The position numbers were made by a program, and so were the translations under genes. Below are positions 1 through 64,000 of a DNA stretch of 64,000 nt, one piece after another (position 1 is the stretch's first letter; each line of letters starts with the position of its first letter). The DNA is from Acidobacteriaceae bacterium (GTDB lineage Bacteria; Acidobacteriota; Terriglobia; Terriglobales; Acidobacteriaceae): contig DASZBM010000002.1 of assembly GCA_035944135.1 (NCBI GenBank), positions 434,001-498,000 of the forward strand. Direction: 5' to 3'. Under the pieces are notes generated by a model. It made no database searches and was not told the origin of the DNA. It worked only from the letters and a program-made list of their open reading frames with translations.

Positions 1-1
1 T

Positions 2-310
2 CTTCTGGGTGTCCCCCCGATGAATAACAACGACGCCTTTGCGTCTCTCATCTCAACGCTCTTCATGGGGCCAGGCGATCAGCCGCCATTCGACGCTGAC
101 TACTCAAACCGTGACAACGGCCTTATCTACACGGCCAACAAGTCGAACGCCGTTGGCGCAGCTGCGTCCATGAAGATGGACTTCACGCATGCGGACCGCG
201 CACCGGCGGACAAGCTGAATCTGATTCTCTGGCAGGATGCAAAAGGCGCGCAGCCGCCGCCCGCGATGCTGCTCGAGAAGCATCCGAAGCACAAGGATGA
301 TGATGATTAG
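2..310 (+). CDS. C-terminal part of a YncE/alkaline phosphatase-family protein (5' end outside window)
   Basis: The reading frame is open from the first base of the window, so the ATG at 20 is internal and only the last ~100 residues are seen. The pattern LGVPPMNNNDA, followed by DRAPADKLNLILWQDAKG, resembles the C-terminal end of bacterial proteins that join a YVTN/YncE-type beta-propeller to an alkaline-phosphatase/phosphoesterase domain. There the tail reads roughly 'LGLPPMNQMD...D.CPE..LN.ILW...KG'. The protein ends in a short basic/acidic tail (KHPKHKDDDD). Its stop overlaps the stop of the convergent IclR gene by 4 bp. The catalytic part is not in the window, so the function rests on family resemblance of the tail only. 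Confidence 0.55.
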   Translation, partial: LLGVPPMNNNDAFASLISTLFMGPGDQPPFDADYSNRDNGLIYTANKSNAVGAAASMKMDFTHADRAPADKLNLILWQDAKGAQPPPAMLLEKHPKHKDDDD

Positions 311-1161
311 CGTAGAAAGACGCTGAGTTCGGCTGCCGCTGCGCGTAGATGCGGAAGAAACCGCGTCTGCATCTCGAGCATCGGCATGCGCGGCGCATGT
401 CCGCTCAGGTTCACGCACGCCACGACGCGGCCGTTTGGCGCCTGCACCGGAACGGCCAGCGAGCGCAGTCCGACCTCGTACTCCTGATCGCACAGGCCAT
501 AGCCATTTCGGCGAACATTGCGCAGGGCCAGTCGCAGCTTATCCACGGATGTAATCGTCTTGGGCGTGTACTGCACCATCTGCACGCGCGCCAGATACTG
601 CTCCAGCTGATCCTGCGGCAGATATGCGAGCAACACGCGCCCCATGCTTGTGCAGAAGGCCGGCAGCCTCGAGCCAATATGCAGATCTACCGACATAACG
701 CGGGTAACCGTAGTCCGCGCAATATAGACAATGTCATCGCCGTCCAGCGTCGCCACCGAGAAGCTCTCGCCGAGCTGTGCGGACATCCGCTCCAGGATTG
801 GCTGTGCAGCATTCGCCAGTGTGCTTGTGGCGGTGTAGGTGTTTGCGAGCGTCAGCATCTTAGGCCGCAGCGAATAGCGCTGCGCCTCGTCCGCGCCAGC
901 GAAGCCCAACTTGCACAGTGTGTAAAGACAACGGCGGACGGCTGCGCGTGACAGGCCCGTGCGCAGACTCAACTGCGAGATCGTCATCTGCGGCATCTGC
1001 GGCGTGAACGCCTGGATTACTACGAGGCCGCGCGCGAGCGAAGCCATGAAATTCGGATCACCCGCATAGACCTCAAGCGCAGCGGCGGGCGTAACCTTCG
1101 GCTTCGGCGTGAGAGTCGCTGCAGTGGAAGGAGCAGGGGCGGAGAGCGTAGCAGTATTCAT
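307..1161 (-). CDS. IclR-family transcriptional regulator (PcaR/PobR-like)
   Basis: Predicted DNA-binding regulator. Residues ~38-95 form the IclR winged helix-turn-helix (FMASLARGLVVIQAF, then TISQLSLRTGLSRAAVRRCLYTL). Residues ~110-280 fit the IclR effector-binding domain (ERMSAQLGESFSVATLDGDDIVYIAR, SMGRVLLAYLP, GYGLCDQEYEVGLRSLAVPV). The pattern is closest to the PcaR/PcaU/PobR subgroup, which controls aromatic acid catabolism. The first ~36 residues are Ala/Pro/Thr-rich, so the start could be downstream, for example at Met39. No aromatic pathway genes lie beside it, so its target and ligand cannot be told from this window. Confidence 0.88.
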   Translation of the reverse strand: MNTATLSAPAPSTAATLTPKPKVTPAAALEVYAGDPNFMASLARGLVVIQAFTPQMPQMTISQLSLRTGLSRAAVRRCLYTLCKLGFAGADEAQRYSLRPKMLTLANTYTATSTLANAAQPILERMSAQLGESFSVATLDGDDIVYIARTTVTRVMSVDLHIGSRLPAFCTSMGRVLLAYLPQDQLEQYLARVQMVQYTPKTITSVDKLRLALRNVRRNGYGLCDQEYEVGLRSLAVPVQAPNGRVVACVNLSGHAPRMPMLEMQTRFLPHLRAAAAELSVFLR

Positions 1162-1233
1162 AGGCTTTCAATCGGGGCGGAACGATAGCCGTCCTATCTC
1201 AACGATAAACGCACACCGCCATGACTGCAAGAG

Positions 1234-1263
1234 AATGGGGCAGATCGCGGGATCTGCCCCATT
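1234..1263 (-). terminator. Inverted repeat downstream of pgi
   Basis: Perfect 13-bp arms (AATGGGGCAGATC and its complement) enclose a 4-base loop, 21 bp past the pgi stop. There is no strong T-run, so it is either a weak intrinsic terminator or an mRNA-end stabilising hairpin. Confidence 0.55.
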
Positions 1264-1284
1264 CTGCCTGCCTGTTTTTCGCGT

Positions 1285-2919
1285 CTACTTGCGTGCGCGG
1301 TATCGGTTGATCAGATTGTTCGTCGAGGTGTCGTGCGTCAGCTTCGGCTGGTCCTCTGATTCCAGTTCGCCGATGATCCGCTGCGCCAGCACCTTGCCGA
1401 GTTCAACGCCCCACTGGTCGAACGAATCGATGTTCCAGATCACGCCCTGCGTGAAGACCGAGTGCTCGTACAGCGCGACCAGCCGGCCCAGCACCTCCGG
1501 TGTCAGCACATCGGCCAGAATCGTGTTCGACGGTCGGTTGCCTTCAAATACCTTGTGCGGCACGAGCCAGTCCGGCGCGCCCTCGGCCTTCACCTGCTCG
1601 GCCGTCTTGCCGAAGGCCAGCGCTTCGCCCTGCGCGAACACATTCGCCATCAGCAGATCGTGATGTTTCCCCAGCGGATTGAGCGTGCGCGCGAAGCCGA
1701 TGAAGTCGCAGGGAATCAGCCGCGTGCCCTGGTGAATCAGTTGATAGAAGCTGTGCTGCCCGTTCGTGCCCGGCTCGCCCCAATAGATGGGGCCGGTTTC
1801 GTACGTCACCTTTTTGCCGTCGAGCGTCACATGCTTGCCGTTCGACTCCATTGTGAGCTGCTGCAGGTAAGCAGGGAAGCGCTTCAGATACTGTTCATAC
1901 GGCAGCACTGCAACCGTCTCAGCGCCAAAGAACTCCGTGTACCAGACCGTGAGCAGGCCCAGCAGCGCGGGAAGATTCTTCTCAAATGGAGTCGTGCGAA
2001 AGTGCTCGTCCATCTGATGAAAGCCGTTCAGCATTGCGCGGAAGTTCTCCGGCCCGATCGCGATCATCGTGCTCAGTCCGATCGCCGAGTCCATCGAGTA
2101 GCGGCCGCCCACCCAGTCCCAGAAGCCGAACATGTTCTGCGGGTCGATGCCGAACTTCTTCACCTCTTTCTCGTTGGTCGAGATCGCCACAAAATGTTTT
2201 GCGATCGCCGATTCGTCGCCACCGAGCCCCTTCAGCGCCCACTCGCGCGCGCTGTGCGCGTTCGTCATTGTTTCCAGCGTCGTGAACGTCTTTGATGCGA
2301 CGAGAAACAGCGTCTCGTCCGCATGCAGATCATGCACCGCTTCGACAAAATCCGTCCCATCCACGTTGGACACAAACCGGAAATTCAGATGCCGGTCCGA
2401 GTAGTGCTTGAGCGCCTCGTAGGCCATCACCGGGCCCAGGTCCGATCCTCCGATACCGATGTTCACAACATTCTTCACGCGCTTGCCGGTATGGCCGCGC
2501 CACTGGCCGGACCGCACCTGGTGCGCGAAGGCCGACATCTTGAAGAGGACCTTGTGAACCTCCGGAACCACGTCTTCGCCATCAACATTGATGTGCTCCG
2601 ACTTGGGCGCACGCAGCGCTACATGAAGCACCGCGCGGTTCTCCGTGATGTTGATCTTCTGTCCTGTGAACATCGCCTCGGTGCGCTGACGTAGCCCGCA
2701 CTCTTCAGCCAATTGCATCAGCAGCTTGATCGTCTCGTCTGTAATCCGGTTCTTCGAGTAATCAAGAAACAGGCCGCAGCCTTCCGCAGTCAGGCGGGTG
2801 CCGCGACTAGCGTCATCGGCGAAGAGCTGCTTGATTGTCTGGTTGCGCATCGCGTCTGCGTGGCTTTGGAGAGCCTTCCATGCAGGACGGTCGGTCAAAA
2901 AAACGGATTCGTCGCTCAT
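1285..2919 (-). CDS. pgi: Glucose-6-phosphate isomerase
   Basis: Interconverts glucose 6-phosphate and fructose 6-phosphate in the cytoplasm (glycolysis/gluconeogenesis). The 544-residue product has the usual length of the large bacterial/eukaryotic-type PGI. Diagnostic segments are [32 protein letters not shown] (sugar phosphate loop), [20 protein letters not shown], and near the C-terminus [11 protein letters not shown], the PGI signature with the catalytic Lys. The frame is open 18 codons further upstream to 2973, but AGAGGAG sits 8 bases before the ATG at 2919 and the product then starts MSDESVF, so 2919 is chosen. It appears to be monocistronic. Confidence 0.97.
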
Positions 2920-3029
2920 CTCGGTTTTCTCCTCTGGGATTAGTGGGAGTTGTGCGTAATTCGTGCCGCGCAAGTCGGTGCGCCTCCTGCATTAGAACAC
3001 CGCCAGGGGGCTCGACGCATAAAGCCGTT

Positions 3030-3695
3030 TTACGGTGGTGGAATCCGCACCGTGCGCGCGCGGCAGGATCGCACTGGCCCGCACGCGATCGCGTGGAGCT
3101 GCTTGTCCAGGCAGACCTCGACAGCCGTCAGAAAGTTATTCCCGCAACTGAGCACCAGGCTGCTCGCCGGAATCGATGGATTGCTCTGCTGCACCAGCGA
3201 AAGAATCTGATCCGGCGGCATCGAGATCTGCGCGTTGAGCTGAGCCAGTTTCGGAGGCGCCGTGAACGACTGGAACGCCGCACGCGCCGTCGTGAAGAAA
3301 TCGTCTGCCGAAAGCCCTGAGCACGTTCCATGCGTCTCCCACTCATGCTGCAGCAGACCCGGGTCCGGATAAATATCGCTATATTGCGCAGGGTCCGCTG
3401 GCCCCGGCGCATTGCTGCAGTTCTGCGGATAGCTGCCGTCGGTGTTCTGCGGCCACAATCCATGCAGCACGAAGCTCGCATGGTGTGCGCACTCTGGCGC
3501 GCTCGCATGCGAGTAGCAGAACTCCGGTGACCAGGACAGATTCAGCAGGTAATAGTCGAAGTTCTGCGGCCCTGTAGCCTGCGGCCTCGCCGCCCTACTG
3601 TGCCGCGTAGTCGGCGGTGGAGCTGTATTGGTCGGTGCCGGAGCGTTGCACGCGGTAAGGCAAAGAAGAAGTGCGGGATAAAAAATCTTCTTCAT
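3030..3695 (-). CDS. Ribonuclease T2 family lipoprotein
   Basis: Predicted exported RNase of the T2 family (acid endoribonuclease giving 2',3'-cyclic phosphates). Both catalytic blocks are visible: CAS I as FVLHGLWPQ and CAS II as HEWETHGTC, each with its histidine, plus several cysteines as expected for a secreted enzyme. The N-terminus MKKIFYPALLLCLTAC is a lipoprotein signal with lipobox LTAC (Cys16), so the protein is probably membrane-anchored outside the cytoplasm. The open frame extends 25 codons upstream to 3770, but the signal peptide fixes the start at 3695. RNase T2 lipoproteins may serve phosphate/nucleotide scavenging; that role is inference. Confidence 0.9.
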   Translation of the reverse strand: MKKIFYPALLLCLTACNAPAPTNTAPPPTTRHSRAARPQATGPQNFDYYLLNLSWSPEFCYSHASAPECAHHASFVLHGLWPQNTDGSYPQNCSNAPGPADPAQYSDIYPDPGLLQHEWETHGTCSGLSADDFFTTARAAFQSFTAPPKLAQLNAQISMPPDQILSLVQQSNPSIPASSLVLSCGNNFLTAVEVCLDKQLHAIACGPVRSCRARTVRIPPP

Positions 3696-3800
3696 GGCCC
3701 CGAAAGCATAGCAGGCAAATGCACTTCCGGTGGCAGGTTGGGCAGCGCATAGCTCCAAATCCTCATCCAAGTTGCCAATGCAGGTTTCTCGGGTGAGCAG

Positions 3801-4910
3801 GTGACCACGCGGGCTCGAATGACACAGTTACGGGTGGACCCACTGGCGGAGCCGCCTGATCCGAAAGAATCGGCGCAGGCGGCGGGGCTTCGCTACGTCA
3901 CAGACGCGAAGCCGGGCATTCGCCGCATCCGCTGCGGCAAGGGGTTTCGTTACACGGCGCCGGGCGGAGCGACCATTCACGACGAGCAGACGCTCGCCCG
4001 CATCCGCTCTCTCGTCATACCGCCGGCGTGGACCGGCGTTTGGATCTGCACGATTCCCAACGGCCATCTTCAGGCTACCGGCCGCGACGCCCGAGGCCGC
4101 AAGCAAAGCCGTTACCATCCCCGCTGGCGCGAAGTCCGCGACGAGACCAAGTACGAACGCATGGTCCAGTTCGCCCGGGCTCTTCCTCAAATTCGCGAGC
4201 GAGTAAAGAACGACCTCGCGCTCCCGAACCTTCCGCGCGAGAAGGTGCTCGCCACCATCGTGAGTCTCATGGAACAGACGCACATCCGAGTGGGCAACCA
4301 GGAATACGCCAAGGAAAATGGCAGTTACGGCCTCACCACGCTGCGCAACAAGCACGTCGAGGTCAACGGCTCGCAGGTTACATTCAGCTTCCAGGGCAAG
4401 AGCAAGGTCCACCATACCGTCAGCCTGCAGGACCGCCGGCTCGCACGCATCGTCAAGCAGTGCGAAGATCTTCCCGGCTATGAGCTGTTCCAGTACGTCG
4501 ACGAAGCAGGCGAGCGCCACGCCATCGACTCGTCCGACGTGAACGAATATCTTCGCGAAATCACCGGCCAGCACTTCACCGCGAAGGACTTCCGCACCTG
4601 GGCCGGCTCCGTCCTTGCCTGCGATCTGCTCCGCGGCATGGACGCATTCGAGAATCAGACGCAGGCCAAGAAGAACGTTGTCGCCGCAATCAAATCCGTC
4701 GCCGCGAAGCTCGGCAACACGCCGTCCATCTGCAGAAAGTGCTACGTGCACCCCGCCGTGCTCGAGGCATATCTGGGTGGCATCTCCGTCGAAGAGGCCA
4801 AAGCCGAGCTCGAAGAAGAGATTGGCGAGCAGTCCAACGCTCTCCGCAAAGACGAGGGCGCGCTCCTGCGCCTGCTCGAGCAGCGCAGCCTTCTCGACAA
4901 GGCCGCGTGA
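3801..4910 (+). CDS. DNA topoisomerase IB (poxvirus/eukaryotic type)
   Basis: Relaxes supercoiled DNA through a 3'-phosphotyrosine intermediate. Family marks: RKQSRYHPRWREVRDETKYERM near residue 95-115, HIRVGNQEYAKENGSYGLTTL with a conserved Arg, KDFRTWAGSVLAC, and CRKCYVHPAVLEAY, where Tyr315 is the likely nucleophile. The length of 369 aa fits bacterial TopIB. The C-terminal 40 residues are acidic and may be a coiled segment. Start is GTG 3801 preceded by a GGGTGAG stretch; an ATG at 3819 is possible. The gene diverges from the RNase T2 gene and converges on the peroxiredoxin gene, whose stop codon begins 1 bp past this gene's stop. Confidence 0.93.
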   Translation: MTTRARMTQLRVDPLAEPPDPKESAQAAGLRYVTDAKPGIRRIRCGKGFRYTAPGGATIHDEQTLARIRSLVIPPAWTGVWICTIPNGHLQATGRDARGRKQSRYHPRWREVRDETKYERMVQFARALPQIRERVKNDLALPNLPREKVLATIVSLMEQTHIRVGNQEYAKENGSYGLTTLRNKHVEVNGSQVTFSFQGKSKVHHTVSLQDRRLARIVKQCEDLPGYELFQYVDEAGERHAIDSSDVNEYLREITGQHFTAKDFRTWAGSVLACDLLRGMDAFENQTQAKKNVVAAIKSVAAKLGNTPSICRKCYVHPAVLEAYLGGISVEEAKAELEEEIGEQSNALRKDEGALLRLLEQRSLLDKAA

Positions 4911-4911
4911 T

Positions 4912-5577
4912 CTACAGCGCCGCCAGCACGTCCGTCGGATCCGGCCGCACGCGGTGGTCTGCATGTGCCTCTGCAAACGCAATCGTCGCCTGCCCATCTG
5001 CATTCGGCTTCAGCACGAACGTCGCCGGAACCGGCAGACGCCACGTCGCCTCCCCCTGATCGCCATGAACAAACGGAATGTTGATCATGATCGATCGCAG
5101 ATGCTGCCGCATCACTTCGGGCACCGTGTACGCCACTCCAAACATCTCGGCCACACGGCATCCGGCATCCGACAGCACCGGAAATGTGAGCGAGTGCTGT
5201 TGTACCGTGAAGTCGTTTTGGCGCGGCAACTGCGGCGAGATCGCAACCAGCAGCGCGCCGCGTCCGCGCACCTTCGGGTACGCAGCCTCCCACGCTTCCA
5301 GCTCTGTTACACAGTACGGACACCAACGTCCGCGAAAGAAGTTGATGATCACCGGCCCCAGCGCAAGCAAATCCGCTGACCGTACCGGCTTGCCGGTGAG
5401 TGCATCGGGCAGTGTGAACGAGGGCGCCTGCGCACCGACAGGAAGAATGCGCGATTCAATCCCGGTCGCAAGCAGATCGTGAATCGCCTGCTCGGTAATG
5501 GCGAGCCGTTCCGGCTGCACAAGCGTGCGCGTCTGCGCGGTGATAGCGTCAAGCTGTGATTGAAGAGAATCTGCCAC
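4912..5577 (-). CDS. Peroxiredoxin-like AhpC/TSA family protein
   Basis: Thioredoxin-fold protein of the AhpC/TSA superfamily, likely a thiol peroxidase or thiol-disulfide oxidoreductase in the cytoplasm. Residues 1-45 form a helical N-terminal extension seen in this subgroup. The redox centre is FFRGRWCPYC (Cys86, Cys89), a CxxC arrangement unlike typical 2-Cys Prx. Downstream motifs are LLVAISPQLP, FPVLSDAGCRVAEMFGV and LPVPATFVL. No signal peptide is visible. The CPYC centre suggests reduction within the same protein; this is inference. Confidence 0.87.
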   Translation of the reverse strand: MADSLQSQLDAITAQTRTLVQPERLAITEQAIHDLLATGIESRILPVGAQAPSFTLPDALTGKPVRSADLLALGPVIINFFRGRWCPYCVTELEAWEAAYPKVRGRGALLVAISPQLPRQNDFTVQQHSLTFPVLSDAGCRVAEMFGVAYTVPEVMRQHLRSIMINIPFVHGDQGEATWRLPVPATFVLKPNADGQATIAFAEAHADHRVRPDPTDVLAAL

Positions 5578-5674
5578 AGTTCAAGTTTAGGGGATGGGAA
5601 ATCTTCAGCAAACCTGTGCAACATATTGTTTGCGCTTGGGACGAATCGGGTTCCGCGATGGTACGATTTCGCCG

Positions 5675-6544
5675 ATGACCAATTCACTCGAACGGCGCAC
5701 CTTCCTCTCGCTCACTGCAATGGCGGCTGCAGCCGCCGCGGTGCCGCGCGCATTCGCCAAAACCGCACAACCCGGCGCGGCCGCGGGAAATCCGCCCGTC
5801 CGCATTGGGATGTGCAGCTACACCTTCCGAAGCTTCGATCGCGCCCAGCTCATCGGATTTCTCAAACAGCTCAATATTTCCACGATCAACCTCAAGGACG
5901 TGAAGGACCATCTGCCATCGACCTCCGCCGCCGACGAGCAGAAGGCGCTCGATGACTACAAGGCCGCGGGCATCACTCCCACCGCGGTCGGCACCGTCTA
6001 CTTCCCCAAGGACGAAGACGAAGACATCCGCTCGAAGTTCGAATACGCCAAGCGTGCCGGCGTGAAGGTGATTGTCGCGGGCGACCCAGCCCCGCAGGTA
6101 CTTCCTCGCATCGAGCGCTTCGTCAAGGAATACGACATCGCGATTGGCGTGCACAATCACGGACCCGAAGACAAAATCTGGAAGTCACCACTCGACGTGC
6201 TCAAGGCGGTGCAGGGTATGGACGTTCGCATGGGCTGCTGCATCGATGTCGGCCATACGATGCGCGCCGGCGTTGACCCGGTTGACGCGATTCGCGCTGC
6301 AGGCCCGCGCCTGCATGACGTCCACATGAAAGATCTTGCCGAGCGCAACGTCAAGGAATCGCAGGTGGCCGTCGGCCGCGGGCTCATGCCCGTCCGCGAA
6401 ATTTTCGCCGAGCTCGCAAAGATGCGTTATCCCGGCTACGTCGACCTCGAGTATGAAATTCACGGCGACGATCCGATGCCCGGCGTCACTGAGAGCATCG
6501 CGTACGAGCGCCGCGTGTTGGCAGGCATGGGGTGGAAGAGCTAG
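5675..6544 (+). CDS. Tat-exported sugar isomerase/epimerase-like TIM-barrel protein
   Basis: Xylose-isomerase-like TIM barrel of the sugar phosphate isomerase/epimerase (hydroxypyruvate isomerase-like) superfamily. The N-terminus LERRTFLSLTAMAAAAAAVP is a twin-arginine signal, which fixes the start at the ATG 5675 although the frame is open to 5594. Metal-binding positions are visible: VGVHNHGPEDK-type His motif, CCIDVGHTMRAG with Asp and His, HDVHMKDL, and the terminal VDLEYE Glu. It overlaps the glycerate 2-kinase start by 13 bp, which suggests translational coupling. Such a pair could serve hydroxypyruvate/tartronate semialdehyde/glycerate metabolism, although one partner is predicted to be exported, so this link is only inference. 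Confidence 0.85.
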   Translation: MTNSLERRTFLSLTAMAAAAAAVPRAFAKTAQPGAAAGNPPVRIGMCSYTFRSFDRAQLIGFLKQLNISTINLKDVKDHLPSTSAADEQKALDDYKAAGITPTAVGTVYFPKDEDEDIRSKFEYAKRAGVKVIVAGDPAPQVLPRIERFVKEYDIAIGVHNHGPEDKIWKSPLDVLKAVQGMDVRMGCCIDVGHTMRAGVDPVDAIRAAGPRLHDVHMKDLAERNVKESQVAVGRGLMPVREIFAELAKMRYPGYVDLEYEIHGDDPMPGVTESIAYERRVLAGMGWKS

Positions 6545-7881
6545 CGCAGTCGCGTGACCCGCAGCACAGCGGCGCCGCGCGGCGCGAGATGCTCCGCACG
6601 ATCTTTCAAGAGACGCTCGACGCGATCGATGTCCGCAAGGTTCTGGCTCGCGCGGTAAGCTGCCGGCAAGGTGTGCTTCGCGTCACCGACCTGCGCTACC
6701 GCCTGGCGGACTTCGATCGCGTTCTTGTCATCTCTATCGGAAAGGCTGGGGTGCCATGCGCTGAGATACTGCTCGGCGCACTCGCAGGAAACGAAATTTC
6801 GGTCGAGGCGATTGTGGTTGGGCCAAACGAGATGGGCGAATTCTCTTGCCCCATTCGCCGGTGGCAGGGAAGTCATCCTTTCCCCGACGCGAGTGCACGC
6901 GAAGCGGCGCAGTACATCCTGACGGCGCTGAAGAACACCACCGCACGCGATCTGGTCCTCTTCCTGATCAGTGGCGGTGCCTCTGCAATGTTGGAGCTGC
7001 CGCTTGACGCAACTCTCACTGGCGAGGAAATCGCCGCGTTTTATCGCGCACTGGTCAACTCCGGTTTGACCATCGCCGGGATGAACACGCTTCGCAAGCA
7101 TCTCTCTGCAGTCAAGGGAGGCAGGCTCGCCGAGGCCGCGGCGGACGCTACGAAGTGCACGCTGCTCATCTCCGATGTTCGCGAGGGCAGGGAAGACGTA
7201 ATCGGATCGGGCCCTTCGCTGCCTGACTCATCCACCCGTGAGGACTGCTTCGAGCTCATGCGCAGGCCAGAGTTGCGGGATAAGGTGCCCGATCGCGTTC
7301 GCTCCTTCCTGGAAAGCGCGGAGCTGGCTGAGACGCCGAAGGCGGGGGCTGCGTGCTTTGCGCGCGCGGATTTCCGCGTCCTGCTCTCGACGGAAACGAT
7401 GCTCCTCGCTGCTGCAAACGCGTGCCGCGGGCGCGGATTTCACGTCGTGATCAATAACATGTGCGATGACTGGGAATACCGAGCAGCCGCCAACTACCTG
7501 CTGGACCGGCTTCGCGATCTTAGCGCCGAGTACCCGCGCGTGGCTCTGATTTCAGGTGGCGAGGTGCTCGTCAGCGTCGGCGAGAATGCGGGCATCGGGG
7601 GGCGCAATCAACAGTTCGCGCTCTATTGCGCTACGAAGCTGGACACCATTCCCGCTCAAACGGCTGTGCTCAGCGCGGGTAGTGATGGGATTGATGGGAG
7701 CAGTCCCGCGGCGGGGGCTGTGGTCGACTCTCACATGATGAGTGGCGCGCAGCAGCAGATCAAGGAAGCTCTCGACCGATTCGACAGTTATCCGCTTCTC
7801 GCGCAGCTTGGCGCCACGATTGTGACCGGACCTACGGGAAACAACGTACGCGATCTGCGGATCCTGATTGCGGAGCGCTAG
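6532..7881 (+). CDS. Glycerate 2-kinase (DUF4147/MOFRL family)
   Basis: Class II glycerate kinase-like protein, expected to phosphorylate D-glycerate to 2-phosphoglycerate. Motifs: LISGGASAMLELP, LRKHLSAVKGGRLAEAA, LLISDVREGREDVIGSGPS, and the MOFRL end SAGSDGIDGSSPAAGAVVD plus GPTGNNVRDLRI. The length of 449 aa is typical. The annotated start is GTG 6532, inside the end of the upstream isomerase gene. An ATG at 6589 (MLRTIFQETLDAID) begins where family similarity becomes clear and may be the true start. The stop overlaps the stop of the convergent haemoglobin gene by 4 bp. Confidence 0.9.
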   Translation: MEELAQSRDPQHSGAARREMLRTIFQETLDAIDVRKVLARAVSCRQGVLRVTDLRYRLADFDRVLVISIGKAGVPCAEILLGALAGNEISVEAIVVGPNEMGEFSCPIRRWQGSHPFPDASAREAAQYILTALKNTTARDLVLFLISGGASAMLELPLDATLTGEEIAAFYRALVNSGLTIAGMNTLRKHLSAVKGGRLAEAAADATKCTLLISDVREGREDVIGSGPSLPDSSTREDCFELMRRPELRDKVPDRVRSFLESAELAETPKAGAACFARADFRVLLSTETMLLAAANACRGRGFHVVINNMCDDWEYRAAANYLLDRLRDLSAEYPRVALISGGEVLVSVGENAGIGGRNQQFALYCATKLDTIPAQTAVLSAGSDGIDGSSPAAGAVVDSHMMSGAQQQIKEALDRFDSYPLLAQLGATIVTGPTGNNVRDLRILIAER

Positions 7882-8294
7882 TGCTTTGAGGGCACAGGTG
7901 CGCGGAAGATGGGAAGAGCCTGCTTTTCGCCTTGCTTGTAGGCGATGGCAGCCTTGAAGTTTGCGGCAATCCGGTGGGATTTCGCGACGACGATCTCGGC
8001 GTGGTGGGGCTCCATTACTTCGCGCGCGGTCTCCTCGAAGAGGGCCAGCCACCGGGCAAAGTGTTGGGGGGCGAGGGATAGCTCCAGGTGCTTGGCGAGG
8101 GGGTCGCCCTTGTAGCGGCGCTCGGTGAGCAGGACGGTGCACCAGAAGTCCTTGAGCAGGCTGAGATGTGCGGGCCAGTCGTCGACGGCGGCATTGAAGA
8201 TGGGACCGATTTCGGGATCGAGCTGCACCTTTGCGTAGAAGCGGTCCACTAAATTGTTGATCTCTTCGGGTGAAATGGACTGCTCATTCTGCAT
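7878..8294 (-). CDS. Group III truncated haemoglobin
   Basis: Small haem protein (138 aa) of the trHb III group, thought to bind O2 or NO or to act in peroxide/NO detoxification. Seen: N-terminal LVDRFYAKVQLDPEIGPIFNA, the middle FWCTVLLTERRYKGDPLAKHLEL, then APQHFARWLALFEET with the proximal-histidine region. The first two correspond to 'FY..V..DP.LGPIF' and 'Y.G.P...H..L' of this group. RBS-like GGAGCGAG precedes the ATG. It is the only gene on this strand between the glycerate kinase and the CheB/CheR kinase. Confidence 0.9.
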   Translation of the reverse strand: MQNEQSISPEEINNLVDRFYAKVQLDPEIGPIFNAAVDDWPAHLSLLKDFWCTVLLTERRYKGDPLAKHLELSLAPQHFARWLALFEETAREVMEPHHAEIVVAKSHRIAANFKAAIAYKQGEKQALPIFRAPVPSKH

Positions 8295-8357
8295 TTCAAC
8301 TCGCTCCTTTTTTGCCTGATGAAAGGATACCGTGCGGCGATTTTTGGGATTTGGGTG

Positions 8358-8423
8358 GGGTACCTCCCCCCCCGTACTTTTTGCGCAAAGTCTTCAGAAA
8401 AGAGACTTTAGGTCTGGACTTTG
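8358..8423 (+). repeat. CCTCCCCC/TTGCGCAAA dispersed repeat, copy A
   Basis: Intergenic element with a GGGTACC-CTCCCCC block, TTTGCGCAAAGTCTTCA, and TTAGGTCTGGACTTT. The same blocks recur in the same order at 37761 (copy B), and in more diverged form at 40289 (C) and 53123 (D). It lies between the haemoglobin gene start and the CheB/CheR gene. Function unknown. Confidence 0.8.
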
Positions 8424-8589
8424 ATGTTTTGTCCGATATTCGAACCATGATGTCCTGCGGGCGCGAGGCCTGATTCCCGGTGCGGGTTTGTCAAGTCAAT
8501 GGACGCCGATTGAGCCGGGATTACGGCGGGTCGTGGTCCTATAAGCAGGAGATTGAAGGTGTATTCTTAGGGCGCTCAGAGAGGATTTC

Positions 8590-11500
8590 ATGTCCCCCGA
8601 AACAGAGCTTCCGGACGATTCACAGGCGGAGGCTGGGGCTCTGGCGGCGGCGGCGGCCCTGGAAGAGAAGGCCAGCGAGTCCGATCAGACACCTCCTGGC
8701 GAAATCGCAGAGGCGGAGCTCGGCGCGAGCTTGCCAGATCTTTCAGTTGAGTCGACCGGCCAGGCGAACCAGGCGCCCGCTTTGCCGTATCCGGTTGTGG
8801 GATTTGGGGCCTCGGCGGGAGGGCTGACCGCGTTCCGCGAGGTTCTGGAGAATCTGAACCCAGACACGGGAATGGCTTTTGTCCTGGTGACCCATATGGC
8901 TCCGGATCACAGGAGCTATCTGACGGAGATTCTTGAGAGATATACGCGGATCCCGGTGAGAGCCGTGGTGCACGGTGAGAGGCCGGAGCCGAACCATCTG
9001 TATGTAATGCAGCCGGAGCAGAGGTTACAGCTTCGAGCCGGGGCGTTTTATGTCGAGGAGCGGACCTCGGGCCGCGGCCCGCACGTCATTGACACCTTCT
9101 TCCGTTCTCTTGCGGCCGACCAGAAGAATCATGCGATCGGGGTTGTGCTTTCGGGAGCGGATTCGGACGGTGCATCCGGCCTGAAGGCGATTAAAGGAGA
9201 GGGCGGGATTGCGCTGGTACAAAGCCCGGGAAGCGCAGCGCAGCCCGGGATGCCGCGGAGCTCGATCGCGGCCGATCATGTGGACCTGGTGGTTCCACCG
9301 GCCGAGCTTGGAGTGGAACTCGGCAGGCTTGCGGCTCAGTTTTCACGCCCCGAGCTGCGGTCGCTGGAGAGTGGGGTTGTCCCACCGTCCGACGAATATT
9401 CGTTCCAGAAAATCCTGCAGTTGTTACGGAGCGTTTCGGGACTGGACTTGCGGCAGTACAAACCGGAGACGCTGCGCCGGCGGATGATCCGACGCCTGGT
9501 GCTGCTGCGCAAAGAGAGTCTGGCGGAATATTTCAGATTTCTGCAGGTTCGTCCGGATGAGCTGCGGTTGCTGCAGGAGGACCTGCTCATCAGCGTGACA
9601 CGCTTTTTCCGGGACTCCGGATTCTGGGAGTCGCTGCGGCAGAATGTGTTCCCGGCACTGCTGCGGGATCGACCGGCGGACAGCCCGGTGCGCGTATGGT
9701 GCGCAGGGTGCTCGTCCGGGGAAGAGGCATATTCGCTGGCAATCACGCTGATCGAATACATGTCGTTGAACAGTCTGGACATTCCTCTCCAGATCTTCGG
9801 CACGGATGCGAGCGATCAGTCGATCGATGCCGCCAGGCTGGCTGTGTATCCGGAGACGCTGGCCGACGAGATTTCGCAGGAGCGGCTGCGGCGCTTCTTT
9901 GTGAAGGTGGAGCGCGGATACCAGGTGTCAAAACGTGTGCGCGACACGTGCATCTTCGCCAGACAGATTCTTTGCAATGACCCGCCGTTCTCGCACATCG
10001 ACATTCTGAGCTGCCGGAACGTGATGATCTATTTCGACCAGGCGCTGCAGCGACAGGTCATGGTCACGTTTCACTATGCGCTGGAACCCGGCGGGTACAT
10101 GCTGCTGGGCATGTCAGAGGGATTAAGAGATTACAGCGACCTCTTCAGCACGGTAGACCGGAAAAACAGGATCTACATGAAGTCCGGCGCGGCTCTGCCG
10201 CACATCGCCGATCTGCCGCGCAGCTATGCGATATCGCAGTTGCCGGGGGTGCCGCGTCCGACCGGCCTGAATCTGCAGGCGGAGAGCAACCTGTGGCCTG
10301 AGCTTGAGCTGCAGCGCGCGGCGGACCGAATTGTGCTGGCGCGCTTCGGACCGGCGGGATTGATCGTCGATGAAGAGATGAACGTGCGGCAGTCGCGCGG
10401 ACATACGGCACCTTACCTGGAGCTGACGCCCGGTGGCGTGAGCTGGAACCTGCTTCGCGTGTTGAAGGACGGCGTCGCCACCGAAGCGCGAAACGCGGTT
10501 CAGCGCGCCATACGGGAGAACGTGCCGATCACAGCGACGTCAACCCTGATGGACAAAGAGAAGGGCCAGCAGACCATTCATATCGAGGTTCTGCCGATAA
10601 CGAGCGCCATCGAGCGCCCGCGCTGCTTCCTGGTCCTGTTTCAGCCGGAGCAGCAGACCGATCAGGTTAAGCCGAATGAACAGGTGATTGCGTCGAACCT
10701 GACAACGGATGAAAAAGAGCGTCTGATTGCGCAGCTGCGGCAGGACCTGACCTCGACACGCTTCCACCTGCAGTCACTGGTTGAAGAGCGCGATGCGCGG
10801 AACCAGGAGCTGGTGTCTGTAAACGAGGAGATCCAATCCGCGAACGAGGAACTGCAGAGCACAAACGAGGAGCTGGAGACGACGAAGGAGGAGCTGCAGT
10901 CCGCGAATGAGGAGCTGCAGACGGTCAACGAAGAGCTACTGCAGCGGAACAATGTTCTTATGCAGACGGGGAACGATCTGACGAACCTGCTGAACAGCGT
11001 GAACATTCCGTTGCTGATGCTCACGAACGAACTTCACATTCGGCTATTTACGCCACCGATGCAGCGGCTGCTGAGCGTTCGATCCGCAGACGTAGGGCGG
11101 TCGATCAGCGAGATACGGTTCCAACTGAGCATCGACGATTTGGAGCCGATCCTGCGCGAGGTGCTGGAGACGCTGGGAACGCGCGAGCTGGAGGTGCAGG
11201 ACAGGGAAGGGCGGTGGTACCTGCTGCGGGTTCGGCCGTACCGGACGGCAGAAAACAAGATCGAGGGCCTGGTCGTCGTCTTTTTGGATGTCGATCAGCT
11301 ACGCAGCAGCCAACAGCATCTTCTGCAAGCTCATCACTTCACGAGCGCAGTGGTTGAAGGCGTCCCCGTGCCGATCGTCGTACTGGACGAGAACTGTGCC
11401 ATCCAGACAGCAAACAACGCGTTTCGCGAGCTGTCACAGATGGACGCGAATGAGCTGGAGGGAAGATCGCTTCCGGATCTTGTGAAGCTGTTGTGGGGGA

Positions 11501-12402
11501 TTGAGTCGATGGGCGAGCAGTTGCAAAGGCTGCTGGATGATCCAACGGCAACGCTCGAGTTTGAGCATGATTCCCAGACAGCACGAAGGAAGACCGTGGT
11601 GGTGAAGGGGCAGGTTGTACGAACAAACGGGAGGAAGGTGCTTCTGCTGGTGATGGAGGACATTACGCTGCGCCGTGAGGCGGAGCTGGAGATCTCGAAG
11701 CAGAAAGAGGCGCTGGAATACGAGATGGAAAGAGCAGCCTTTACGCTGAACCGGACAAAAGAGCAGTTACGCGGGCTGACGAGCCATTTGTTTCACGTGC
11801 AGGAAGAGGAGCGCCAGCGTGTGGCACGCGAGCTGCATGACGACGTGAGTCAACGCCTGAGTTTTCTGGACATGCTGCTGTCGGGCGTGAGCGCTTCGGT
11901 GGATTCGCCGGACTTTTCGGAGAAGCTGCAGTCGGCGAGGACGGAACTGCAAGGACTGAATACGGATGTTCGCGAACTTTCTCATCGGCTGCACCCGAAG
12001 GTGCTGAAGGACCTTGGCCTGGCGGCTGCGCTCCGCGCATTAGTGGAGGAGTTTGACCGGCGAGAGGGAATGCCCGCTACGTTTTCTTCGCGCAACATCC
12101 CGAAGAGCATGCCGGACGAGGCTTCCACGGCGATCTATCGAATTACGCAGGAGGCGCTGCGGAATGTAGCGAAGCATGCAGGCAGGACGCATGTGAAGGT
12201 GGGCCTTCAAAGCGTGGATCACAGTTTGAAGCTTACGGTAAGGGACTTCGGTGTGGGCTTCGATGCAGACGCCGCAGAAAGTCCGGATGGCCTGGGCCTG
12301 ATCAGCATGCAGGAACGCGCGCGAATCGCGGGGGGATCGTTTGCTGTCGACTCCGAGCTTGGCGCAGGAACGACGATCAATGTAGTGGTTCCACTGGAAT
12401 AG
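8590..12402 (+). CDS. CheB-CheR-PAS-histidine kinase fusion protein
   Basis: Multidomain cytoplasmic sensor, 1270 aa. Residues 1-65 are Ala/Glu-rich. Residues ~66-255 are a CheB methylesterase domain: GFGASAGG with Ser75, THMAPDHRS with His102, and SGADSDGASGL with Asp. Residues ~275-535 are a CheR methyltransferase (SVTRFFRD, WCAGCSSGEEAYSLA, SCRNVMIYFD). Residues ~740-785 form a coiled coil of repeated NEE(I/L)QS(A/T). Two PAS-like regions follow (~800-1030). The HisKA_3 box is RVARELHDDVSQRLS and the HATPase includes ITQEALRNVAKHAG and FGVGF. There is no receiver domain at the N-terminus. RBS AGAGAGG precedes the ATG. A response regulator follows after 2 bp, its likely partner. No receptor or cheA is nearby. 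Confidence 0.95.
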   Translation: MSPETELPDDSQAEAGALAAAAALEEKASESDQTPPGEIAEAELGASLPDLSVESTGQANQAPALPYPVVGFGASAGGLTAFREVLENLNPDTGMAFVLVTHMAPDHRSYLTEILERYTRIPVRAVVHGERPEPNHLYVMQPEQRLQLRAGAFYVEERTSGRGPHVIDTFFRSLAADQKNHAIGVVLSGADSDGASGLKAIKGEGGIALVQSPGSAAQPGMPRSSIAADHVDLVVPPAELGVELGRLAAQFSRPELRSLESGVVPPSDEYSFQKILQLLRSVSGLDLRQYKPETLRRRMIRRLVLLRKESLAEYFRFLQVRPDELRLLQEDLLISVTRFFRDSGFWESLRQNVFPALLRDRPADSPVRVWCAGCSSGEEAYSLAITLIEYMSLNSLDIPLQIFGTDASDQSIDAARLAVYPETLADEISQERLRRFFVKVERGYQVSKRVRDTCIFARQILCNDPPFSHIDILSCRNVMIYFDQALQRQVMVTFHYALEPGGYMLLGMSEGLRDYSDLFSTVDRKNRIYMKSGAALPHIADLPRSYAISQLPGVPRPTGLNLQAESNLWPELELQRAADRIVLARFGPAGLIVDEEMNVRQSRGHTAPYLELTPGGVSWNLLRVLKDGVATEARNAVQRAIRENVPITATSTLMDKEKGQQTIHIEVLPITSAIERPRCFLVLFQPEQQTDQVKPNEQVIASNLTTDEKERLIAQLRQDLTSTRFHLQSLVEERDARNQELVSVNEEIQSANEELQSTNEELETTKEELQSANEELQTVNEELLQRNNVLMQTGNDLTNLLNSVNIPLLMLTNELHIRLFTPPMQRLLSVRSADVGRSISEIRFQLSIDDLEPILREVLETLGTRELEVQDREGRWYLLRVRPYRTAENKIEGLVVVFLDVDQLRSSQQHLLQAHHFTSAVVEGVPVPIVVLDENCAIQTANNAFRELSQMDANELEGRSLPDLVKLLWGIESMGEQLQRLLDDPTATLEFEHDSQTARRKTVVVKGQVVRTNGRKVLLLVMEDITLRREAELEISKQKEALEYEMERAAFTLNRTKEQLRGLTSHLFHVQEEERQRVARELHDDVSQRLSFLDMLLSGVSASVDSPDFSEKLQSARTELQGLNTDVRELSHRLHPKVLKDLGLAAALRALVEEFDRREGMPATFSSRNIPKSMPDEASTAIYRITQEALRNVAKHAGRTHVKVGLQSVDHSLKLTVRDFGVGFDADAAESPDGLGLISMQERARIAGGSFAVDSELGAGTTINVVVPLE

Positions 12403-12404
12403 GC

Positions 12405-13046
12405 ATGGTGCGCATCCTCATTGCGGACGATCACGTCCTGGTGCTGGAGGCGCTGTGCGCGATTCTGGCAAAAGAGTACGAGATTGCAGGGACGGCAAAG
12501 AACGGACGCGAGACGGTCCAGAAGGCCGTTCAGTTGAAGCCGGACATGGTGATTATGGATGTGTCGATGCCCGAGCTCAACGGGATCGAAGCCATGAGGC
12601 AGATTAAGGCCTCGGGATGTCCGGCGAAGATCATTTTTGTGACGCAGCAGTTGGAGTCGGCGTACATTCGCGCGGCATTTGACGCGGGTGCGATGGGGTA
12701 CGTGGCGAAGCAGTCGGCGTCGTCAGAGCTTCTGCTGGCGGCGAGGATGGCGATTTCAGGGAGATACTATGTGACTCCGCTGGCGACGCCGAAGGCCGGC
12801 TTCGACAAGGGTGCGCGAGTGTCGCGAGTGAATCCGGCGGAGATGTTCGGTGCAGGACTGACGACGAGGCAGCGGGAGGTTCTGCAGCTGGTGGCGGAAG
12901 GGAAGACGACGAAGGAAGTGGCGCTGACGCTGAAGATCTCGCCGAAGACGGTGGAGTTTCACCGCAACGCGATTATGGATCAGCTCGGTCTGCGCACGAC
13001 GGCGGAGCTGACGCGCTATGCGCTGTCACACGGGATTATCCAGTAA
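12405..13046 (+). CDS. NarL/FixJ-type response regulator
   Basis: Receiver plus LuxR helix-turn-helix, 213 aa. The acidic pocket is IADDH (Asp8, Asp9), the phosphoacceptor lies in MDVSMP (Asp52), and VTQQ and AKQ supply the conserved Thr and Lys. The C-terminal TTRQREVLQLVAEGKTTKEV and ISPKTVEFHRNAIMDQLG are a standard LuxR-type HTH. The gene begins 2 bp after the stop of the CheB/CheR/kinase fusion, so the two are almost certainly cotranscribed and form a two-component system. The DNA target is unknown. Confidence 0.95.
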   Translation: MVRILIADDHVLVLEALCAILAKEYEIAGTAKNGRETVQKAVQLKPDMVIMDVSMPELNGIEAMRQIKASGCPAKIIFVTQQLESAYIRAAFDAGAMGYVAKQSASSELLLAARMAISGRYYVTPLATPKAGFDKGARVSRVNPAEMFGAGLTTRQREVLQLVAEGKTTKEVALTLKISPKTVEFHRNAIMDQLGLRTTAELTRYALSHGIIQ

Positions 13047-13054
13047 GGACGCGG

Positions 13055-16000
13055 TTATTTGAGTTGGCCGAGGAGGGTCTCGACGGCTTTCTTCAGCTGG
13101 GCGTCTTCTCCGGATTCGGTTTCGCCTAAGGGGCGGAGAACTTCGACGTCGACGGGCCGAGGGTGCATCTCCATGTCGTCGCCGTGCATGTCGCGGATGC
13201 GGTCGCCGGGGACGCGGACGCTGGAGCCGTCGATGAGGCGCTGGGCGCCGGTGAAGATGATCCAGCCGGCGGTGGGAGTTCCGACGACTTTGCCGAGTGC
13301 GAGCGCGCGGTAGCCTTCGGTGAAGTCCTCGCCGTCGGAGAGCGTGGACTCGTTGGTGACGAGCACGGTGGGAACGCCGAGCGCGCGCTGGCCGAGGGCC
13401 TGGCGGCTGGGTACGGTGGCGCCGTCGCGGGGAGTCATCAGCAGATAGTTGCGACGGGCGAAGACGTCGATGACGCGGCCGTTGACGTAGCCGCCGTTGT
13501 TGTTGCGGACGTCAATGACGACGCCCTGCTTTGTTTCGTTCTGCGCGTCGAGGTCAACGTAGAGCTGCGAGAGGTCGTGGTCACCCATGGCGGCGATGTG
13601 CACGTAGCCGAGCTTGCCGCCGGAGACGCGGTCGACGTAAGCGCGGCGGTCCTCGACCCAGGAGTTGTAGAGCAGGCCGGCCTCAACCTGCAGGGTGACG
13701 GGGCGCACGATGGCGTCGCGCTTTTTGCCGGCGGTTTCTACGCTGAGGACGACGCGCTTGTTGACCTTGTCTTCGAGCAGGGAATCGAGGTTGGTTTGTG
13801 GAGTGATGGTGGCGCCGTCTACGGCGAGCAGGCGGTCGCCCGGGTGGATGGTGCCTTCGAGCGAGGCGGGGCCGAGGGGCACGACTTCGCGGACGATGAG
13901 CTCGCCTTTGTCTTCGAAGGGCTCGCGCTCGAAGCGCAGGCCGAGTCTTCCGGTGCGCACGGCGGGCGGGGAGATTTTGTTGATGCCGGAGTGTGAGCTG
14001 TTGAGCTCGCCGATGAGGAGGTTGATGTCGCGGCGGAGCTCGGGACCGGTGTGCGCTCCGGTGATGTATGGCTCCCATTCATCGCGGAGCGCCTTCCAGT
14101 CGTGATGGTTGAAGTCGGCGCGGAAGAAGCGATGGTCGAGTGTGTTCCAGGCTTCGTCGAAGACGACCTGCTTCTGGCGGTCGAAGTCGACTTCCATCGA
14201 CGCGGTCACGGTGATGGGGCGAGGAACACGCGTGTCGATGGGAATGGCGCGGACACCAGAGGGCATGTCGCTGCCGGCGTTGGCTGCGTTCGGGTTAGGG
14301 CTGGGGCCTTCGATGTAGTAGATGGTGTGCGAGTCCGGCGACCACGCGATGTTGGATTTGAAGCCGGGTGTTGAGGTGAGTTGGCGCGGGCTTGCGGGCT
14401 CGCGCGAGAGTTCATCGAGTGAGTAGGTGTAGATGTTCACCTGATCGGCGACGGTCGCGACGAAGGCCAGTGTTTTTCCATCGGGGCTGATGACCGGCGA
14501 ACGGAGTTCGAGATTGAGGGGCAACAGCGTGAGGCGATTGCGAATGCCTTCGAAGACAATTCGTGTGGGCTCGATCTTCTTTGGCGGATGATGGTTGGCG
14601 TGGTCGGCGGGCCCTGTGGGTGCGGGCTTTGCGGGCGCTGTTTCAGGCGGCGTTTGTGGAGACTGATCGGGAGCCGGACGTGTGGAGGGCGTCGTCTCTG
14701 GGGGCGTCTGCGGTGCGGGTTCGGTTTCGTTGGGAATGTCGGGCGCGCCGGGGATCGACTGCTTGCGGAAGAGCTCGGTGAATTGATCTTCGCGGAATGC
14801 GGGAACATGCGGAACGAGATCGACGCGGGCGATCTGTGGAGTTTCGCTGCGCTGCGCGGTGTCGAAGAGGATGTATTTGCCGTCGGGCGACCAGGCGATG
14901 CGCGATGCGGCCTCGCCGTTTGCAAGGAAGGTCAAAGGGCGGGCGTCTGCGCCGCCCTCAGCGGGAACGGCGTAGAGATTGCTGAAGCCATCGGGGCCGG
15001 AGGGAACGTATACGACCCAGTGAGAGTCCGGTGACCATGCGATGGTGTCGTTGTCCAACTCGCCGTGGGCGAGGATGTGATCCTTCAAACCATCAACCGT
15101 GAGGACGTGCAGCTCCTTGCGATTGCGGATGAAGGCGACGCTCTTGCCATCGGGTGACCAGATGGGGCCCGCGTCGATGTCGAGGCCGTGAGTGAGGGCG
15201 TGCTCTGATTGCGTGGCGAAGTCGTACAGGTAGAGGCTGGAGCCGCCGTCGCGCTCGGAGCGGTAGACGACTTTGGTTGAATCGGGTGACCACTGCGGGT
15301 CGCTTTCCGCGGCGTCGGTGTAGGTCAGGCGCTGCGCTTCGCCGCCGGATTTTGTGCCTGTAGCAAAGACTTCGCCCTGATCGACAACGGCGAGCTTGTT
15401 GCCATCCGGCGAGATGGCGAGATCGCGCCAGTGAGTGAGGTTGGTGTGAGTGACGCCTTCACCGCTGGGCGCGCCGCGCAAAGTAATTGCGACTTCGGCT
15501 GCCTTGCCGCTGTGAGTGTCGAGCTTCCAGATGGCGAAGTGACGCTCGAAGACAATGGTCTTGCCGTCGTAAGAGATGGTGGGCCAGAGGCAGCGGCCGC
15601 TGGTGAACTGCGTGACCTGATGCTCGGCGCCGGTTGTGGCATCCGCGCTCCAGATGTTTTCGGCACCGCTCTTGTCGGACATATAGAAGACGGTTTCGCC
15701 GTCGGGCGACCACATGGGCCAGGCATGCTTGGCGTCGGCTGGGAGCAGGCGGTGATATCCGGCGTCGGTTTTGGAGGGAGCGAGGAGCGGCTTGAGCCAG
15801 AGCTCGGTCTCGTCGATGTGCGCGTGGCCGTTGCGCCACCATTGCGAGGACGAGATGCCCTTGGCGATGAGTGCGATCTCTTTGCCGTCCGGCGAAGGTG
15901 CGGATTCGAACTCGTTGAGGTAGCGCTCGCGCGAGACCTCGAGTGGTGTGCCGCCGGTCGAGCGGACGCGCAGGATGTCTCCCTGACCGGCGACGTCAGT

Positions 16001-16390
16001 GACGTTGGACGTGAAATAGATCCATTGGCCGTCGCGAGACCAGCCGTCGATGTTACTGGGCGAGTCGGAGAAGGTGAGGCGCTCGAGCGCACCGGATGCG
16101 AGTGTGAGGACGTAGATGTCGCCGCCGCCGGTGCGTGTGGAGATGAAGGCAAGCTTTGTGCCGTCGGGTGAGTACAGGGGGCGGGATTCGTCGGCGGGGC
16201 TGGAGATGAGCAGGCGCGCTTCGCCACCCTGCGTGGGCACGGTCCAGATGTCGCCGCCGGAGGCGAAGGCGATCTCGCGCCCGTCAGGCGAGATGGCCGG
16301 TGTCGCGAGTGAGGGTTTTGAGGACTGAGCGAAGGCGGCGGTGCAGAGGACAAAGCTCAGCAGAAGGGACAACGACGGAATCCGGACCAA
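13055..16390 (-). CDS. Tricorn-like S41 family peptidase
   Basis: Large (1111 aa) secreted peptidase resembling archaeal tricorn protease. A signal peptide (VRIPSLSLLLSFVLCTAAFAQ) is followed by WD40/TolB-like propeller repeats, many with the form 'WSPDG/S' (residues ~30-720). A Pro/Thr-rich linker lies at ~570-615. A core region has LNSSHSGI with the likely catalytic His. A PDZ domain (~835-900) precedes the S41 protease core, where TNESTLSDGEDFTEG carries the Ser and TPTAGW the oxyanion region. It probably degrades peptides outside the cytoplasm. The MFS gene lies 51 bp upstream on the same strand and may be cotranscribed. Confidence 0.93.
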   Translation of the reverse strand: MVRIPSLSLLLSFVLCTAAFAQSSKPSLATPAISPDGREIAFASGGDIWTVPTQGGEARLLISSPADESRPLYSPDGTKLAFISTRTGGGDIYVLTLASGALERLTFSDSPSNIDGWSRDGQWIYFTSNVTDVAGQGDILRVRSTGGTPLEVSRERYLNEFESAPSPDGKEIALIAKGISSSQWWRNGHAHIDETELWLKPLLAPSKTDAGYHRLLPADAKHAWPMWSPDGETVFYMSDKSGAENIWSADATTGAEHQVTQFTSGRCLWPTISYDGKTIVFERHFAIWKLDTHSGKAAEVAITLRGAPSGEGVTHTNLTHWRDLAISPDGNKLAVVDQGEVFATGTKSGGEAQRLTYTDAAESDPQWSPDSTKVVYRSERDGGSSLYLYDFATQSEHALTHGLDIDAGPIWSPDGKSVAFIRNRKELHVLTVDGLKDHILAHGELDNDTIAWSPDSHWVVYVPSGPDGFSNLYAVPAEGGADARPLTFLANGEAASRIAWSPDGKYILFDTAQRSETPQIARVDLVPHVPAFREDQFTELFRKQSIPGAPDIPNETEPAPQTPPETTPSTRPAPDQSPQTPPETAPAKPAPTGPADHANHHPPKKIEPTRIVFEGIRNRLTLLPLNLELRSPVISPDGKTLAFVATVADQVNIYTYSLDELSREPASPRQLTSTPGFKSNIAWSPDSHTIYYIEGPSPNPNAANAGSDMPSGVRAIPIDTRVPRPITVTASMEVDFDRQKQVVFDEAWNTLDHRFFRADFNHHDWKALRDEWEPYITGAHTGPELRRDINLLIGELNSSHSGINKISPPAVRTGRLGLRFEREPFEDKGELIVREVVPLGPASLEGTIHPGDRLLAVDGATITPQTNLDSLLEDKVNKRVVLSVETAGKKRDAIVRPVTLQVEAGLLYNSWVEDRRAYVDRVSGGKLGYVHIAAMGDHDLSQLYVDLDAQNETKQGVVIDVRNNNGGYVNGRVIDVFARRNYLLMTPRDGATVPSRQALGQRALGVPTVLVTNESTLSDGEDFTEGYRALALGKVVGTPTAGWIIFTGAQRLIDGSSVRVPGDRIRDMHGDDMEMHPRPVDVEVLRPLGETESGEDAQLKKAVETLLGQLK

Positions 16391-16441
16391 GGATCACCTC
16401 GTGCAGCGGAAGGTTTGATTGATTGCGACAAGATGTTTCTA

Positions 16442-17686
16442 TCATGCATTCAAAAGGCGATCTTCGGGACCGGCGGCCAGCGTGCCTTCTCGCGGAGGCC
16501 GGGCCAATGTGGCATAACTCAGCGCGCCGAGCAGCATGACGCCGCTGCAGAGCTCAAGCGACAGTGTGAAGGAGTGGGTGCGATCGAGGAGCCAGCCGGT
16601 AACGACCGGAGCTGCCGAGGCGAAGATGAAGCTGGCGAAGTTCATCAGCGCGCCAATGGGAGCCGTATATTTGTCGGCGCCCATGGCCTGCGCGTATCCC
16701 CAACCCGACGTGCCTGCGAAGTGCACGAAGAATAGCGCCGCGCTGATGCCGGCGATTGCGATGGGAGTGGTTTGGCTGCGGCCGACGATCAGAGTGCCGG
16801 CCGCGGAGAGCACCATCCCGACGACCAGGTTGATGCGATGTATCTTCGGCAGTGGCGCTCCGCGGCGTACGACCCAGTCGCTCATCAACCCGCTCAGCGC
16901 CATTCCCATCGCGCCGAATAAGAAGGGAATCGCTGCGAGCCAGCCGCTCTTTCCGACGCCGAGATGGCGGGCTGATTCGAGGTAGCCGGGAACCCACGCG
17001 GTGTAGAGCCAGACGGTGTAGTTGATGCCGCTCCAGCCGAGCATCATGCCCCACATTGTGCGATGGCGCAGCAGGACGCGCCATGCGCTCGGATTTTTGG
17101 GGGCGGGCGTTAGTAGGCGATGAGAAGTTAAATTCGCGCGTTCGACATACCAGGCCATCCAGGCCGCGGCTACCAGCAAACCGGCGACGCCCAACAGGCC
17201 AAACATCCAGCGCCATCCGACCCGGAGCATGATGATCGTCAGCGCCGGAGGGGCTGCGGCCATCGCTATTGTTGACGACATGTTGAGGAATGCCGTGGCT
17301 CGCGCGCGTATTTCGGCGGGGAACCATTCTCGTACTACATGCACACCGCAGGGATAGAACGGCGCCTCGCCGGCACCGAGAAGAACGCGCAACGCGAGGA
17401 ACGGACCGAGTGAGCGCACGAGCCCGGTCAGCATCTGAGCGGCGGACCAGATGCCCAGCCCTGCGCCCAGTGAGCGGCGAGTGCCGAAGCGTTCGAGAAT
17501 CGCTAGCAGCGGAAGTTGGGAGAAGCCGTACGCGAGCGAAAAGGCCGAGAGCAGCCAGCCCATCTGCGTTGCGCTCCAGTGCATCTCGGCGCGGACTGTG
17601 GTGTTTGCGACGCTCAGGGAGGCGCGATCGAAGAAGTTCACCGCGCCTGCCGCAAATAGCAGCATGAGCGTGACGACTTGCCGCAC
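16442..17686 (-). CDS. MFS transporter, anion:cation symporter-like
   Basis: Twelve-helix major facilitator, 414 aa. Helix 1 (LMLLFAAGAVNFFDRASLSVA) carries the Asn-x-x-Asp-Arg pattern of the ACS family, which imports sugar acids such as hexuronates and galactonate. ERFGTRRSLGAG is the MFS loop 2-3 motif and GAGEAPFYPCGVHVVREWFP is typical of ACS members. Substrate cannot be read from the sequence. The downstream neighbour on the same strand is the tricorn-like peptidase; the divergent TPR gene lies upstream. Confidence 0.88.
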   Translation of the reverse strand: MRQVVTLMLLFAAGAVNFFDRASLSVANTTVRAEMHWSATQMGWLLSAFSLAYGFSQLPLLAILERFGTRRSLGAGLGIWSAAQMLTGLVRSLGPFLALRVLLGAGEAPFYPCGVHVVREWFPAEIRARATAFLNMSSTIAMAAAPPALTIIMLRVGWRWMFGLLGVAGLLVAAAWMAWYVERANLTSHRLLTPAPKNPSAWRVLLRHRTMWGMMLGWSGINYTVWLYTAWVPGYLESARHLGVGKSGWLAAIPFLFGAMGMALSGLMSDWVVRRGAPLPKIHRINLVVGMVLSAAGTLIVGRSQTTPIAIAGISAALFFVHFAGTSGWGYAQAMGADKYTAPIGALMNFASFIFASAAPVVTGWLLDRTHSFTLSLELCSGVMLLGALSYATLARPPREGTLAAGPEDRLLNA

Positions 17687-17745
17687 TCGATGCGACTGCT
17701 GCCGAGATGTCCGGGGATCGCTCAGAAGATTGTGTGAGAGACGAG

Positions 17746-17771
17746 GTGGCGGTGGATGCAGTCTACAGCGA
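17746..17771 (+). repeat. Short repeated motif TGGCGGTGGATGCAGTCTAC, copy 1
   Basis: Twenty identical bases followed, after one variable base, by GCGAA. The same 26-base pattern is present at 33363. This copy lies in the divergent gap between the MFS gene and the TPR gene, ~80 bp before the TPR start. It may be a regulator site or a small dispersed repeat. Confidence 0.5.
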
Positions 17772-17847
17772 AGTATGCCTCTGGACTATGCACGAGGAAA
17801 GAAGCATAATGTCGTGGCAGAAAAGGCGTTCCCTGGGAGGGCAAGCC

Positions 17848-18363
17848 ATGGGATATGAAGTGAAACGTATCTCGACCGCTGGAATCGCCGAAGCCATCGC
17901 GAAAGCGGAACTCTATCGCTCTCTCAACGAACCTGAAGAAGCAGAATCAATCTGCCGCGATATCCTCGCCATCGAACCGCAGCATCAACTCGCATTGCGT
18001 TTGCTTGGGCTGGCGCTGACGGATCAGTTTGCCGGACTCAGCTCCGATCGCTACAACGAAACCAAAGATATTTTCCTGCATCTGAATGATCCTTACGAGC
18101 GCCTCTACTACACGGGGCTGCTGTACGAGCGGCGCGCGAAAGCGATGCTGAAGACCGGCCAGCCGCCGCGTTCTCTCCTCGCGCTTTTTGACCAGGCATT
18201 GCGGTCCTTTGCTGAGGCAGAGAAGATTCGTCCCGCGGGAAACGATGATGCCATTCTTCGCTGGAATCGCTGCGTGCGGTTGCTGCAGAGTGCGGACTAT
18301 GAATGGGATGGATTAGAAGAGGAGCTTGTGACCTTTGATGGCCAGGATGCTCCGCCGAGGTAG
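17848..18363 (+). CDS. TPR-like hypothetical protein
   Basis: A 171-residue helical protein without signal peptide. Residues ~10-55 (AIAKAELYRSLNEPEEAESICRDILAIEPQHQLALRLLGLAL) form a clear tetratricopeptide repeat pair, and the middle and C-terminal parts (LFDQALRSFAEAEKIRPAGND) look like a further TPR. The frame is open upstream to 17707, but GGGAGGG 8 bases before the ATG at 17848 and the beginning of the repeat support this start. The role is unknown, probably protein-protein contacts. The stop lies 5 bp from the stop of the convergent sdhB gene. Confidence 0.75.
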   Translation: MGYEVKRISTAGIAEAIAKAELYRSLNEPEEAESICRDILAIEPQHQLALRLLGLALTDQFAGLSSDRYNETKDIFLHLNDPYERLYYTGLLYERRAKAMLKTGQPPRSLLALFDQALRSFAEAEKIRPAGNDDAILRWNRCVRLLQSADYEWDGLEEELVTFDGQDAPPR

Positions 18364-18368
18364 CGCAC

Positions 18369-19106
18369 TTAGAGAATGCGGAATAGTCGCTTGAGCGGGT
18401 CGAAGTAACGGTCCACAACGCGCTCCTTCAGCGGAATGATGGCATTCTCGGTGATTGTGATCGACTCCGGACACACCTGCCTACAGCAGGTAGTGATGTT
18501 GCAATAGCCGATGTTGTGCGCATGTCTCAAGTCGCTTACCCGGTCTTCGACGTCAAGGGGATGCATTTCAAGCGCCGCGGCATATACCAGCAGCCGCGGA
18601 CCGATAAACTCATCTTCCTTGTGGTGCTCGCGCAGCACGTGGCACACGTCCTGGCAGAGGAAACACTCGATGCATTTGCGAAACTCCTGCACGCGTTCAA
18701 CGTCTGCCTGTTGAATTCGCCATGTGCCATCGGGGGCGTCCGGAGGACGTGGCTTGAATTGCTTGATCGACTTCTTGGCGCGGAAGTTCCAGGAGACGTT
18801 TGTGGCCAGGTCACGTATGACAGGAAACGTATGCATCGGCTCCAGGATCACCGGCGCATTCAGGTTAATGTCGCTGAGGCGCGTCATACACATCAGTTTG
18901 GGCACGCCATTGATTTCGGCGGAACAAGAGCCGCATTTACCGGCCTTGCAGTTCCATCGCACTGCCATATCCGGTGCTTGCTGCGCCTGGATTCGGTGCA
19001 CGGCGTCGAGTACGACCATACCCTCCTCGACCTGGGTGGGGTAATCCTGAAAGACGCCGCCTGCGGGATCTCCGCGCCAGATGCGAAATGTCGCTGATGT
19101 GGCCAT
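18369..19106 (-). CDS. sdhB: Succinate dehydrogenase/fumarate reductase iron-sulfur subunit
   Basis: Electron-transfer subunit of complex II at the cytoplasmic face of the membrane. All three cluster motifs are present: [2Fe-2S] ligands in CKAGKCGSCSAEI, then CIECFLCQDVC and CCRQVCPESI for the [4Fe-4S] and [3Fe-4S] centres. It is the last gene of an sdhC-sdhA-sdhB operon and follows sdhA by 18 bp. Its length of 245 aa is normal. The direction in vivo (succinate oxidation or fumarate reduction) cannot be read directly, but an aerobic lifestyle is suggested by the surrounding genes. Confidence 0.96.
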   Translation of the reverse strand: MATSATFRIWRGDPAGGVFQDYPTQVEEGMVVLDAVHRIQAQQAPDMAVRWNCKAGKCGSCSAEINGVPKLMCMTRLSDINLNAPVILEPMHTFPVIRDLATNVSWNFRAKKSIKQFKPRPPDAPDGTWRIQQADVERVQEFRKCIECFLCQDVCHVLREHHKEDEFIGPRLLVYAAALEMHPLDVEDRVSDLRHAHNIGYCNITTCCRQVCPESITITENAIIPLKERVVDRYFDPLKRLFRIL

Positions 19107-19124
19107 CGGTTTCGTTTCCCCCTG

Positions 19125-20939
19125 CTATTTCATCTCCTCGATCACTACTTTCAATTCATCCGGCATCGCTGCGACGGCGCGCTTTTCTACGAGCATCTCG
19201 CCGTCTGCATCGCGCTTGATGACAATGTTGAACTTGCCCCAGTCGGGATCCTTTTGGGGGAAATCTTCGCGGAACTGCGCACCGCGGCTTTCCTTGCGGA
19301 GTAGTGCGGCGCGCGTAATTGCCTCCGACACAACCAGCATGTTTTCGACATCGATGGCAGTGTGCCACCCGTTGTTGTACTCGCGATTTCCGGGCACACC
19401 AATCTGTTCCGCACGCATGTGCAACTGTGCGGTCGCCGCGAGTGCTTGTTGCATTTCCTCTTCAATGCGAACAATCCCAACCAGGTTCTGCATGGTCTCC
19501 TGCAAATCGTATTGAATCTGGTATGGGTTCTCACCGGACGGACCGCGTTCAAAGAATGCCAGGGCTTTTGTTGCGACGGATTGAATCTGCGCATCGTCCA
19601 CCGTCGCTTTTCCGTTTTCGCTGGCGAACGCTGCAGCGAAGCGTCCGGCTCGACGCCCGAACACGAGCAGATCAGAAAGTGAATTGCCCCCCAGACGATT
19701 TGCGCCATGTAATCCTGCGGCAGCTTCGCCTGCGGCGAAAAGTCCGGGCACAGTGGACATCTGCGTCTCGCCATCGACGCGGATGCCACCCATCATGTAA
19801 TGCGTCGTGGGGCCAACCTCCATTGGCTCTTTGGTGATGTCAAGGTCGGCGAGCTGTTTGAATTGGTGGTACATGCTGGGGAGCTTGCGTTTGATATGTT
19901 CTTCTGCCTTCGGCAGCCGCTCCTTGATCCAGCTGATATCGAGGAAGACGCCGCCGTGCGGAGAACCGCGGCCCGCCTTGACTTCACGATTGATGCAACG
20001 TGCTACGTGATCTCTAGTGAGCAGTTCGGGAGGACGCCGGGCATCTTTGTCTCCTTGCGTGTACCGCCAACCTTCTTCTTCGCTGTCTGCGGTTTGCGCC
20101 TTGTAGAGATCGGGAATGTCGTCGAACATGAACCGGCGGCCTTCGCTATTGCGCAGAACACCGCCTTCGCCGCGCACACCCTCTGTAACGAGAATTCCGC
20201 GCACGCTGATAGGCCAGACCATTCCGGTCGGATGGAATTGAACGAACTCCATGTCCTGGAGTTCGGCTCCGGCGCGATAAGCGAGTGCGAGACCATCACC
20301 CGTATACTCCCAGCTGTTGCTCGTCACTTTGAACGCACGTCCGATTCCACCGGTCGCGATCACGACGGCCTTGGCCTCCCACAAGTAGAAGCGACCTTTT
20401 TCGCGATCGTATCCACAAGCTCCGGCAATTCGGCCTCCGTCGAGCAGAAGGCTGAGAACTGTGCACTCCATGTGGAATTCGATTCCTGTGTGAATCCCGT
20501 GGTCCTGGAGCGTGCGTATCATCTCCAGACCGGTGCGATCGCCGACATGGGCAAGCCTGGGATACCTGTGCCCGCCGAAGTTTCGCTGGAGAATCCTGCC
20601 GTCCGGCGTGCGATCAAAAAGCGCGCCCCATGCTTCGAGTTCGCGTACACACTCTGGCGCTTCTTTGGCGTGGAGTTCGGCCATGCGCCAGTTGTTGAGA
20701 TACTGTCCGCCGCGCATCGTATCGGCGAAATGAACGCGCCAGTTATCGCGATCGTCGACGTTGGCCAGTGCTGCGGCGATGCCGCCTTCAGCCATCACCG
20801 TATGCGCCTTGCCAAGCAGGGATTTGCAGACGACCCCAACTGTTGCGCCATTGGCGCCGGCTTCAATCGCGGCGCGCAGGCCTGCTCCGCCGGCCCCGAT
20901 CACTAGGACATCGTAGGAGAATCGACGGAATTCCGGCAT
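19125..20939 (-). CDS. sdhA: Succinate dehydrogenase/fumarate reductase flavoprotein subunit
   Basis: Catalytic FAD subunit, 604 aa. Seen: FAD-binding VLVIGAGGAGLRAAIEA; KAHTVMAEGGIAAAL, where the His is the covalent FAD attachment site; and active-site segments GHRYPRLAHVGDRTG and QFHPTGMVWP. The capping/helical part has HYMMGGIRVD and the C-terminal domain ends with the usual arginine-rich PDWGKFN region. The ATG follows the sdhC stop codon with no intervening base, so translation is probably coupled. Confidence 0.97.
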   Translation of the reverse strand: MPEFRRFSYDVLVIGAGGAGLRAAIEAGANGATVGVVCKSLLGKAHTVMAEGGIAAALANVDDRDNWRVHFADTMRGGQYLNNWRMAELHAKEAPECVRELEAWGALFDRTPDGRILQRNFGGHRYPRLAHVGDRTGLEMIRTLQDHGIHTGIEFHMECTVLSLLLDGGRIAGACGYDREKGRFYLWEAKAVVIATGGIGRAFKVTSNSWEYTGDGLALAYRAGAELQDMEFVQFHPTGMVWPISVRGILVTEGVRGEGGVLRNSEGRRFMFDDIPDLYKAQTADSEEEGWRYTQGDKDARRPPELLTRDHVARCINREVKAGRGSPHGGVFLDISWIKERLPKAEEHIKRKLPSMYHQFKQLADLDITKEPMEVGPTTHYMMGGIRVDGETQMSTVPGLFAAGEAAAGLHGANRLGGNSLSDLLVFGRRAGRFAAAFASENGKATVDDAQIQSVATKALAFFERGPSGENPYQIQYDLQETMQNLVGIVRIEEEMQQALAATAQLHMRAEQIGVPGNREYNNGWHTAIDVENMLVVSEAITRAALLRKESRGAQFREDFPQKDPDWGKFNIVIKRDADGEMLVEKRAVAAMPDELKVVIEEMK

Positions 20940-21725
20940 CTAGAGAATTCTCCAATCGTGCCAGATTCCCATCGAACATAGCCGGACATAGATATCGGCG
21001 AATGCCACCCAGAGCAGGCTTGCCCATGCCCACTTCTTATGCGCGCCGTTGAGGCAGCTTACGCAATCGTAGAGCTTGTGGCGAACGGGGTGATCCGAGA
21101 TGCTGTCGAATGTTCCTCCAATGAGGTGGCGGAACGCGTGGCATCCGAAGATATATCCGGCAAGAAGCACAACGTTCACTACAAGGACGAGGCTTCCAAT
21201 CCCGATCCCGAATCCATCAGGAAAGAAGAACGATCGCACCGCGTCGTAGACCAGAAAGCCCCAGACAACGTAGGAGAGCCTAAGGAAGTAGCGATGATAG
21301 TTCTGCAGAATGAGCGGAAAGCTTCGTTCGCCCCAATAGCTTTTACGGGGCTCGCCCACTGCACAGGCCGGTGGATCCGCCCAGAACGACTTGTAGTACG
21401 CGCCCCTGTAGTAGTAACAGGTCACGCGGAACAGGCCGGGAATCCACAGGATGAAGAAGGCTGGAGAGAAGGGTAAGAAGCCCGGATACCAGCGTGGCTT
21501 CGGGCCAAACAAAGCAAACGGAGAAGAACCGAAGAGCTCCGGTGAATAGAAAGGCGAGATGTAGGGGCCAAAGGTGTAGTGACTATTCTGGAACGCCGCC
21601 CAGGTGGCGTAGATCACAAACGCACCGAAGCCAAGCAGTACCGCGGCTGGAGAAAGCCACCAGAAGTCGCGTCGTGACGTTTGGCCGAACTTCCCGTTTT
21701 TCCAGACAACATCCGGAGCAGACAT
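20940..21725 (-). CDS. sdhC: Succinate dehydrogenase membrane anchor, cytochrome b-type
   Basis: Membrane subunit of complex II, 261 aa, with about five hydrophobic helices (for example SPAAVLLGFGAFVIYATWAAF and LVLVVNVVLLAGYIFGCHAF). It contains several histidines suited to haem b ligation (NYHRYFLR, CHAFRHLIGG). A single large anchor in place of separate SdhC and SdhD fits the type found in Acidobacteria and Actinobacteria. Start: the ATG at 21725 has a GGGGGGG run just upstream; a TTG four codons earlier (21737) is possible. It is the first gene of the sdhCAB operon. Confidence 0.88.
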   Translation of the reverse strand: MSAPDVVWKNGKFGQTSRRDFWWLSPAAVLLGFGAFVIYATWAAFQNSHYTFGPYISPFYSPELFGSSPFALFGPKPRWYPGFLPFSPAFFILWIPGLFRVTCYYYRGAYYKSFWADPPACAVGEPRKSYWGERSFPLILQNYHRYFLRLSYVVWGFLVYDAVRSFFFPDGFGIGIGSLVLVVNVVLLAGYIFGCHAFRHLIGGTFDSISDHPVRHKLYDCVSCLNGAHKKWAWASLLWVAFADIYVRLCSMGIWHDWRIL

Positions 21726-21824
21726 CGTCCCCCCCAAGGCGGAGGACGTCCGAACAGCGCCCTACCCGCGGATGGCAGATGATTGTATAGCAAAACGGTT
21801 TCCTTACCGGCGCCGCTCAAAAGC

Positions 21825-24137
21825 CTATTCCGCTCTCGCCTCTTTGTAATTTTGCGAGCTCATCGATGGGGGCGCGTCTTCGGGCGAACTGCCCCAGTTC
21901 TCGTTCGGCTGGTCTCCCATCTGCAGCACCAAAGTGCCGCCATTCGCAATATCGGAATGACGGAACCAGGGTCGTTCGAGAGGCTGGCCATTGAGTTCAG
22001 CGGACTGAATATACTTGTTGCGTGCCGAAACGTGCGTAGCAATGATCGTGAATTCTTTGCCATTGCCTAGGCGCATCACGGCCTTATCAAAAATCGGGCT
22101 GCCGATCTCGTAGATGGGGCTGCCAGGGCATACGGGATAGAAGCCCAAGGCGCTGAGGACATACCACGAGGAAGTAGCGCCGCCGTCGTCGTCTCCTGGG
22201 ATGCCCAGCGGCCCATCGCCGTACCACACGTCCATGATTTGTCTCACGCGCCGCTGCGTTTTCCACGGTTGCCCGGAGAAGTCGTAGAGGTACGCGATGT
22301 GAAAGCTTGGCTCATTGCCTTGTGCATACTGTCCAATCAAGCCCGTTGCGTCGGGAAACTGGCCCAGGAATGCGAATTTTGAGGTTCCATATTGCTCTAC
22401 GAAGAGCTGGTCGAGCTTGGCGTTAAACTTGTCACGTCCGCCCATGAGATCGATTAGACCGGCCACATCGTGCTGGACGCCGAATGTGTAGAGCCATGAA
22501 TTGACTTCGGTGAAGTAATCGCGGCCGCCTTGTCCGCCCCCCAGCTTGGGATCAAACGGCTCTACCCACTTCCCATCGGCACTCTTCGGAGCCATAAAGC
22601 CGATGGCGGGGTTGTAGACGTTGCGATAGTTGTGCGCAAGCTGCGTGAAATACGACGCATCCTGTACTTTGCCCAACGCTTTCGCGAGCTGCGCGAGGCA
22701 CCAATCATCGTAGCTATTTTCAATCGTTACCGAGACTGCCTGCCTGCGCTCGCCAGTCACTTGAGGCACGGTCTCACTCTGACCATGCGCCAATGCCGGG
22801 AAGAAACCGCGGTCGAAGTAGACTTTGTCGAGGCTCGTTAACGTGGATCGGCTCCATGGAAGCATCGTCGCCTGTGTGGCGTTCTTGCGCATCGCCTCGT
22901 AGGCCCGTTGAACGTCGAAATCGCGATAGCCTTTCTGGTAAGCATCGAGAATGAAGCTCGCGACGTGATGCCCAATCATTACCGGCTGCTCGCCGGCCAC
23001 TGAGGGAAACGAAGGCATCCATCCGCTTTGGTCATACATGCGTATGTAGGAGCGGATCATGTCTTCCTGTCGCTCGGGCTCGATTAATAGCTGCAGCGGA
23101 TGGAGCGAGCGGTATGTGTCCCAAAGACCATCATCGACATAGAAGTCGTGACCCTCCGCGTTATGTACTTGGTGGTCAAAGCCGCTGAAGTACCGGCCGT
23201 CCTCGGTGATGTCCGTCATGCGGCAGAGCGAGCGATAGAGACCGGTGTAGAAGATGGTCCGCTGACGCTCGGTCCCGCCTTCGATTTGAATGCTGGAAAG
23301 AGCGGTGTTCCATGCCGCGCGTGCACTCGTCTTTACGCGGTCGAAGTCGCTGACAGGAATCTCGCGCTCAAGATTCCGGCGCGCCTGCTCGACGCTTATA
23401 TACGAGAAACCAACTTTGACCTCTATCACCTCACCCGACGTAGAGGAGAAGTTCGTAACCCACCCCAGTTCATCACCAGACTGGCGCTGGCCTCGCGTCA
23501 AGACACCGCGACTCCATGTTTGCGAGGCCCCTGTCGGGCGCGAGAATTCGGCATAGAAATATTGCCGGGTTTCGCCGTTGGGCCCTGCCGTTCGGGTGAT
23601 ATTCCCATTGATTTGCTGGCTGCCGCTCACTGCATGATCGCCTGCGATGGCAACTTCCGCATCTTTTCCGAGACTCAGAACCAGGTGCGCATGTGGACTG
23701 GCCGGAAATGTGAATCGGTAATAGCCGGCTTCAGGAGTAACGGTAACTTCGGCCTTGATCTTCCAGGTCGTCAAATCCGCTTCGTAGTAATACGGTGTCG
23801 CAGTTTCAAAGTCATGATCGAAGTCGGAGGCGTAGGTTGCCGGCGACGTGCCGGTCTCTCCTGTCGACGCCATCAGCACCGCCGGCCCCGCGGGAAAGCC
23901 ATAGATTTTGTCCGCCAGATAGCGATCAGTGATGCCAGGTGTGGTAATTGGATAAAGCCGGGCCATTCCATGCGGGTACTGCACATATGGAATCGTCGCA
24001 GTCAGCAGTTGCCCGATCCCTCCAATATTCGGAGAGACATAATCTACGGGATCTTTCCTTTGTTGGCCCGCGGCGGAACAGACCGACCCGCCCAGCAGGA
24101 TTAGGCAAAGTAGACCTTTACCACTCTTAATGGTCAT
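21825..24137 (-). CDS. GH92 family alpha-mannosidase-like glycoside hydrolase
   Basis: Secreted (signal peptide KGLLCLILLGGSVCSAAGQ) 770-aa enzyme of family GH92, calcium-dependent exo-alpha-mannosidases that usually act on alpha-1,2-mannosides. Typical segments are NIGGIGQLLTATIPYVQYPHGM near the N-terminus, LYRSLCRMTDITEDG, GLWDTYRSLHPLQLL, HHVASFILDAYQKG, and near the C-terminus GIPGDDDGGATSSWYVLSALGFYPV with the catalytic acidic residues. It probably trims mannose from glycoproteins or fungal polymers outside the cell. It stands alone in its transcript but lies near the GH51 and GH3 genes. Confidence 0.93.
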   Translation of the reverse strand: MTIKSGKGLLCLILLGGSVCSAAGQQRKDPVDYVSPNIGGIGQLLTATIPYVQYPHGMARLYPITTPGITDRYLADKIYGFPAGPAVLMASTGETGTSPATYASDFDHDFETATPYYYEADLTTWKIKAEVTVTPEAGYYRFTFPASPHAHLVLSLGKDAEVAIAGDHAVSGSQQINGNITRTAGPNGETRQYFYAEFSRPTGASQTWSRGVLTRGQRQSGDELGWVTNFSSTSGEVIEVKVGFSYISVEQARRNLEREIPVSDFDRVKTSARAAWNTALSSIQIEGGTERQRTIFYTGLYRSLCRMTDITEDGRYFSGFDHQVHNAEGHDFYVDDGLWDTYRSLHPLQLLIEPERQEDMIRSYIRMYDQSGWMPSFPSVAGEQPVMIGHHVASFILDAYQKGYRDFDVQRAYEAMRKNATQATMLPWSRSTLTSLDKVYFDRGFFPALAHGQSETVPQVTGERRQAVSVTIENSYDDWCLAQLAKALGKVQDASYFTQLAHNYRNVYNPAIGFMAPKSADGKWVEPFDPKLGGGQGGRDYFTEVNSWLYTFGVQHDVAGLIDLMGGRDKFNAKLDQLFVEQYGTSKFAFLGQFPDATGLIGQYAQGNEPSFHIAYLYDFSGQPWKTQRRVRQIMDVWYGDGPLGIPGDDDGGATSSWYVLSALGFYPVCPGSPIYEIGSPIFDKAVMRLGNGKEFTIIATHVSARNKYIQSAELNGQPLERPWFRHSDIANGGTLVLQMGDQPNENWGSSPEDAPPSMSSQNYKEARAE

Positions 24138-24321
24138 TTAGTTTACTGAGGACACTTTCCACTTTTACCGTGTTTTTCGCCGCGGTGTTCCGCCGCTCCG
24201 AAACTTACATTAGTCGAGTCGGTCAATCCGGGCAACGTTAGCCTGGCTTTGTTTGGAATATATAAGCAGCACCCAATCGGATCACTGGTGAGAGAGAAGA
24301 TGTAGGAATAAGGGTGTGCCA

Positions 24322-24936
24322 ATGCAATCTGCGTCTCAGCTTTCTCGCGGGGTCAGACGGTTGCCACGGGCGAGCTTGCCGACTCGTACTGCCGAGCTGG
24401 CGAGATATCTGATCGGGAAGACGGTTGTGCGCGAGGCCGAGCGAGGCAGGATCAGCGGACGAATTGTTGAGACTGAAGCTTACCCGCCGGGCGATTCGAG
24501 CGGGCGGGCTTATCGCGGACAGACGGCCAGCAATCGATCGCTCTTCCTGGGAACGGGTTTTGCTCATGTGTACTTCATCTATGGGACGTCGTACATGCTC
24601 AACGTGACGTCCGAAGAGCCGGGGGTGGGAGCGGGAGTGCTGTTGCGGGCGCTTGAGCCGTTGGAGGGAATCGAACTGATGGAACGGTTTCGCGGAACCG
24701 ACAAGTTAAGGGATCTGGCGCGTGGGCCGGGACGGCTTGCGGCTGCGTTGGACGTTGGCCCAAGCCTGGATGGAGTTGACCTGTGCGCCGATGGTCCGCT
24801 CTGGCTTGGGAGCGCGATTCGGAAAGTAGCGCAGATCAACACGAGTGTGCGGATCGGCATCACGCGTGGGGTGGACCGGCCGCTGCGTTTCTTTGAGGCG
24901 GGAAGCCGGTTCGTCAGCGGCCCGGCAACGAGATAA
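24322..24936 (+). CDS. mpg: DNA-3-methyladenine glycosylase (AAG/MPG type)
   Basis: Base-excision repair enzyme that removes 3-methyladenine, hypoxanthine and related alkylated purines. Family marks: ELARYLIGKTVVR; RISGRIVETEAY, with Glu as general base; RAYRGQTASNRSLFLGTGFAHVYFIYG; and DLARGPGRLAAAL. The length of 204 aa is typical. A GTG at 24316 would add two residues; the ATG at 24322 with AGGGTG upstream is preferred. The small downstream gene on the opposite strand converges on it. Confidence 0.94.
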   Translation: MQSASQLSRGVRRLPRASLPTRTAELARYLIGKTVVREAERGRISGRIVETEAYPPGDSSGRAYRGQTASNRSLFLGTGFAHVYFIYGTSYMLNVTSEEPGVGAGVLLRALEPLEGIELMERFRGTDKLRDLARGPGRLAAALDVGPSLDGVDLCADGPLWLGSAIRKVAQINTSVRIGITRGVDRPLRFFEAGSRFVSGPATR

Positions 24937-24960
24937 GAGATCGCCAGGCTTGTCAGTAAG

Positions 24961-25239
24961 TTATATCTTGCGGATCGTGACGTAGCGGCCATCACTCCAA
25001 TAGCGGCCGGTGGTCAATTGGGCGACATAGCGGGTCTTTTCGGCGTCGTCTCCTGCACAATTGATTTCGAGCCAGTAATCGACGTACTGCTCGATCTCGG
25101 GCGCGAGACCTTCCTGTCGATCGGATACCTGGCGTTGCACGGTGGCGGTTATCTGCTTCTCAGGAGCGTCGGCGAAGGTCAGGCTAATGCGGTCACCGGC
25201 GGAGAAATCTTCAGGCCCGACCCTTCCCGTGGTCCTCAT
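24961..25239 (-). CDS. Conserved-looking small hypothetical protein
   Basis: A 92-residue protein with no recognised domain. The RBS AAGGAGAT, 6 bases before the ATG, supports it as a real gene. The composition is that of a soluble cytoplasmic protein. A segment GDRISLTFADAPEKQITATVQRQ could be a small beta-barrel and the end is RYWSDGRYVTIRKI. It converges on the mpg gene. No function is proposed. Confidence 0.65.
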   Translation of the reverse strand: MRTTGRVGPEDFSAGDRISLTFADAPEKQITATVQRQVSDRQEGLAPEIEQYVDYWLEINCAGDDAEKTRYVAQLTTGRYWSDGRYVTIRKI

Positions 25240-25601
25240 AGAAAGATCTCCTTAGGTTCTGTTACGCAGATTGTATTCGCGGTTTTCCGAGGGCGTGCGG
25301 GAGACCGCTCAGAATGCCGAGGGGAGGGCTTGCGGAGCGAGGTAAAGCCGCTCCACGGGCTATTGCTTCCCGATCCGGCGAAAACTGAGGAAAGTAGGTC
25401 ATGAGAGAGGAACTGTGGACAGGCTATGAGACCTTAGATCCGCCCCTGCGGAGTTGGCGTCTCGTCAGGGATTAATGGTGCTCGAGTCTGTCAGACACCT
25501 TAGAAATCCAAGAATCTGATGCGAAAGATTTGGGATTATTCATCGATGCGCCTCTACAATTCGTAACTGCGTGTAAACACAGAACCGTGAGGGATTCGAG
25601 A
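25240..25601 (+). other. Intergenic stretch without recognised gene
   Basis: About 360 bp between the small hypothetical gene and the histone-like gene, which are transcribed away from each other. Promoters for both are expected here, but no clear -35/-10 pair, hairpin or repeat was recognised. Confidence 0.5.
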
Positions 25602-25979
25602 ATGGCTGAGAAAACGATAGTAGAAAAGGCTGGTGAGGCTGTTGGCTACGGAATTGCGATGGCAGAAGATGTGGCCGGTGCGGTCAAAACGGCCGTCGGT
25701 GCAGCGGTGACCACGGTGACAGACGTTTTGAAAAAGACACCTGCGAAGAAAGCTCCCGTCAAACGGAGTACCAAGAAGGCGCCTGCAAAGAAGGCAGCCA
25801 CCGCGAAGGTTGTCAAGAAAGCCGCCACGAAGACAGCGAGTAAGAAGGCAACCGCGACGAAGAAGCCTGTCAAAGCAGCCGCAGCTAAGAAGACGCCCGC
25901 CAAGAAGACGCCGGCTAAGAAAGCGGTGAAAAAGCCCGTAAAGAAGATTACGAAGAAGGCTGCCCAAAGGCGGAAATAA
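25602..25979 (+). CDS. Lysine/alanine-rich histone H1-like protein
   Basis: A 125-residue protein in two parts. The first ~45 residues are a normal amphipathic segment (AEKTIVEKAGEAVGYGIAM, then AEDVAGAVKTAVGAAVTTV). The rest is repeats of KKxPAKK, KKAAxK and KKTPAKK, like the tail of histone H1, bacterial Hc1/HctB or AlgP. It is probably a DNA-binding, nucleoid-associated protein. The frame is open from a TTG at 25530, but the ATG at 25602 preceded by GTGAGGG is more likely. The low-complexity tail means repeat-number variation between strains would be unsurprising. Confidence 0.8.
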   Translation: MAEKTIVEKAGEAVGYGIAMAEDVAGAVKTAVGAAVTTVTDVLKKTPAKKAPVKRSTKKAPAKKAATAKVVKKAATKTASKKATATKKPVKAAAAKKTPAKKTPAKKAVKKPVKKITKKAAQRRK

Positions 25980-26392
25980 CTGTGAGGAAATAGCCAAACG
26001 TGAAATCGGGGCAAGGGCCGCAGAGAGTTGATGCAGGTGTAAGTCAAGAAATTAACCAGTACCACTTACGGCTTAAGGGAGCCGAATTGAGCCAGCCGAC
26101 GGAGCCGTTTATTCAGGCATGGGCGCTTCGTCGGTTTCAGCGCGGGGCGTCTTGAGATCGGTGCGGAATGCGGAGTTGACCTCGGAACAAGCCCTCCATC
26201 TGAGGTGGCTGTTGTCGCAATTAGCCATGGCGAAATAAACCTGAAAATCCAACACGCGATAGTATCCCGGGCAGAGCGGGATCGAATTTGCCTCTAGGCG
26301 CTCCCGATGAGTGATACTCAGCTCGCCGGATAAAGATTCACGGCACGATTTCTCGGTTGTGCTCCGCCGCCGCCGGCGGATATATTTGCGCT
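25980..26392 (+). other. Intergenic stretch without recognised gene
   Basis: About 410 bp upstream of the GH51 gene. No frame with good coding character, no convincing hairpin and no repeat family member was recognised. It presumably contains the GH51 promoter. Confidence 0.45.
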
Positions 26393-28534
26393 GTGCAAAT
26401 TACACGTCCGTTCAGAAAGCCTGAGGCCCTGAAGCGTCGCCTGTTCCAGTCAGGATTGTTGCTGCTGTGTTTGTTGCTCTTGACCGACGGAGCACCGGCT
26501 CAGTCTCCCACGGTCCGCGCCATAGTCGATGTGTCCAGAACGGGGTCGACGATCTCCCCCTATCTTTACGGGATGTTTTTGGAGCATGGCGGAGAAATCG
26601 TCAACTCCGGCCTGTGGTCTGAAATGCTGGCAGACCGTAAATTCTTCTATCCGGTGCAGACCGCTGCTCCCACGCCTCCACCGGCAATGGGGAACGCGGC
26701 AGGTAACCCGCGCTTTCGAAACATACCAACACGATGGTGGTCTCCGATCGGCGCCGACGGCATGGTCATGATGGAGACCAAGAGTCCGTATACCGGCGAT
26801 CACGCGCCGTTGATCAAGCTCGAGCGCAACGAGCCAAACGGCGTCCGTCAAGGCGGGATCACTGTTCGACGTGGTAAAGCGTACACCGGCCGCATCGTGC
26901 TTGCGGGCAGTGCGGGCGCGGTGGTAAAGGTCACGCTCGCCTGGGGTAAAGGCGCAGCGGATCGTCAGACCGTCACGATCCGGACGCTCAGGCCGGCCTA
27001 CCGAAAGTTTCCCCTGCATTACACCGCGTCAGCCGATAACGACGACGCCACGCTTGAGATCACCGGAGTGGGCACGGGCTCCTTCCGTGTTGGTGCGGTT
27101 TCACTGATGCCCGCGGATAACATCGAGGGATTCCGTCCCGAGGTGATCGCGGCGCTGAAGCAGTTGCGGTTCGGCGTGCTGCGTTTTCCGGGCGGCAATT
27201 TTGTCTCCGCATATGAGTGGCGTAATGGTGTGGGCGACATTGACAAGCGGCCCCCGATCTTCGATCCCGTGTGGCACGCGCTTCAGCCCAACGACGTCGG
27301 AACAGACGAGTTCCTGACGCTCTGCCGTCTGCTCGGCGTCGATCCCTACATCACGGTGAACGCCGGTTTCGGCGATGCGTGGTCCGCGCGCGAATTGGTC
27401 GAATATGCGAATGGTGACGTCAGCACGCCAATGGGCAAATGGCGCGCGCAGAACGGGCATCCCGCGCGCTACCACGTGAAACTCTGGGGGATTGGCAACG
27501 AGCCCTGGGGCGACTATCAGATGGGCGCCATGGCACTTCCGCAGTTTGAGCTGAAGTACGAGATGTTCGCCAAGGAGATGAAGAAGGTCGATCCGGCGAT
27601 CACGCTCATTGCGCCGGGCGCCATGCCCGACGTCATGGAAGGAGCGGACCAGTCACGGCGCATGAATGGACAGTACGTCCCGGACTACCTGTCCTCCGCG
27701 GACTGGACCGGCCAGATGATTCTCTGTTGCTTGAACGACATCGACATGATCAGCGAACACTACTACGCGTCCGGCACAATGCACACCAACATTAAGCTCG
27801 AGAAGAAGGTGCCGATTGACCCACCGCTATCGTTCATCGAGTTCCAACGAGCCGCGGCCGTCCAGGTCAGAGCCAAATACGAGCATTACGAGCAATATCT
27901 GAAGCTCATACCCGCACTCAAAGCAAAGCCTGTTCCCATCGCGATTGACGAGTGGGCATATTTTTCCGGGGACAGGAACTCCTACAAGACCGTACTTGCT
28001 TACGCATGGGCGTTCCATGAGATGTTCCGTCACTCGGACGTCTTCTCAATGGCGGCGCTGACCTTTGCGACTGCGACCATCACATCCAACCGCACGGAAG
28101 CCGTCCTCAATCCCACCGGCCTGCTCTTCAAAATGTACCGCGATCACTTCGGCCAGATCCCCGTCGAGGTGATGGGCAATTCGCCGCAGCCCAAGCCGGT
28201 GTTTCCTGCCGGCGGGGACCAGCCTGCCGTGAACCCTGGCAGCGACACGTATCCACTCGATGTCAGCGCGGCTTTGAGCGTAGATCGCCGGACACTCACT
28301 ATCGCCGTCCTAAATCCTTCGAACTCCGAGCAGAGCATCGAGCTTGCGATTCACGGAGCAACGCTCGCGAGCGCCGGAAAGCTTTGGCGTATGGCTCCGG
28401 ACTCCATCGATGCAACCATCAAGCTCGGAGCGAAGGCTGAGGTTCAAGTGGAAGAACAAAAGCTTGGAGCCCTGCCAGGCACCGTCACCGTTCGCCCTTT
28501 CAGTGTCAACATCTACTCCTATCCCAGTCAATAG
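26393..28534 (+). CDS. GH51 family alpha-L-arabinofuranosidase
   Basis: Predicted secreted enzyme (713 aa from GTG 26393) that removes arabinofuranosyl groups from arabinoxylan or arabinan. A signal peptide (LFQSGLLLLCLLLLTDGAPAQ) leads into ISPYLYGMFLEHGGEIVNSGLWSEM, the GH51 N-terminal block. A carbohydrate-binding-like insert precedes the (beta/alpha)8 domain with LRFPGGNFVSAYEWRNGVG. The acid/base Glu lies in LWGIGNEPWGDY and the nucleophile region in IAIDEWAYF. A C-terminal beta domain follows. An upstream TTG at 26357 keeps the frame open; the GTG gives a better signal peptide but the start is uncertain. A GH3 gene follows on the same strand after 207 bp. Confidence 0.92.
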   Translation: MQITRPFRKPEALKRRLFQSGLLLLCLLLLTDGAPAQSPTVRAIVDVSRTGSTISPYLYGMFLEHGGEIVNSGLWSEMLADRKFFYPVQTAAPTPPPAMGNAAGNPRFRNIPTRWWSPIGADGMVMMETKSPYTGDHAPLIKLERNEPNGVRQGGITVRRGKAYTGRIVLAGSAGAVVKVTLAWGKGAADRQTVTIRTLRPAYRKFPLHYTASADNDDATLEITGVGTGSFRVGAVSLMPADNIEGFRPEVIAALKQLRFGVLRFPGGNFVSAYEWRNGVGDIDKRPPIFDPVWHALQPNDVGTDEFLTLCRLLGVDPYITVNAGFGDAWSARELVEYANGDVSTPMGKWRAQNGHPARYHVKLWGIGNEPWGDYQMGAMALPQFELKYEMFAKEMKKVDPAITLIAPGAMPDVMEGADQSRRMNGQYVPDYLSSADWTGQMILCCLNDIDMISEHYYASGTMHTNIKLEKKVPIDPPLSFIEFQRAAAVQVRAKYEHYEQYLKLIPALKAKPVPIAIDEWAYFSGDRNSYKTVLAYAWAFHEMFRHSDVFSMAALTFATATITSNRTEAVLNPTGLLFKMYRDHFGQIPVEVMGNSPQPKPVFPAGGDQPAVNPGSDTYPLDVSAALSVDRRTLTIAVLNPSNSEQSIELAIHGATLASAGKLWRMAPDSIDATIKLGAKAEVQVEEQKLGALPGTVTVRPFSVNIYSYPSQ

Positions 28535-28741
28535 CCCGCCGGCTGAGAAGGTGGCATGAGACTCACAAAACTTACTTCGCGGAGCAGCAACGGTAACGAT
28601 CCTCGCAGGCGGCGAATCGCATTCCAGTGCGATAGCCGATCGATTCCAGAACCATGTCCTGCCATTCTTTAGCAGGAACCTTTGCTTTACGGAAGGCTGT
28701 CGATAGCCGATCAGCTGACTCAACCCATCCTGGAGAAATAA

Positions 28742-31408
28742 ATGAGAAGCCGTTCTATGTCCCTTTTGGTTCGAGTCATCGCATGCACGGGGATTCTGTT
28801 CTTTAGCGGAATGCAGCAACGTGCAGTTGCCCAGGATTCAGCGAATCTGCCCTACATGAATCCGCAGCTTTCACCAGAGCAGCGAGCGATCGATCTGGTG
28901 GGTCGCATGACTCTTGCGGAGAAGGCATCGGAGATGCAGAACAACTCCGCTGCGGTACCGCGGCTGAAAATTCCGGCATACCAATGGTGGAGCGAAGCTC
29001 TCCACGGCGTCATCAACGACGGCGTGACGGAATATCCGGAGCCGGTCGGTCTCGCAGCCACATTTGACGTGCCGGGCATTCACACGATGGCCGCGCAGAT
29101 CGGCATCGAAGGCCGCATCAAGCACGTCCAGAACCAGCGCGAAGGCCACACCGGCATCATGGGAGGTCTCGATTTCTGGTCGCCGAATCTCAACATCTTC
29201 CGCGATCCGCGCTGGGGGCGAGGGCAGGAGACTTACGGGGAAGACCCGTTTCTCACAGCCCGGATGGGCGTGGCCTACGTGACGGGCTTGCAGGGCAATG
29301 ATCCCAAGTACTACCTCGCGATCGCGACTCCGAAGCACTTCGCGGTTCACAGCGGACCGGAGCCGACACGCCACTTCGCCGACGTGGACGTTAGCAAGCA
29401 CGATGAGGTCGACACCTACGAGCCCGCCTTCCGCGCTGCTGTAGTTGAAGGCAAGGCAGGCTCGGTGATGTGTGCTTACAACGCGATCAACGGCCAACCG
29501 GCCTGCGCCAATCAATACCTTCTGCAAGATCAGTTGCGCGGCAAGTGGGGGTTCCAGGGATACGTCGTCTCCGACTGCGATGCCGTCAGGGACGTCGCGG
29601 CGAACCACCGCTATCGGCCAACGCAGGCGCAGGGTGCTGCCATTTCGGTCCTCCGCGGTATGGACAACGAATGCGTCACGTTCACCTCGCGCTTCGGCGA
29701 GCCTGTCGACAAGGCCTACATCGACGCCGTTCAACAGGGCTACCTCCCTGAGAGCGCTCTGGATACCGCTTTGATTCGCCTCTTCATCGCGCGCATCAAG
29801 CTAGGCATGTTCGACCCGCCGGACACCGTCCCCTACACGAAGATCGATGAAAAGGAACTCGACAGCGCTGAGCACCGCGCCCATGCTCGCAAGCTGGCCA
29901 ATGAGTCGATGGTGCTGCTCAAGAACGACGGCATGCTTCCTCTCAAGCCGGAAGTCCGGCGCATCACCGTTGTCGGTCCGCTCGCCGATCAGACGCGGCC
30001 GCTCATCGGAAACTATGCTGGTCAACCTACACATATCGTGTCGATGCTGGAGGGCCTTCATGCTGAGTTTCCGAACGCCACTATCACCTTCGTTCCCGGG
30101 ACGCAGTTCCTCCGCGCAGATGGAACCGCGGTCCCCGCCGCGCTCTTAACGACGCCGGACGGGAAGCCCGGCGTGAAGGCCGAGTACGTCGAAGGCCGCA
30201 GAGGGCCCGACGAGAAGAGCGAGCCCTTGCTCACCCGCACCGAAGCCAATGTGAACTTGACACAAGGCGATCTACCGAAGGAAATCGCAGGCAGAAAAAC
30301 TTTCGGCGTGCAGTGGTCTGGATTCCTTACTCCGAGCGAGTCAGGTGACTTCCTGCTGGGCGTCCGCGCGCAGGGTTTTGCCAGGATTGCTGTCGATGGC
30401 AAGCAGGTAGCGATGTCATTCGGCGGTCGCGAACCTGAGCCGGTGATGGGTCGCGTGCACCTCATTAAAGGTCGCAAGGCTGCGATCGAAATCATCTACG
30501 GCACACAGAATGGAAAGGCCCACGCTGAACTCATCTGGGAGAAAGTGGACAATTCGGTCTCACCCGAAGCAATCGCGGCTGCGAAGAATGCCGATGCCGT
30601 GATCGCAGTAATGGGAATTACCAGCCAGCTTGAGGGCGAAGAGATGCCCGTGAGCGAGCCCGGATTCCTCGGCGGAGACCGCACCAGCATTGATCTGCCT
30701 CAGCCCGAGGAAGATCTCGTTGAGGCTGTCGCGGCCACAGGCAAACCGCTCGCAGTCGTGCTCATGAACGGCAGCGCACTCGCCGTCAACTGGATCAATG
30801 ATCATGCCAATGCGGTGCTCGAGGCGTGGTATCCCGGCGAAGAAGGCGGCGCGGCTGTGGCCGAGACCCTGAGCGGGAAAAACAATCCCGCCGGCCGGCT
30901 GCCCGTTACCTTTTACAAGGGTGTCGACCAGCTGCCCAACTTCGAAGACTACGGAATGGCGAACCGTACCTATCGCTACTTCACAGGCAAGCCGCTCTAT
31001 CCCTTCGGATACGGACTCAGTTACACGAAGTTCTCTTATAGCGATCTCAGCGTCCCCACGACGCCGGTCGCGGCGGGACAGCCCGTGGACGCCGACGTGA
31101 CTGTGACCAATAGCGGCCGTCTCGCCGGCGACGAGGTTGTTCAGCTCTATCTCAAATTCCCATCGGTCAAGGGATCTCCACGGATTGCTCTCCGCGGATT
31201 CCGGCGGATTCATCTGGAGCCTGGGGCGAGCCAGAAGCTACATTTCCAACTCAACCCGCGCGACCTTGGCATGGTTACGGAAGACGGCGATCCAATTATT
31301 GCTCAGGGCGATTATTCGATCACCATCGGAGGTGGACAGCCGGATACGGGCGCGCCAATCGCGACCGGCCACTTTCACATTGATGGCCAGTACGCTTTGC
31401 CGGAATAG
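28742..31408 (+). CDS. GH3 family beta-glycosidase with PA14 domain
   Basis: Secreted 888-aa exo-glycosidase, most like beta-xylosidase/beta-glucosidase of GH3. A signal peptide (SLLVRVIACTGILFFSGMQQ) is followed by the catalytic barrel: WWSEALHGV, RGQETYGEDP and KHFAVHSGPE. The nucleophile Asp lies in YVVSDCDAV. The second domain is split by a PA14 module (residues ~475-610, GVQWSGFLTPSESGDFLLGV, VDGKQVAMSF). The C-terminal fibronectin III-like domain starts near LSYTKFSYSDL. RBS GGAGAAATAA precedes the ATG. Next to the GH51 enzyme it suggests hemicellulose (arabinoxylan) use. Confidence 0.94.
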   Translation: MRSRSMSLLVRVIACTGILFFSGMQQRAVAQDSANLPYMNPQLSPEQRAIDLVGRMTLAEKASEMQNNSAAVPRLKIPAYQWWSEALHGVINDGVTEYPEPVGLAATFDVPGIHTMAAQIGIEGRIKHVQNQREGHTGIMGGLDFWSPNLNIFRDPRWGRGQETYGEDPFLTARMGVAYVTGLQGNDPKYYLAIATPKHFAVHSGPEPTRHFADVDVSKHDEVDTYEPAFRAAVVEGKAGSVMCAYNAINGQPACANQYLLQDQLRGKWGFQGYVVSDCDAVRDVAANHRYRPTQAQGAAISVLRGMDNECVTFTSRFGEPVDKAYIDAVQQGYLPESALDTALIRLFIARIKLGMFDPPDTVPYTKIDEKELDSAEHRAHARKLANESMVLLKNDGMLPLKPEVRRITVVGPLADQTRPLIGNYAGQPTHIVSMLEGLHAEFPNATITFVPGTQFLRADGTAVPAALLTTPDGKPGVKAEYVEGRRGPDEKSEPLLTRTEANVNLTQGDLPKEIAGRKTFGVQWSGFLTPSESGDFLLGVRAQGFARIAVDGKQVAMSFGGREPEPVMGRVHLIKGRKAAIEIIYGTQNGKAHAELIWEKVDNSVSPEAIAAAKNADAVIAVMGITSQLEGEEMPVSEPGFLGGDRTSIDLPQPEEDLVEAVAATGKPLAVVLMNGSALAVNWINDHANAVLEAWYPGEEGGAAVAETLSGKNNPAGRLPVTFYKGVDQLPNFEDYGMANRTYRYFTGKPLYPFGYGLSYTKFSYSDLSVPTTPVAAGQPVDADVTVTNSGRLAGDEVVQLYLKFPSVKGSPRIALRGFRRIHLEPGASQKLHFQLNPRDLGMVTEDGDPIIAQGDYSITIGGGQPDTGAPIATGHFHIDGQYALPE

Positions 31409-31420
31409 GCCTCGCCGATT

Positions 31421-32293
31421 TCACCCCATGAAAGCGCTGACCAGCGCAGCGATCTCATCGGCAGCAGTGTCCAGGGCGAAATGGCCGCCGTCGACAATGT
31501 GGACCTCGGCGTTCGGAACATCCTTGCGGTAACTTTCCGGCTCGCTCGGATCAAACGAGGTTTCGTATTTACCCCAGATCACGAGCAGCCGCGGTTGCCT
31601 TTCGCGCATCCACTGCTGCCATTTCGGATAGGAGTCAACGTTAGTTCGGTAGTCGTAGAAGAGATCGCTTTGTATCTCGGCCTGCCCGGGCCGACTCAGA
31701 AAATAAAACTCGTCGGTCCAGAGGTCGGGATCGTGGCGCTCGGAGTCGGGATCGTTTCCGACGTGTCGCGCTCGCGCGGCCTCGAGCGACAAGAGATTGG
31801 TGCGCAACGCGCTCTCGTTGGCGATGCGATCAGTCCAGAACGCCCGACGCGTTTTCCAATTTGCTCCCAGGCCTTCGTTGTGGGCGACTGCGTCCTGCAC
31901 GATCAGCGCCGCGGTGCGCTCCTGGTGCTGCAGCGTCATGCGGAAGCCGACGGGGCCACCGTAATCCTGCATGTAGAGGCTATAGCGCGAAAGTCCGAGT
32001 GCCTCAGTGAAATGGTTCATGGTCTCAGCCAGATGGTCGAAGGTGTACCCGAATTTCTTCGGGTCCGGCCAATCGCTGTGTCCAAAGCCAGGATAATCAG
32101 GCGCCACCAGGTGATAGCGATCGGACAACCTTGCGAAAAGCGGCTCAAACATCCGCGACGACGATGGGAGGCCGTGCAGCAAAAGGAGCGTTTCCGCATT
32201 TTTCGGCCCAGCCTCTCGATAAAGGATCGACAGGCCGTCGACGTGTGTTGTGCGATAAAACGTGGGATTCATCGATGATTGTTTTCCCTTCAT
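31421..32293 (-). CDS. Alpha/beta hydrolase (epoxide hydrolase/haloalkane dehalogenase-like)
   Basis: Cytoplasmic alpha/beta hydrolase, 290 aa. The oxyanion loop is LLLHGLPSSSRMF. The nucleophile Asp110 lies in MQDYGGPVG, which matches the dehalogenase/epoxide hydrolase branch where Asp replaces Ser. The catalytic His271 is in VDGGHFALD. APDYPGFGHSDWP is typical of the same group. Substrate is unknown. A second Met (residue 8, 32272) is a possible start, since the AGGAG box almost touches the first ATG. It lies 78 bp downstream of the DJ-1/PfpI gene on the same strand, so both may be one stress- or detoxification-related transcript. Confidence 0.85.
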   Translation of the reverse strand: MKGKQSSMNPTFYRTTHVDGLSILYREAGPKNAETLLLLHGLPSSSRMFEPLFARLSDRYHLVAPDYPGFGHSDWPDPKKFGYTFDHLAETMNHFTEALGLSRYSLYMQDYGGPVGFRMTLQHQERTAALIVQDAVAHNEGLGANWKTRRAFWTDRIANESALRTNLLSLEAARARHVGNDPDSERHDPDLWTDEFYFLSRPGQAEIQSDLFYDYRTNVDSYPKWQQWMRERQPRLLVIWGKYETSFDPSEPESYRKDVPNAEVHIVDGGHFALDTAADEIAALVSAFMG

Positions 32294-32371
32294 CTCCTGG
32301 GTCGCGACGGGAGAGTCGGGCGCCAGGCGCGCAATGCGAGGTCCGGCTAGAAGTGAGACTCACCACCAATC

Positions 32372-33175
32372 TCAGGCGGCTGCTTTTCTCTTGTTCAGTG
32401 CGGGTAGAAGAAGTTTAAGAAGCGCTTCGTCGGAGAAAGGGTTCTGGCCTGTGATCAACTCGCGATCCTGAAGGACGTAGCTCTTCCATGGAGCGAGAAC
32501 ACTTACATCACCGCCCGCAGTCTGCAAGGCAAAGTCCGGGTAGAAGAGAACCTTGCCACCAATCTCTAGCGGCTCCCGCTGCTGTTCTTCCGGCGTAGAA
32601 AAGATTGTCATCTTATATCCGGAATAGATCCAACCCTTAGCCTGTGCGTGCGCTCCAGCGGCATCGCCCGCACTCAGCGCGGCAATAAACTCCTTGGAAT
32701 TCGGAAGAGCAGAGAGAAGTGAGATGGGGCCGTGGCAGAGGCACGCGGTCGGCTTGGATGTTTTATGAAAGTGCCTCATCACGGTGCCGGCGTCGGGATC
32801 GTCGAGAACATCGATCATCGGACCATGGCCGCCTGGGACAAAGACAGCGTCGTATTGATCCAGCCCGGATGCGATGACATCCGCGATACGGGTTGGATCT
32901 CTAAGTCCAGTCAGGCCGTCGCGAAATAGCATATAGTCCTGGAGCTTGGCCGCGTCGCCGCCGAAGAAATCGGCGACCTCTGAATGCACATCCACTTGCG
33001 GCGTGTTGCCTTTGGGGTTGGCAAAAGTGATTTCGTAGCCTTCCTTCATCAGGGCGCGAACCGGAACGGTCAGCTCGTTGAGATAGTAGCCAGCGCCTTT
33101 GTAGATCTTGCCATCTTTCAAGGGCAAGCCACGACCGCTCGAGACTAGTACCAAGACTTTTCCTGCTGGTGGCAT
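32372..33175 (-). CDS. DJ-1/PfpI family protein (Hsp31/glyoxalase III-like)
   Basis: 267-aa member of the class I glutamine amidotransferase-like superfamily. The nucleophile elbow is ACLCHGPISLLSA (Cys147, followed by His148), and FVPGGHGPMIDVLDD is the conserved upstream loop. The larger size and the KGAGYYLNELTVPV segment fit Hsp31-like chaperone/glyoxalase III proteins better than small PfpI proteases. RBS AGAGGAG precedes the ATG. Likely in protection against carbonyl or protein-folding stress; this is inferred from the family. Confidence 0.88.
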   Translation of the reverse strand: MPPAGKVLVLVSSGRGLPLKDGKIYKGAGYYLNELTVPVRALMKEGYEITFANPKGNTPQVDVHSEVADFFGGDAAKLQDYMLFRDGLTGLRDPTRIADVIASGLDQYDAVFVPGGHGPMIDVLDDPDAGTVMRHFHKTSKPTACLCHGPISLLSALPNSKEFIAALSAGDAAGAHAQAKGWIYSGYKMTIFSTPEEQQREPLEIGGKVLFYPDFALQTAGGDVSVLAPWKSYVLQDRELITGQNPFSDEALLKLLLPALNKRKAAA

Positions 33176-33708
33176 TTTGTTCTCCTCTCGAGAAATCGAA
33201 TTTGTCCCGAGATCTTAGTTTTTGTCGCTCTGCGCCGTCAGCTGTCCGTCTTTTTCGTGAGGTTTCCATGTAGGTTCGGGCATGTCATTGCCATCCTTTG
33301 AGATTGGGGCCGGCGCGGGTCGCGCGTGGGGACATCTCATGGAAATCAGGATGGGAGCCGAGTGGCGGTGGATGCAGTCTACCGCGAACTCGTCTCAGCG
33401 AGGAATTTCGCTAGTATCAGGGAATTTTGAAGAGAAATGCACCGCTTGCAGCGTCGCGCAGCCGCAAAATAACCCGAAACATCTGGGAATTTGGTGAAAT
33501 GTGACTCGGCAGCATGGTTTGCTTGAGCTGGCCCACACCAGAAGCTACGCCGTCTCGCAGCGCAGCATATTAATGATCGTCGCTCCCGTGACTGTCGAAA
33601 GTAGCCTTGTTCGCCAGTCGAGCCCTCGCAAGGCCGGTTTATTTCGGAGATGCTGGGGATACTGACCATCCTCACTTGTCAGTTCTGGCCCAGAAGCGCG
33701 CCACATCG
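33176..33708 (+). other. Intergenic stretch with one short repeated motif
   Basis: About 530 bp between the korB stop and the DJ-1/PfpI start. Small open frames on both strands here have no domain, no RBS and no coding character. The only recognised structure is the repeated motif at 33363-33388; the promoter of the DJ-1/PfpI gene should also lie here. Confidence 0.5.
33363..33388 (+). repeat. Short repeated motif TGGCGGTGGATGCAGTCTAC, copy 2
   Basis: Matches copy 1 at 17746 in 20 consecutive bases and again in the following GCGAA, with one variable base between. It lies ~190 bp upstream of the DJ-1/PfpI gene. Confidence 0.5.
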
Positions 33709-34605
33709 CTACATCAGTTCCTGAATGAACGATAGGGCAACATCGGAGGACACTCGCGGGTCCCGATTAATCAGAGGCCCTTGGTTCAAGATCGGCTCAG
33801 CGGTGTGCAACGGGGGAATGTCGGTGCGCTCGAAGAATTTGCCAATGGGAATTTCTTCGCCCCACAGTGTAGATTTCTCCATCGCTGCGATCCAGTCGGA
33901 GGCGTCGTAGGATGCGTCGTCCTCGAGCTTTTTCACGCGTGGACGGAACCATTGGTAGGTGTTGTCGTGGTTATAGGTGACGCAGGGACTGAAGACGTCG
34001 AGCAAGGAAAAGCCTCGATGCTGAATCCCCAGTTTTATGAGCTCGGTAAGATGCTTCTGCTCGCCACTAAAACCACGAGCGACAAAGGTACAGCCCGCAG
34101 CGAGAGCCAGGGAAATCGGGTTAATCGGGGGTTCGATGTTGCCGAAGGGCATGCTCTTGGTCTTCATGCCGAGGCGGCTGGTGGGTGAAGTCTGGCCGGT
34201 GGTTAGACCGTAAATTTGATTGTCCATGACGATGTAAAGCAGATCGACGTTGCGGCGCATGGTGTGAACGAAGTGATTGCCGCCGATGCCGAAACCATCT
34301 CCATCGCCGCCGGTGACGATCACGGTCAGCCCATGGTTGGCGAGCTTCACGCCCGTGGCCACAGCCAGAGAGCGGCCATGGAGCGTGTGCATGCCGTAGG
34401 TGTTGATGTAGCCGGGGAGGTTCGAGGAACAACCGATGCCGCTGATGGTGATGGTGTTGTGCAGAGGAATCTGCAGCTCGACCAAGGCTTTTTGAAGAGC
34501 GGCGAGGACGCCGTAATCGCCGCAGCCGGGGCACCAGTCCGGATCAGCTTTACCTTTCGTATCGGCGATCGTTAGTGTGCGGGGACTCTCTACGAGTGAC
34601 GCCAC
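33709..34605 (-). CDS. korB: 2-oxoacid:ferredoxin oxidoreductase beta subunit
   Basis: Thiamine-pyrophosphate-binding subunit of a 2-oxoacid (probably 2-oxoglutarate):ferredoxin oxidoreductase. Seen: DWCPGCGDYGVLAALQKAL with the CxxC cluster ligands, ISGIGCSSNLPGYINTYGMHTLHGR, and the TPP-binding VTGGDGDGFGIGGNHF plus YIVMDNQIYGLTTGQTSPTS. The length of 298 aa suits the two-subunit KorAB type. It follows korA by 11 bp, so they form one operon. It may replace or supplement the 2-oxoglutarate dehydrogenase of the TCA cycle. Confidence 0.93.
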   Translation of the reverse strand: MASLVESPRTLTIADTKGKADPDWCPGCGDYGVLAALQKALVELQIPLHNTITISGIGCSSNLPGYINTYGMHTLHGRSLAVATGVKLANHGLTVIVTGGDGDGFGIGGNHFVHTMRRNVDLLYIVMDNQIYGLTTGQTSPTSRLGMKTKSMPFGNIEPPINPISLALAAGCTFVARGFSGEQKHLTELIKLGIQHRGFSLLDVFSPCVTYNHDNTYQWFRPRVKKLEDDASYDASDWIAAMEKSTLWGEEIPIGKFFERTDIPPLHTAEPILNQGPLINRDPRVSSDVALSFIQELM

Positions 34606-34616
34606 GTGCTTCCTCC

Positions 34617-36419
34617 TCAGACCATGATTTCGTGAGTGGGAACGGAGAGGTTCGTCTTCCCACTGAGCTGTTCCTTTACGGCCTCGACGATGTGATGAGG
34701 CATAAACGGTTCTCCGTCGTATTTGCGGATGTGGCCGTCAGGCACAAAGCTGGTTTCGCTGCGCAGGTAGCGGGCAAACTGTCCGCTGTAGTTGTTCTCG
34801 ACGATGATCGTGTGACGGGCGTCTTTCAGGATTTGAAGGATCGCTTCGCCGTGGAGTGGAACGAGCCAGCGGATCTGGAGTTGGTTGGCGACGATGCCTT
34901 GCTCGCTGAGAAGTTCGCAGGCTTCCTCGATCACACCCTTGGTCGAACCCCAGCCGATGAGTGTCACGTCCGCCTTCGGGAGCCCAGACAGAGTAGGCGG
35001 AGGAACGGCGGACTCGATCCCGGCCACCTTGCGCATACGCTTTTCCATCATGGCGCGTCGCTTGAGCGGGTTCGTGAATTCATCGCTGATCAAGACGCCG
35101 TCTTCCTGGTGTTCATCCGTGGCCGCCGTGTGGATATGGCCGGGCACACCGGGAATGGCGCGCGGCGAGACTCCGCTATCCGTGATCTTGTATCGCAGGT
35201 AATTGCCATGTGCGGAGGTTTCCGAGCCCGCACCGTTGCCATTGGCTGCAGTAATAAGCTCTCCCCGGTCAATGAAGGGGTAGAAATCCAGTTCTTTCGA
35301 ATCGACGCTAAGCCGGCCCTCCGAGAGCAGCAGGTCGCAGAGAACGAGGCCCGGGCACTGAAAGCGATCGGCAATGTTGAAGATTTCGGGAATCAGTTTG
35401 AAGCAGTCACCAATGTCCAGCGGAGCCGCGATCACACGGGGATAATCACCAAAGGCCGCGCCGAGCATCTGCCAAAGATCGCCCTGCTCCGTTTTAGTAG
35501 GGACGCCGGTAGACGGGCCGGCTCGCTGGCAATTGATCACCACAACCGGGGTCTCCATCATGGCGGACATGCCGAGACCCTCGCTCATGAGGGCAAACCC
35601 GCCACCTGAGGTTGCGCACATGGCGCGGACCCCAGCGTGTGCGGCCCCTATCGCCATGTTGATGACGCCGATCTCATCCTCGACCTGGCGGACCATGATG
35701 CCGGCCTCGCGAGCGTGTGCAGCCATCCAATGAAGAACTCCAGTGGAAGGACTCATGGGATAAGCACAATAAAATTTAACTCCGGCTGCCGCGCCCCCCA
35801 TGGCCATGGCCATATTGCCGCTCAAGATGGCATAACGATTCTCGGTTCTGGGAATCGGGTTCGGGAAAGCAGTGAAGTGCGCGGCAGCGTAATCATAGCC
35901 AGCGCGTGCCACCGCGACGTTTTCTGAAATGACAGCATCGCCCTTTTTCTTGAACTGCTCGCCGAGAACCTCTTCCAGAGAAGAGAACCCGATACCCATC
36001 ATGTTGAGGCCGGCGCCGATCGCAAGTGTATTTTGCGCAACCTTGTTTCGCGTGATGTCGGCCAGCTCAGAAACTGGGAGCGGGCACATCTGTACGCCGT
36101 CTGCGGCAACGCCGGGCTTGATCGTATCGGAGTTGTAGATACAGGAAGAGCCGGCTGCAAGCAGGCCGAGATGGCGATCCATCGCGTCCTGGTTGAGAGG
36201 GATGAACAGGTCGATCCGGTCACCCATATTGGTGACTTTATCGGGACCAGTCCGAACAGTCAGAAAAGTGTGGCCACCACGAATGATGGACTGATATGCG
36301 TTGTAGGCGTTGAGATGGAGGCCGCGCCGACTGAATATCTTGGCGAAAATATCCCCGGGAGTGGCGACTCCCTGGCCGGCTGCTCCTCCGATGCCAATAG
36401 CAAAGGTCTGCTTCATCAC
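34617..36419 (-). CDS. korA: 2-oxoacid:ferredoxin oxidoreductase alpha subunit (gamma-alpha fusion)
   Basis: 600-aa partner of KorB. Residues 1-190 are the gamma-type domain (GIGGAAGQGVATPGDIFAKI) and ~200-590 the alpha pyrimidine-binding and transketolase C-terminal-like domains (FYCAYPMSPSTGVLHWM, EDEIGVINMAIGAAHAG, ATSGGGFALMSEGLGMSAM, GWGSTKGVIEEACELL). The YPMSPSTG motif is the usual 'YP.TPS' of this family. Together with korB it would decarboxylate a 2-oxoacid to acyl-CoA while reducing ferredoxin. Confidence 0.93.
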   Translation of the reverse strand: MMKQTFAIGIGGAAGQGVATPGDIFAKIFSRRGLHLNAYNAYQSIIRGGHTFLTVRTGPDKVTNMGDRIDLFIPLNQDAMDRHLGLLAAGSSCIYNSDTIKPGVAADGVQMCPLPVSELADITRNKVAQNTLAIGAGLNMMGIGFSSLEEVLGEQFKKKGDAVISENVAVARAGYDYAAAHFTAFPNPIPRTENRYAILSGNMAMAMGGAAAGVKFYCAYPMSPSTGVLHWMAAHAREAGIMVRQVEDEIGVINMAIGAAHAGVRAMCATSGGGFALMSEGLGMSAMMETPVVVINCQRAGPSTGVPTKTEQGDLWQMLGAAFGDYPRVIAAPLDIGDCFKLIPEIFNIADRFQCPGLVLCDLLLSEGRLSVDSKELDFYPFIDRGELITAANGNGAGSETSAHGNYLRYKITDSGVSPRAIPGVPGHIHTAATDEHQEDGVLISDEFTNPLKRRAMMEKRMRKVAGIESAVPPPTLSGLPKADVTLIGWGSTKGVIEEACELLSEQGIVANQLQIRWLVPLHGEAILQILKDARHTIIVENNYSGQFARYLRSETSFVPDGHIRKYDGEPFMPHHIVEAVKEQLSGKTNLSVPTHEIMV

Positions 36420-36770
36420 ACCTTCACTGACTATGAACCCAGCCGAAGGGGCCGGAGAACCGGCAGGCTCACGATATTAGATCCCGATAGACCAACTCTT
36501 CACACGTGAATGATCGGCTCGCTTTTTCGGGTGGCCGGAGTATACACCTAAACTTGCGGACGCTCGCCCGAGGCCGTTTTAGTGCCGCGGACGATCCTGT
36601 CAACTGCATCCGACCGCGAGCTTTACGGAAGAATCGATCTCGTTATGGAAGCAATTGACCGATGCTGTCAACTAGCATAGGCAGTATCGATATCTCCCAT
36701 GAAAGGCTTGATCTGGACCAAGAAATCGCTTCCTTCAGCCGTTCGGGACGGTTCAATTAGTGGGAATGAG
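36420..36770 (+). other. Intergenic stretch without recognised gene
   Basis: About 350 bp between the start of korA and the 3' end of the tRNA-Ser gene. No coding frame, hairpin or repeat family member was recognised; the korA promoter should lie here. Confidence 0.45.
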
Positions 36771-36860
36771 TGGCGGAGGGAGAGGGATTCGAACCCCCGT
36801 TGCCCGTTAGGGCAAAGCGGTTTTCAAGACCGCCTGTTTCAACCACTCACACATCCCTCC
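36771..36860 (-). tRNA. tRNA-Ser (anticodon UGA)
   Basis: The acceptor stem GGAGGGA pairs with TCCCTCC, followed by discriminator G and an encoded CCA. The anticodon loop CTTGAAA has TGA at 36824-36826 (read on the minus strand). A long variable arm (TTTGCCC...GGGCAA) and GGTTCGAATCC in the T-arm identify a class II tRNA-Ser. Confidence 0.96.
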
Positions 36861-36979
36861 GCGGGGGTGAGTAGAGATAAGGATAGCAGGATGGCTCGGG
36901 CGCGCCAGTCGATGTCGCTACGTCCAAGTAGATAAGTCCGAGTACGCGGGATGGTGCGTCCGATTAAGGAGGTGACGCT

Positions 36980-37210
36980 ATGCCGAGTCATTCTGTGAAG
37001 GCGCTGGTTTGCGGTGTGCTGCTGATTCCGCTGGCGTGGATCGGGATTGTTCTCGTGGGGAAGTTGCATGGCGGGGCTGCACTGGTGCCGGCGGTCGTCG
37101 TGTGGGCGTTGGTGTTGCTAGCTGATTTGTGGTTTGGCGTGGTGAGTGTGGTGCGCGCTCGACGTCACCGCATCGAGCGCACACCGGAGCCGAAGTTGGG
37201 AGGAAGGTAA
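36980..37210 (+). CDS. Small two-helix membrane protein
   Basis: 76 residues with two predicted transmembrane helices (ALVCGVLLIPLAWIGIVLVG and ALVPAVVVWALVLLADLWFG) and a basic C-terminal tail (RARRHRIERTPEPK). The RBS AAGGAGGTGA is among the strongest in the window, which supports a real, well-translated gene. No family was recognised. It is followed by a convergent gene after 49 bp. Confidence 0.72.
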   Translation: MPSHSVKALVCGVLLIPLAWIGIVLVGKLHGGAALVPAVVVWALVLLADLWFGVVSVVRARRHRIERTPEPKLGGR

Positions 37211-37259
37211 TTTGTGTTTCTCCCGCCGCAACGCTCGAGCGAAACCGCGCTGAACGCCG

Positions 37260-37658
37260 TTACTTCCATTCCCACATCTTTGAGATGGTCTGGCCGGAGG
37301 GATCTACGTCGTACTCGAAGGCTGCGCAGCTGTTGTTGAGCGCGGCGAGCTTTGTCGAGGTGGTCTGGAAAAAGAGCATGCCGCGATAACTGACGGAGCC
37401 GCCGGGTCCGAACTTTCCGACGCCGGTTCCAGTCCAGGTGACAGCTTCACCGTCATCGGTCGTGCTCATACCCTGACCATGGCCGAGGATGGAGCCGTCG
37501 GGACGAACTGTCGAGGTATAAGTTCCCATTCCAGTTGTGTTGTGGCCGAGGATTTTGCCGGAATCCTCAAAGGAGACTTCTGCGGTTGGCGGATTGACGG
37601 AGAGGACCCGGCGGACGAGTCGTTTGCCTTTGGTTTCACCTATCTGATTTCCGAGCAT
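37260..37658 (-). CDS. Conserved hypothetical protein (beta-rich, 132 aa)
   Basis: Cytoplasmic protein starting MLGNQIGETKGKRLVRRV and ending DPSGQTISKMWEWK. The middle repeats Gly-rich strands (GKILGHNTTGMGTYTSTV, GHGQGMSTTDDGEAVTWTG, GVGKFGPGGSVSYRG), suggesting a small beta-barrel. I recall a similar pattern of conserved uncharacterised proteins in several phyla, but no named domain. A GAGAGA box precedes the ATG. Confidence 0.7.
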   Translation of the reverse strand: MLGNQIGETKGKRLVRRVLSVNPPTAEVSFEDSGKILGHNTTGMGTYTSTVRPDGSILGHGQGMSTTDDGEAVTWTGTGVGKFGPGGSVSYRGMLFFQTTSTKLAALNNSCAAFEYDVDPSGQTISKMWEWK

Positions 37659-37760
37659 GGATGTTCTCTCGCTTTCAAAAGATTTGGATTGCGCAGCCCG
37701 GGGAAACCGGAATTGTAGTCCTGAAGAGGCGGGAGTGGCGTGGGAAATGATCGGAAAGGA

Positions 37761-37827
37761 GGGTACCCCCTCCCCCTACCTATATTGTGCAAAGTCTTCA
37801 GGGCAGGGGTGTTAGGTCTGGACTTTT
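37761..37827 (+). repeat. CCTCCCCC/TTGTGCAAA dispersed repeat, copy B
   Basis: Same ordered blocks as copy A at 8358: GGGTACC-CCCTCCCCC, ATTGTGCAAAGTCTTCA, TTAGGTCTGGACTTTT. It lies between the stop of a PEP-CTERM gene and the start of the conserved hypothetical gene. Confidence 0.8.
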
Positions 37828-37922
37828 TGGTGCAGGGAGGAAGTGATCGGTGACTTCAGAGGCTTGCAGGTGTTTTGGAGGGAGGGGCGTCGAGGGGGGA
37901 TCTGTCAAGTTGCGGCACGACT

Positions 37923-37964
37923 CGTTTGGACTCAAGGGCCGAGGCAAGCCCAAGAGTCCAAACG
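37923..37964 (-). terminator. Hairpin downstream of PEP-CTERM gene
   Basis: Perfect 11-bp arms (CGTTTGGACTC and complement) with a 20-base loop that itself has weak pairing, 16 bp after the stop of the PEP-CTERM gene. There is no long T-run, so it may be a processing or stability hairpin instead of an intrinsic terminator. Confidence 0.45.
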
Positions 37965-37979
37965 GATCGATACGGTTGT

Positions 37980-38594
37980 TTAGCCGTTGCGGCGCAGACG
38001 GCGAGCGCCCGCGATGCTGAGCAGGCCGCTGCCGAGGAGAAACAGGGCAGAGGGCTCCGGGGTTGCAGAGGGGTTTGGTGAGAAGGTTGTGAGCCAGGAT
38101 CCCGTAAACGAGGTAGGCGTGCTTCCATCAAAGAAAATATTGACGAAGTAAGACTGCCCGTCGGGGAGGTCAAAACCTGCGCTTTGCGCCAGGAATTCGA
38201 TCGTATCCGGGCCGGTCAGGAAGGCCTCCCAGATATCGCCGCCGGTGCAGAAGGTCGTGCCGCCGGTGGTTGTGCCGGCGCAATGCGCGCCGTTTCCTGT
38301 CGTTACGGAAGCTGGATCGATCGCGCCGCCGCCTGCGAACGTGATCTCAAAGCCATAAGCCGGCGAGGACTCGCCGTAGTCTACAACGCCGCGGTCCACA
38401 CCGGGGCTTCCCCAGTCGTTCAGGTAACCCGTGGAGGCTGCGCCGCCATCGCCGTTGAACACCCAGGTTTCAGACGAGCTGGCCAGTGTGCCGCTGGCCC
38501 CTGAACCTGAGAATGCGTAGTCTGCGCGTGCCGCGGCAGGAAGCATAGCCGCCACAACGCCAAGAGTGAGTGTTGCAATACCCAGTTTTTTCAT
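37980..38594 (-). CDS. PEP-CTERM sorting domain protein 1
   Basis: Secreted protein of 204 aa: signal peptide (MKKLGIATLTLGVVAAMLPAAARA), an unrecognised beta-rich region, then the sorting tail ATPEPSALFLLGSGLLSIAG followed by Arg-rich ARRLRRNG. The tail directs cleavage and surface or exopolysaccharide attachment by an exosortase (EpsH/XrtA-type) system. No exosortase gene is in the window. AGGAGGGTTATG gives a good RBS. Confidence 0.85.
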   Translation of the reverse strand: MKKLGIATLTLGVVAAMLPAAARADYAFSGSGASGTLASSSETWVFNGDGGAASTGYLNDWGSPGVDRGVVDYGESSPAYGFEITFAGGGAIDPASVTTGNGAHCAGTTTGGTTFCTGGDIWEAFLTGPDTIEFLAQSAGFDLPDGQSYFVNIFFDGSTPTSFTGSWLTTFSPNPSATPEPSALFLLGSGLLSIAGARRLRRNG

Positions 38595-38924
38595 AACCCT
38601 CCTAAATTCCTCCAGAGATAGTTACGTTCTACAGGCGAACAGACCTGCATTTTCTGTCGCAATGCGGAAGCAACGTTGGTGAGAAAAGGCCTCGAGTGCG
38701 CCTATGTTGGTGCATTTTCGATGCCATGAAGTGAGTGTGTAATTCGCCCAAAATCAAGGCCGTGCCAAGTTATGGGGCATCTACTGTGCACAGTTTTGCA
38801 GGGGAAGTGACCAACGATTTCCATTTGCACTCAAAAGTGCTCGCACGCGGTTACCAGAAAACCAATTGGATTGGCAGCGCCCGGCGGTCGCGAAGCGGGT
38901 TCCTGTGGAAATGCAAAGAGAAAA
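38595..38924 (+). other. Intergenic stretch between two PEP-CTERM genes
   Basis: About 330 bp holding the promoter region of PEP-CTERM gene 1, ending at the terminator of PEP-CTERM gene 2. No coding frame was recognised. Confidence 0.4.
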
Positions 38925-38950
38925 GCCCTCTGCTTTTTAGAGCAGAGGGC
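38925..38950 (-). terminator. Intrinsic terminator of PEP-CTERM gene 2
   Basis: 10-bp perfect arms (GCCCTCTGCT and complement), loop of 6, followed on the minus strand by TTTTCTCTTTG, 22 bp after the stop codon. Classic rho-independent layout. Confidence 0.85.
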
Positions 38951-38972
38951 CGGGTTTGTGACTCAGGGATGA

Positions 38973-39680
38973 TCAGAGTGAAACGGCTTTGCGGCGGCGA
39001 AATACGTAACCGGCAGCGCCGCAGAGGGTGGTGCCGAGCAGCAGGAGGCTGGAGGGCTCAGGGGTCGCAGCAGCCGCCGGCGCGTTGTAGAGTGTGCCGT
39101 TGACGTTGAAGTTGTTGATGTCGGTGGTCTGGGTGCTGCTGAAGCCGCCGTCCTCATCAACGGTGATGTAGTTGATGTCGACGGTGCCCTCCTGCGAGAG
39201 GAACTGCGCCCAGGTTTCATAGCTGGCACCGGTGCTGCCACCGCCGAAGCCATTGTTTTGAACGATGAGATCGGTGGAGTCGACGACGTTGCCGGTGGAC
39301 TCCCAGGAGCCGGGAGTGGGGTCGGTCAAGGCGCCACCGCCGACGGGTGTGCCGAAATACACGTACGCCTCATTGTTGCTGTTGTCGCCGATGGAGAAGC
39401 GGGGCGCACCGTTGCCGAGGGTGCCTTGGGTCACGTCGAAATCGGCGCTGAGTGTGGTGAGGGCGGAGAGGGCGACGGCACTGTTGAACTGGACGTAAAT
39501 GCCGGAGTAGTTGTTTGGGGCGTCGGCGGGGTTGGAGGTGAGCTGGTAGACAGGTGTGCCGCCGGGACCGGAGACGACGGAGGTCTCGCCATAGGTGCCG
39601 AAGCTGGTGGACTGCGCGTGGAGACAAGGGACAGCGAGGGCGAGTGGGAGAAGTGCTGCTAGGACAACTACTTTTTTCAT
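38973..39680 (-). CDS. PEP-CTERM sorting domain protein 2
   Basis: 235-aa secreted protein. The start is set at the ATG 39680 because the residues there form a signal peptide (MKKVVVLAALLPLALAVPCL); the frame is open upstream to 39815. The central part is Gly/Ser/Thr-rich with no recognised domain. The tail is AATPEPSSLLLLGTTLCGAAGYVFRRRK, a typical PEP-CTERM motif, helix and basic end. A GGAG box precedes the ATG. Strong terminator downstream. Confidence 0.86.
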   Translation of the reverse strand: MKKVVVLAALLPLALAVPCLHAQSTSFGTYGETSVVSGPGGTPVYQLTSNPADAPNNYSGIYVQFNSAVALSALTTLSADFDVTQGTLGNGAPRFSIGDNSNNEAYVYFGTPVGGGALTDPTPGSWESTGNVVDSTDLIVQNNGFGGGSTGASYETWAQFLSQEGTVDINYITVDEDGGFSSTQTTDINNFNVNGTLYNAPAAAATPEPSSLLLLGTTLCGAAGYVFRRRKAVSL

Positions 39681-39954
39681 ACTGACTCCGGGACTTGAGA
39701 TCGCGGCGTAAGCGCAGTTCTCGGATATTGCCCGGAGGGAAACCCTGGCCCGAACCAACTGAGAATGCGTGTGAGTCGCACGGCGATTGTTCATGTATCG
39801 CGACGCGTAAAGCAACGAATCATTGGTAACGGCGGCAAGTTACGTGCAAGAGTTTGCGGAGAGCTGTCACATAGCGGTTCCACTTCGACGAGCGGGCCGT
39901 GTCCCTCGAAGGAGCAGAGGCAGATAGCTGCTCGCCTGCGCAGAGTGGTGACGG
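39681..39954 (+). other. Intergenic stretch upstream of small-protein copy 1
   Basis: About 270 bp between the PEP-CTERM gene 2 start and the conserved leader of the small-protein gene. No gene recognised; probably contains the PEP-CTERM promoter. Confidence 0.4.
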
Positions 39955-40006
39955 GAGGTGGCCCCTTTTGCGCGTAGATCGCGCATTTGCTGATAAGGAG
40001 CTAATC
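39955..40006 (+). promoter_or_regulatory. Conserved leader of small-protein family, copy 1
   Basis: GAGGTGGCCCCTTTTGCGCG and the following bases down to the RBS are nearly identical to the leader at 52785-52837 and recognisable at 40990-41067. It contains the inverted repeat TGCGCG-N5-CGCGCA at 39969-39985 and the RBS AAGGAG. Conservation of non-coding bases next to diverged coding copies points to a promoter/operator or a mobile unit boundary. Confidence 0.65.
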
Positions 40007-40273
40007 ATGAATCCGGGCGAGCCAAGAACATTCGAGCAGGGCAATGGCAACGCGGTTGTGTCAGCGGTTGAGTTATGGGCGGCTCGCGACGGTATACATC
40101 TCCGTGTCGATACCACGGATGATGGTGCGCATGCCGCCACGAACGGAGCGGGCTCGGCGAGAGACCGTCGAATTCTGTTTCGGGATCTTCGGGAGATGCT
40201 GATGGCGAACGGATGTTGGGAATCTGGAGATGAAGGCGCCGAAGCTCAAACAATCGGGAAAGACGAGGATTAG
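40007..40273 (+). CDS. Small paralogous protein, copy 1 (88 aa)
   Basis: Unrecognised soluble protein. Comparison with the copies at 41068 and 52838 gives the shared core 'WEARDGIHLR(I/V)D(M/T)T', then 'GS.RDHRILF.DLRE.LM.NG.W' and an acidic end 'DED/AED'. The start ATG has RBS AAGGAG at 8 bases. Three copies conserved at protein level within 13 kb, each with the same leader, indicate a real expressed family. Possibly a small regulator or part of a repetitive element; no function is proposed. Confidence 0.7.
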   Translation: MNPGEPRTFEQGNGNAVVSAVELWAARDGIHLRVDTTDDGAHAATNGAGSARDRRILFRDLREMLMANGCWESGDEGAEAQTIGKDED

Positions 40274-40288
40274 GGAGAGCGTGAGATA

Positions 40289-40350
40289 GCCCCTCCCCCC
40301 GTCAATATTGCGCAAAATATTGCCAGCCGTGTGCTTGGGGAACGGGTCAG
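40289..40350 (+). repeat. CCTCCCCC/TTGCGCAAA dispersed repeat, copy C
   Basis: Starts 15 bp after the stop of small-protein copy 1: GCCCCTCCCCCCGTCAATATTGCGCAAAATATTG, given here as blocks CCCCTCCCCC, GTCAATATTGCGCAAAAT and a diverged GTGCTTGGGG tail. It corresponds best to copy D, which follows small-protein copy 3 in the same position. Confidence 0.75.
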
Positions 40351-40502
40351 GCTTCGGTGGAGGGTTCGATGACCCGGGCTGATGACGTGGATGGTGTCGA
40401 CAGGCAGGTCGACGGCCTTCGAGTATTCGCGGGGTCGCTACTCTACGCTGCGGATTTGCGAGGTATGCCTCGGCGATGCGTGGTGGGTAGATTGGGTGCG
40501 TT

Positions 40503-40946
40503 ATGAGCGCTCTGCGAGTCCTGTCCCTTTTGTTTGTTCTTACGGGAATCGGAACTGGTCTTGGATGGAGCGTTTTGGCGCAGGCGCCGGCAGGGGCGAG
40601 TCTGCGTAATGCTCCTTCTCCTGTCCAAAGTGAGCCTGATGCGCAGGGTATCTACAAGGTAGGTGGGGACGTGAAGGCACCGGTGTTGACCTTAGCGTAT
40701 GCCCTTGATTTCAGCGAGGAGGAGAGGAGGAAGGAACAAGACCCTCGCTCCGGAACGATTGTGGTTGAGATGGTGGTTGATGTGAATGGTGTGCCGCAGC
40801 AGGTGCATGTCGTGCACGGGGTGGGGCTAGGGATTGACGCGGCGGCGGTGGAGGCGGTGCGGCAGTATCGCTTCAAGCCGGCGATGAAGGGTGATACGCC
40901 CGTTCCGGTTTATAAGACCGTGAGTGTTACTTTTCAGTTTTCTTGA
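40503..40946 (+). CDS. Secreted TonB C-terminal-domain protein
   Basis: 147 aa: signal or anchor (VLSLLFVLTGIGTGLGWSVLAQ), then a TonB-type C-terminal fold: GTIVVEMVVDVNGVPQQVHV, AAVEAVRQYRFKPAMKGDTP and VPVYKTVSVTFQF. There is no proline-rich linker, so it is not a classical TonB; single-domain proteins of this kind are common in Acidobacteria. It may act in envelope or TonB-dependent uptake functions. No partner exbB/exbD is near. No strong RBS. Confidence 0.78.
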   Translation: MSALRVLSLLFVLTGIGTGLGWSVLAQAPAGASLRNAPSPVQSEPDAQGIYKVGGDVKAPVLTLAYALDFSEEERRKEQDPRSGTIVVEMVVDVNGVPQQVHVVHGVGLGIDAAAVEAVRQYRFKPAMKGDTPVPVYKTVSVTFQFS

Positions 40947-40989
40947 TACGTGGCTTCTTGTTGGGATGTGGCGGCTCCGTGCATGAGGC

Positions 40990-41067
40990 GCAGAGTGGCC
41001 CCTTATGCATGTAAATCGCGCATTTGCTGGTGAGGGCAGTTACGAAGGATGCCAACAGGAGCTAGCC
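40990..41067 (+). promoter_or_regulatory. Conserved leader of small-protein family, copy 2
   Basis: GAGTGGCCCCTTATGCATGT-type start, then AAATCGCGCATTTGCTGGTGAGG, matches the leaders of copies 1 and 3 but with ~25 extra bases before the AGGAGCTAGCC box. The left half of the TGCGCG-N5-CGCGCA repeat is changed to TGCATG. Confidence 0.55.
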
Positions 41068-41337
41068 ATGAAACCGGACGAGCAGAAAACACTTGGGAAG
41101 AGCAATCGCGACACGTTCGTTTCAACGGTAGGGATGTGGGAGGCTCGCGACGGTATACATCTCCGCATCGACATGACAGCTACTGGTGCGCCTTCGACTG
41201 TCACAAACAGGCCGGGCTCTGTGAGAGACCATCGGATTTTGTTTTGGGATCTTCGGGAGATGCTGATGGTCAACGGATGCTGGGTGTTTGGCGCCGAAGG
41301 GGCCGGAGCTCAAGCTACCGGGAGCGCCGAGGATTAG
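41068..41337 (+). CDS. Small paralogous protein, copy 2 (89 aa)
   Basis: Second member of the small-protein family (MKPDEQKTLGKSNRD..., WEARDGIHLRIDMTATG, RDHRILFWDLREMLMVNGCW, ending GSAED). It is intact, with RBS AGGAG 8 bases before the ATG. The copy is not followed by the CCTCCCCC repeat but by a GGCACGGC palindrome 7 bp after the stop. No known domain. Confidence 0.7.
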   Translation: MKPDEQKTLGKSNRDTFVSTVGMWEARDGIHLRIDMTATGAPSTVTNRPGSVRDHRILFWDLREMLMVNGCWVFGAEGAGAQATGSAED

Positions 41338-41344
41338 CGGAAGC

Positions 41345-41365
41345 GGCACGGCGGAGAGCCGTGCC
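41345..41365 (+). repeat. GGCACGGC...GCCGTGCC palindromic repeat
   Basis: 8-bp perfect arms, 5-base loop, followed by CTGGCGATGC. The same type with CTGAAGATGC is at 42028 and a partial GCCGTGCCCTGATGATGC at 52759. A REP-like dispersed element; it could also end transcripts from either side. Confidence 0.75.
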
Positions 41366-41374
41366 CTGGCGATG

Positions 41375-41842
41375 CTATTTAACGCGGTCGTAGACCAGCT
41401 TGATGTGATGCTCCTGGCCGTCTTTGGTTTTGACGATCGCGGTTTCGGTGTAGGACTTGAGGTCGTCGGCGGTGATGATGGTGCCGTCGAGGGTTGTGCC
41501 GTCGGCCTCGTCGATGTGGAAGGTGCCATCGCGCTGGATGGAGAACTTTTCACCCTTGACACCGGTGACAGGACGGAGCTTGCCGTCGTAGGCGCCGACC
41601 CATGAGCCAGTGGTGGTGCCTTTCGCGTCGGTGTTGGAGTGTCTCCAGCGGAGGTTGGTTTCGGTGTTGGCGGTGAGGCTCGTAGAACTTGCGGTGTATG
41701 GGGGCATCCCGCCGAAGTCTGAGGCCGAAGCGTTTAGCTTCCAGTGGCTGGGAGCGGGAGCGAGCGGCGGATTTTGGGCGAGCGCGGGGAGCGCGAGCGC
41801 GGAGAGGGCGAGCGCGACAGGGAGAGCCGTACGAAGTTTCAT
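41375..41842 (-). CDS. Secreted hypothetical protein
   Basis: 155 aa with a clear signal peptide (MKLRTALPVALALSALALPALAQ). The mature part (HWKLNASASDFGGMPPYTASS, TGSWVGAYDGKLRPVTGVKG, DGTFHIDEADGTTLDGTIIT) looks like a beta-barrel seen in uncharacterised acidobacterial envelope proteins. The start is set at 41842 by the signal peptide and by CAGGAGAT upstream; the frame is open to 42133. No domain was recognised. Confidence 0.78.
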   Translation of the reverse strand: MKLRTALPVALALSALALPALAQNPPLAPAPSHWKLNASASDFGGMPPYTASSTSLTANTETNLRWRHSNTDAKGTTTGSWVGAYDGKLRPVTGVKGEKFSIQRDGTFHIDEADGTTLDGTIITADDLKSYTETAIVKTKDGQEHHIKLVYDRVK

Positions 41843-42376
41843 GTTTCGAAATCTCCTGAGATGGAATTTGGGGAACGCGGGAAGCGTATTCCAAAGATTC
41901 GAGAGGTGCAAAGAAAATTTGTGGCGGCGGAGAGGAAGGCAACTCAGTCGCTGCGGCTGCTGGTTTCGCGGGGTCCTTCGACTGCGTTCAGGACGGAGCA
42001 GAACGGTTTTTATGGTGCGGCGGAAGCGGCACGGCGTTAGCCGTGCCCTGAAGATGCGCGGTGTCGGTGGAGGTGGTCCGCACGTCCTCGTTTCCAACCC
42101 GCCCGCTACGCGTACGGACAGGCACCCGAGCATGTCGTTGGTTCACAGGAAGAAGGTTACGGATTGGCCACCCGCGCACCAGCCATTGGCCCAGGTAATC
42201 GTTTGCGAATTACCAATGATTGCCCGCGACGTATTCGGGGCTTACAACAATCGAGCTCTCCCGAGACATCAGAGATGACAGTCTCCCGCGATAGCCATGC
42301 GCGGCGTTTGAGAGTGCGCTCGGCCGGGACTTCGGGCCCCCAATCACGACAATTCAGAAAATGAGAGAGGTGGAAC
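41843..42376 (+). other. Repeat-rich intergenic stretch
   Basis: About 530 bp with no gene. Contains GTGGCGGCGGAGAGGAAGGCAA (41921-41942, broken here as GTGGCGGCGGAG + AGGAAGGCAA), which recurs at ~52577; the palindrome at 42028; and GGTGGAGGTGG just after it, as before small-protein copy 3. These shared blocks make it look like a composite element lacking its small gene. Confidence 0.5.
42028..42047 (+). repeat. GGCACGGC...GCCGTGCC palindromic repeat
   Basis: 8-bp perfect arms with loop GTTA, then CTGAAGATGC. Same family as 41345. Confidence 0.75.
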
Positions 42377-43054
42377 GTGAGACCGAAACACCTTGCAATG
42401 CTCGCATTTGTTACGACATTGGGGTTTTCGTCTGCTGCGATGGCGGACACATACGACTTTTCCTTCAACGGTAATGGCGTCAGCGCTTCGGGCGTGCTGA
42501 CGGTTACGCCGTCCGGAACGCCGGGGGTGGATCACATCACCGGCATTAGCGGATTTTTCTCAGATACCAACGTCGGGGTTTCCGGCGGAATTACAGGGCT
42601 GTACATGCCGATATCGTATGTGAGCGACACCCTGGCTACGCCGGGCATTGCGTTTACCAGCGGCGGCTTGTCCTACGATGACACGTTTTATCCGGGAGGG
42701 AATTCTCCAGCGATCTGTTATGACCTCGTCGGCGGCGTACCTACGCTCACCTATCCGTTTTCCGGAGGTGTGTTCGACATCTTTGGCGTGGCGTTTGACG
42801 TTGCGGGAGGGTATGTCGGGGAACTCTGGAGCAACGGGGATGTAGGCGGCGGGCCGATTGTCTACGCAGCGGGACTGGCGGATGCGACGAGCCTTCTGGA
42901 CGACCCGAATTCGGTGCCCGGCCCGGGCGTCCCGCCTCCGGGAAGGTTCGGCGCACTGGCTGTGAGCCCGACCCCGGAACCGAGTTCGCTGGCGTTGATG
43001 GGAACCGCGTTGCTGTCGGGCGTGGGATTGATCCGGCGGCGTCTACGGGCGTGA
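42377..43054 (+). CDS. PEP-CTERM sorting domain protein 3
   Basis: 225-aa secreted protein from GTG 42377 (GAGAGAGG upstream). A signal peptide (HLAMLAFVTTLGFSSAAMA) precedes a beta-rich region starting DTYDFSFNGNGVSASGVLTV. The tail is TPEPSSLALMGTALLSGVG followed by LIRRRLRA. The N-terminal part resembles that of other PEP-CTERM proteins that start 'Y.FSF.G'. Substrate of an exosortase system encoded elsewhere. Confidence 0.86.
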   Translation: MRPKHLAMLAFVTTLGFSSAAMADTYDFSFNGNGVSASGVLTVTPSGTPGVDHITGISGFFSDTNVGVSGGITGLYMPISYVSDTLATPGIAFTSGGLSYDDTFYPGGNSPAICYDLVGGVPTLTYPFSGGVFDIFGVAFDVAGGYVGELWSNGDVGGGPIVYAAGLADATSLLDDPNSVPGPGVPPPGRFGALAVSPTPEPSSLALMGTALLSGVGLIRRRLRA

Positions 43055-43228
43055 GTTGCGGAGGTGTGCAGGGCCGACGCTGCGGCGTCGGCTCTGTTGT
43101 TTTGAGGGGATCAGAGCATTTTTGTTCGGCTAAAGAGCGGCTCTGCGAGGGCTATGCGCCGGAGGGCTGCCAGCGCGCAGAACGCGGAGGACCGCTAGTA
43201 ACGTCCAGCAGTCCAGGGGGTAGCCTCC

Positions 43229-43680
43229 ATGGGCCGTTATCGCAAGATCGACGTTCGGATTTGGAATGATGCCAAGTTCATGGCGCTCAGTGAGCGTGCC
43301 AAATTGGTATTATCTTGTGCCTGACTCACCCCAATATGACGATGCTCGGGGCGATGCGGGCCACGATCCCCGGCCTTGCCGCCGAGTCCGAAATCGCGGC
43401 GGAACCCTTTAGCGAAGCCATTCAGGAAGTGTTGTCGCAGGGTATGGCGAGGCATGATGAAAAGGCATGCTTCATGTGGTTTCCGAACTTCCTCAAGTAC
43501 AACAGACCTGAGTCCCCCAACGTGGTGAAATCGTGGCCTGAAGCGTTCGACATGCTGCCTGAATGCAACATGGACGGATGTTTCGACAAGCCGGAAGTAG
43601 TCTGCCGCTCGTCGCCGCCAGGCGCGGCGCTGGACTGCTACACCGAATCGACGCGTGATCTTCCACGGGGCGTCAGTTAG
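43229..43680 (+). pseudogene. Frameshifted phage-type replication-associated protein
   Basis: The first frame from the ATG 43229 (RBS GGGGG) reads MGRYRKIDVRIWNDAKFMAL and SERAKLVL, then stops at 43314-43316. The sequence continues in another frame from ~43315 (LTHPNMTMLGAMRATIPGLA, HDEKACFMWFPNFLKYNRPE, SPNVVKSWPEAFDMLPEC). Both parts belong to one family seen in phages and prophages, where the joined text is 'RAKLVLFLVLTHPNMTMLG'. So a frameshift inactivates it, and the C-terminus after MLPEC no longer resembles the family. It is a prophage or mobile-element remnant. Confidence 0.75.
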
Positions 43681-44007
43681 CGCATCATCGCCGAGTATCA
43701 AACCGAACTTGTTCTGAGCTGGATGAGCGCTTTGCCCTGTTCTCGCCAAGTGAGATTTAGGATCGTTGGCTACACGTAAACGGAAGCCCACTTCCAATTA
43801 CCTATGCCAGGGCACGGAGCTTCTCAACGAGTGGGATCGAGTTCTTAGTCGCGGCGTATTTTCAGAGACTGCATCCTATCGGCGATCAGTCATCCTTGAC
43901 GTGGTTTCTACATGATGCGTTGTGACGCTTTCGTCATTTGTTGATGTTGAGGTCCGGTAATTTGGTGCGAGGTAAACTAATCGCCAAACGAGGTTACGCA
44001 TTTATCC
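43681..44007 (+). other. Intergenic stretch after the phage-type pseudogene
   Basis: About 330 bp. Two overlapping forward frames of ~50 codons can be read between ~43750 and 43920, but neither has a start with RBS or a recognised family. Probably more decayed element plus the cytochrome promoter. Confidence 0.4.
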
Positions 44008-44559
44008 ATGGTTGTCCATCAGTCCGCGATTCACCGTGTCGCATTCTTCCTTTTTGGGATCATCTTCGCATTCGCTCTGATATTCGTTGGTGGCTATCTC
44101 TACCTGCATTATGGCCATCCTCCCGTGGCGGTTGATGACCCGGCATTTCCATACGAAGCTCAGATCGTCCACGTGCCTCTTGGCGCCCGCATTAGCCGCG
44201 AGATCAAGCAGGCGCCGTTCCCAGCCAGCGAGGATGCCTTCAAGCGTGGTGCGGAGGTTTACAAGGAAGACTGCGCTTTCTGCCACGGTGTCCCTAGCTC
44301 GGACTCCGTCTACGGCACGTCTATGTATCCGGCCGCTCCTCAACTTTGGCTCAAGCACAAGAAAGGCAATGTTGTCGGAGTTTCAGACGACGAGGTGGGC
44401 GAGACCTACTGGAAGGTGAAGAACGGAATCCGCCTCACGGGCATGCCAACGTATGACGAGTTGCTTTCTGATAGTGACATCTGGGATGTTAGCCTCCTGC
44501 TCAAAAATGCCGATCAGCAACTTCCCGCCCCAGTAATGAAAATCTTGAAGGGGCAATAG
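44008..44559 (+). CDS. Membrane-anchored mono-haem cytochrome c
   Basis: 183-aa c-type cytochrome with an N-terminal membrane anchor (residues ~11-33, VAFFLFGIIFAFALIFVGGYL). The haem motif is CAFCH (Cys89, Cys92, His93) and the probable axial Met is in GIRLTGMPTYDELLS near residue 151. The cytochrome domain faces the periplasm. It resembles the c-type domains that serve alcohol or sugar dehydrogenases and terminal oxidases. No dehydrogenase lies beside it, so its partner is unknown. Confidence 0.88.
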   Translation: MVVHQSAIHRVAFFLFGIIFAFALIFVGGYLYLHYGHPPVAVDDPAFPYEAQIVHVPLGARISREIKQAPFPASEDAFKRGAEVYKEDCAFCHGVPSSDSVYGTSMYPAAPQLWLKHKKGNVVGVSDDEVGETYWKVKNGIRLTGMPTYDELLSDSDIWDVSLLLKNADQQLPAPVMKILKGQ

Positions 44560-44574
44560 AGGCCCATTACCGAG

Positions 44575-45576
44575 TCATCTTGAACGGTGGTCCGTAACCG
44601 CAGACCGCCAGCTTTCGCCTTCCCGGAGCACAACGAACTGTTGATCTGGAAATTTCTCAAGTTCTGCTTTGAGGCGCTGGACTGGTGCGGCCATGCTCTC
44701 GTCGGCTAGGGCAAATGTGCCAAAGTGCATTGCAATCGCCACGGAAGCGTTCAGCGTCTGCTGAGCCTTGACCGCCTGCTCAGGGGTCATGTGAAACGAC
44801 CCCATGAACCATTCCGGCTCATATGCTCCGATAGGTAGTAGAGCAACAACAAAACTCTCGAACCTCTCCGCGGCCTCCGCGAAGTGTTCTCCGAAGCCGG
44901 TGTCTCCAGCAACGTAGATATGACCTAAGGCAGTGCTGATAACCCAGCCACACCACAAAGTGCGGTTCCTGTCGAAGGGAGACCGTGAAGAGAAATGCTG
45001 TGCGGGCATGCAGTGCAGGGTGAAATTTTGGCACGGCCTCCGCTGCTGCCAATCCATTTCCTGGACATCCGTGAAGCCTGCCTTGAATAAGAGACGGCCT
45101 ACTCCGAGCGGGCAGAAGACAGTTGGAGAATGGCGCGCTGCGAGTCTGCGAAGAGTAGGAATATCCAGGTGGTCGTAATGGTTGTGGCTGATCAGAATGG
45201 AATGAATTTGAGGCAGATCGTCGAAGCGTATTCCGGGATTCCGGTGACGGCGCGGCCCAAGAAACGTAACCGGACTAGCCCGTTCTGACCAGACGGGGTC
45301 AATCAGAATATTTTTGCCGGCAGTCTGAAGCAGAAATGTGGCATGGTTCACGAAAGTGACAACCACTTCCTGGCCGGACACGACAGCCAGGGGCTTCGGT
45401 CCAGGCGGCGCGTTGACGAAGCGCGGCCAGTATCCGATGCGTCGCGTCGCTAGCCACCTGAGGATCGTCGAGAGGCGCTGCTTCGGGGCATTGGGATTGA
45501 AGAATGTGCCGCGGATGCAGTGAGCCGAGTCTTTCGAGTTGATCATGTCGACGATACTGCGATTCGAAAAGATCAC
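44575..45576 (-). CDS. MBL-fold hydrolase (NAPE-PLD/UlaG-like)
   Basis: Metallo-beta-lactamase-fold enzyme, 333 aa. The metal site is ISHNHYDHLD. Other elements are ATFLLQTAGKNILIDPVWSE, AGDTGFGEHF and AMHFGTFALADE. Arrangement and length match N-acyl-phosphatidylethanolamine phospholipase D-like proteins of bacteria; the real substrate is unknown. The long frame starts with GTG 45576; an ATG at 45546 (MINSKDSAHC) is an equal candidate. It precedes no gene on its strand within 4 kb that would explain its role; YceI lies upstream with 4 bp between, so the two are probably cotranscribed. Confidence 0.85.
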   Translation of the reverse strand: MIFSNRSIVDMINSKDSAHCIRGTFFNPNAPKQRLSTILRWLATRRIGYWPRFVNAPPGPKPLAVVSGQEVVVTFVNHATFLLQTAGKNILIDPVWSERASPVTFLGPRRHRNPGIRFDDLPQIHSILISHNHYDHLDIPTLRRLAARHSPTVFCPLGVGRLLFKAGFTDVQEMDWQQRRPCQNFTLHCMPAQHFSSRSPFDRNRTLWCGWVISTALGHIYVAGDTGFGEHFAEAAERFESFVVALLPIGAYEPEWFMGSFHMTPEQAVKAQQTLNASVAIAMHFGTFALADESMAAPVQRLKAELEKFPDQQFVVLREGESWRSAVTDHRSR

Positions 45577-45580
45577 TTAC

Positions 45581-46141
45581 TTAGTTGGACACCTGCCCAA
45601 CGAGCGTTAGATCGATGCTGACGTCGTTGTCGGCTTTCCAGATCAAGAAGCTTGGATTCTTGAGTCCCCATTGCACATAGGGAACAACGAACTGAGCCTT
45701 TGCGGTCGCCTTTGATCCAGTCACATGGATCTGCATTGGAATCGTCAGATCATGAGGAGTACCAAGCAAAGTGAACACTCCCGTCACCTGAATATTCGAG
45801 TCCCCGGAAGGGGCGATCGTTCCGGTATAGGCCTTCGGCATAAAGGAGATATCGGTGAACTGGTCCACCTTGAGGATGTCATTCATCTTCTTATCGCGGC
45901 TGTTGTTGCCTGTCTTGCCGCTGCCTGCAGCCACAACAACGGTCCCCGACATGTGGGGATCCGTAAGGTCGAAATTGATCGAGCCGGACTTCACGTGGAA
46001 CGTGCCGTTGACGATCTCGTGGGTTGTGTTAAGCCTCATCCGTACATCGCTGGGGTCGGGATTGACAGAGAACGTCTGGTGTTGGGCGACTGCAGTGGCA
46101 CCGAGCAGAACCGCGAGGGCTAAGACTACGAAGGATTTCAT
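45581..46141 (-). CDS. YceI family periplasmic protein
   Basis: 186-aa secreted lipocalin-like protein. A signal peptide (MKSFVVLALAVLLGATAVA) is followed by the YceI pattern: FDLTDPHMSGTVVVAAGSG, KKMNDILKVDQFTDISFMP, ITGVFTLLGTPHDLTIP-type text, and a WKADNDVSIDLTLVGQ end. YceI proteins bind isoprenoid or other lipid-like ligands. RBS AAAGGAGATG fixes the start at 46141; the frame is open to 46285. It sits between a FAD oxidoreductase and an MBL hydrolase; a lipid or quinone link with the PKS cluster is possible but inferred. Confidence 0.9.
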   Translation of the reverse strand: MKSFVVLALAVLLGATAVAQHQTFSVNPDPSDVRMRLNTTHEIVNGTFHVKSGSINFDLTDPHMSGTVVVAAGSGKTGNNSRDKKMNDILKVDQFTDISFMPKAYTGTIAPSGDSNIQVTGVFTLLGTPHDLTIPMQIHVTGSKATAKAQFVVPYVQWGLKNPSFLIWKADNDVSIDLTLVGQVSN

Positions 46142-46188
46142 GGCATCTCCTTTCGTCAGCTGACTCCTGAGAATGTTGCGAGGCGATC

Positions 46189-47319
46189 TCAACCGATCAC
46201 TGCCTGCGGTACGACGGCGCTCTGCTGAGCGACTCGCGTAAGCCTGGCAGTAACGCGCATGACGCCAGGCCAGATGCGAAGGCAAAACGGTAATACAGCA
46301 CGCGCCAGTGAGTTGTTCAAGCCATCGGCAGCAAACTCCGCGAGACGCATCTGTGCCAGAAGCCCGGAACGCAGCTTAGCCTGATAGATCGGTGCCGACT
46401 CTCCCGCAAGATACGCGGTGACTGCGGAACGAGCAGTATGCAGAGCGATGGAGATACCGTCACCAGTGAATGACGGGATGACAGCTGCCTGGTCGCCGAT
46501 GCAGTAGAGCCCACCCTCGCTAGTGCGACGGACGTAGCCATATGGAATATGGGTGACGGCTATGGGCTTGGCGAGTAGCGGTTCCGCACCAGCAAGCCTC
46601 ATGGCAAGGTGTGGACAGTCTTGCTGCATTCTCGCGAGAAAATTCTCCCAGCGATGACCCGCGCGAGCCAAGTACCGTTTTTGTACTACGCAGCAAAGGT
46701 TTGCAACACCACCCTCTACCGGCTGGATCCCACCGTATCCTCCGGGATAGAGCATCAACTCGGAAGCGCCGACTAGCTCGGCGGCCTGCTCAGGCGTCAG
46801 GCGATAGTACATCTTGAAGGCGACCCATTGTTCAGGGTCTTTGGGACGCGCGTGGCCGCGCAGATCGTGTTTACCCGTTGCGAGAAACACCGTTGGAGCT
46901 TCATAGGTGGTGCCATCGTCGAGCGTTGCTTGCCACCTGCCAGTTGTCGTGCGACTGAGTGCCTGCACACTACGCCCACGCTCAACACGAACCCCCGCTG
47001 CGATCGCCTCGGCGATGAGTGCCGTATCTAGCGTTTTGCGTGTGAGCGATGCCGCTGGGAAAGGCAGCGGAGCCTCAGCAGCGCGCCTGGCCGCAGCGAG
47101 ACGAACGTAATCGATAGACACCGCGCCAAGCGAAGCTACATCGATGCCGAGTGCATGTAGGTCCTCAAGAGCCTCACCGCTCAGAAACTCTCCGCAAACC
47201 TTATCGCGCGGCGTTGGCTCGCGTTCAATGAGAGTTACACTTCGTCCCTTGCGGGCAAGGGAGATTGCGGTGGCGGCGCCGGCCACTCCACCGCCAAGGG
47301 TGAGAACTTCGTCGTGCAA
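46189..47319 (-). CDS. FAD-dependent oxidoreductase of the type III PKS cluster
   Basis: 376-aa flavoprotein of the geranylgeranyl reductase/aromatic hydroxylase superfamily. FAD binding: LGGGVAGAATAISLARKGRS with ERE at the strand end, DKVCGEFLSGEALEDL, and the second motif YCIGDQAAVIPSFTGDGISI. Many type III PKS operons carry a flavoprotein like this next to a methyltransferase, where it oxidises the phenolic product. Here it lies 2.5 kb downstream of the PKS gene on the same strand, separated by one gene on the plus strand, so it probably has its own promoter. Confidence 0.87.
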   Translation of the reverse strand: MHDEVLTLGGGVAGAATAISLARKGRSVTLIEREPTPRDKVCGEFLSGEALEDLHALGIDVASLGAVSIDYVRLAAARRAAEAPLPFPAASLTRKTLDTALIAEAIAAGVRVERGRSVQALSRTTTGRWQATLDDGTTYEAPTVFLATGKHDLRGHARPKDPEQWVAFKMYYRLTPEQAAELVGASELMLYPGGYGGIQPVEGGVANLCCVVQKRYLARAGHRWENFLARMQQDCPHLAMRLAGAEPLLAKPIAVTHIPYGYVRRTSEGGLYCIGDQAAVIPSFTGDGISIALHTARSAVTAYLAGESAPIYQAKLRSGLLAQMRLAEFAADGLNNSLARAVLPFCLRIWPGVMRVTARLTRVAQQSAVVPQAVIG

Positions 47320-47489
47320 ATGTTGCTCCTATTCACCAAGTCCTCGATCGATTCGAAACAGGTGAGCTCATCTCTATAGTCTATAGACGTGAAGAAACAG
47401 CTTCGGACGTCAACCTGTACAAATTGTCATCTGGCGCGGCTAAAAAGCGCGTTGAATTAGGTGATCATCACATTAGAACGAGGCTGTTG

Positions 47490-48269
47490 ATGCAACGAAG
47501 TAGTTTCCTTGTGGGTGTAATTTGGGCGACAGTTGTGTGCGTGTCAGCACCTGCAGAGCAAATTTCAGTGAGACACGTGCAAGGTCCGATGCATCGGTTT
47601 ATGGTGGCGCGCTCAGAGGCTGGGAAAGTCATCGCTAATGGTGAGTTTTCGCAGGTCATGCATGGTGATGAAGTAACAATGCGCCTCACCTATCGCTTTG
47701 TAGATGGATCGATCGATGAAGAGACGACGACCTACAAACAACAGGGCACGTTCCAGTTGGTGCGCAATCATCACATTGAAAGAGGCCCGTTCTTTACGAG
47801 GCCCATCGACTTTGAGGTGGAAGCCTCCTCAGGTACAGCGATCACCCGCACGACGGACAAAAACGGCAAGGTACACGTGGAGAGCGAGCACGTGCAGCTC
47901 CCAGCCGACCTGGCCAACGGGTTCGTTGGGACATTGCTCCTGAATGTGCCAGAGAACACACCCCCGTTCCGAGTAGGGATGCTTGCGCCATTCAGCGGCG
48001 GCCGGCTGATTCGACTACTGATCTCTCCGGAGGGCGAGCAGACGTTTCATGCGGAAGGACAGACCCTCAAGGCGACGGTGTTTCGCATCCATCCGGAGTT
48101 GGGCGGCATCGTGGGGCTAATTGCACAGCTGATCGGCCTTCAGCCGAAAGATGTGATGGTCTGGATTCAGGAAACTGACGATCCTGCGGTAGTAAGGATC
48201 GTTGGACAACTGGGAGGTTACGGCCCTGTCATTAGCTCAGAGTTAGTGGGAACAAGCTTCGACAAGTAG
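47490..48269 (+). CDS. Secreted hypothetical protein within the PKS region
   Basis: 259 aa from the ATG 47490, with signal peptide (SSFLVGVIWATVVCVSAPA). The mature part (SVRHVQGPMHRFMVARSEAG, IERGPFFTRPIDFEVEASSG, QLPADLANGFVGTLLLNVP) is beta-rich with no recognised domain. The frame is open from a TTG at 47424, but the signal peptide favours 47490. It is transcribed opposite to the surrounding PKS genes, so its presence may be incidental. Confidence 0.7.
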   Translation: MQRSSFLVGVIWATVVCVSAPAEQISVRHVQGPMHRFMVARSEAGKVIANGEFSQVMHGDEVTMRLTYRFVDGSIDEETTTYKQQGTFQLVRNHHIERGPFFTRPIDFEVEASSGTAITRTTDKNGKVHVESEHVQLPADLANGFVGTLLLNVPENTPPFRVGMLAPFSGGRLIRLLISPEGEQTFHAEGQTLKATVFRIHPELGGIVGLIAQLIGLQPKDVMVWIQETDDPAVVRIVGQLGGYGPVISSELVGTSFDK

Positions 48270-48357
48270 GATTTCCGTAACACACATCTCGAGACGTACT
48301 TTGGGTGCCGGCGTTTTTTACGCCGCTCTGAAAATGAGTTGGCCTCGTGGCAGACGA

Positions 48358-48993
48358 TCAGGCGCGGCGAGTGGTTAGCTCGCGCCAGTTGAGCCCGAGC
48401 TCAACGATGAGTAGCGAGGCGAGAGTGAAGGCAATCACGCCGACCGCAGCAAAAACATCGCCCAGATGACTCCAATAGCGTGGCCAGAGATTGAGCACGC
48501 GGCTGGATATGAAGGTAAAGGTGACGGCGTAAGAGCGGGCCATCCATTGGCGATGCGCAACGATCTGCCGATTGCGTGCAGTGATGAATGCGGCCGTGGT
48601 GCAGACCATCCAGGCGGCAGCCTGCATGGAGGTTCCGGGCAAACCTGGGCGGCCGGCTGCAAGTGCGATCCCTGTGAAAGAGCCGATAAAGACGGACGCT
48701 ACGTAGAAACGACCCAGGACACGGTGAAGTTTGAGGTGTCGTTGACGAAACCGTGATGAGAACTGAAGGGGACCGACGAGAAGCGCCGTGAGGCCGGCGA
48801 GCGTATGCGGGATGAGGAGATGACGGTCTGCGATGACCTGTAGCCGGTAGGCGTGGTACATCGGATAGTCGGTGATGAGAAGCAGCTCAGAGGTAATGAA
48901 AACAAAGAGTGTCGTGAGACCGAGCGCGATCCAAAGGACCGTTTTGAATCTGGGACCGGAGAAACCGGTGGTTGACCACAGGGAGGTTGCCAT
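48358..48993 (-). CDS. DUF2306 membrane protein
   Basis: 211-aa integral membrane protein with about five helices (for example ALGLTTLFVFITSELLLITD, HTLAGLTALLVGPLQF, GVIAFTLASLLIVELGL). The RQRHLKLHRVLGRFYVASVF block, with conserved histidines and Arg, and the later IVAHRQWMARSYAVTFTFI fit DUF2306. Function unknown. It is 66 bp downstream of the methyltransferase on the same strand, so it is likely part of the PKS operon. Confidence 0.83.
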   Translation of the reverse strand: MATSLWSTTGFSGPRFKTVLWIALGLTTLFVFITSELLLITDYPMYHAYRLQVIADRHLLIPHTLAGLTALLVGPLQFSSRFRQRHLKLHRVLGRFYVASVFIGSFTGIALAAGRPGLPGTSMQAAAWMVCTTAAFITARNRQIVAHRQWMARSYAVTFTFISSRVLNLWPRYWSHLGDVFAAVGVIAFTLASLLIVELGLNWRELTTRRA

Positions 48994-49059
48994 TCGTCTC
49001 TAATACTTTAGACGTGACGAGACGCGCGAAGATACCATCTGTTCCCAGACTGACCTCAC

Positions 49060-49788
49060 TTACTTTCGACGACCTACGCACAATCGTCCCGGTCGCCAAT
49101 GCTCCAGAGTGACCGTCGATTGGGGGACCTCTGCCGCCGTCAGCAACCGCGCCCAATCTTCTCTCTGTAACGCCCGTCGAAATGATACCGGCCCATCGTG
49201 CCGAACAAACGGGTGCATACGCAGCACTTTTGCCAGCCACCCGAACATTCTGGAAGTTCGCTCCGACCGCTCCAGATCATTGAGAAACCAACCCACCCTG
49301 GCAGTGACCTCCATCCACCGCAGCAGCGCGACAATTTCCTCATCTTCCAGATGGTGAGTCATTAGCGAACTCACCACGACGTCGACCGGCTTCTCCGGCC
49401 GATAGGTGAGGGCATTGCAGGTCAACCACGTGATTCCGAGTTCTTTCGGCGTGCACTCGGCTGCCACACGCGTCGCGTAAGGATTCAAGTCAATTCCGGT
49501 AAGCTGCACAGCTATGTGGCGTCTGCGTGCCCAGGCACCAATCTGCCGCAGCAGATCGCCACCGCCACTGCCCACATCAAGGATGTGAATCGGTTCACGT
49601 GGAAAAGGAGATAGCAGCTGCTCCAGCCAGGACAGTGTCGACCGATAACCCAACGTCCACCGGTTGACTTGCTCCAGACTGCGCAAGCAGTCGCGAAACT
49701 CTTCATAGCCGCACTGGCCGTCCATGAGCTCCGGTAGATCGCGCGGACATGCCCGTGATCTAAAGTCGATGGGTGTTTTAGACCACAT
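49060..49788 (-). CDS. Class I SAM-dependent methyltransferase of the PKS operon
   Basis: 242 aa, cytoplasmic. SAM-binding motif I is ILDVGSGGGDLLRQIGAWA, motif II is GIDLNPYA, and VDVVVSSLMTHHLEDEEIV is the usual 'hh' stretch after motif III. Its start overlaps the end of the PKS gene by 11 bp, so they are translationally coupled. By position it is expected to methylate the polyketide product; comparable enzymes in phenolic-lipid operons methylate the ring hydroxyl. Confidence 0.9.
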   Translation of the reverse strand: MWSKTPIDFRSRACPRDLPELMDGQCGYEEFRDCLRSLEQVNRWTLGYRSTLSWLEQLLSPFPREPIHILDVGSGGGDLLRQIGAWARRRHIAVQLTGIDLNPYATRVAAECTPKELGITWLTCNALTYRPEKPVDVVVSSLMTHHLEDEEIVALLRWMEVTARVGWFLNDLERSERTSRMFGWLAKVLRMHPFVRHDGPVSFRRALQREDWARLLTAAEVPQSTVTLEHWRPGRLCVGRRK

Positions 49789-50839
49789 GGAATCGCATCG
49801 TCTCAGCTGTCAGCCCGGGGCCAAACGACATCGCGCACCCGCGCTGCCCCGGCTGTGTATTTTGCATCATTCGTTCCAGAACAAACATCACGGTCGCGGA
49901 CGACATGTTGCCGAAGTTTGTCAGCACCTCGCGTGAGGCTTCCAGGGCGTCGGATGGCAGTTCGAGGCCCTTCTCAACCGCATCGAGGATGGATCGTCCA
50001 CCCGGATGGACCGCCCACAGATCAATGCCATCGCGCTCGTCCATCAGCTCGCCTTCATGGAGCGCACGCCCTAACTGCGCGGGCACTTTGCCGGAAAGCA
50101 GCATGTCGAATCCTAAGTCACGAATATTCCATGTAATCAGCCCTCTTGTCTCAGGCACCATCACCGCTTTGAAGCTGTCCAGTGCCAGGCCCTGCTGGGA
50201 AGAGGTGATCAAGCTTGCCGCCGCGCCATCGGCGAAGACCAGGAAGGAGAGCACCTGCTCCAGGTCCTGCGTCTCCTGCAAATGCAGCGTGCACAACTCG
50301 AGATTGACCATAAGAACACCGGCTTTGGGATCCGAGCGCACTATGTGTCGCGCCAGCTTGAGCGCATTGATTGCGGCATAGCAACCCATGAACCCAACCA
50401 TCGTGCGCTCGACACCCGATGAAAGCCCGAGGTGATCGACGATCTCAAAGTCCAGCCCCGGCGCATAGAGACCGGTGCAGCATGTGACCAGCACGTGCGT
50501 GATATCGGATCGTTCTTTCTCGCTGAGGGCCAGCCGATTTACGGCCTTCTTCATCAGCGCGGGTGCGCATTGTTCAAACATCTGCATGCGGCGCGCTGTG
50601 TTGGGAAAGTTGCCAGCCCGATAGAACTCATAGGCGTCAGCGGATGAGAACTGCGCGGCCCCTCTATGTGGGTCGAGGAATGAGTATCGGTGCGCAATGT
50701 CAGCGCGACTCACCATGCGCCGAAAGAGCGTGCGCAGCCGTGGGTCGGCAAGCATCTTCTCTGCGAAGATCACGAAAGCGCTGTGCACATCGTGATCCGG
50801 CACGGCAGTGGCAATTCGGTTCAAGTAAGCTGTAGTCAC
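49778..50839 (-). CDS. Type III polyketide synthase (chalcone/stilbene synthase-like)
   Basis: Homodimeric ketosynthase-like enzyme, 353 aa, that extends an acyl-CoA starter with malonyl-CoA. The catalytic triad is visible: Cys153 in VGFMGCYAAINAL, His278 in WAVHPGGRSI, Asn311 in TNFGNMSSATV. THVLVTCCTGLYAPGLD is the typical preceding strand. Starter and product cannot be read. With a methyltransferase directly downstream (11-bp overlap) and a flavoprotein nearby, alkylresorcinol, alkylpyrone or quinone-type phenolic lipids are likely products by analogy with other bacterial clusters. Confidence 0.94.
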   Translation of the reverse strand: MTTAYLNRIATAVPDHDVHSAFVIFAEKMLADPRLRTLFRRMVSRADIAHRYSFLDPHRGAAQFSSADAYEFYRAGNFPNTARRMQMFEQCAPALMKKAVNRLALSEKERSDITHVLVTCCTGLYAPGLDFEIVDHLGLSSGVERTMVGFMGCYAAINALKLARHIVRSDPKAGVLMVNLELCTLHLQETQDLEQVLSFLVFADGAAASLITSSQQGLALDSFKAVMVPETRGLITWNIRDLGFDMLLSGKVPAQLGRALHEGELMDERDGIDLWAVHPGGRSILDAVEKGLELPSDALEASREVLTNFGNMSSATVMFVLERMMQNTQPGQRGCAMSFGPGLTAETMRFHVV

Positions 50840-51506
50840 GCGCGATGCGCCGCGAACTTGACGATAGGAATGTTGGTCTGCACAGTGCTTCGTGCCCTCC
50901 TGTTTGATCTATGCGTCGATTACTTCGGGTTTGAGCATGCAGGCGCAAGTCAAACAGAGCATTCAGTCTCTCCTTTAGACGGCGCTATTCCCTCGTCGAT
51001 AACCTTGCGGGCGGCTGTTAGAGATGAAGACTTGTTCATGCATTCAGACCGCGTTCATTTGACAGTTCCGTCATTTTCGTTGGGTAATCTGAAGGAGCCG
51101 CTTGGAAGTCTTCTATACGCATCACACGACCGATACGGTTCGATGCTGTTCAATGATCAACGGAAAATGTTCAATCAAAGCTGAGGAGAATTGCGCCGTT
51201 GCGAAACGCGACTGGCGAGTGCAATGGACTTCGCTATGCGATTCTGCTTCCCATATGCCGCCGATGCGCTGATGTCAAAGCCGCTTCTGATCCTGATTCT
51301 GATTGGCTGATATATAAGGTCGAACTGTACAGGTCTATGCATGCCCACGCACTGTACGAAGGACGTCATGTAGTCGCGGTGTTGTGTAATTGCGCCAGCC
51401 ACCGCTTTTCTTCAACAGGTAAGAGCGCTCCCAACTTCAATACTGATTGAGGGGCTTGCCATGCAGGCGTCTTATGTTCTGGTCCACTCTACCTTGCGAA
51501 CCTATG
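50840..51506 (+). other. Intergenic stretch upstream of the PKS operon
   Basis: About 670 bp with the PKS promoter at its left end. Forward open frames here (for example 51199-51450) have no RBS, no domain and ordinary non-coding composition. I see no gene. Confidence 0.5.
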
Positions 51507-51812
51507 CTTGCCTTGCATTGGGACTTGAGGCGTTGCTCGGCTTTCACGCCGCCGGTCATGGCGCTCCTTGGAGGTCATGGAGTTGATGATTGCGTGGATG
51601 CGGGTGAACTCGGACTAGTCGACGTTGGCGGCTGCATGCCGGCGGGGCATCTTGAGGATGGATTGCCTGCTGCAGAGCTTCTTGATCTGACGTAGCCCGT
51701 CGCGGAAGTCCTCGAGGGAGAAGCCGTCGTCGGTGAGGGTTTTTTTGGCGAAGGTCTCGGACATGGAGCGGTCAAGCTTTTCTTCGGCGCGCTCGAGAGG
51801 GTGGCGGTGTTG
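51507..51812 (-). pseudogene. Decayed partial copy of the 3' part of ffh
   Basis: Reads in the same order and orientation as 56727-57185 inside the intact ffh: GCTTGCCTTGCATT / AGGCGTTGCT-GGCTTT / CATGGAGTTGATGAT / GCGGGTGAACT-GGACT / GTCGACGTTGGCGGC / CATCTTGAGGATGGATTGC / TCGCGGAAGTC / GAGGGAGAAGCCGTCG / TTTTCTTCGGCGCGCTCGAG. It has several deletions (the largest removes ~150 bp near the end coding the C-terminus), point changes and in-frame stops. It is not expressed as SRP protein. See the intact gene at 56704. Confidence 0.88.
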
Positions 51813-52223
51813 TCCACTTCCAACCCGTCAGCATTCAGCTCAGATTTCTCCGCTAGCTCGGTGAAATGGCCGGTTTCTCCGATTTCCAGGACCGGAGAAT
51901 AACAGGCTTGCCGGAGCCGACAGCGGGCAGGGGCCTTTCTCGCGGCAGAACAAAATTCTGGAAGAACTGCAAATACCCGCCAATTCTGCCTTTTTGAGTA
52001 GAACCAAGGACACCCGGTTATCTGATTGGAATGGGTGGCGGGCGTTCAGTCTTTCAAACTCTCTGGAAGAAAAGTTCTACCGAGAGTTCGAATCCCCGCA
52101 TCGCATTCGAATTCTCTCCGCAGACTCGGGCCGCACCGAGAAGCCCTTGAATACGCCAAAGAGAGAACCACCGCGTCGCTAGCGGGTTTTATCCCTCTCT
52201 GAGATTCTCGACGCGGCCGCACA
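51813..52223 (+). other. Non-coding stretch between ffh remnant and tRNA-Ser terminator
   Basis: About 410 bp without a supported gene. Contains a CCGG-type imperfect hairpin near 51867-51900 and the tRNA-Ser-like fragment at 52064. A 62-codon forward frame at 51994 runs over that fragment and is not considered coding. Confidence 0.45.
52064..52097 (+). tRNA. tRNA-Ser-like 3' fragment (degenerate)
   Basis: AAAAGTTCTACCGAGAGTTC then GAATCCCC closely follows the variable arm and T-arm of the tRNA-Ser(GCU) at 52295 (AAAAGTTCTATCGGGGGTTC then GAATCCCC) but on the opposite strand. No matching 5' half is convincing. Not a functional tRNA; possibly an attachment-site or duplication scar. Confidence 0.4.
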
Positions 52224-52259
52224 TCAATAAAATCGCCCGCATGCGGGCGATTTTATTGA
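52224..52259 (-). terminator. Perfect 36-bp palindromic terminator
   Basis: Two 18-base halves, exact reverse complements: TCAATAAAATCGCCCGCA and its complement. The GC-rich core GCCCGCATGCGGGC is flanked by an A-run on one side and a T-run on the other, so it works as an intrinsic terminator in both directions. It lies 35 bp past the 3' end of tRNA-Ser(GCU). Confidence 0.9.
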
Positions 52260-52294
52260 CTCGTAAGTGCTTTATTTTCTATATATTAGATATT

Positions 52295-52387
52295 TGGCGG
52301 AGAGTGGGGGATTCGAACCCCCGATAGAACTTTTGATCCTATAACGGTTTAGCAAACCGCCGCCTTCAGCCACTCGGCCAACTCTCC
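52295..52387 (-). tRNA. tRNA-Ser (anticodon GCU)
   Basis: Acceptor stem GGAGAGT pairs with ACTCTCC, discriminator G and encoded CCA. The anticodon loop TTTGCTAA gives GCT (complement of AGC at 52351-52353). A long variable arm and GGTTCGAATCC mark a class II tRNA-Ser. A perfect palindromic terminator follows. Confidence 0.96.
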
Positions 52388-52512
52388 GCGGGTAGATTTG
52401 ATTATATCGGAGCGCCCGGCGTTCCGCTCCGTTTCACTTTCGGCGACCCTGAGATTCTTGGGGCGGCTAGGTGGCCGGCCTCGTCCGGAAGGTTCCTCGG
52501 ATATCCTGCGAA

Positions 52513-52539
52513 CCCACATCTCACGATGCGAGATGTGGG
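52513..52539 (+). repeat. CCCACATCTC...GAGATGTGGG palindromic repeat
   Basis: 10-bp perfect arms, 7-base loop, followed by GCACCCGG. The 3' flank TGGGGCACCCGG also follows the palindrome inside xerD at 59161. Confidence 0.8.
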
Positions 52540-52674
52540 GCACCCGGCCGAACTGCGTAGACACTTTTGGGCGTTCGTGGCGGCGGAGAGGAAGGCAATT
52601 CAGTCGTTTCGTTCTTCGGACTAAACGACGGCCTTCGGCAGAGCGGAAGCGCGCAGCGCGCGTGGCTATGAGAC

Positions 52675-52692
52675 CCGAGGCTGAAGCCTCGG
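52675..52692 (+). repeat. CCGAGGC-TGAA-GCCTCGG palindromic repeat
   Basis: 7-bp perfect arms around TGAA. Same 'GGCTGAAGCC' core as the element at 52728. Confidence 0.65.
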
Positions 52693-52727
52693 AGTACCTA
52701 GAGGCGAAAGGCGTGGCGGAAGTGGCA

Positions 52728-52749
52728 TCCCGGGGGCTGAAGCCCGGGA
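52728..52749 (+). repeat. TCCCGGG...CCCGGGA palindromic repeat
   Basis: 7-bp perfect outer arms with a GGGCTGAAGC centre. Part of the cluster preceding small-protein copy 3. Confidence 0.65.
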
Positions 52750-52784
52750 CTAACCAAGCCGTGCCCTGATGATGCGTGTGGGGT

Positions 52785-52837
52785 GGAGGTGGCCCCGTTT
52801 GCGCGTAGATCGCGCATTTGCTGGTAAGGAGCTAGTC
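52785..52837 (+). promoter_or_regulatory. Conserved leader of small-protein family, copy 3
   Basis: GGAGGTGGCCCCGTTTGCGC and the following bases to AAGGAGCTAGTC match the leader of copy 1 (39955) almost base for base. The inverted repeat TGCGCG-N5-CGCGCA is at 52800-52816. Confidence 0.65.
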
Positions 52838-53107
52838 ATGAAACCGGACGACCAAAGAACATTCGGGAAGGGCAATGGCGAAGCGGTAGTGTTAGCAGTA
52901 GGGTTGTGGGCCGCTCGTGACGGTATGCTTCTCCCCATTGATATGACAGGTGACAGTGCGCATACAACTGTCACGAACAGTCCGGGCTCTGCGAGAGACC
53001 ATCGGATTCTGTTTCGGGATCTTCGGAGGGTGCTGATGGCCAACGGATTTTGGAAATTTGGTGATGAAGGCACCGAAGGTCAGGCAACTGGGGGCGACGA
53101 GGATTAG
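52838..53107 (+). CDS. Small paralogous protein, copy 3 (89 aa)
   Basis: Third member of the family: MKPDDQRTFGKGNGEAV, LWAARDGMLLPIDMTGD, RDHRILFRDLRRVLMANGFW, ending TGGDED. Intact, with RBS AAGGAG. Lies inside the interval bounded by the ffh remnant and ffh. Followed after 15 bp by CCTCCCCC repeat copy D, the same layout as copy 1. Function unknown. Confidence 0.7.
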   Translation: MKPDDQRTFGKGNGEAVVLAVGLWAARDGMLLPIDMTGDSAHTTVTNSPGSARDHRILFRDLRRVLMANGFWKFGDEGTEGQATGGDED

Positions 53108-53122
53108 CGGACGTGAAGGTAT

Positions 53123-53186
53123 GGCCCCCTCCCCCGTCAAATATTGCGCAAAATCTTGATGACATAGGACTTAGGGGTGGACCTAA
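53123..53186 (+). repeat. CCTCCCCC/TTGCGCAAA dispersed repeat, copy D
   Basis: GGCCCCCTCCCCC, GTCAAATATTGCGCAAAATC, then GACTTAGGGGTGGACCTAAA. Shares its first half with copy C and the AGG-GGAC block with copies A and B. Confidence 0.8.
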
Positions 53187-53338
53187 ATGCGCAGGCTGGC
53201 GCCTGGCGATTGGGAGGTCCCTCTTTTTAGAGGGTTCCTTTGTCAAGTTGGTCAAGGATTTTTGGGGCGTCGAGCCTCTTAGCCTAGCGAGCAGGCTTGA
53301 TGGGGGATACGATGCGCGGACGGATGGGGCCCGGGTGA

Positions 53339-53611
53339 TTATTCGCCGTATGCGGGGTCGGCGCTTTTGAGGATGCGATGAACCGGGCCGGGGGGCAGCG
53401 GGCTTTGCTTCAGGAAGTCCTGCATGGTGGTCTGGTCGGGAGCGATGTAGAAGGAGAAGACTTTGTCGGCGGTGAGAAAGCTCTCGACCCACTGGACGTT
53501 GCCGTTGGTTGATTTCACGGCCGCGCGGGATTTGTCGACGATCTCGTTGAGTTTGTCCTGCGGCCATGTGCCGACACCGGGCACGTCGCGTTCGATGATG
53601 AATTTGGGCAT
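53339..53611 (-). CDS. DUF4242 domain protein
   Basis: 90-aa ferredoxin-like-fold protein: MPKFIIERDVPGVGTWPQDKL, NGNVQWVESFLTADKVFSFY, IAPDQTTMQDFLKQSPLP. These match DUF4242 (SCO4226-type nickel-responsive or binding proteins) in length and motif. AGAGGTTT before the ATG 53611 supports this start; the frame is open to 53674. It is an independent small gene between the repeat cluster and the ATPase/TOPRIM module. Confidence 0.83.
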   Translation of the reverse strand: MPKFIIERDVPGVGTWPQDKLNEIVDKSRAAVKSTNGNVQWVESFLTADKVFSFYIAPDQTTMQDFLKQSPLPPGPVHRILKSADPAYGE

Positions 53612-53926
53612 GCGAAACCTCTGTCGTAGAAGTGTTGCAAACGGACCCGGAATGTACTGAGGAGCGGTCGCCAATTATAGGGTCTCGGAGCGTTGCGTAG
53701 GGGAATATTTCCGGTTTCACTCGATGTGCGCTCAGGTGTGAGGCGCGCAGGCTTGCATGGGGCTTAGCGGGAGTTGGCGGCTCCCGAAGCCACCCGCCCC
53801 CCTGACGATGCGTGGCCAGAGAGGGGGATGCTAATTCCTTGTTGGGTACCGTCCCGCAAATTTTTGACTTCGCATCAGATAGACTTCGTTCGAAGGGACT
53901 AGGCACGGTTTGCCTTGATCGCGTAA

Positions 53927-55555
53927 ATGGAATATATCCGCGTCTCTAATCTGCGTAGCTTAGCCGATACTGGGAGAATTGAACTAAAACCGCTGTCGCT
54001 TCTCGTTGGTGCTAATAGCTCTGGAAAGAGCACATTTCTCCGTATTTTCCCCCTGTTGAAGCAGAGCCACGAAATCCGGAGCCTCGGCGGCCTCGTTTTG
54101 AATGAAGGGGACGTTAATTTCGGCTTCTTCAACGAGGCTCTCCGAAAGGGTGCCGAACCGCCGGAGTTAAAGTTTGAGTTTGGATTTGCGCTGGAGAAAG
54201 GCTTGTACCAAGGCGCTTCATGGAATGCCTACTTTCTCGGAACGACAGATGTCGTCTGTGAGCTGGTTTATGTGGCTCGTGAACATGACAGCCGTTACGC
54301 CCGCCTGCGTAGATTGTCCCTCACACTCAAAATGGGCGACGCAACCGATAGCGTGATTATTGAGGCAGACGAAGATGGGCTTATCTCCGAGTTCAGAGTG
54401 AATGATTTAATCGCCACGGATGAAGAGAAGGGCGCATTGAAGCTGTTGATCCGCCGTGGTTTGGTTCCGGAGTTAATCTTTGCTGCTCAGGATGATGATC
54501 TAGTAGACAGAGGTTCCAACCCATTTGATCGGCGCCTTTTGTCTGAGACGGCTAGTTCATTTCATGGCAGAACGCTCACGGAAACGAGACTTGCCACTTT
54601 TCAGGATATCCGCGTCGGCTCGCCTCAGGAAATGCTAGACATCATGCGGTCTACAGGAGCTTTTTCTTGGCGTGACCGTGCGAAGAGTTGGAATGTCTCC
54701 TCGTCGCTCTTCCAGAAAGTCCGCAATCTGATTCTGGCGAGGCGAATGAATCAGATTCTCGATTCTGTCAACGTCTACGTTGCTCAGCTCGCAAACTCGG
54801 TTTATTACTTCCAACCTGTTCGCGCTACCGCACAACGTGATTACCTGAGCCGTGATGTTTCCGTTGCGGCTGTTGACGCGAGCGGCAGTAACGTCGCAAT
54901 GGTTCTTCAGGGAATGGCTCCGAATGACCAGTTCAACTTCAGGAAATGGATGCGACAGCACCTTGGGTTTGAGGTCTTTCCGCAGATTGTCGGAGATGGC
55001 GCCCGCGTAGCGCTGCGGATGAAAGATGAGAAAACCGGAACTGAATTTAATTTAGCTGATACCGGGTTCGGTTTTTCACAGATGCTGCCATTTCTTGTGC
55101 AGCTTTGGACGCTTATTGAAGAACAACCGGGATTCAAAGCAAGGTGGATGTATCCTCCCCCTCGTCGCCGCCTCATGAGCATTCCGAGCAGCTTCATAGT
55201 TGCAATTGAGCAGCCCGAATTGCATCTTCATCCTGCTCTCCAGGCTAGTTTGGCAGATTTGATCGTGGCGGTTGTCGCGTTAGGCAGGCAGCGCGGTTTG
55301 CCAATTCGTTTCGTTTTAGAAACGCATAGTCCAACAATTGTCGAGAGGATAGGTCAGGCAATTGAGGCAAAGCTGCTCGATCCGTCCGATGCGCAAGTAA
55401 TCCTCTTTGAGATGGACCGTGACCAGCCGACAAAGAACATTTCGAAAGTCTGTACAACAGCCTTCGATTCGAGCGGTGTTCTGGTCGATTGGCCGTTCGG
55501 CTTTTTTTCGGCACCATTGTTGCTGCCTCCACAGGGAGGTTCGGGAGCCGAATAG
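53927..55555 (+). CDS. AAA ATPase with DUF3696-like C-terminus (defence-type)
   Basis: 542-aa SMC/OLD-type ATPase. The Walker A is GANSSGKST (residues 28-36) after the typical 'I.V.NLRSL...ELKPLSLLVG' start. The Walker B region is IVAIEQPELHLHP with catalytic Glu428, and the switch/H motif is RFVLETHSPTIVERIG. The end SSGVLVDWPFGFFS is like the 'D.DG...WP.GFF' of DUF3696. The gene is more A/T-rich than its neighbours, suggesting transfer. The next gene starts directly after its stop. ATPases of this build drive several anti-phage systems (OLD, Gabija, PARIS); the role here is inferred. Confidence 0.85.
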   Translation: MEYIRVSNLRSLADTGRIELKPLSLLVGANSSGKSTFLRIFPLLKQSHEIRSLGGLVLNEGDVNFGFFNEALRKGAEPPELKFEFGFALEKGLYQGASWNAYFLGTTDVVCELVYVAREHDSRYARLRRLSLTLKMGDATDSVIIEADEDGLISEFRVNDLIATDEEKGALKLLIRRGLVPELIFAAQDDDLVDRGSNPFDRRLLSETASSFHGRTLTETRLATFQDIRVGSPQEMLDIMRSTGAFSWRDRAKSWNVSSSLFQKVRNLILARRMNQILDSVNVYVAQLANSVYYFQPVRATAQRDYLSRDVSVAAVDASGSNVAMVLQGMAPNDQFNFRKWMRQHLGFEVFPQIVGDGARVALRMKDEKTGTEFNLADTGFGFSQMLPFLVQLWTLIEEQPGFKARWMYPPPRRRLMSIPSSFIVAIEQPELHLHPALQASLADLIVAVVALGRQRGLPIRFVLETHSPTIVERIGQAIEAKLLDPSDAQVILFEMDRDQPTKNISKVCTTAFDSSGVLVDWPFGFFSAPLLLPPQGGSGAE

Positions 55556-56698
55556 ATGCTGTTTGAAATCGACGATTCTATTAGTCAGCTAATCGCGTCC
55601 GACGGGTTCTCTTCGCAAGATGAGCAATCGCTACATAACCTACTTCAATCGGTCGCGGAAGGGTCACATAGGATAACCGGTTCGCGTTCAGTTTTGCAGG
55701 CGATCGCTGGACTGGACACGTTGCGTCCACGGGAGCGGGCGGCAGCGACGCGCGCCTTGGGTAGGGTCGCCGAGGAGCGTTCTCTGGTCCGGAAACTAAC
55801 TGTAAGAGGACGCGTTGTTTCTGGCGCGAGCGTATTGCCCGTTAGCTACATTGAGCACGGTAAGAGGGTCATCCAGTTTTCACACAGATGGTTCGACGGC
55901 ATGTCGAGGATGCAGCCAACGACGGTCTTAGGCGAAAACCTCGACGATGTTAAGGTGCTGGAACTGATGTCGCGGGCTGCCATCCATATGGTAAACATCA
56001 GTTTTATGCCCTTAGCACACTTGGCTGCGCATGGCGGAGGAAGCACTATTGGTCAGGTCCTCTCGGATCTTGCGAATCAGCAGAGGATTTGCGTCTGCGT
56101 TGTGGATAGCGACAAGGCCTCGCCGGCTAGTGAACTAGGTGACACTGCTTCGACTGTGTCTAATTTCAAAGACAATGTTAGATACCCAACCATCGAAGTG
56201 ATGGAAACGATCGGGAGGGACTTAGAAAACGCATTACCTGATTCTTTCTACGACGCCCAATATTCGTCTCACTCATCTTACGCTGGTATGTCGGCGCTAC
56301 TAGCTAGTCTTAGTACTCTCGGTGAGCATGAGTTGAGGTTCCACGTCGACGTCAAGAGAGGGTTGAAGTACTGGGACTTTTTGCCGCAGAGCGGTGTTGT
56401 CGAGCACTCTTACTGGAGCGCGAAGCAAGCAACCCTCGGCGCCATTGTGAATGTTTCAGGGTCTGCGTCTTTGTGCGTTCAACAGCAGTCGTGCCCCGAA
56501 ACTTCAAAAAGACACTGTGACTGCGCAATTGTTCGCGGAATATCAGCCAATGTTCTCGAAGCTTTCATCCATGCCTCTGAGTGGAAAGATGGAAGAGTGC
56601 TCGCACGCGAATTGGACGATTCGGTTCGAGGTGAATGGTTGCGCTTGGGTATGGCCGTTGCGAGTTGGTGCTGTGCGGATCAGAAAACACGTATCTGA
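55556..56698 (+). CDS. TOPRIM-like putative nuclease partner of the AAA ATPase
   Basis: 380-aa protein not assigned to a named family. Residues ~120-190 have the TOPRIM order: TTVLGENLDDVKVLELM (Glu126, with Asp129/130), HGGGST (160-164), and a strand followed by CVVDSDKASP (Asp184, Asp186). Later segments are EVMETIGRDLENALP (214-228), which looks like the 'E.ENxLP' of OLD-type nucleases, and FHVDVKRGLKYW. The C-terminal part has CVQQQSC...HCDC, a possible metal site. The ATG is immediately after the ATPase stop (RBS GGAGG/GGGAG inside the upstream gene), so the two form a coupled operon. It ends 5 bp before the convergent ffh stop codon. Confidence 0.75.
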   Translation: MLFEIDDSISQLIASDGFSSQDEQSLHNLLQSVAEGSHRITGSRSVLQAIAGLDTLRPRERAAATRALGRVAEERSLVRKLTVRGRVVSGASVLPVSYIEHGKRVIQFSHRWFDGMSRMQPTTVLGENLDDVKVLELMSRAAIHMVNISFMPLAHLAAHGGGSTIGQVLSDLANQQRICVCVVDSDKASPASELGDTASTVSNFKDNVRYPTIEVMETIGRDLENALPDSFYDAQYSSHSSYAGMSALLASLSTLGEHELRFHVDVKRGLKYWDFLPQSGVVEHSYWSAKQATLGAIVNVSGSASLCVQQQSCPETSKRHCDCAIVRGISANVLEAFIHASEWKDGRVLARELDDSVRGEWLRLGMAVASWCCADQKTRI

Positions 56699-56703
56699 GG
56701 TGA

Positions 56704-58119
56704 TTATCGTCCGAATCTTTGTTTGCCTTGCATTTGGGATAGGAGGCGTTGCTGGGCTTTTGCGCCGCCGGCCAGGCCGCTGCCCATGCCTTTGAAGAGT
56801 TTGGACATTTGGGTGTGCTGGCGGAGGAGGTTGTTGACCTCCTGGACGGTGGTTCCGGAGCCGGCGGCGATGCGCTTGCGGCGGCTGCCGTTGATGATGG
56901 CGGAGTTGTGGCGCTCCTTGGCGGTCATGGAGTTGATGATGGCCTCGATGCGGGTGAACTGGGACTCGTCGACGTTGGCGGCGGCCTGCTGCATGCCGGC
57001 GAAGGGGCCGACGGAGGGCAGCATCTTGAGGATGGATTGCATGCTGCCGAGCTTCTTGACCTGACGGAGCTGGTCGCGGAAGTCTTCGAGGGAGAAGCCG
57101 TCGCCGGTGAGGGCCTTTTTGGCGAAGGCCTCGGCCTTGGAGCGGTCGAGTTTTTCTTCGGCGCGCTCGAGGAGGGTGGCGATGTCGCCCATGCCGAGGA
57201 TGCGGCCGACGATGCGGTCGGGGTGGAAGGCTTCGAAGGCGTCGGGCTTTTCACCGGTGCCGAGGAACTTGATGGGGGCGCCGGTGATCTGGCGGATGGA
57301 GAGGGCGGCGCCGCCGCGGGAGTCGCCGTCCATTTTAGTGAGGATGGCGCCGGTGATCTGGAGGCGGTCGTTGAAGGCCTTGGCGGAGTTGACGGCGTCC
57401 TGGCCGGTCATGGCGTCGGCGACAAAGAGGATCTCGGAGGGGTTGAGGAGCTTTTTGAGCTCGGACATTTCGTCCATGAGCTGCTCGTCGATGCCGAGGC
57501 GGCCGGCGGTGTCGACGATGAGGATGTCGCAGGCGTAGTTGCGGGCTTCGCGGAGGGCTTCTTTGGCGAGGCGGAGGACTTCGGTTGTCTGGTTCTGGCG
57601 ATCAGCTGCGAGCTCCGAGCTGCCAGCTTCGAGTTTGCCTTCGTAGATTTGTGCGTTGATGGATTGCGCGACGACTTTGAGCTGCTCGCGGGCGGCGGGG
57701 CGGTAGACGTCGACGGAGACGAGCAGGGGGCGGTGGCCGCCCTTTTTGAGCCACTGGGCGAGCTTGCCGGCGGTGGTGGTTTTGCCGGAGCCCTGGAGGC
57801 CGGCCATGAGGATGACGCTGGGGGGCTGGGGCGCGAATTTGAAGCGCGCGGTGTCGTGGCCGAGGACGTCCATGAGCTCGTCGCGGACGATTTTGACGAT
57901 CTGCTCGGAGGGGTTGAGGGCGGTGGCGACGCCGGTGCCGAGGGCTTTGGCGCGGATGTCCTCGATGATTTTGCGGGTGACGTCGAGGTTGACGTCGGAT
58001 TCGAGGAGGGCGACGCGGATGGAGCGGAGGGCGTCGTTGATGTTCTCGTCGGTGAGTGTGCCCTGGCCGCGCAGGTCTTTGAAGCTGCGCTGGAGTTTTT
58101 CGGAGAGGTTCTCAAACAT
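56704..58119 (-). CDS. ffh: Signal recognition particle protein (SRP54 GTPase)
   Basis: 471-aa Ffh, which binds 4.5S RNA and nascent signal sequences. N domain: MFENLSEKLQRSFKDLRGQG. G domain: GLQGSGKTTTAGKLA (G1), VSVDVYRPAAREQL, DTAGRLGIDEQLMDE (G3), TKMDGDSRGGAAL (G4). The methionine-rich M domain spans ~330-445 and ends with QQRLLSQMQGKQRFGR. Between residues ~155 and 175 (EGKLEAGSSELAADRQNQTT) there is an insertion coded by four 7-bp tandem repeats. A decayed copy of its 3' part lies at 51507. Confidence 0.96.
   Translation of the reverse strand: MFENLSEKLQRSFKDLRGQGTLTDENINDALRSIRVALLESDVNLDVTRKIIEDIRAKALGTGVATALNPSEQIVKIVRDELMDVLGHDTARFKFAPQPPSVILMAGLQGSGKTTTAGKLAQWLKKGGHRPLLVSVDVYRPAAREQLKVVAQSINAQIYEGKLEAGSSELAADRQNQTTEVLRLAKEALREARNYACDILIVDTAGRLGIDEQLMDEMSELKKLLNPSEILFVADAMTGQDAVNSAKAFNDRLQITGAILTKMDGDSRGGAALSIRQITGAPIKFLGTGEKPDAFEAFHPDRIVGRILGMGDIATLLERAEEKLDRSKAEAFAKKALTGDGFSLEDFRDQLRQVKKLGSMQSILKMLPSVGPFAGMQQAAANVDESQFTRIEAIINSMTAKERHNSAIINGSRRKRIAAGSGTTVQEVNNLLRQHTQMSKLFKGMGSGLAGGAKAQQRLLSQMQGKQRFGR
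57604..57631 (-). repeat. Four 7-bp tandem repeats inside ffh
   Basis: AGCTGCG, AGCTCCG, AGCTGCC, AGCTTCG in direct succession (plus-strand reading), coding part of an insertion at Ffh residues ~163-172. Since 7 is not divisible by 3, the number of repeats must keep the frame together with flanking bases. Confidence 0.75.
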
Positions 58120-58221
58120 GGCTACTTTGAGTTTATCGGATTAGGCGTGCTGGGGTCGGTTCGTGCCGAGGGAGGTACGGGGGGCTGGCGGTGAGGGGTG
58201 GTTCGGGGAAGAATCGGGAGT

Positions 58222-59217
58222 ATGCCTTCTGCGAGTTTGGGTGCTTCAACCGGGTTGGGAGATGTGGGGTTGTTGCGGGAGTACGCGACGCATCTGCGGG
58301 TGGAAAAGGGCCTGCGGCCGCTGAGTGTGGAAGCGTATCAGAGGGACCTGGAGAGCTTTGCGGAGTTTGTGGAGGGCGGGGACAGGACGCTGATGTCGGC
58401 GAGGCAGGAGGATGTCAGCGGATTTATGCGGCATCTGCGCGAGCACGCGATTGAGAGCCGGAGTGTGGCGAGGAAGCTGAGCTGTCTGCGGGGGTTCTAC
58501 AGGTGGATGCTGAAGGACAAGCGGATTGCGCATGATCCGACGGTGAATATTGAGTCGCCGAGTAGCTGGAAGGTGCTGCCAAAGAGTTTGGCCGAGAGTG
58601 ATGTGCGCGAGATGCTGGAGCGTACGGGCGCGGCGGCGCGGAGCGATGCGGCGGATGGGGTTTCGTTGAGGGATCACGCGATCATGGAGCTGCTGTATGC
58701 GGGCGGTCTGCGTGTGGGCGAGATTGTGGGGCTGCACGTGGAGGATTTGCGGCTGGAGTCCGCGAGTGTGCAGGTGCGGGGCAAGGGAGATAAGGAGCGG
58801 ATCGTGCCGCTGCATGCGAAGGCGGTCGAGGCGCTGGAGCAGTATGTGAAGCGCGGAAGGCCGGAGCTGCTGCGGGGTGTGCATGGTGTGCAGCGGGCGC
58901 TGTTTGTTTCGGTGAGAGGCAAGGCGTTGACGGCGCAGAGTGTGTGGCGGCTGGTGAAGGGGTTGAACTCGCAGGCGAGCCCGCACAAGCTGAGGCATAG
59001 TTGCGCGACGCATATGGTGGAGCATGGTGCGGATTTGCGCACGGTTCAGACGCTGCTGGGGCATGCGGATATCGCGACGACGCAGGTGTATACGCATCTG
59101 GCGATTGATCGGCTGAAGACGGTGCACAGGATGCATCATCCGCGCGCGAAGATGCGTGAACCCACTCATCGCGATGAGGCCGCGATGAATGGGGCACCCG
59201 GAGTTGTGGCACGATGA
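58222..59217 (+). CDS. xerD: Tyrosine recombinase XerD-like
   Basis: 331-aa tyrosine recombinase, probably one half of the XerCD pair that resolves chromosome dimers at dif. Catalytic residues seen: Arg164 in [12 protein letters not shown], His255 and Arg258 in [12 protein letters not shown], His281 in LLGHADI, Tyr290 in TTQVYTHL. The core-binding N-domain is [23 protein letters not shown] 58222 with GGGAG just before it; a GTG at 58198 is in frame. The last ~18 residues (after HHPRAKM) are coded by a palindromic repeat. It overlaps the next gene by 4 bp. Confidence 0.92.
59161..59193 (+). repeat. Palindromic repeat inside the 3' end of xerD
   Basis: Arms CCCACTCATCGCG and CGCGATGAATGGG (one mismatch), followed by GCACCCGG. 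The last block TGGGGCACCCGG is the same as after the palindrome at 52513. It codes the C-terminal tail of XerD. Confidence 0.7.
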
Positions 59218-60209
59218 GCGGAAAGAAGTCGACTGGATTTGTCGAACTCGCGGGGAAGTTTCTTGCGATGCTGCGCGAGGAGCGGGGGGCGAGTGAGCAC
59301 ACGCTGCGGGCGTATGGGCGGGAGGTGCGCGGGTTCGCGGAGTATCTAGGCGAGACGCTGGGTGAGGATGGCGATGTGCGGAAGGTGGAGCACACGCATA
59401 TTCGGGCGTACCTGGCGGTGCTGTTCGATCGTGGGTTGACAAAGGCGAGTGTGGCGCGGGCGCTGGCGGCGGTGAGGAGCTGGTTCAAGTGGCTGGCGCG
59501 GAGTGGGTATGTGGAGTCGAATCCGGCGTCGCTGGTGAGCACGCCGAAGCTGCCGAAGCATCTGCCGAGGGTTCCGGGGATTGAGGAGTTGAACCGGGTG
59601 TTGAATTCCTTAGAGCGAGGCAGCGGGTCAGCGAGTCAGCAAGTCAGTGGGAAGGACGAAGAGCAAGAGGCGGCAGCGTGGCCGGCGCGGGATCGGGTGA
59701 TCTTTGAGTTGTTGTATGGGTCGGGGATTCGAAACTCGGAGCTGTGTGGGTTGGATTTGAGCAGCATCCTGTGGGGCGATGATGCGATTCGAGTGTTCGG
59801 TAAGGGCAGGAAAGAGAGATTGGTGCCGCTGGGAGATGAGGCGGCCGCGGCGATCAGGGCGTATCTGCCGGAGCGTCGCGAGAGGTTAGAGGCGGCGGGC
59901 AAGGGAAAGCTGGTGCATGATGGGCCGCTGCTGATGAATTTGCGGGCGCGCGGGAGCTGCAGACTTACGACGCGCAGCGTCGGGCGGATAGTCAAGCAGA
60001 TTGCGCTGAGCCGCGGGCTGGCGGCGGATGTGCATCCGCATACGCTGCGGCATGCGTTCGGAACGCACATGCTGGAGGAGGGGGCTGATCTGCGGGCGAT
60101 CCAGGAGATGCTGGGGCATGAGCGTCTTTCTACGACGCAGCGATACACGCAGTTGACGGTGGGGCAGGTGCAGCGCGTGTATGAGGAGACGCATCCGCGG
60201 GCGAGGTGA
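59214..60209 (+). CDS. xerC: Tyrosine recombinase XerC-like
   Basis: 331-aa partner of XerD, starting inside the end of that gene (ATGA overlap). N-domain: [20 protein letters not shown]. Catalytic: [16 protein letters not shown] (Arg), [12 protein letters not shown] (His, Arg), [15 protein letters not shown] (His and Tyr311). Between domains at ~136-150 there is an insertion [20 protein letters not shown], coded in part by 8-bp tandem repeats. A partial copy of its 3' end lies 520 bp downstream at 60730. Confidence 0.93.
59619..59650 (+). repeat. Four 8-bp tandem repeats inside xerC
   Basis: GGCAGCGG, GTCAGCGA, GTCAGCAA, GTCAGTGG in succession, coding a Ser/Gln-rich linker between the two recombinase domains. 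Confidence 0.7.
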
Positions 60210-60235
60210 GCGGATGTTTCGCGTGGCCTTGCGAT

Positions 60236-60604
60236 CTAACCGAGGCGCAGGATGAAGATCGCGAGTGCGATGCCACTAAGGGCGAGGATGCTTGCAAAGG
60301 TAACGCCGAGATACGAAGGTCTGCCGGGCTGCCACGTGCCCTGGGCAAGGCGGCGTATGACAGCGAGGTGCTGCAGCAGAGCCGCTACGAGGACAACTAC
60401 GCCGAGCACAACGAGCAGAACGCCGGTGGCCACAGAGTGCATGGTGGAGTGCTGTGGAGTGTTACTGAGCTCACGCAGGAAGAGGCCGAATCGGCTGACG
60501 GCGAAGCCGACACCCATCAGGCCTAGGCCGGTGCGAATCCAGGCAAGAAAGGTGCGTTCGGCCGCGAAATAGATGCGCGGGTCCTGCTCGGGACTTTGTT
60601 CCAT
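60236..60604 (-). CDS. DUF202 (YidH-like) membrane protein
   Basis: 122 aa: MEQSPEQDPRIYFAAERTFL, AWIRTGLGLMGVGFAVSRFG, then helices around ATGVLLVVLGVVVLVAALLQ and FASILALSGIALAIFILRLG. The 'RIYFAAERTFLAWIRTGLGLMG' opening is the DUF202 hallmark. Three transmembrane helices; function unknown. The start is set at 60604 because the family begins there; upstream residues in this frame come from the xerC remnant read backwards. It sits between xerC and its duplicated 3' end. Confidence 0.88.
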   Translation of the reverse strand: MEQSPEQDPRIYFAAERTFLAWIRTGLGLMGVGFAVSRFGLFLRELSNTPQHSTMHSVATGVLLVVLGVVVLVAALLQHLAVIRRLAQGTWQPGRPSYLGVTFASILALSGIALAIFILRLG

Positions 60605-60729
60605 GGGACATGGGATGCGACATTCGGATGTCCCGACGGCCGGAGAACAAGGTGGTGTGACCATTGGATAGGTTGGGAAGCCTGTCACGCATCCGTGAGC
60701 TGGCTGGGCGGCTACATGCATACTGCGTA

Positions 60730-60850
60730 CTGCGGGCGGTCCAGGAGATGCTGGGGCGTGAGCGGTTGTCGACGACGCAGCGGTAATACGCAATTGACGG
60801 TGGGTCAGGTGCAGCGCGTGTATGAGGAGACTCATCCGCGGGCGCGGTGA
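60730..60850 (+). pseudogene. Partial duplicate of the xerC 3' end
   Basis: CTGCGGGCGGTCCAGGAGAT then GCTGGGGCGTGAGCGG and TGCAGCGCGTGTATGAGGAG follow 60090-60208 with scattered changes and one inserted base near 60785 that breaks the frame. It ends with the same GCG..GTGAG as the gene. It is not functional. Confidence 0.88.
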
Positions 60851-60878
60851 GTGCGGAGCTTCTTCTGTGAAATAAAGA

Positions 60879-60907
60879 CTCGACCTCACGGGATGCGTGA
60901 GGTCGAG
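60879..60907 (-). terminator. Intrinsic terminator of PEP-CTERM gene 4
   Basis: 11-bp perfect arms (CTCGACCTCAC and complement) with a 7-base loop, followed on the minus strand by TCTTTATTT, 30 bp after the stop codon. Confidence 0.85.
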
Positions 60908-60937
60908 GGAAGAAACGCGCTTAAAAGTCCGAGGCGA

Positions 60938-61702
60938 TTAGCAGCTCAACTTCGGGCGCATCTTGCGACGGAGTGCGCCGGCCGCGCCGAGAAGGCTGGA
61001 GCCGACGAGGAGCAGTGAGGCGGGCTCAGGCGTCGCGGCCGGCGGAGTGCCGGGTGTAACCGTGACATCTTCTTTGGAGCCGCTGGTTCCGTAGATAACT
61101 GAGACATCAGTGGAAACCACCGTTGAATCCGCGTTGAGGCCGGGGATCTTAATGATGAACGTGCCGGTGCCGAGGATCGACGGATCGTGGTTGAGCACGG
61201 ATGGATTGACGTAGTAGTTGGTTTCGTCCGTAAGGATCAGATCATCAGGCTGGGAGCCGACGGCACAACTGCCTGCGGCCTCGAGGCAGATCTGACCGGT
61301 AGTGGTGTTATTCGAAACGCCCCAGTGGTCGATCGTGTCGGTTGTGTCCGGATCCGCGATCGCGGAATGGCTTTTGCTTGCGGAGATGTTGACCAAAGTG
61401 CCCGATGTTCCGGTCAATGTGACGGCCGACGTCGGTTTATTGTTCAGGTTGAAAAGGAGACCGGCGATCAGGTTGTCGTCGCTGCTCTGGCTGGATCCGT
61501 TGAGGTTAGTGTTATTCGTTAGCGTGATCGTGATTGTTCCGGCGGTGGGATTCAGATCCATGGTTCCCGTGCCAGCGACAGAACCGGTGAAGCTGAGGTT
61601 GTAATACGTATCCGCATGCATTGCAGAAGCCGACAAGAACAAAAGAGCGCAAACCAATGCTGCCAACGTAACCCCAAGGCGGGGTCTACCCAAAAACTTC
61701 AT
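60938..61702 (-). CDS. PEP-CTERM sorting domain protein 4
   Basis: 254-aa secreted protein: signal peptide (LGVTLAALVCALLFLSASAM), a beta-rich Thr/Asn-rich region (NLSFTGSVAGTGTMDLNPTA) with no recognised fold, then the tail ATPEPASLLLVGSSLLGAAG followed by ALRRKMRPKLSC. A good terminator follows. Like the other three, it depends on an exosortase located elsewhere. Confidence 0.86.
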   Translation of the reverse strand: MKFLGRPRLGVTLAALVCALLFLSASAMHADTYYNLSFTGSVAGTGTMDLNPTAGTITITLTNNTNLNGSSQSSDDNLIAGLLFNLNNKPTSAVTLTGTSGTLVNISASKSHSAIADPDTTDTIDHWGVSNNTTTGQICLEAAGSCAVGSQPDDLILTDETNYYVNPSVLNHDPSILGTGTFIIKIPGLNADSTVVSTDVSVIYGTSGSKEDVTVTPGTPPAATPEPASLLLVGSSLLGAAGALRRKMRPKLSC

Positions 61703-61983
61703 AAGAAAAGGCCTTCCTTGAATAAGTGATGTCTGTCGTATGTAGAAGCACGCCGAGTGCCACTTATTGTCGCGACGAGATTCGCGTTATGAAGGCAAAT
61801 TCTGGGATATCGGAGAAGAGGAGTAGTCCATGTGCAAAGTTCTGCATGCACTCAGTGCGATGCATTTGCCTAGGAGCGTAAGTGCGTTGGCGGCGTGGGT
61901 TCCTGCGGCAGAGATTCGGGAACTCATGCAGGTAAAAGGGCAGGGTTGGCGGTAACGAAACAGCAGTACGTTGCCTTCACGCG
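61703..61983 (+). other. Intergenic stretch without recognised gene
   Basis: About 280 bp holding the promoter region of PEP-CTERM gene 4. No coding frame, hairpin or repeat member was recognised. Confidence 0.4.
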
Positions 61984-62307
61984 TCAGTAGCGGGGGATGG
62001 AGGGGTCGATGGCGCAGGACCAGAGGTCGATGCCGCCGGCGACGGATTGGGCTTTTGCGAAGCCTTGCTGACGAAGCCAGTTGGCGACAGAGAGGGAACG
62101 TGCGCCGTGATGACAGAGGACGGCGATGGGTTGATCTTCGTCGAGCTCGTTGAAGGCACGCGCGGGGATCTCGTTCATCGGAATGAGCGTGCTATTGGGT
62201 ATGTGCGCGGTGGCGTACTCCCAGGGCTCGCGGACATCGAGGAGAAGCGGCGGGTGAGTGGAGGCGAGTTGTTGTTTGAGCTGGTCGACGGTGATCTCGA
62301 GGTCCAT
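61984..62307 (-). CDS. Rhodanese-like domain protein
   Basis: Single-domain rhodanese (sulfurtransferase) of 107 aa: MDLEITVDQLKQQLAS, LLLDVREPWEYATAHIP, and the active-site loop IAVLCHHGARSLSVANWLR with Cys as persulfide carrier, then GGIDLWSCAIDPSIPRY. The frame is open 29 codons upstream to an ATG at 62394 (MSDTIQIDFA), which may be an alternative start, but the family begins at 62307. The exact sulfur acceptor is unknown. Confidence 0.88.
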   Translation of the reverse strand: MDLEITVDQLKQQLASTHPPLLLDVREPWEYATAHIPNSTLIPMNEIPARAFNELDEDQPIAVLCHHGARSLSVANWLRQQGFAKAQSVAGGIDLWSCAIDPSIPRY

Positions 62308-62550
62308 GTTTAAGACAGTAGAGGGTGGACCGTAGACAGTAAAGTTGATGCGTCGTGATTCGATAGCGAAGTCAATTTGAATGGTGTCAGACATTTGCGA
62401 AACGCCGTTTCGGCTCGGTTGACGCGAGCCACGGAGCAGCGGAGAATTGCGGGCCTAGGCGCCTCGACAATTTGAACGATTAGCTTCCGCAGAGACTCTG
62501 AACCCGGCCCCATCCGAGGCGCAACAAATTTTTCAAGTCGAGGAGGAGTT

Positions 62551-63633
62551 ATGAGCACACAGGCTCCGATGAAAGAGACCCCTGCGCTGGATATGGACAA
62601 GCTGAACGCGTTTGTGGGTCAGTTTGTGAACGATCTTGGCGCGGCGGTGCACAGCGGGATGGTGGTGATCGGCGAAAAGCTGGGGCTCTATAAGGCGCTG
62701 GCGGAGATGCCGATGACGTCGACGGAACTGGCGGCGAAGACGAAGACGGACGAACGGTATGTGCGCGAGTGGCTGGCGTCGCAAGCTGCGGGCGGATATG
62801 TAACGTTCGAGGAGAAGACGGGCAAGTTCAGCTTGTCGCCGGAGCAGGCGTTTACGCTGGCGGCGGAAGACAGTCCGGCGTATCTGCCGGGAGCGTTTGA
62901 GCTGGCGCTGGCTTCGCTGGCTGCAGTGCCGAGGATCGCGGCGTCGTTCAAGACTGGCGAGGGGATGGGATGGGGCGAGCATGTAGAGGGCGTGTTTCAC
63001 GGCTGCGAGAAGTTCTTCCGGCCAGGGTATGCGGCGAATTTGATGAGCTCGTGGATTCCGTCGCTGGAGGGTGTGCAGGAAAAGCTGGAGAAGGGCGCGA
63101 TGGTGGCCGACGTGGGATGCGGCAAGGGTGCGTCGACGCTATTGATGGCGGAGGCGTTTCCGAAATCGACGTTCTTCGGATTTGATTATCACGACAAGTC
63201 GATTGAGGGAGCGCGACAGGCGGCAGCGAACAAGGGGATGAGCGACCGCGTGACGTTCGGGATTGCGACGGCGAAGGGCTTTCCGGGGAAGTATGACCTG
63301 GTGACAGTCTTCGATTGCCTGCACGATATGGGCGATCCTGTGGGCGCAGCGAAGCACGTGCGCGAGGCACTGACGCCGGATGGAACGTGGATGATCGTGG
63401 AGCCGTTCGCGAACGACGCGTTGAAGGACAATATGAATCCGGTGGGGCGAGTTTATTACTCATTCTCGACGCTGCTATGCACGCCGTGCTCGCGATCGCA
63501 GGAGGTTGGAATGTGCTTGGGTGCGCAGGCGGGAGAGGCGCGGATTCGCGATGTGGTGACGCAGGCGGGGTTCACGCGCTTCCGCAGAGCGACGCAGACG
63601 CCATTCAACATTGTGTATGAGGCGAGGCCGTAG
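62551..63633 (+). CDS. SAM-dependent methyltransferase with N-terminal winged-helix-like region
   Basis: 360 aa, cytoplasmic. The N-terminal ~90 residues (LGLYKALAEMPMTSTELAAK, YVREWLASQAAGGYVTFEE) look like the winged-helix dimerisation domain of O-methyltransferase-type enzymes. The SAM domain has motif I MVADVGCGKGASTLLMA and motif II FFGFDYHDKSIEGAR, and DLVTVFDCLHDMGDP. Strong RBS GAGGAGGAG precedes the ATG. The substrate is not apparent; similar proteins are found in actinobacteria and acidobacteria. Convergent with the kinase gene. Confidence 0.88.
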   Translation: MSTQAPMKETPALDMDKLNAFVGQFVNDLGAAVHSGMVVIGEKLGLYKALAEMPMTSTELAAKTKTDERYVREWLASQAAGGYVTFEEKTGKFSLSPEQAFTLAAEDSPAYLPGAFELALASLAAVPRIAASFKTGEGMGWGEHVEGVFHGCEKFFRPGYAANLMSSWIPSLEGVQEKLEKGAMVADVGCGKGASTLLMAEAFPKSTFFGFDYHDKSIEGARQAAANKGMSDRVTFGIATAKGFPGKYDLVTVFDCLHDMGDPVGAAKHVREALTPDGTWMIVEPFANDALKDNMNPVGRVYYSFSTLLCTPCSRSQEVGMCLGAQAGEARIRDVVTQAGFTRFRRATQTPFNIVYEARP

Positions 63634-63671
63634 TGCGGAGTGGTCAGTGGTTCGTCGTTAGTGAAGGCAAA

Positions 63672-64000
63672 CTACCGGACGACGGCGTTGAACGGAAGGA
63701 AGAGAGTGAAGACGGTGCCGCGGTGCGCGGGTGACTGGCTGCTGCGCACGTCGAGCGTGCCGCGGTGACGATCGACGATCTCTTTGGTGACCCAGAGGCC
63801 CAGGCCTGTGCCGGTGAGGCCTTTGGTCGTGAAGAAGGGATTGAACAGGCGCGCTCGAGTTTCGGGTGACATGCCCATGCCGGTATCGGCGATGGTCACC
63901 GCGATGCCGGGCTCTCCGTTGCGCCAGTTACGAGATTCACGGTCGCGAAGGAAGAGCGTGCCGCCGGCGGGCATGGCATCGAGCGCGTTGCTGATGATGT
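63672..64000 (-). CDS. C-terminal end of a sensor histidine kinase (5' end outside window)
   Basis: HATPase_c domain. The N box is seen at the window edge as ISNALDAMPAGG. It continues with VTIADTGMGMSPETRARLF (G1 box), NPFFTTKGLTGTGLGLWVTK (F and G2 boxes), and VDRHRGTLDV. The domain structure of the sensor and the His phosphorylation box lie beyond the window. It ends 38 bp from the stop of the convergent methyltransferase gene. Confidence 0.92.
   Translation of the reverse strand, partial: IISNALDAMPAGGTLFLRDRESRNWRNGEPGIAVTIADTGMGMSPETRARLFNPFFTTKGLTGTGLGLWVTKEIVDRHRGTLDVRSSQSPAHRGTVFTLFLPFNAVVR

What the first reader, a model, noticed from the sequence alone, without database searches (positions are those of the whole stretch)
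53927..56698. Candidate two-gene defence system: DUF3696-like AAA ATPase plus an unnamed TOPRIM-like nuclease
Seen: an SMC/OLD-type ATPase (GANSSGKST; Glu428 in AIEQPELHLHP; LETHSPT) whose stop is directly followed by the ATG of a protein with TOPRIM-order acidic motifs (GENLDD, HGGGST, VVDSDK) and an ENALP motif. Known: OLD-family, Gabija (GajA) and PARIS (AriA/AriB) pair such ATPases with TOPRIM nucleases against phages. Inference: this is a split OLD/PARIS-like system in which the nuclease belongs to a family I cannot name; the Cys-rich C-terminus (CVQQQSC...HCDC) is an added element. The pair is A/T-richer than its surroundings and bounded by an ffh remnant.
Basis: partly seen in the sequence, partly recalled or inferred. 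Interest (0 to 1): 0.85.

Follow-up and report, generated by a model that had tools for sequence, protein, structure and literature searches.

The report
Split OLD-type ATPase–TOPRIM phage-defence pair
Two neighbouring bacterial genes, an ATP-driven sensor and a DNA- or RNA-cutting enzyme, form a widespread and probably anti-virus unit that databases hold at most as an untested candidate, so its trigger and its target can now be tested.

Summary
53927-55555 encodes a complete OLD/SMC-type ABC ATPase; 55556-56698 (zero gap) encodes a protein without a Pfam, NCBIfam, PHROGs or PADLOC match below E 0.1 when searched alone. With relatives the second protein is clear: its model (pLDDT 95.2) is matched best by OLD TOPRIM nucleases, at middling Z, and six of the seven active-site positions of a class 2 OLD nuclease are kept in 90-95 of 95 homologues. 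The pair is near-obligate: 112 of 113 ATPases of this branch, chosen by ATPase alone, have the partner adjacent; the exception ends at a contig end. Eight of 30 distinct viral loci carry it between gpA-like and portal/terminase genes, the P2 old/tin defence hotspot. None of 199 other related genomes has it. It is not PARIS by profile (no DUF4435), nor Gabija or Menshen by gene content. The nearest entry is PADLOC's candidate PDC-M55, whose B profile matches 19 of 32 aligned partners but not the window's own. Most likely: a split OLD-type anti-phage system whose ATPase senses infection and unleashes a two-metal TOPRIM nuclease. Trigger and substrate are unknown. The adjacent ffh is intact.

The parts
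53927..55555 (+). OLD/SMC-type ABC ATPase, 542 aa (likely sensor and controller)
   Evidence: AAA_15 76.9 bits (cut-off 32.1) and AAA_21 64.8 bits (cut-off 27); best PADLOC hits NsnB 5.3e-39 and PDC-M55A 8.7e-30; model pLDDT 89.9, best structural matches SMC/Rad50 heads, retron Eco8 effector and GajA at Z 15-17; Walker A G28/G33/K34/S35, Q46, E428, H467 invariant in 58 of 58 aligned
55556..56698 (+). TOPRIM nuclease partner, 380 aa (likely effector)
   Evidence: Model pLDDT 95.2, pTM 0.93; structural matches OLD nuclease domains Z 8.2, 7.4, 7.0, PARIS AriB 6.0, GajA 5.8; active-site residues conserved
55556..55909 (+). Partner N-terminal domain, about residues 1-118, fold not assigned
   Evidence: Confidently modelled; the structural matches listed span mainly 119-375; not folded or searched alone
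55910..56458 (+). Partner TOPRIM core with residues E127, D131, D184, D186, E224, K267
   Evidence: Strands 122-126, 155-159, 179-183, 213-217; positions counted; BpOLD equivalents from passages of PMC6755086, matched by order and spacing, not by superposition
56474..56524 (+). Four-cysteine cluster C307/C313/C321/C323, possible zinc knuckle
   Evidence: Cys at each position in 51-58 of 95 aligned partners; at least 3 Cys in the stretch in 56 of 95

Best explanation
The two genes are a self-contained, mobile anti-phage (anti-mobile-element) system. SHOWN by sequence and models: gene 1 is a complete OLD-type ABC ATPase by motif; gene 2 is a TOPRIM protein that keeps six of the seven active-site positions of a two-metal OLD nuclease; the two genes travel and evolve together. 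INFERRED: the ATPase assembles into an oligomer that binds the nuclease and keeps it off; an infection cue (a phage protein or unusual DNA) changes the ATPase's nucleotide state; the nuclease is activated or released, its two metals (metal A: E127, D184, D186; metal B: D131, E224; K267 near the scissile phosphate) cut nucleic acid, and phage production in the infected cell stops. Whether the target is DNA (as for OLD nucleases) or tRNA (as for PARIS AriB) is open.
For: Pairing: 33 of 33 viral-contig and 79 of 80 genome ATPases of this branch (chosen by ATPase alone; a few are near-duplicates) have the partner adjacent; only 1 of 25 viral ATPases of the other, DUF3696-type branch do. Co-inheritance: ATPase and partner tree distances correlate r = 0.80 over 107 pairs, none of 2000 permutations reaches it, best 0.23. 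TOPRIM fold. Active site. Defence setting: 8 of 30 distinct viral loci have gpA-like genes on one side and portal/terminase genes on the other, the locus that holds old and tin in P2 and that PMC9122126 describes as an anti-phage hotspot (passages); restriction-modification genes within about 8 kb on the Exiguobacterium and Lacticaseibacillus plasmids. Sporadic: none of 199 other relatives, 2 clear carriers, the window's genome included, in 396 genomes of the phylum (a third match is E 2e-4 over 45 positions). Mobility within the lineage: the closest relative (60% identical ATPase, L073) lies after glmS on a contig whose glmS is 79-83% identical to full-length copies in this genus, while here the pair lies beside ffh.
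Against: No experiment shows defence. Direct neighbours in the genome loci are mostly ordinary and varied: of 132 neighbours from 75 loci, the commonest PADLOC hit is mad3 in 4, and nearly all other families shown hit 2 each, mainly methyltransferases (25 of 91 families shown); Pfam lists xseA, mnmG, tRNA synthetase, L9 and others in 2-3 each (25 of 106 shown); no control set was scanned. Structural Z values for the partner (6-8) are in the range the tool calls middling, an unrelated designed Rossmann fold reaches 6.1, and Foldseek itself gave no match below E 0.01. The sequestration step is borrowed from PARIS; the complex was not modelled.
Confidence: 0.72

Rival explanations
1. The pair works as a split DNA nuclease like class 2 OLD or GajA: the ATPase and the nuclease form a lasting complex that nicks or degrades phage DNA when nucleotide levels fall or DNA ends appear, without release of the nuclease.
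For: Active-site layout follows BpOLD, a DNA nuclease, at six of seven positions; best structural matches are OLD nuclease domains (Z 8.2, 7.4, 7.0) rather than AriB (6.0); the ATPase model resembles GajA and retron Eco8 effector heads.
Against: Z differences of 1-2 are near ties; AriB is also a two-metal TOPRIM enzyme and cuts tRNA (PMC12409363, abstract and two sections), so the site does not tell the substrate; the two proteins are separate, as in PARIS. SMC and Rad50 heads score as high as GajA for the ATPase.
Confidence: 0.4
2. The pair is a PARIS-type system in mechanism: the ATPase is an antitoxin-like cage for a tRNA-cutting TOPRIM toxin, released by a phage anti-restriction protein.
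For: Same two-gene order as AriA-AriB; AriB among structural matches (Z 6.0); the partner profile aligned to a DUF4435 protein puts the E, G and DxD motifs in register (E 0.023; the ffh control gave 0.27).
Against: No DUF4435 or AriB profile match for any member scanned; profile alignment probability only 2.1%; ATPase closer to NsnB and PDC-M55A than to AriA; the partner has an extra N-terminal domain and often a Cys cluster.
Confidence: 0.35
3. The pair is a DNA repair or housekeeping unit related to Rad50/SbcCD rather than immunity.
For: ATPase fold close to Rad50 and SMC heads; solitary placement, often next to ordinary genes.
Against: Absent from 199 other relatives; carried in viral contigs in the old/tin slot and on plasmids; different chromosomal sites in one lineage.
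Confidence: 0.07

Closest known systems
PADLOC-DB candidate PDC-M55 (A and B)
   Same: Window ATPase matches PDC-M55A at 8.7e-30; 19 of 32 aligned partners match PDC-M55B, best 2.7e-39
   Different: The window's own partner gives no PDC-M55B match even at E <= 10; the entry carries no description, and no paper in the held library contains the term PDC-M55
PARIS (AriA/AriB)
   Same: Separate OLD-type ATPase and TOPRIM nuclease genes in tandem; AriB fold match Z 6.0
   Different: No DUF4435 or AriB profile match; extra N-terminal domain and Cys cluster
Class 2 OLD nucleases and Gabija GajA
   Same: Counterparts of BpOLD E400, E404, D455, D457, E508 and K562; best structural matches
   Different: The T506 position is mostly acidic (84 of 95); ATPase and nuclease are two proteins; the next gene is ffh, not a UvrD-type helicase
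Menshen NsnB ATPase (system name recalled)
   Same: Best PADLOC hit of the ATPase, 5.3e-39
   Different: Two-gene unit without a DUF262 gene directly beside it in the window; the partner is a separate TOPRIM protein
Systems of the P2 old/tin hotspot
   Same: Eight of 30 distinct viral loci carry the pair between gpA-like and portal/terminase genes
   Different: Other genes occupy the slot in P2 itself; the window copy is chromosomal, beside ffh

Membership tests
PARIS | ATPase above AAA_15 (32) or AAA_21 (27) cut-off, the rule used in PMC9122126 | tested here: met
   76.9 and 64.8 bits; rule seen in a passage
PARIS | Partner matches DUF4435 (PF14491) or an AriB model | tested here: not met
   No DUF4435 hit for the window partner at E <= 1, for 5 members at E <= 1 or 32 members at E <= 0.1; no AriB hit for 6 members at E <= 10 or 32 at E <= 0.01
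PARIS | AriB-like fold of the partner | tested here: inconclusive
   Z 6.0 over 167 residues, rmsd 5.3, below OLD matches
PARIS | Triggered by anti-restriction proteins; tRNA cleavage | not testable with these tools
   Needs bench work
OLD nuclease (class 2) | Active site: TOPRIM Glu, Glu at +4, DxD, metal-B Glu and Lys | tested here: met
   E127 95/95, D131 acidic 95/95, D184 and D186 95/95, E224 95/95, K267 90/95 against BpOLD E400, E404, D455, D457, E508, K562; matched by order and spacing
OLD nuclease (class 2) | Thr two residues before the metal-B Glu (BpOLD T506) | tested here: not met
   Position 222 is E or D in 84 of 95, T in 1
OLD nuclease (class 2) | ATPase and TOPRIM in one polypeptide, UvrD-like gene downstream | tested here: not met
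   Two ORFs; downstream gene is ffh
Gabija | GajB UvrD-like helicase beside GajA | tested here: not met
   Genes directly beside the pair are a SCO4226-like gene and ffh
Menshen | NsnB-like ATPase | tested here: met
   NsnB 5.3e-39
Menshen | DUF262 gene beside the ATPase | tested here: not met
   Genes scanned are the partner, a SCO4226-like gene and ffh; genes further away were not scanned. DUF262 as a Menshen part is from passages of PMC10952713
PDC-M55 (PADLOC candidate) | ATPase matches PDC-M55A | tested here: met
   8.7e-30
PDC-M55 (PADLOC candidate) | Partner matches PDC-M55B | tested here: not met
   No hit at E <= 10 for the window partner, although 19 of 32 aligned partners and the L011 relative (4.7e-9) do match

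The most novel reading that the evidence does not exclude
A separate class of split OLD immune system, with its own nuclease family: a TOPRIM core framed by an unassigned N-terminal domain and a zinc-knuckle-like C-terminal cluster that may pick a specific nucleic-acid target (for example one tRNA or one DNA structure), controlled by a Menshen-type rather than AriA-type ATPase and therefore answering to a different phage cue from PARIS.
Probability: 0.4. Interest if true: 0.72.

Novelty: new variant of a known kind. Interest (0 to 1): 0.55.

Why it matters
Pairs of an OLD-type ATPase and a separate nuclease are a recurring immune design (PMC12839542, passages); among those with a separate TOPRIM nuclease, PARIS is the one I know to have a worked-out mechanism. 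This branch is widespread: record titles name Verrucomicrobia, Bacteroidetes, Cyanobacteria, Chloroflexi, Proteobacteria, Firmicutes, Spirochaetes and Acidobacteria (titles of metagenome bins can be wrong, as L073 shows). It sits in the classic old/tin slot of P2-like prophages, and its nuclease is not named by the protein-family libraries searched. A predicted active site and an alignment of 95 partners make catalytic, trigger and target experiments direct.

Tried and rejected
PARIS membership was rejected on profile grounds, not on function. Gabija, class 2 OLD and Menshen membership were rejected on gene content. A housekeeping or repair role was judged unlikely from the sporadic distribution. 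Cross-phylum transfer from Rhodanobacteraceae, suggested by the record title of L073, was dropped: that contig's glmS is 79-83% identical to full-length copies in the window's genus, so the contig is probably mis-binned.

A clean empty site was sought and not found. In five relatives nothing left of ffh matched the window from 44 kb to 56.7 kb, apart from one 42-base stretch in one of them; the ffh remnant matched only their ffh. The genes left of the island lie away from ffh in the three relatives compared (G001, G002, G010; positions). The remnant is closer to the own ffh (83%) than to the five relatives' (72-73%), so it looks like an own-lineage duplicate; how it arose is not known. The promoter scan found none (1.5 expected by shuffling) and the 3 terminator-like sites equal chance (3.2).

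Searches that led nowhere: partner in phage records, first genome-contig scan, viral scans with the partner, partner profile against PDB sequences (best E 0.019, a small hypothetical protein), BFVD fold search, PDC-M55B in 99 genomes of the phylum (2 short weak matches, none in the window's genome). The rows shown by the ATPase fold searches (50 each) did not include AriA; that is no evidence against it.

Not done: folding of the partner's N-terminal domain alone and of the complex (both prediction jobs used), a control set for the neighbour surveys, supplementary files of papers. Preprints and most subscription papers were not searchable.
Full report
WHAT IS THERE. The window carries two ORFs in the same direction: 53927-55555 (542 aa) and 55556-56698 (380 aa); the first stop codon is followed directly by the second start codon. 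They form the lowest-GC region of that length in the window (51.7% against 58.7%). On the right, five bases after the partner's stop, ends a convergent, full-length ffh gene (471 aa, SRP54 GTPase domain E 1.5e-69). On the left lie a tRNA-Ser(GCT) gene and a small SCO4226-like gene.

PROTEIN 1. It passes Pfam's cut-offs for AAA_15 and AAA_21 and has a sub-threshold DUF3696 match at its C-terminus (15.4 bits against 22). In PADLOC its best hits are NsnB (5.3e-39; I recall this as the ATPase of Menshen), PDC-M55A (8.7e-30), HEC-03B (1e-26) and AriA (1.4e-23). The model (pLDDT 89.9) matches SMC and Rad50 heads, the retron Eco8 effector and GajA at Z 15-17. Walker A G28/G33/K34/S35, Q46, D378, G380, E428 and H467 are invariant in 58 of 58 aligned relatives, and a C-terminal WPxGFF motif nearly so. 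It should bind and hydrolyse ATP (inference from the motifs).

PROTEIN 2. Searched alone it has no match with E below 0.1 in Pfam, NCBIfam, PHROGs or PADLOC. Weak tblastn hits on plasmids, widened by searching with the hits, led to Planococcus, Ruegeria, Exiguobacterium and Lacticaseibacillus, in each case directly behind a relative of protein 1. A model of the partner on 95 sequences has mean pLDDT 95.2 and pTM 0.93. Foldseek gave nothing below E 0.01 against PDB (the OLD nuclease 6p74 ranked second at 0.02), but the realigned list is headed by OLD nuclease domains (6nk8 Z 8.2, rmsd 3.5, 167 residues; 6p74 Z 7.4; 6njv Z 7.0), with PARIS AriB at 6.0, GajA at 5.8 and a small TOPRIM protein at 5.5; an unrelated designed Rossmann fold reaches 6.1. 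The Z values alone would be weak. The active site is the stronger evidence: the BpOLD paper (PMC6755086, passages) names E400, D455 and D457 at metal A, E508 with E404 and T506 at metal B, and K562. By order and spacing the partner has E127, D131 (+4, as E404), D184/D186, E224 and K267: 95, 95 (acidic), 95, 95, 95 and 90 of 95. The T506 counterpart, position 222, is not Thr but acidic in 84 of 95. E127 and D184/D186 lie just after the strands 122-126 and 179-183 of the model, as a TOPRIM requires. A cluster of four Cys (C307, C313, C321, C323) is kept in 51-58 of 95; it may bind zinc.

PAIRING. Selecting by ATPase alone, 33 of 33 viral and 79 of 80 genome members of this branch (profile score above 250 bits) have the partner next to them; the one miss, L127, ends 248 bases after the ATPase. 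A few loci are near-duplicates of each other. Three of the 79 have a short partner ORF: L138 runs off its contig, L117 stops about 100 bases from a contig end, L077 looks broken; in L075 the partner is split over two ORFs. Four plasmid loci also have it, but these were found through the partner. In the lower-scoring DUF3696-type branch the partner is present in 1 of 25 viral and 1 of 5 plasmid loci. The median gap is 0 (genomes) or -1 bases (viral). ATPase and partner trees agree (r = 0.80 over 107 pairs, 0 of 2000 permutations).

SETTING. In 30 distinct viral loci, 148 of 158 neighbouring ORFs were scanned against PHROGs: portal (phrog_68), terminase (phrog_5751) and replication-nicking (phrog_91) families each hit 8 members, phrog_2 terminase 9 (25 of 164 families shown). 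A direct tblastn with the neighbours of L021 places gpA-like genes on one side and portal/terminase on the other in L021, L024, L027, L029, L035, L038, L041 and L046, and in L028, a near-copy of L027; L032 has only a gpA-like match. That these loci are the PHROG members is inferred from the two results together. This is the locus between gpA and gpQ that PMC9122126 describes as a P2 hotspot of anti-phage systems and that holds old and tin in P2 (passages). Restriction-modification genes lie within about 8 kb on two of the four plasmids. Against this, immediate neighbours in the genome loci (132 from 75 loci) are heterogeneous and mostly ordinary (only the first 25 families of each list were shown): the pair is usually a solitary cassette, not part of a dense defence island. 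No control set was scanned, so I claim no enrichment.

MOBILITY. The partner was found in the window's genome and in none of 199 others among its relatives, and clearly in 2 of 396 genomes of the phylum, the window's included. The closest relative found (60% ATPase identity) lies directly after a glmS-like gene; its contig is titled Rhodanobacteraceae, but that gene is 79-83% identical to full-length copies in ten genomes of the window's genus and 61-65% to those of the next family, so it is most likely a mis-binned contig of the same group. In the six group genomes compared, similarity to this contig stops at the end of glmS, apart from short scattered fragments. Two close copies thus sit at different sites.

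COMPARISON. It works like PARIS and OLD systems in parts list, but formal membership fails: no DUF4435 or AriB match, two proteins instead of one and no GajB, no DUF262 gene directly beside it. The OLD-ABC plus TOPRIM dyad as a general design is in print (PMC12839542, passages). The nearest catalogue entry is PADLOC's PDC-M55: profile A matches the window ATPase (8.7e-30), profile B matches 19 of 32 aligned partners (best 2.7e-39) but not the window's partner even at E 10. So the window pair is a divergent branch of the family that PDC-M55 samples. A search of the held library for PDC-M55 found no paper, and DUF3696 with phage only an irrelevant one; a search for PARIS-like, Toprim and two-gene terms (listing of 15) showed no title that names this pair.

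MECHANISM. The shared two-metal site predicts 5'-phosphate and 3'-OH products, as shown for AriB (PMC12409363, abstract and two sections). For PARIS an ATPase hexamer holds up to three nucleases until a phage protein triggers release (PMC11455837, whole text). I propose a similar sensor-effector split here; oligomer, trigger and substrate are inferred or unknown.

VERDICT. A real, widespread, near-obligate ATPase-TOPRIM pair, very probably anti-phage, listed at most as an uncharacterised candidate. New variant of a known kind.

Noticed in passing
window 51497-51816: Decayed copy of the 3' end of ffh, same orientation as the intact gene 5 kb away (81-83% identical); the ffh of five relatives are only 72-73% identical to it, so it is probably an own-lineage duplicate of unknown origin.
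   Followed up: partly
window 52769-53107, 39953-40270, 40984-41334: Three copies of a small protein of about 112 aa (61-67% identical, one with an internal stop), the only three found in the genome and all within 14 kb.
   Followed up: partly
L073: Contig titled Rhodanobacteraceae carries a glmS-like gene 79-83% identical to full-length copies in the window's genus: probably mis-binned.
   Followed up: yes
L004 5009-8017: Exiguobacterium plasmid pEspB: the ATPase ORF is 1002 aa, with an N-terminal extension of about 440 aa that looks by eye like a plasmid replication protein.
   Followed up: no
L010 6641-7705 and L061 5702-6643: Partner homologues that follow a short DUF3696-type ATPase, so the nuclease can pair with the other ATPase branch.
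   Followed up: no
L007, L008, L009: Aeromonas, Rhodococcus and Azotobacter plasmids share a triad of DUF3696 ATPase, hypothetical protein and RNA ligase family protein, perhaps another defence-like unit.
   Followed up: no
window 52224-52259: A perfect 36-base palindrome beside the tRNA-Ser(GCT) gene, possibly its terminator.
   Followed up: no
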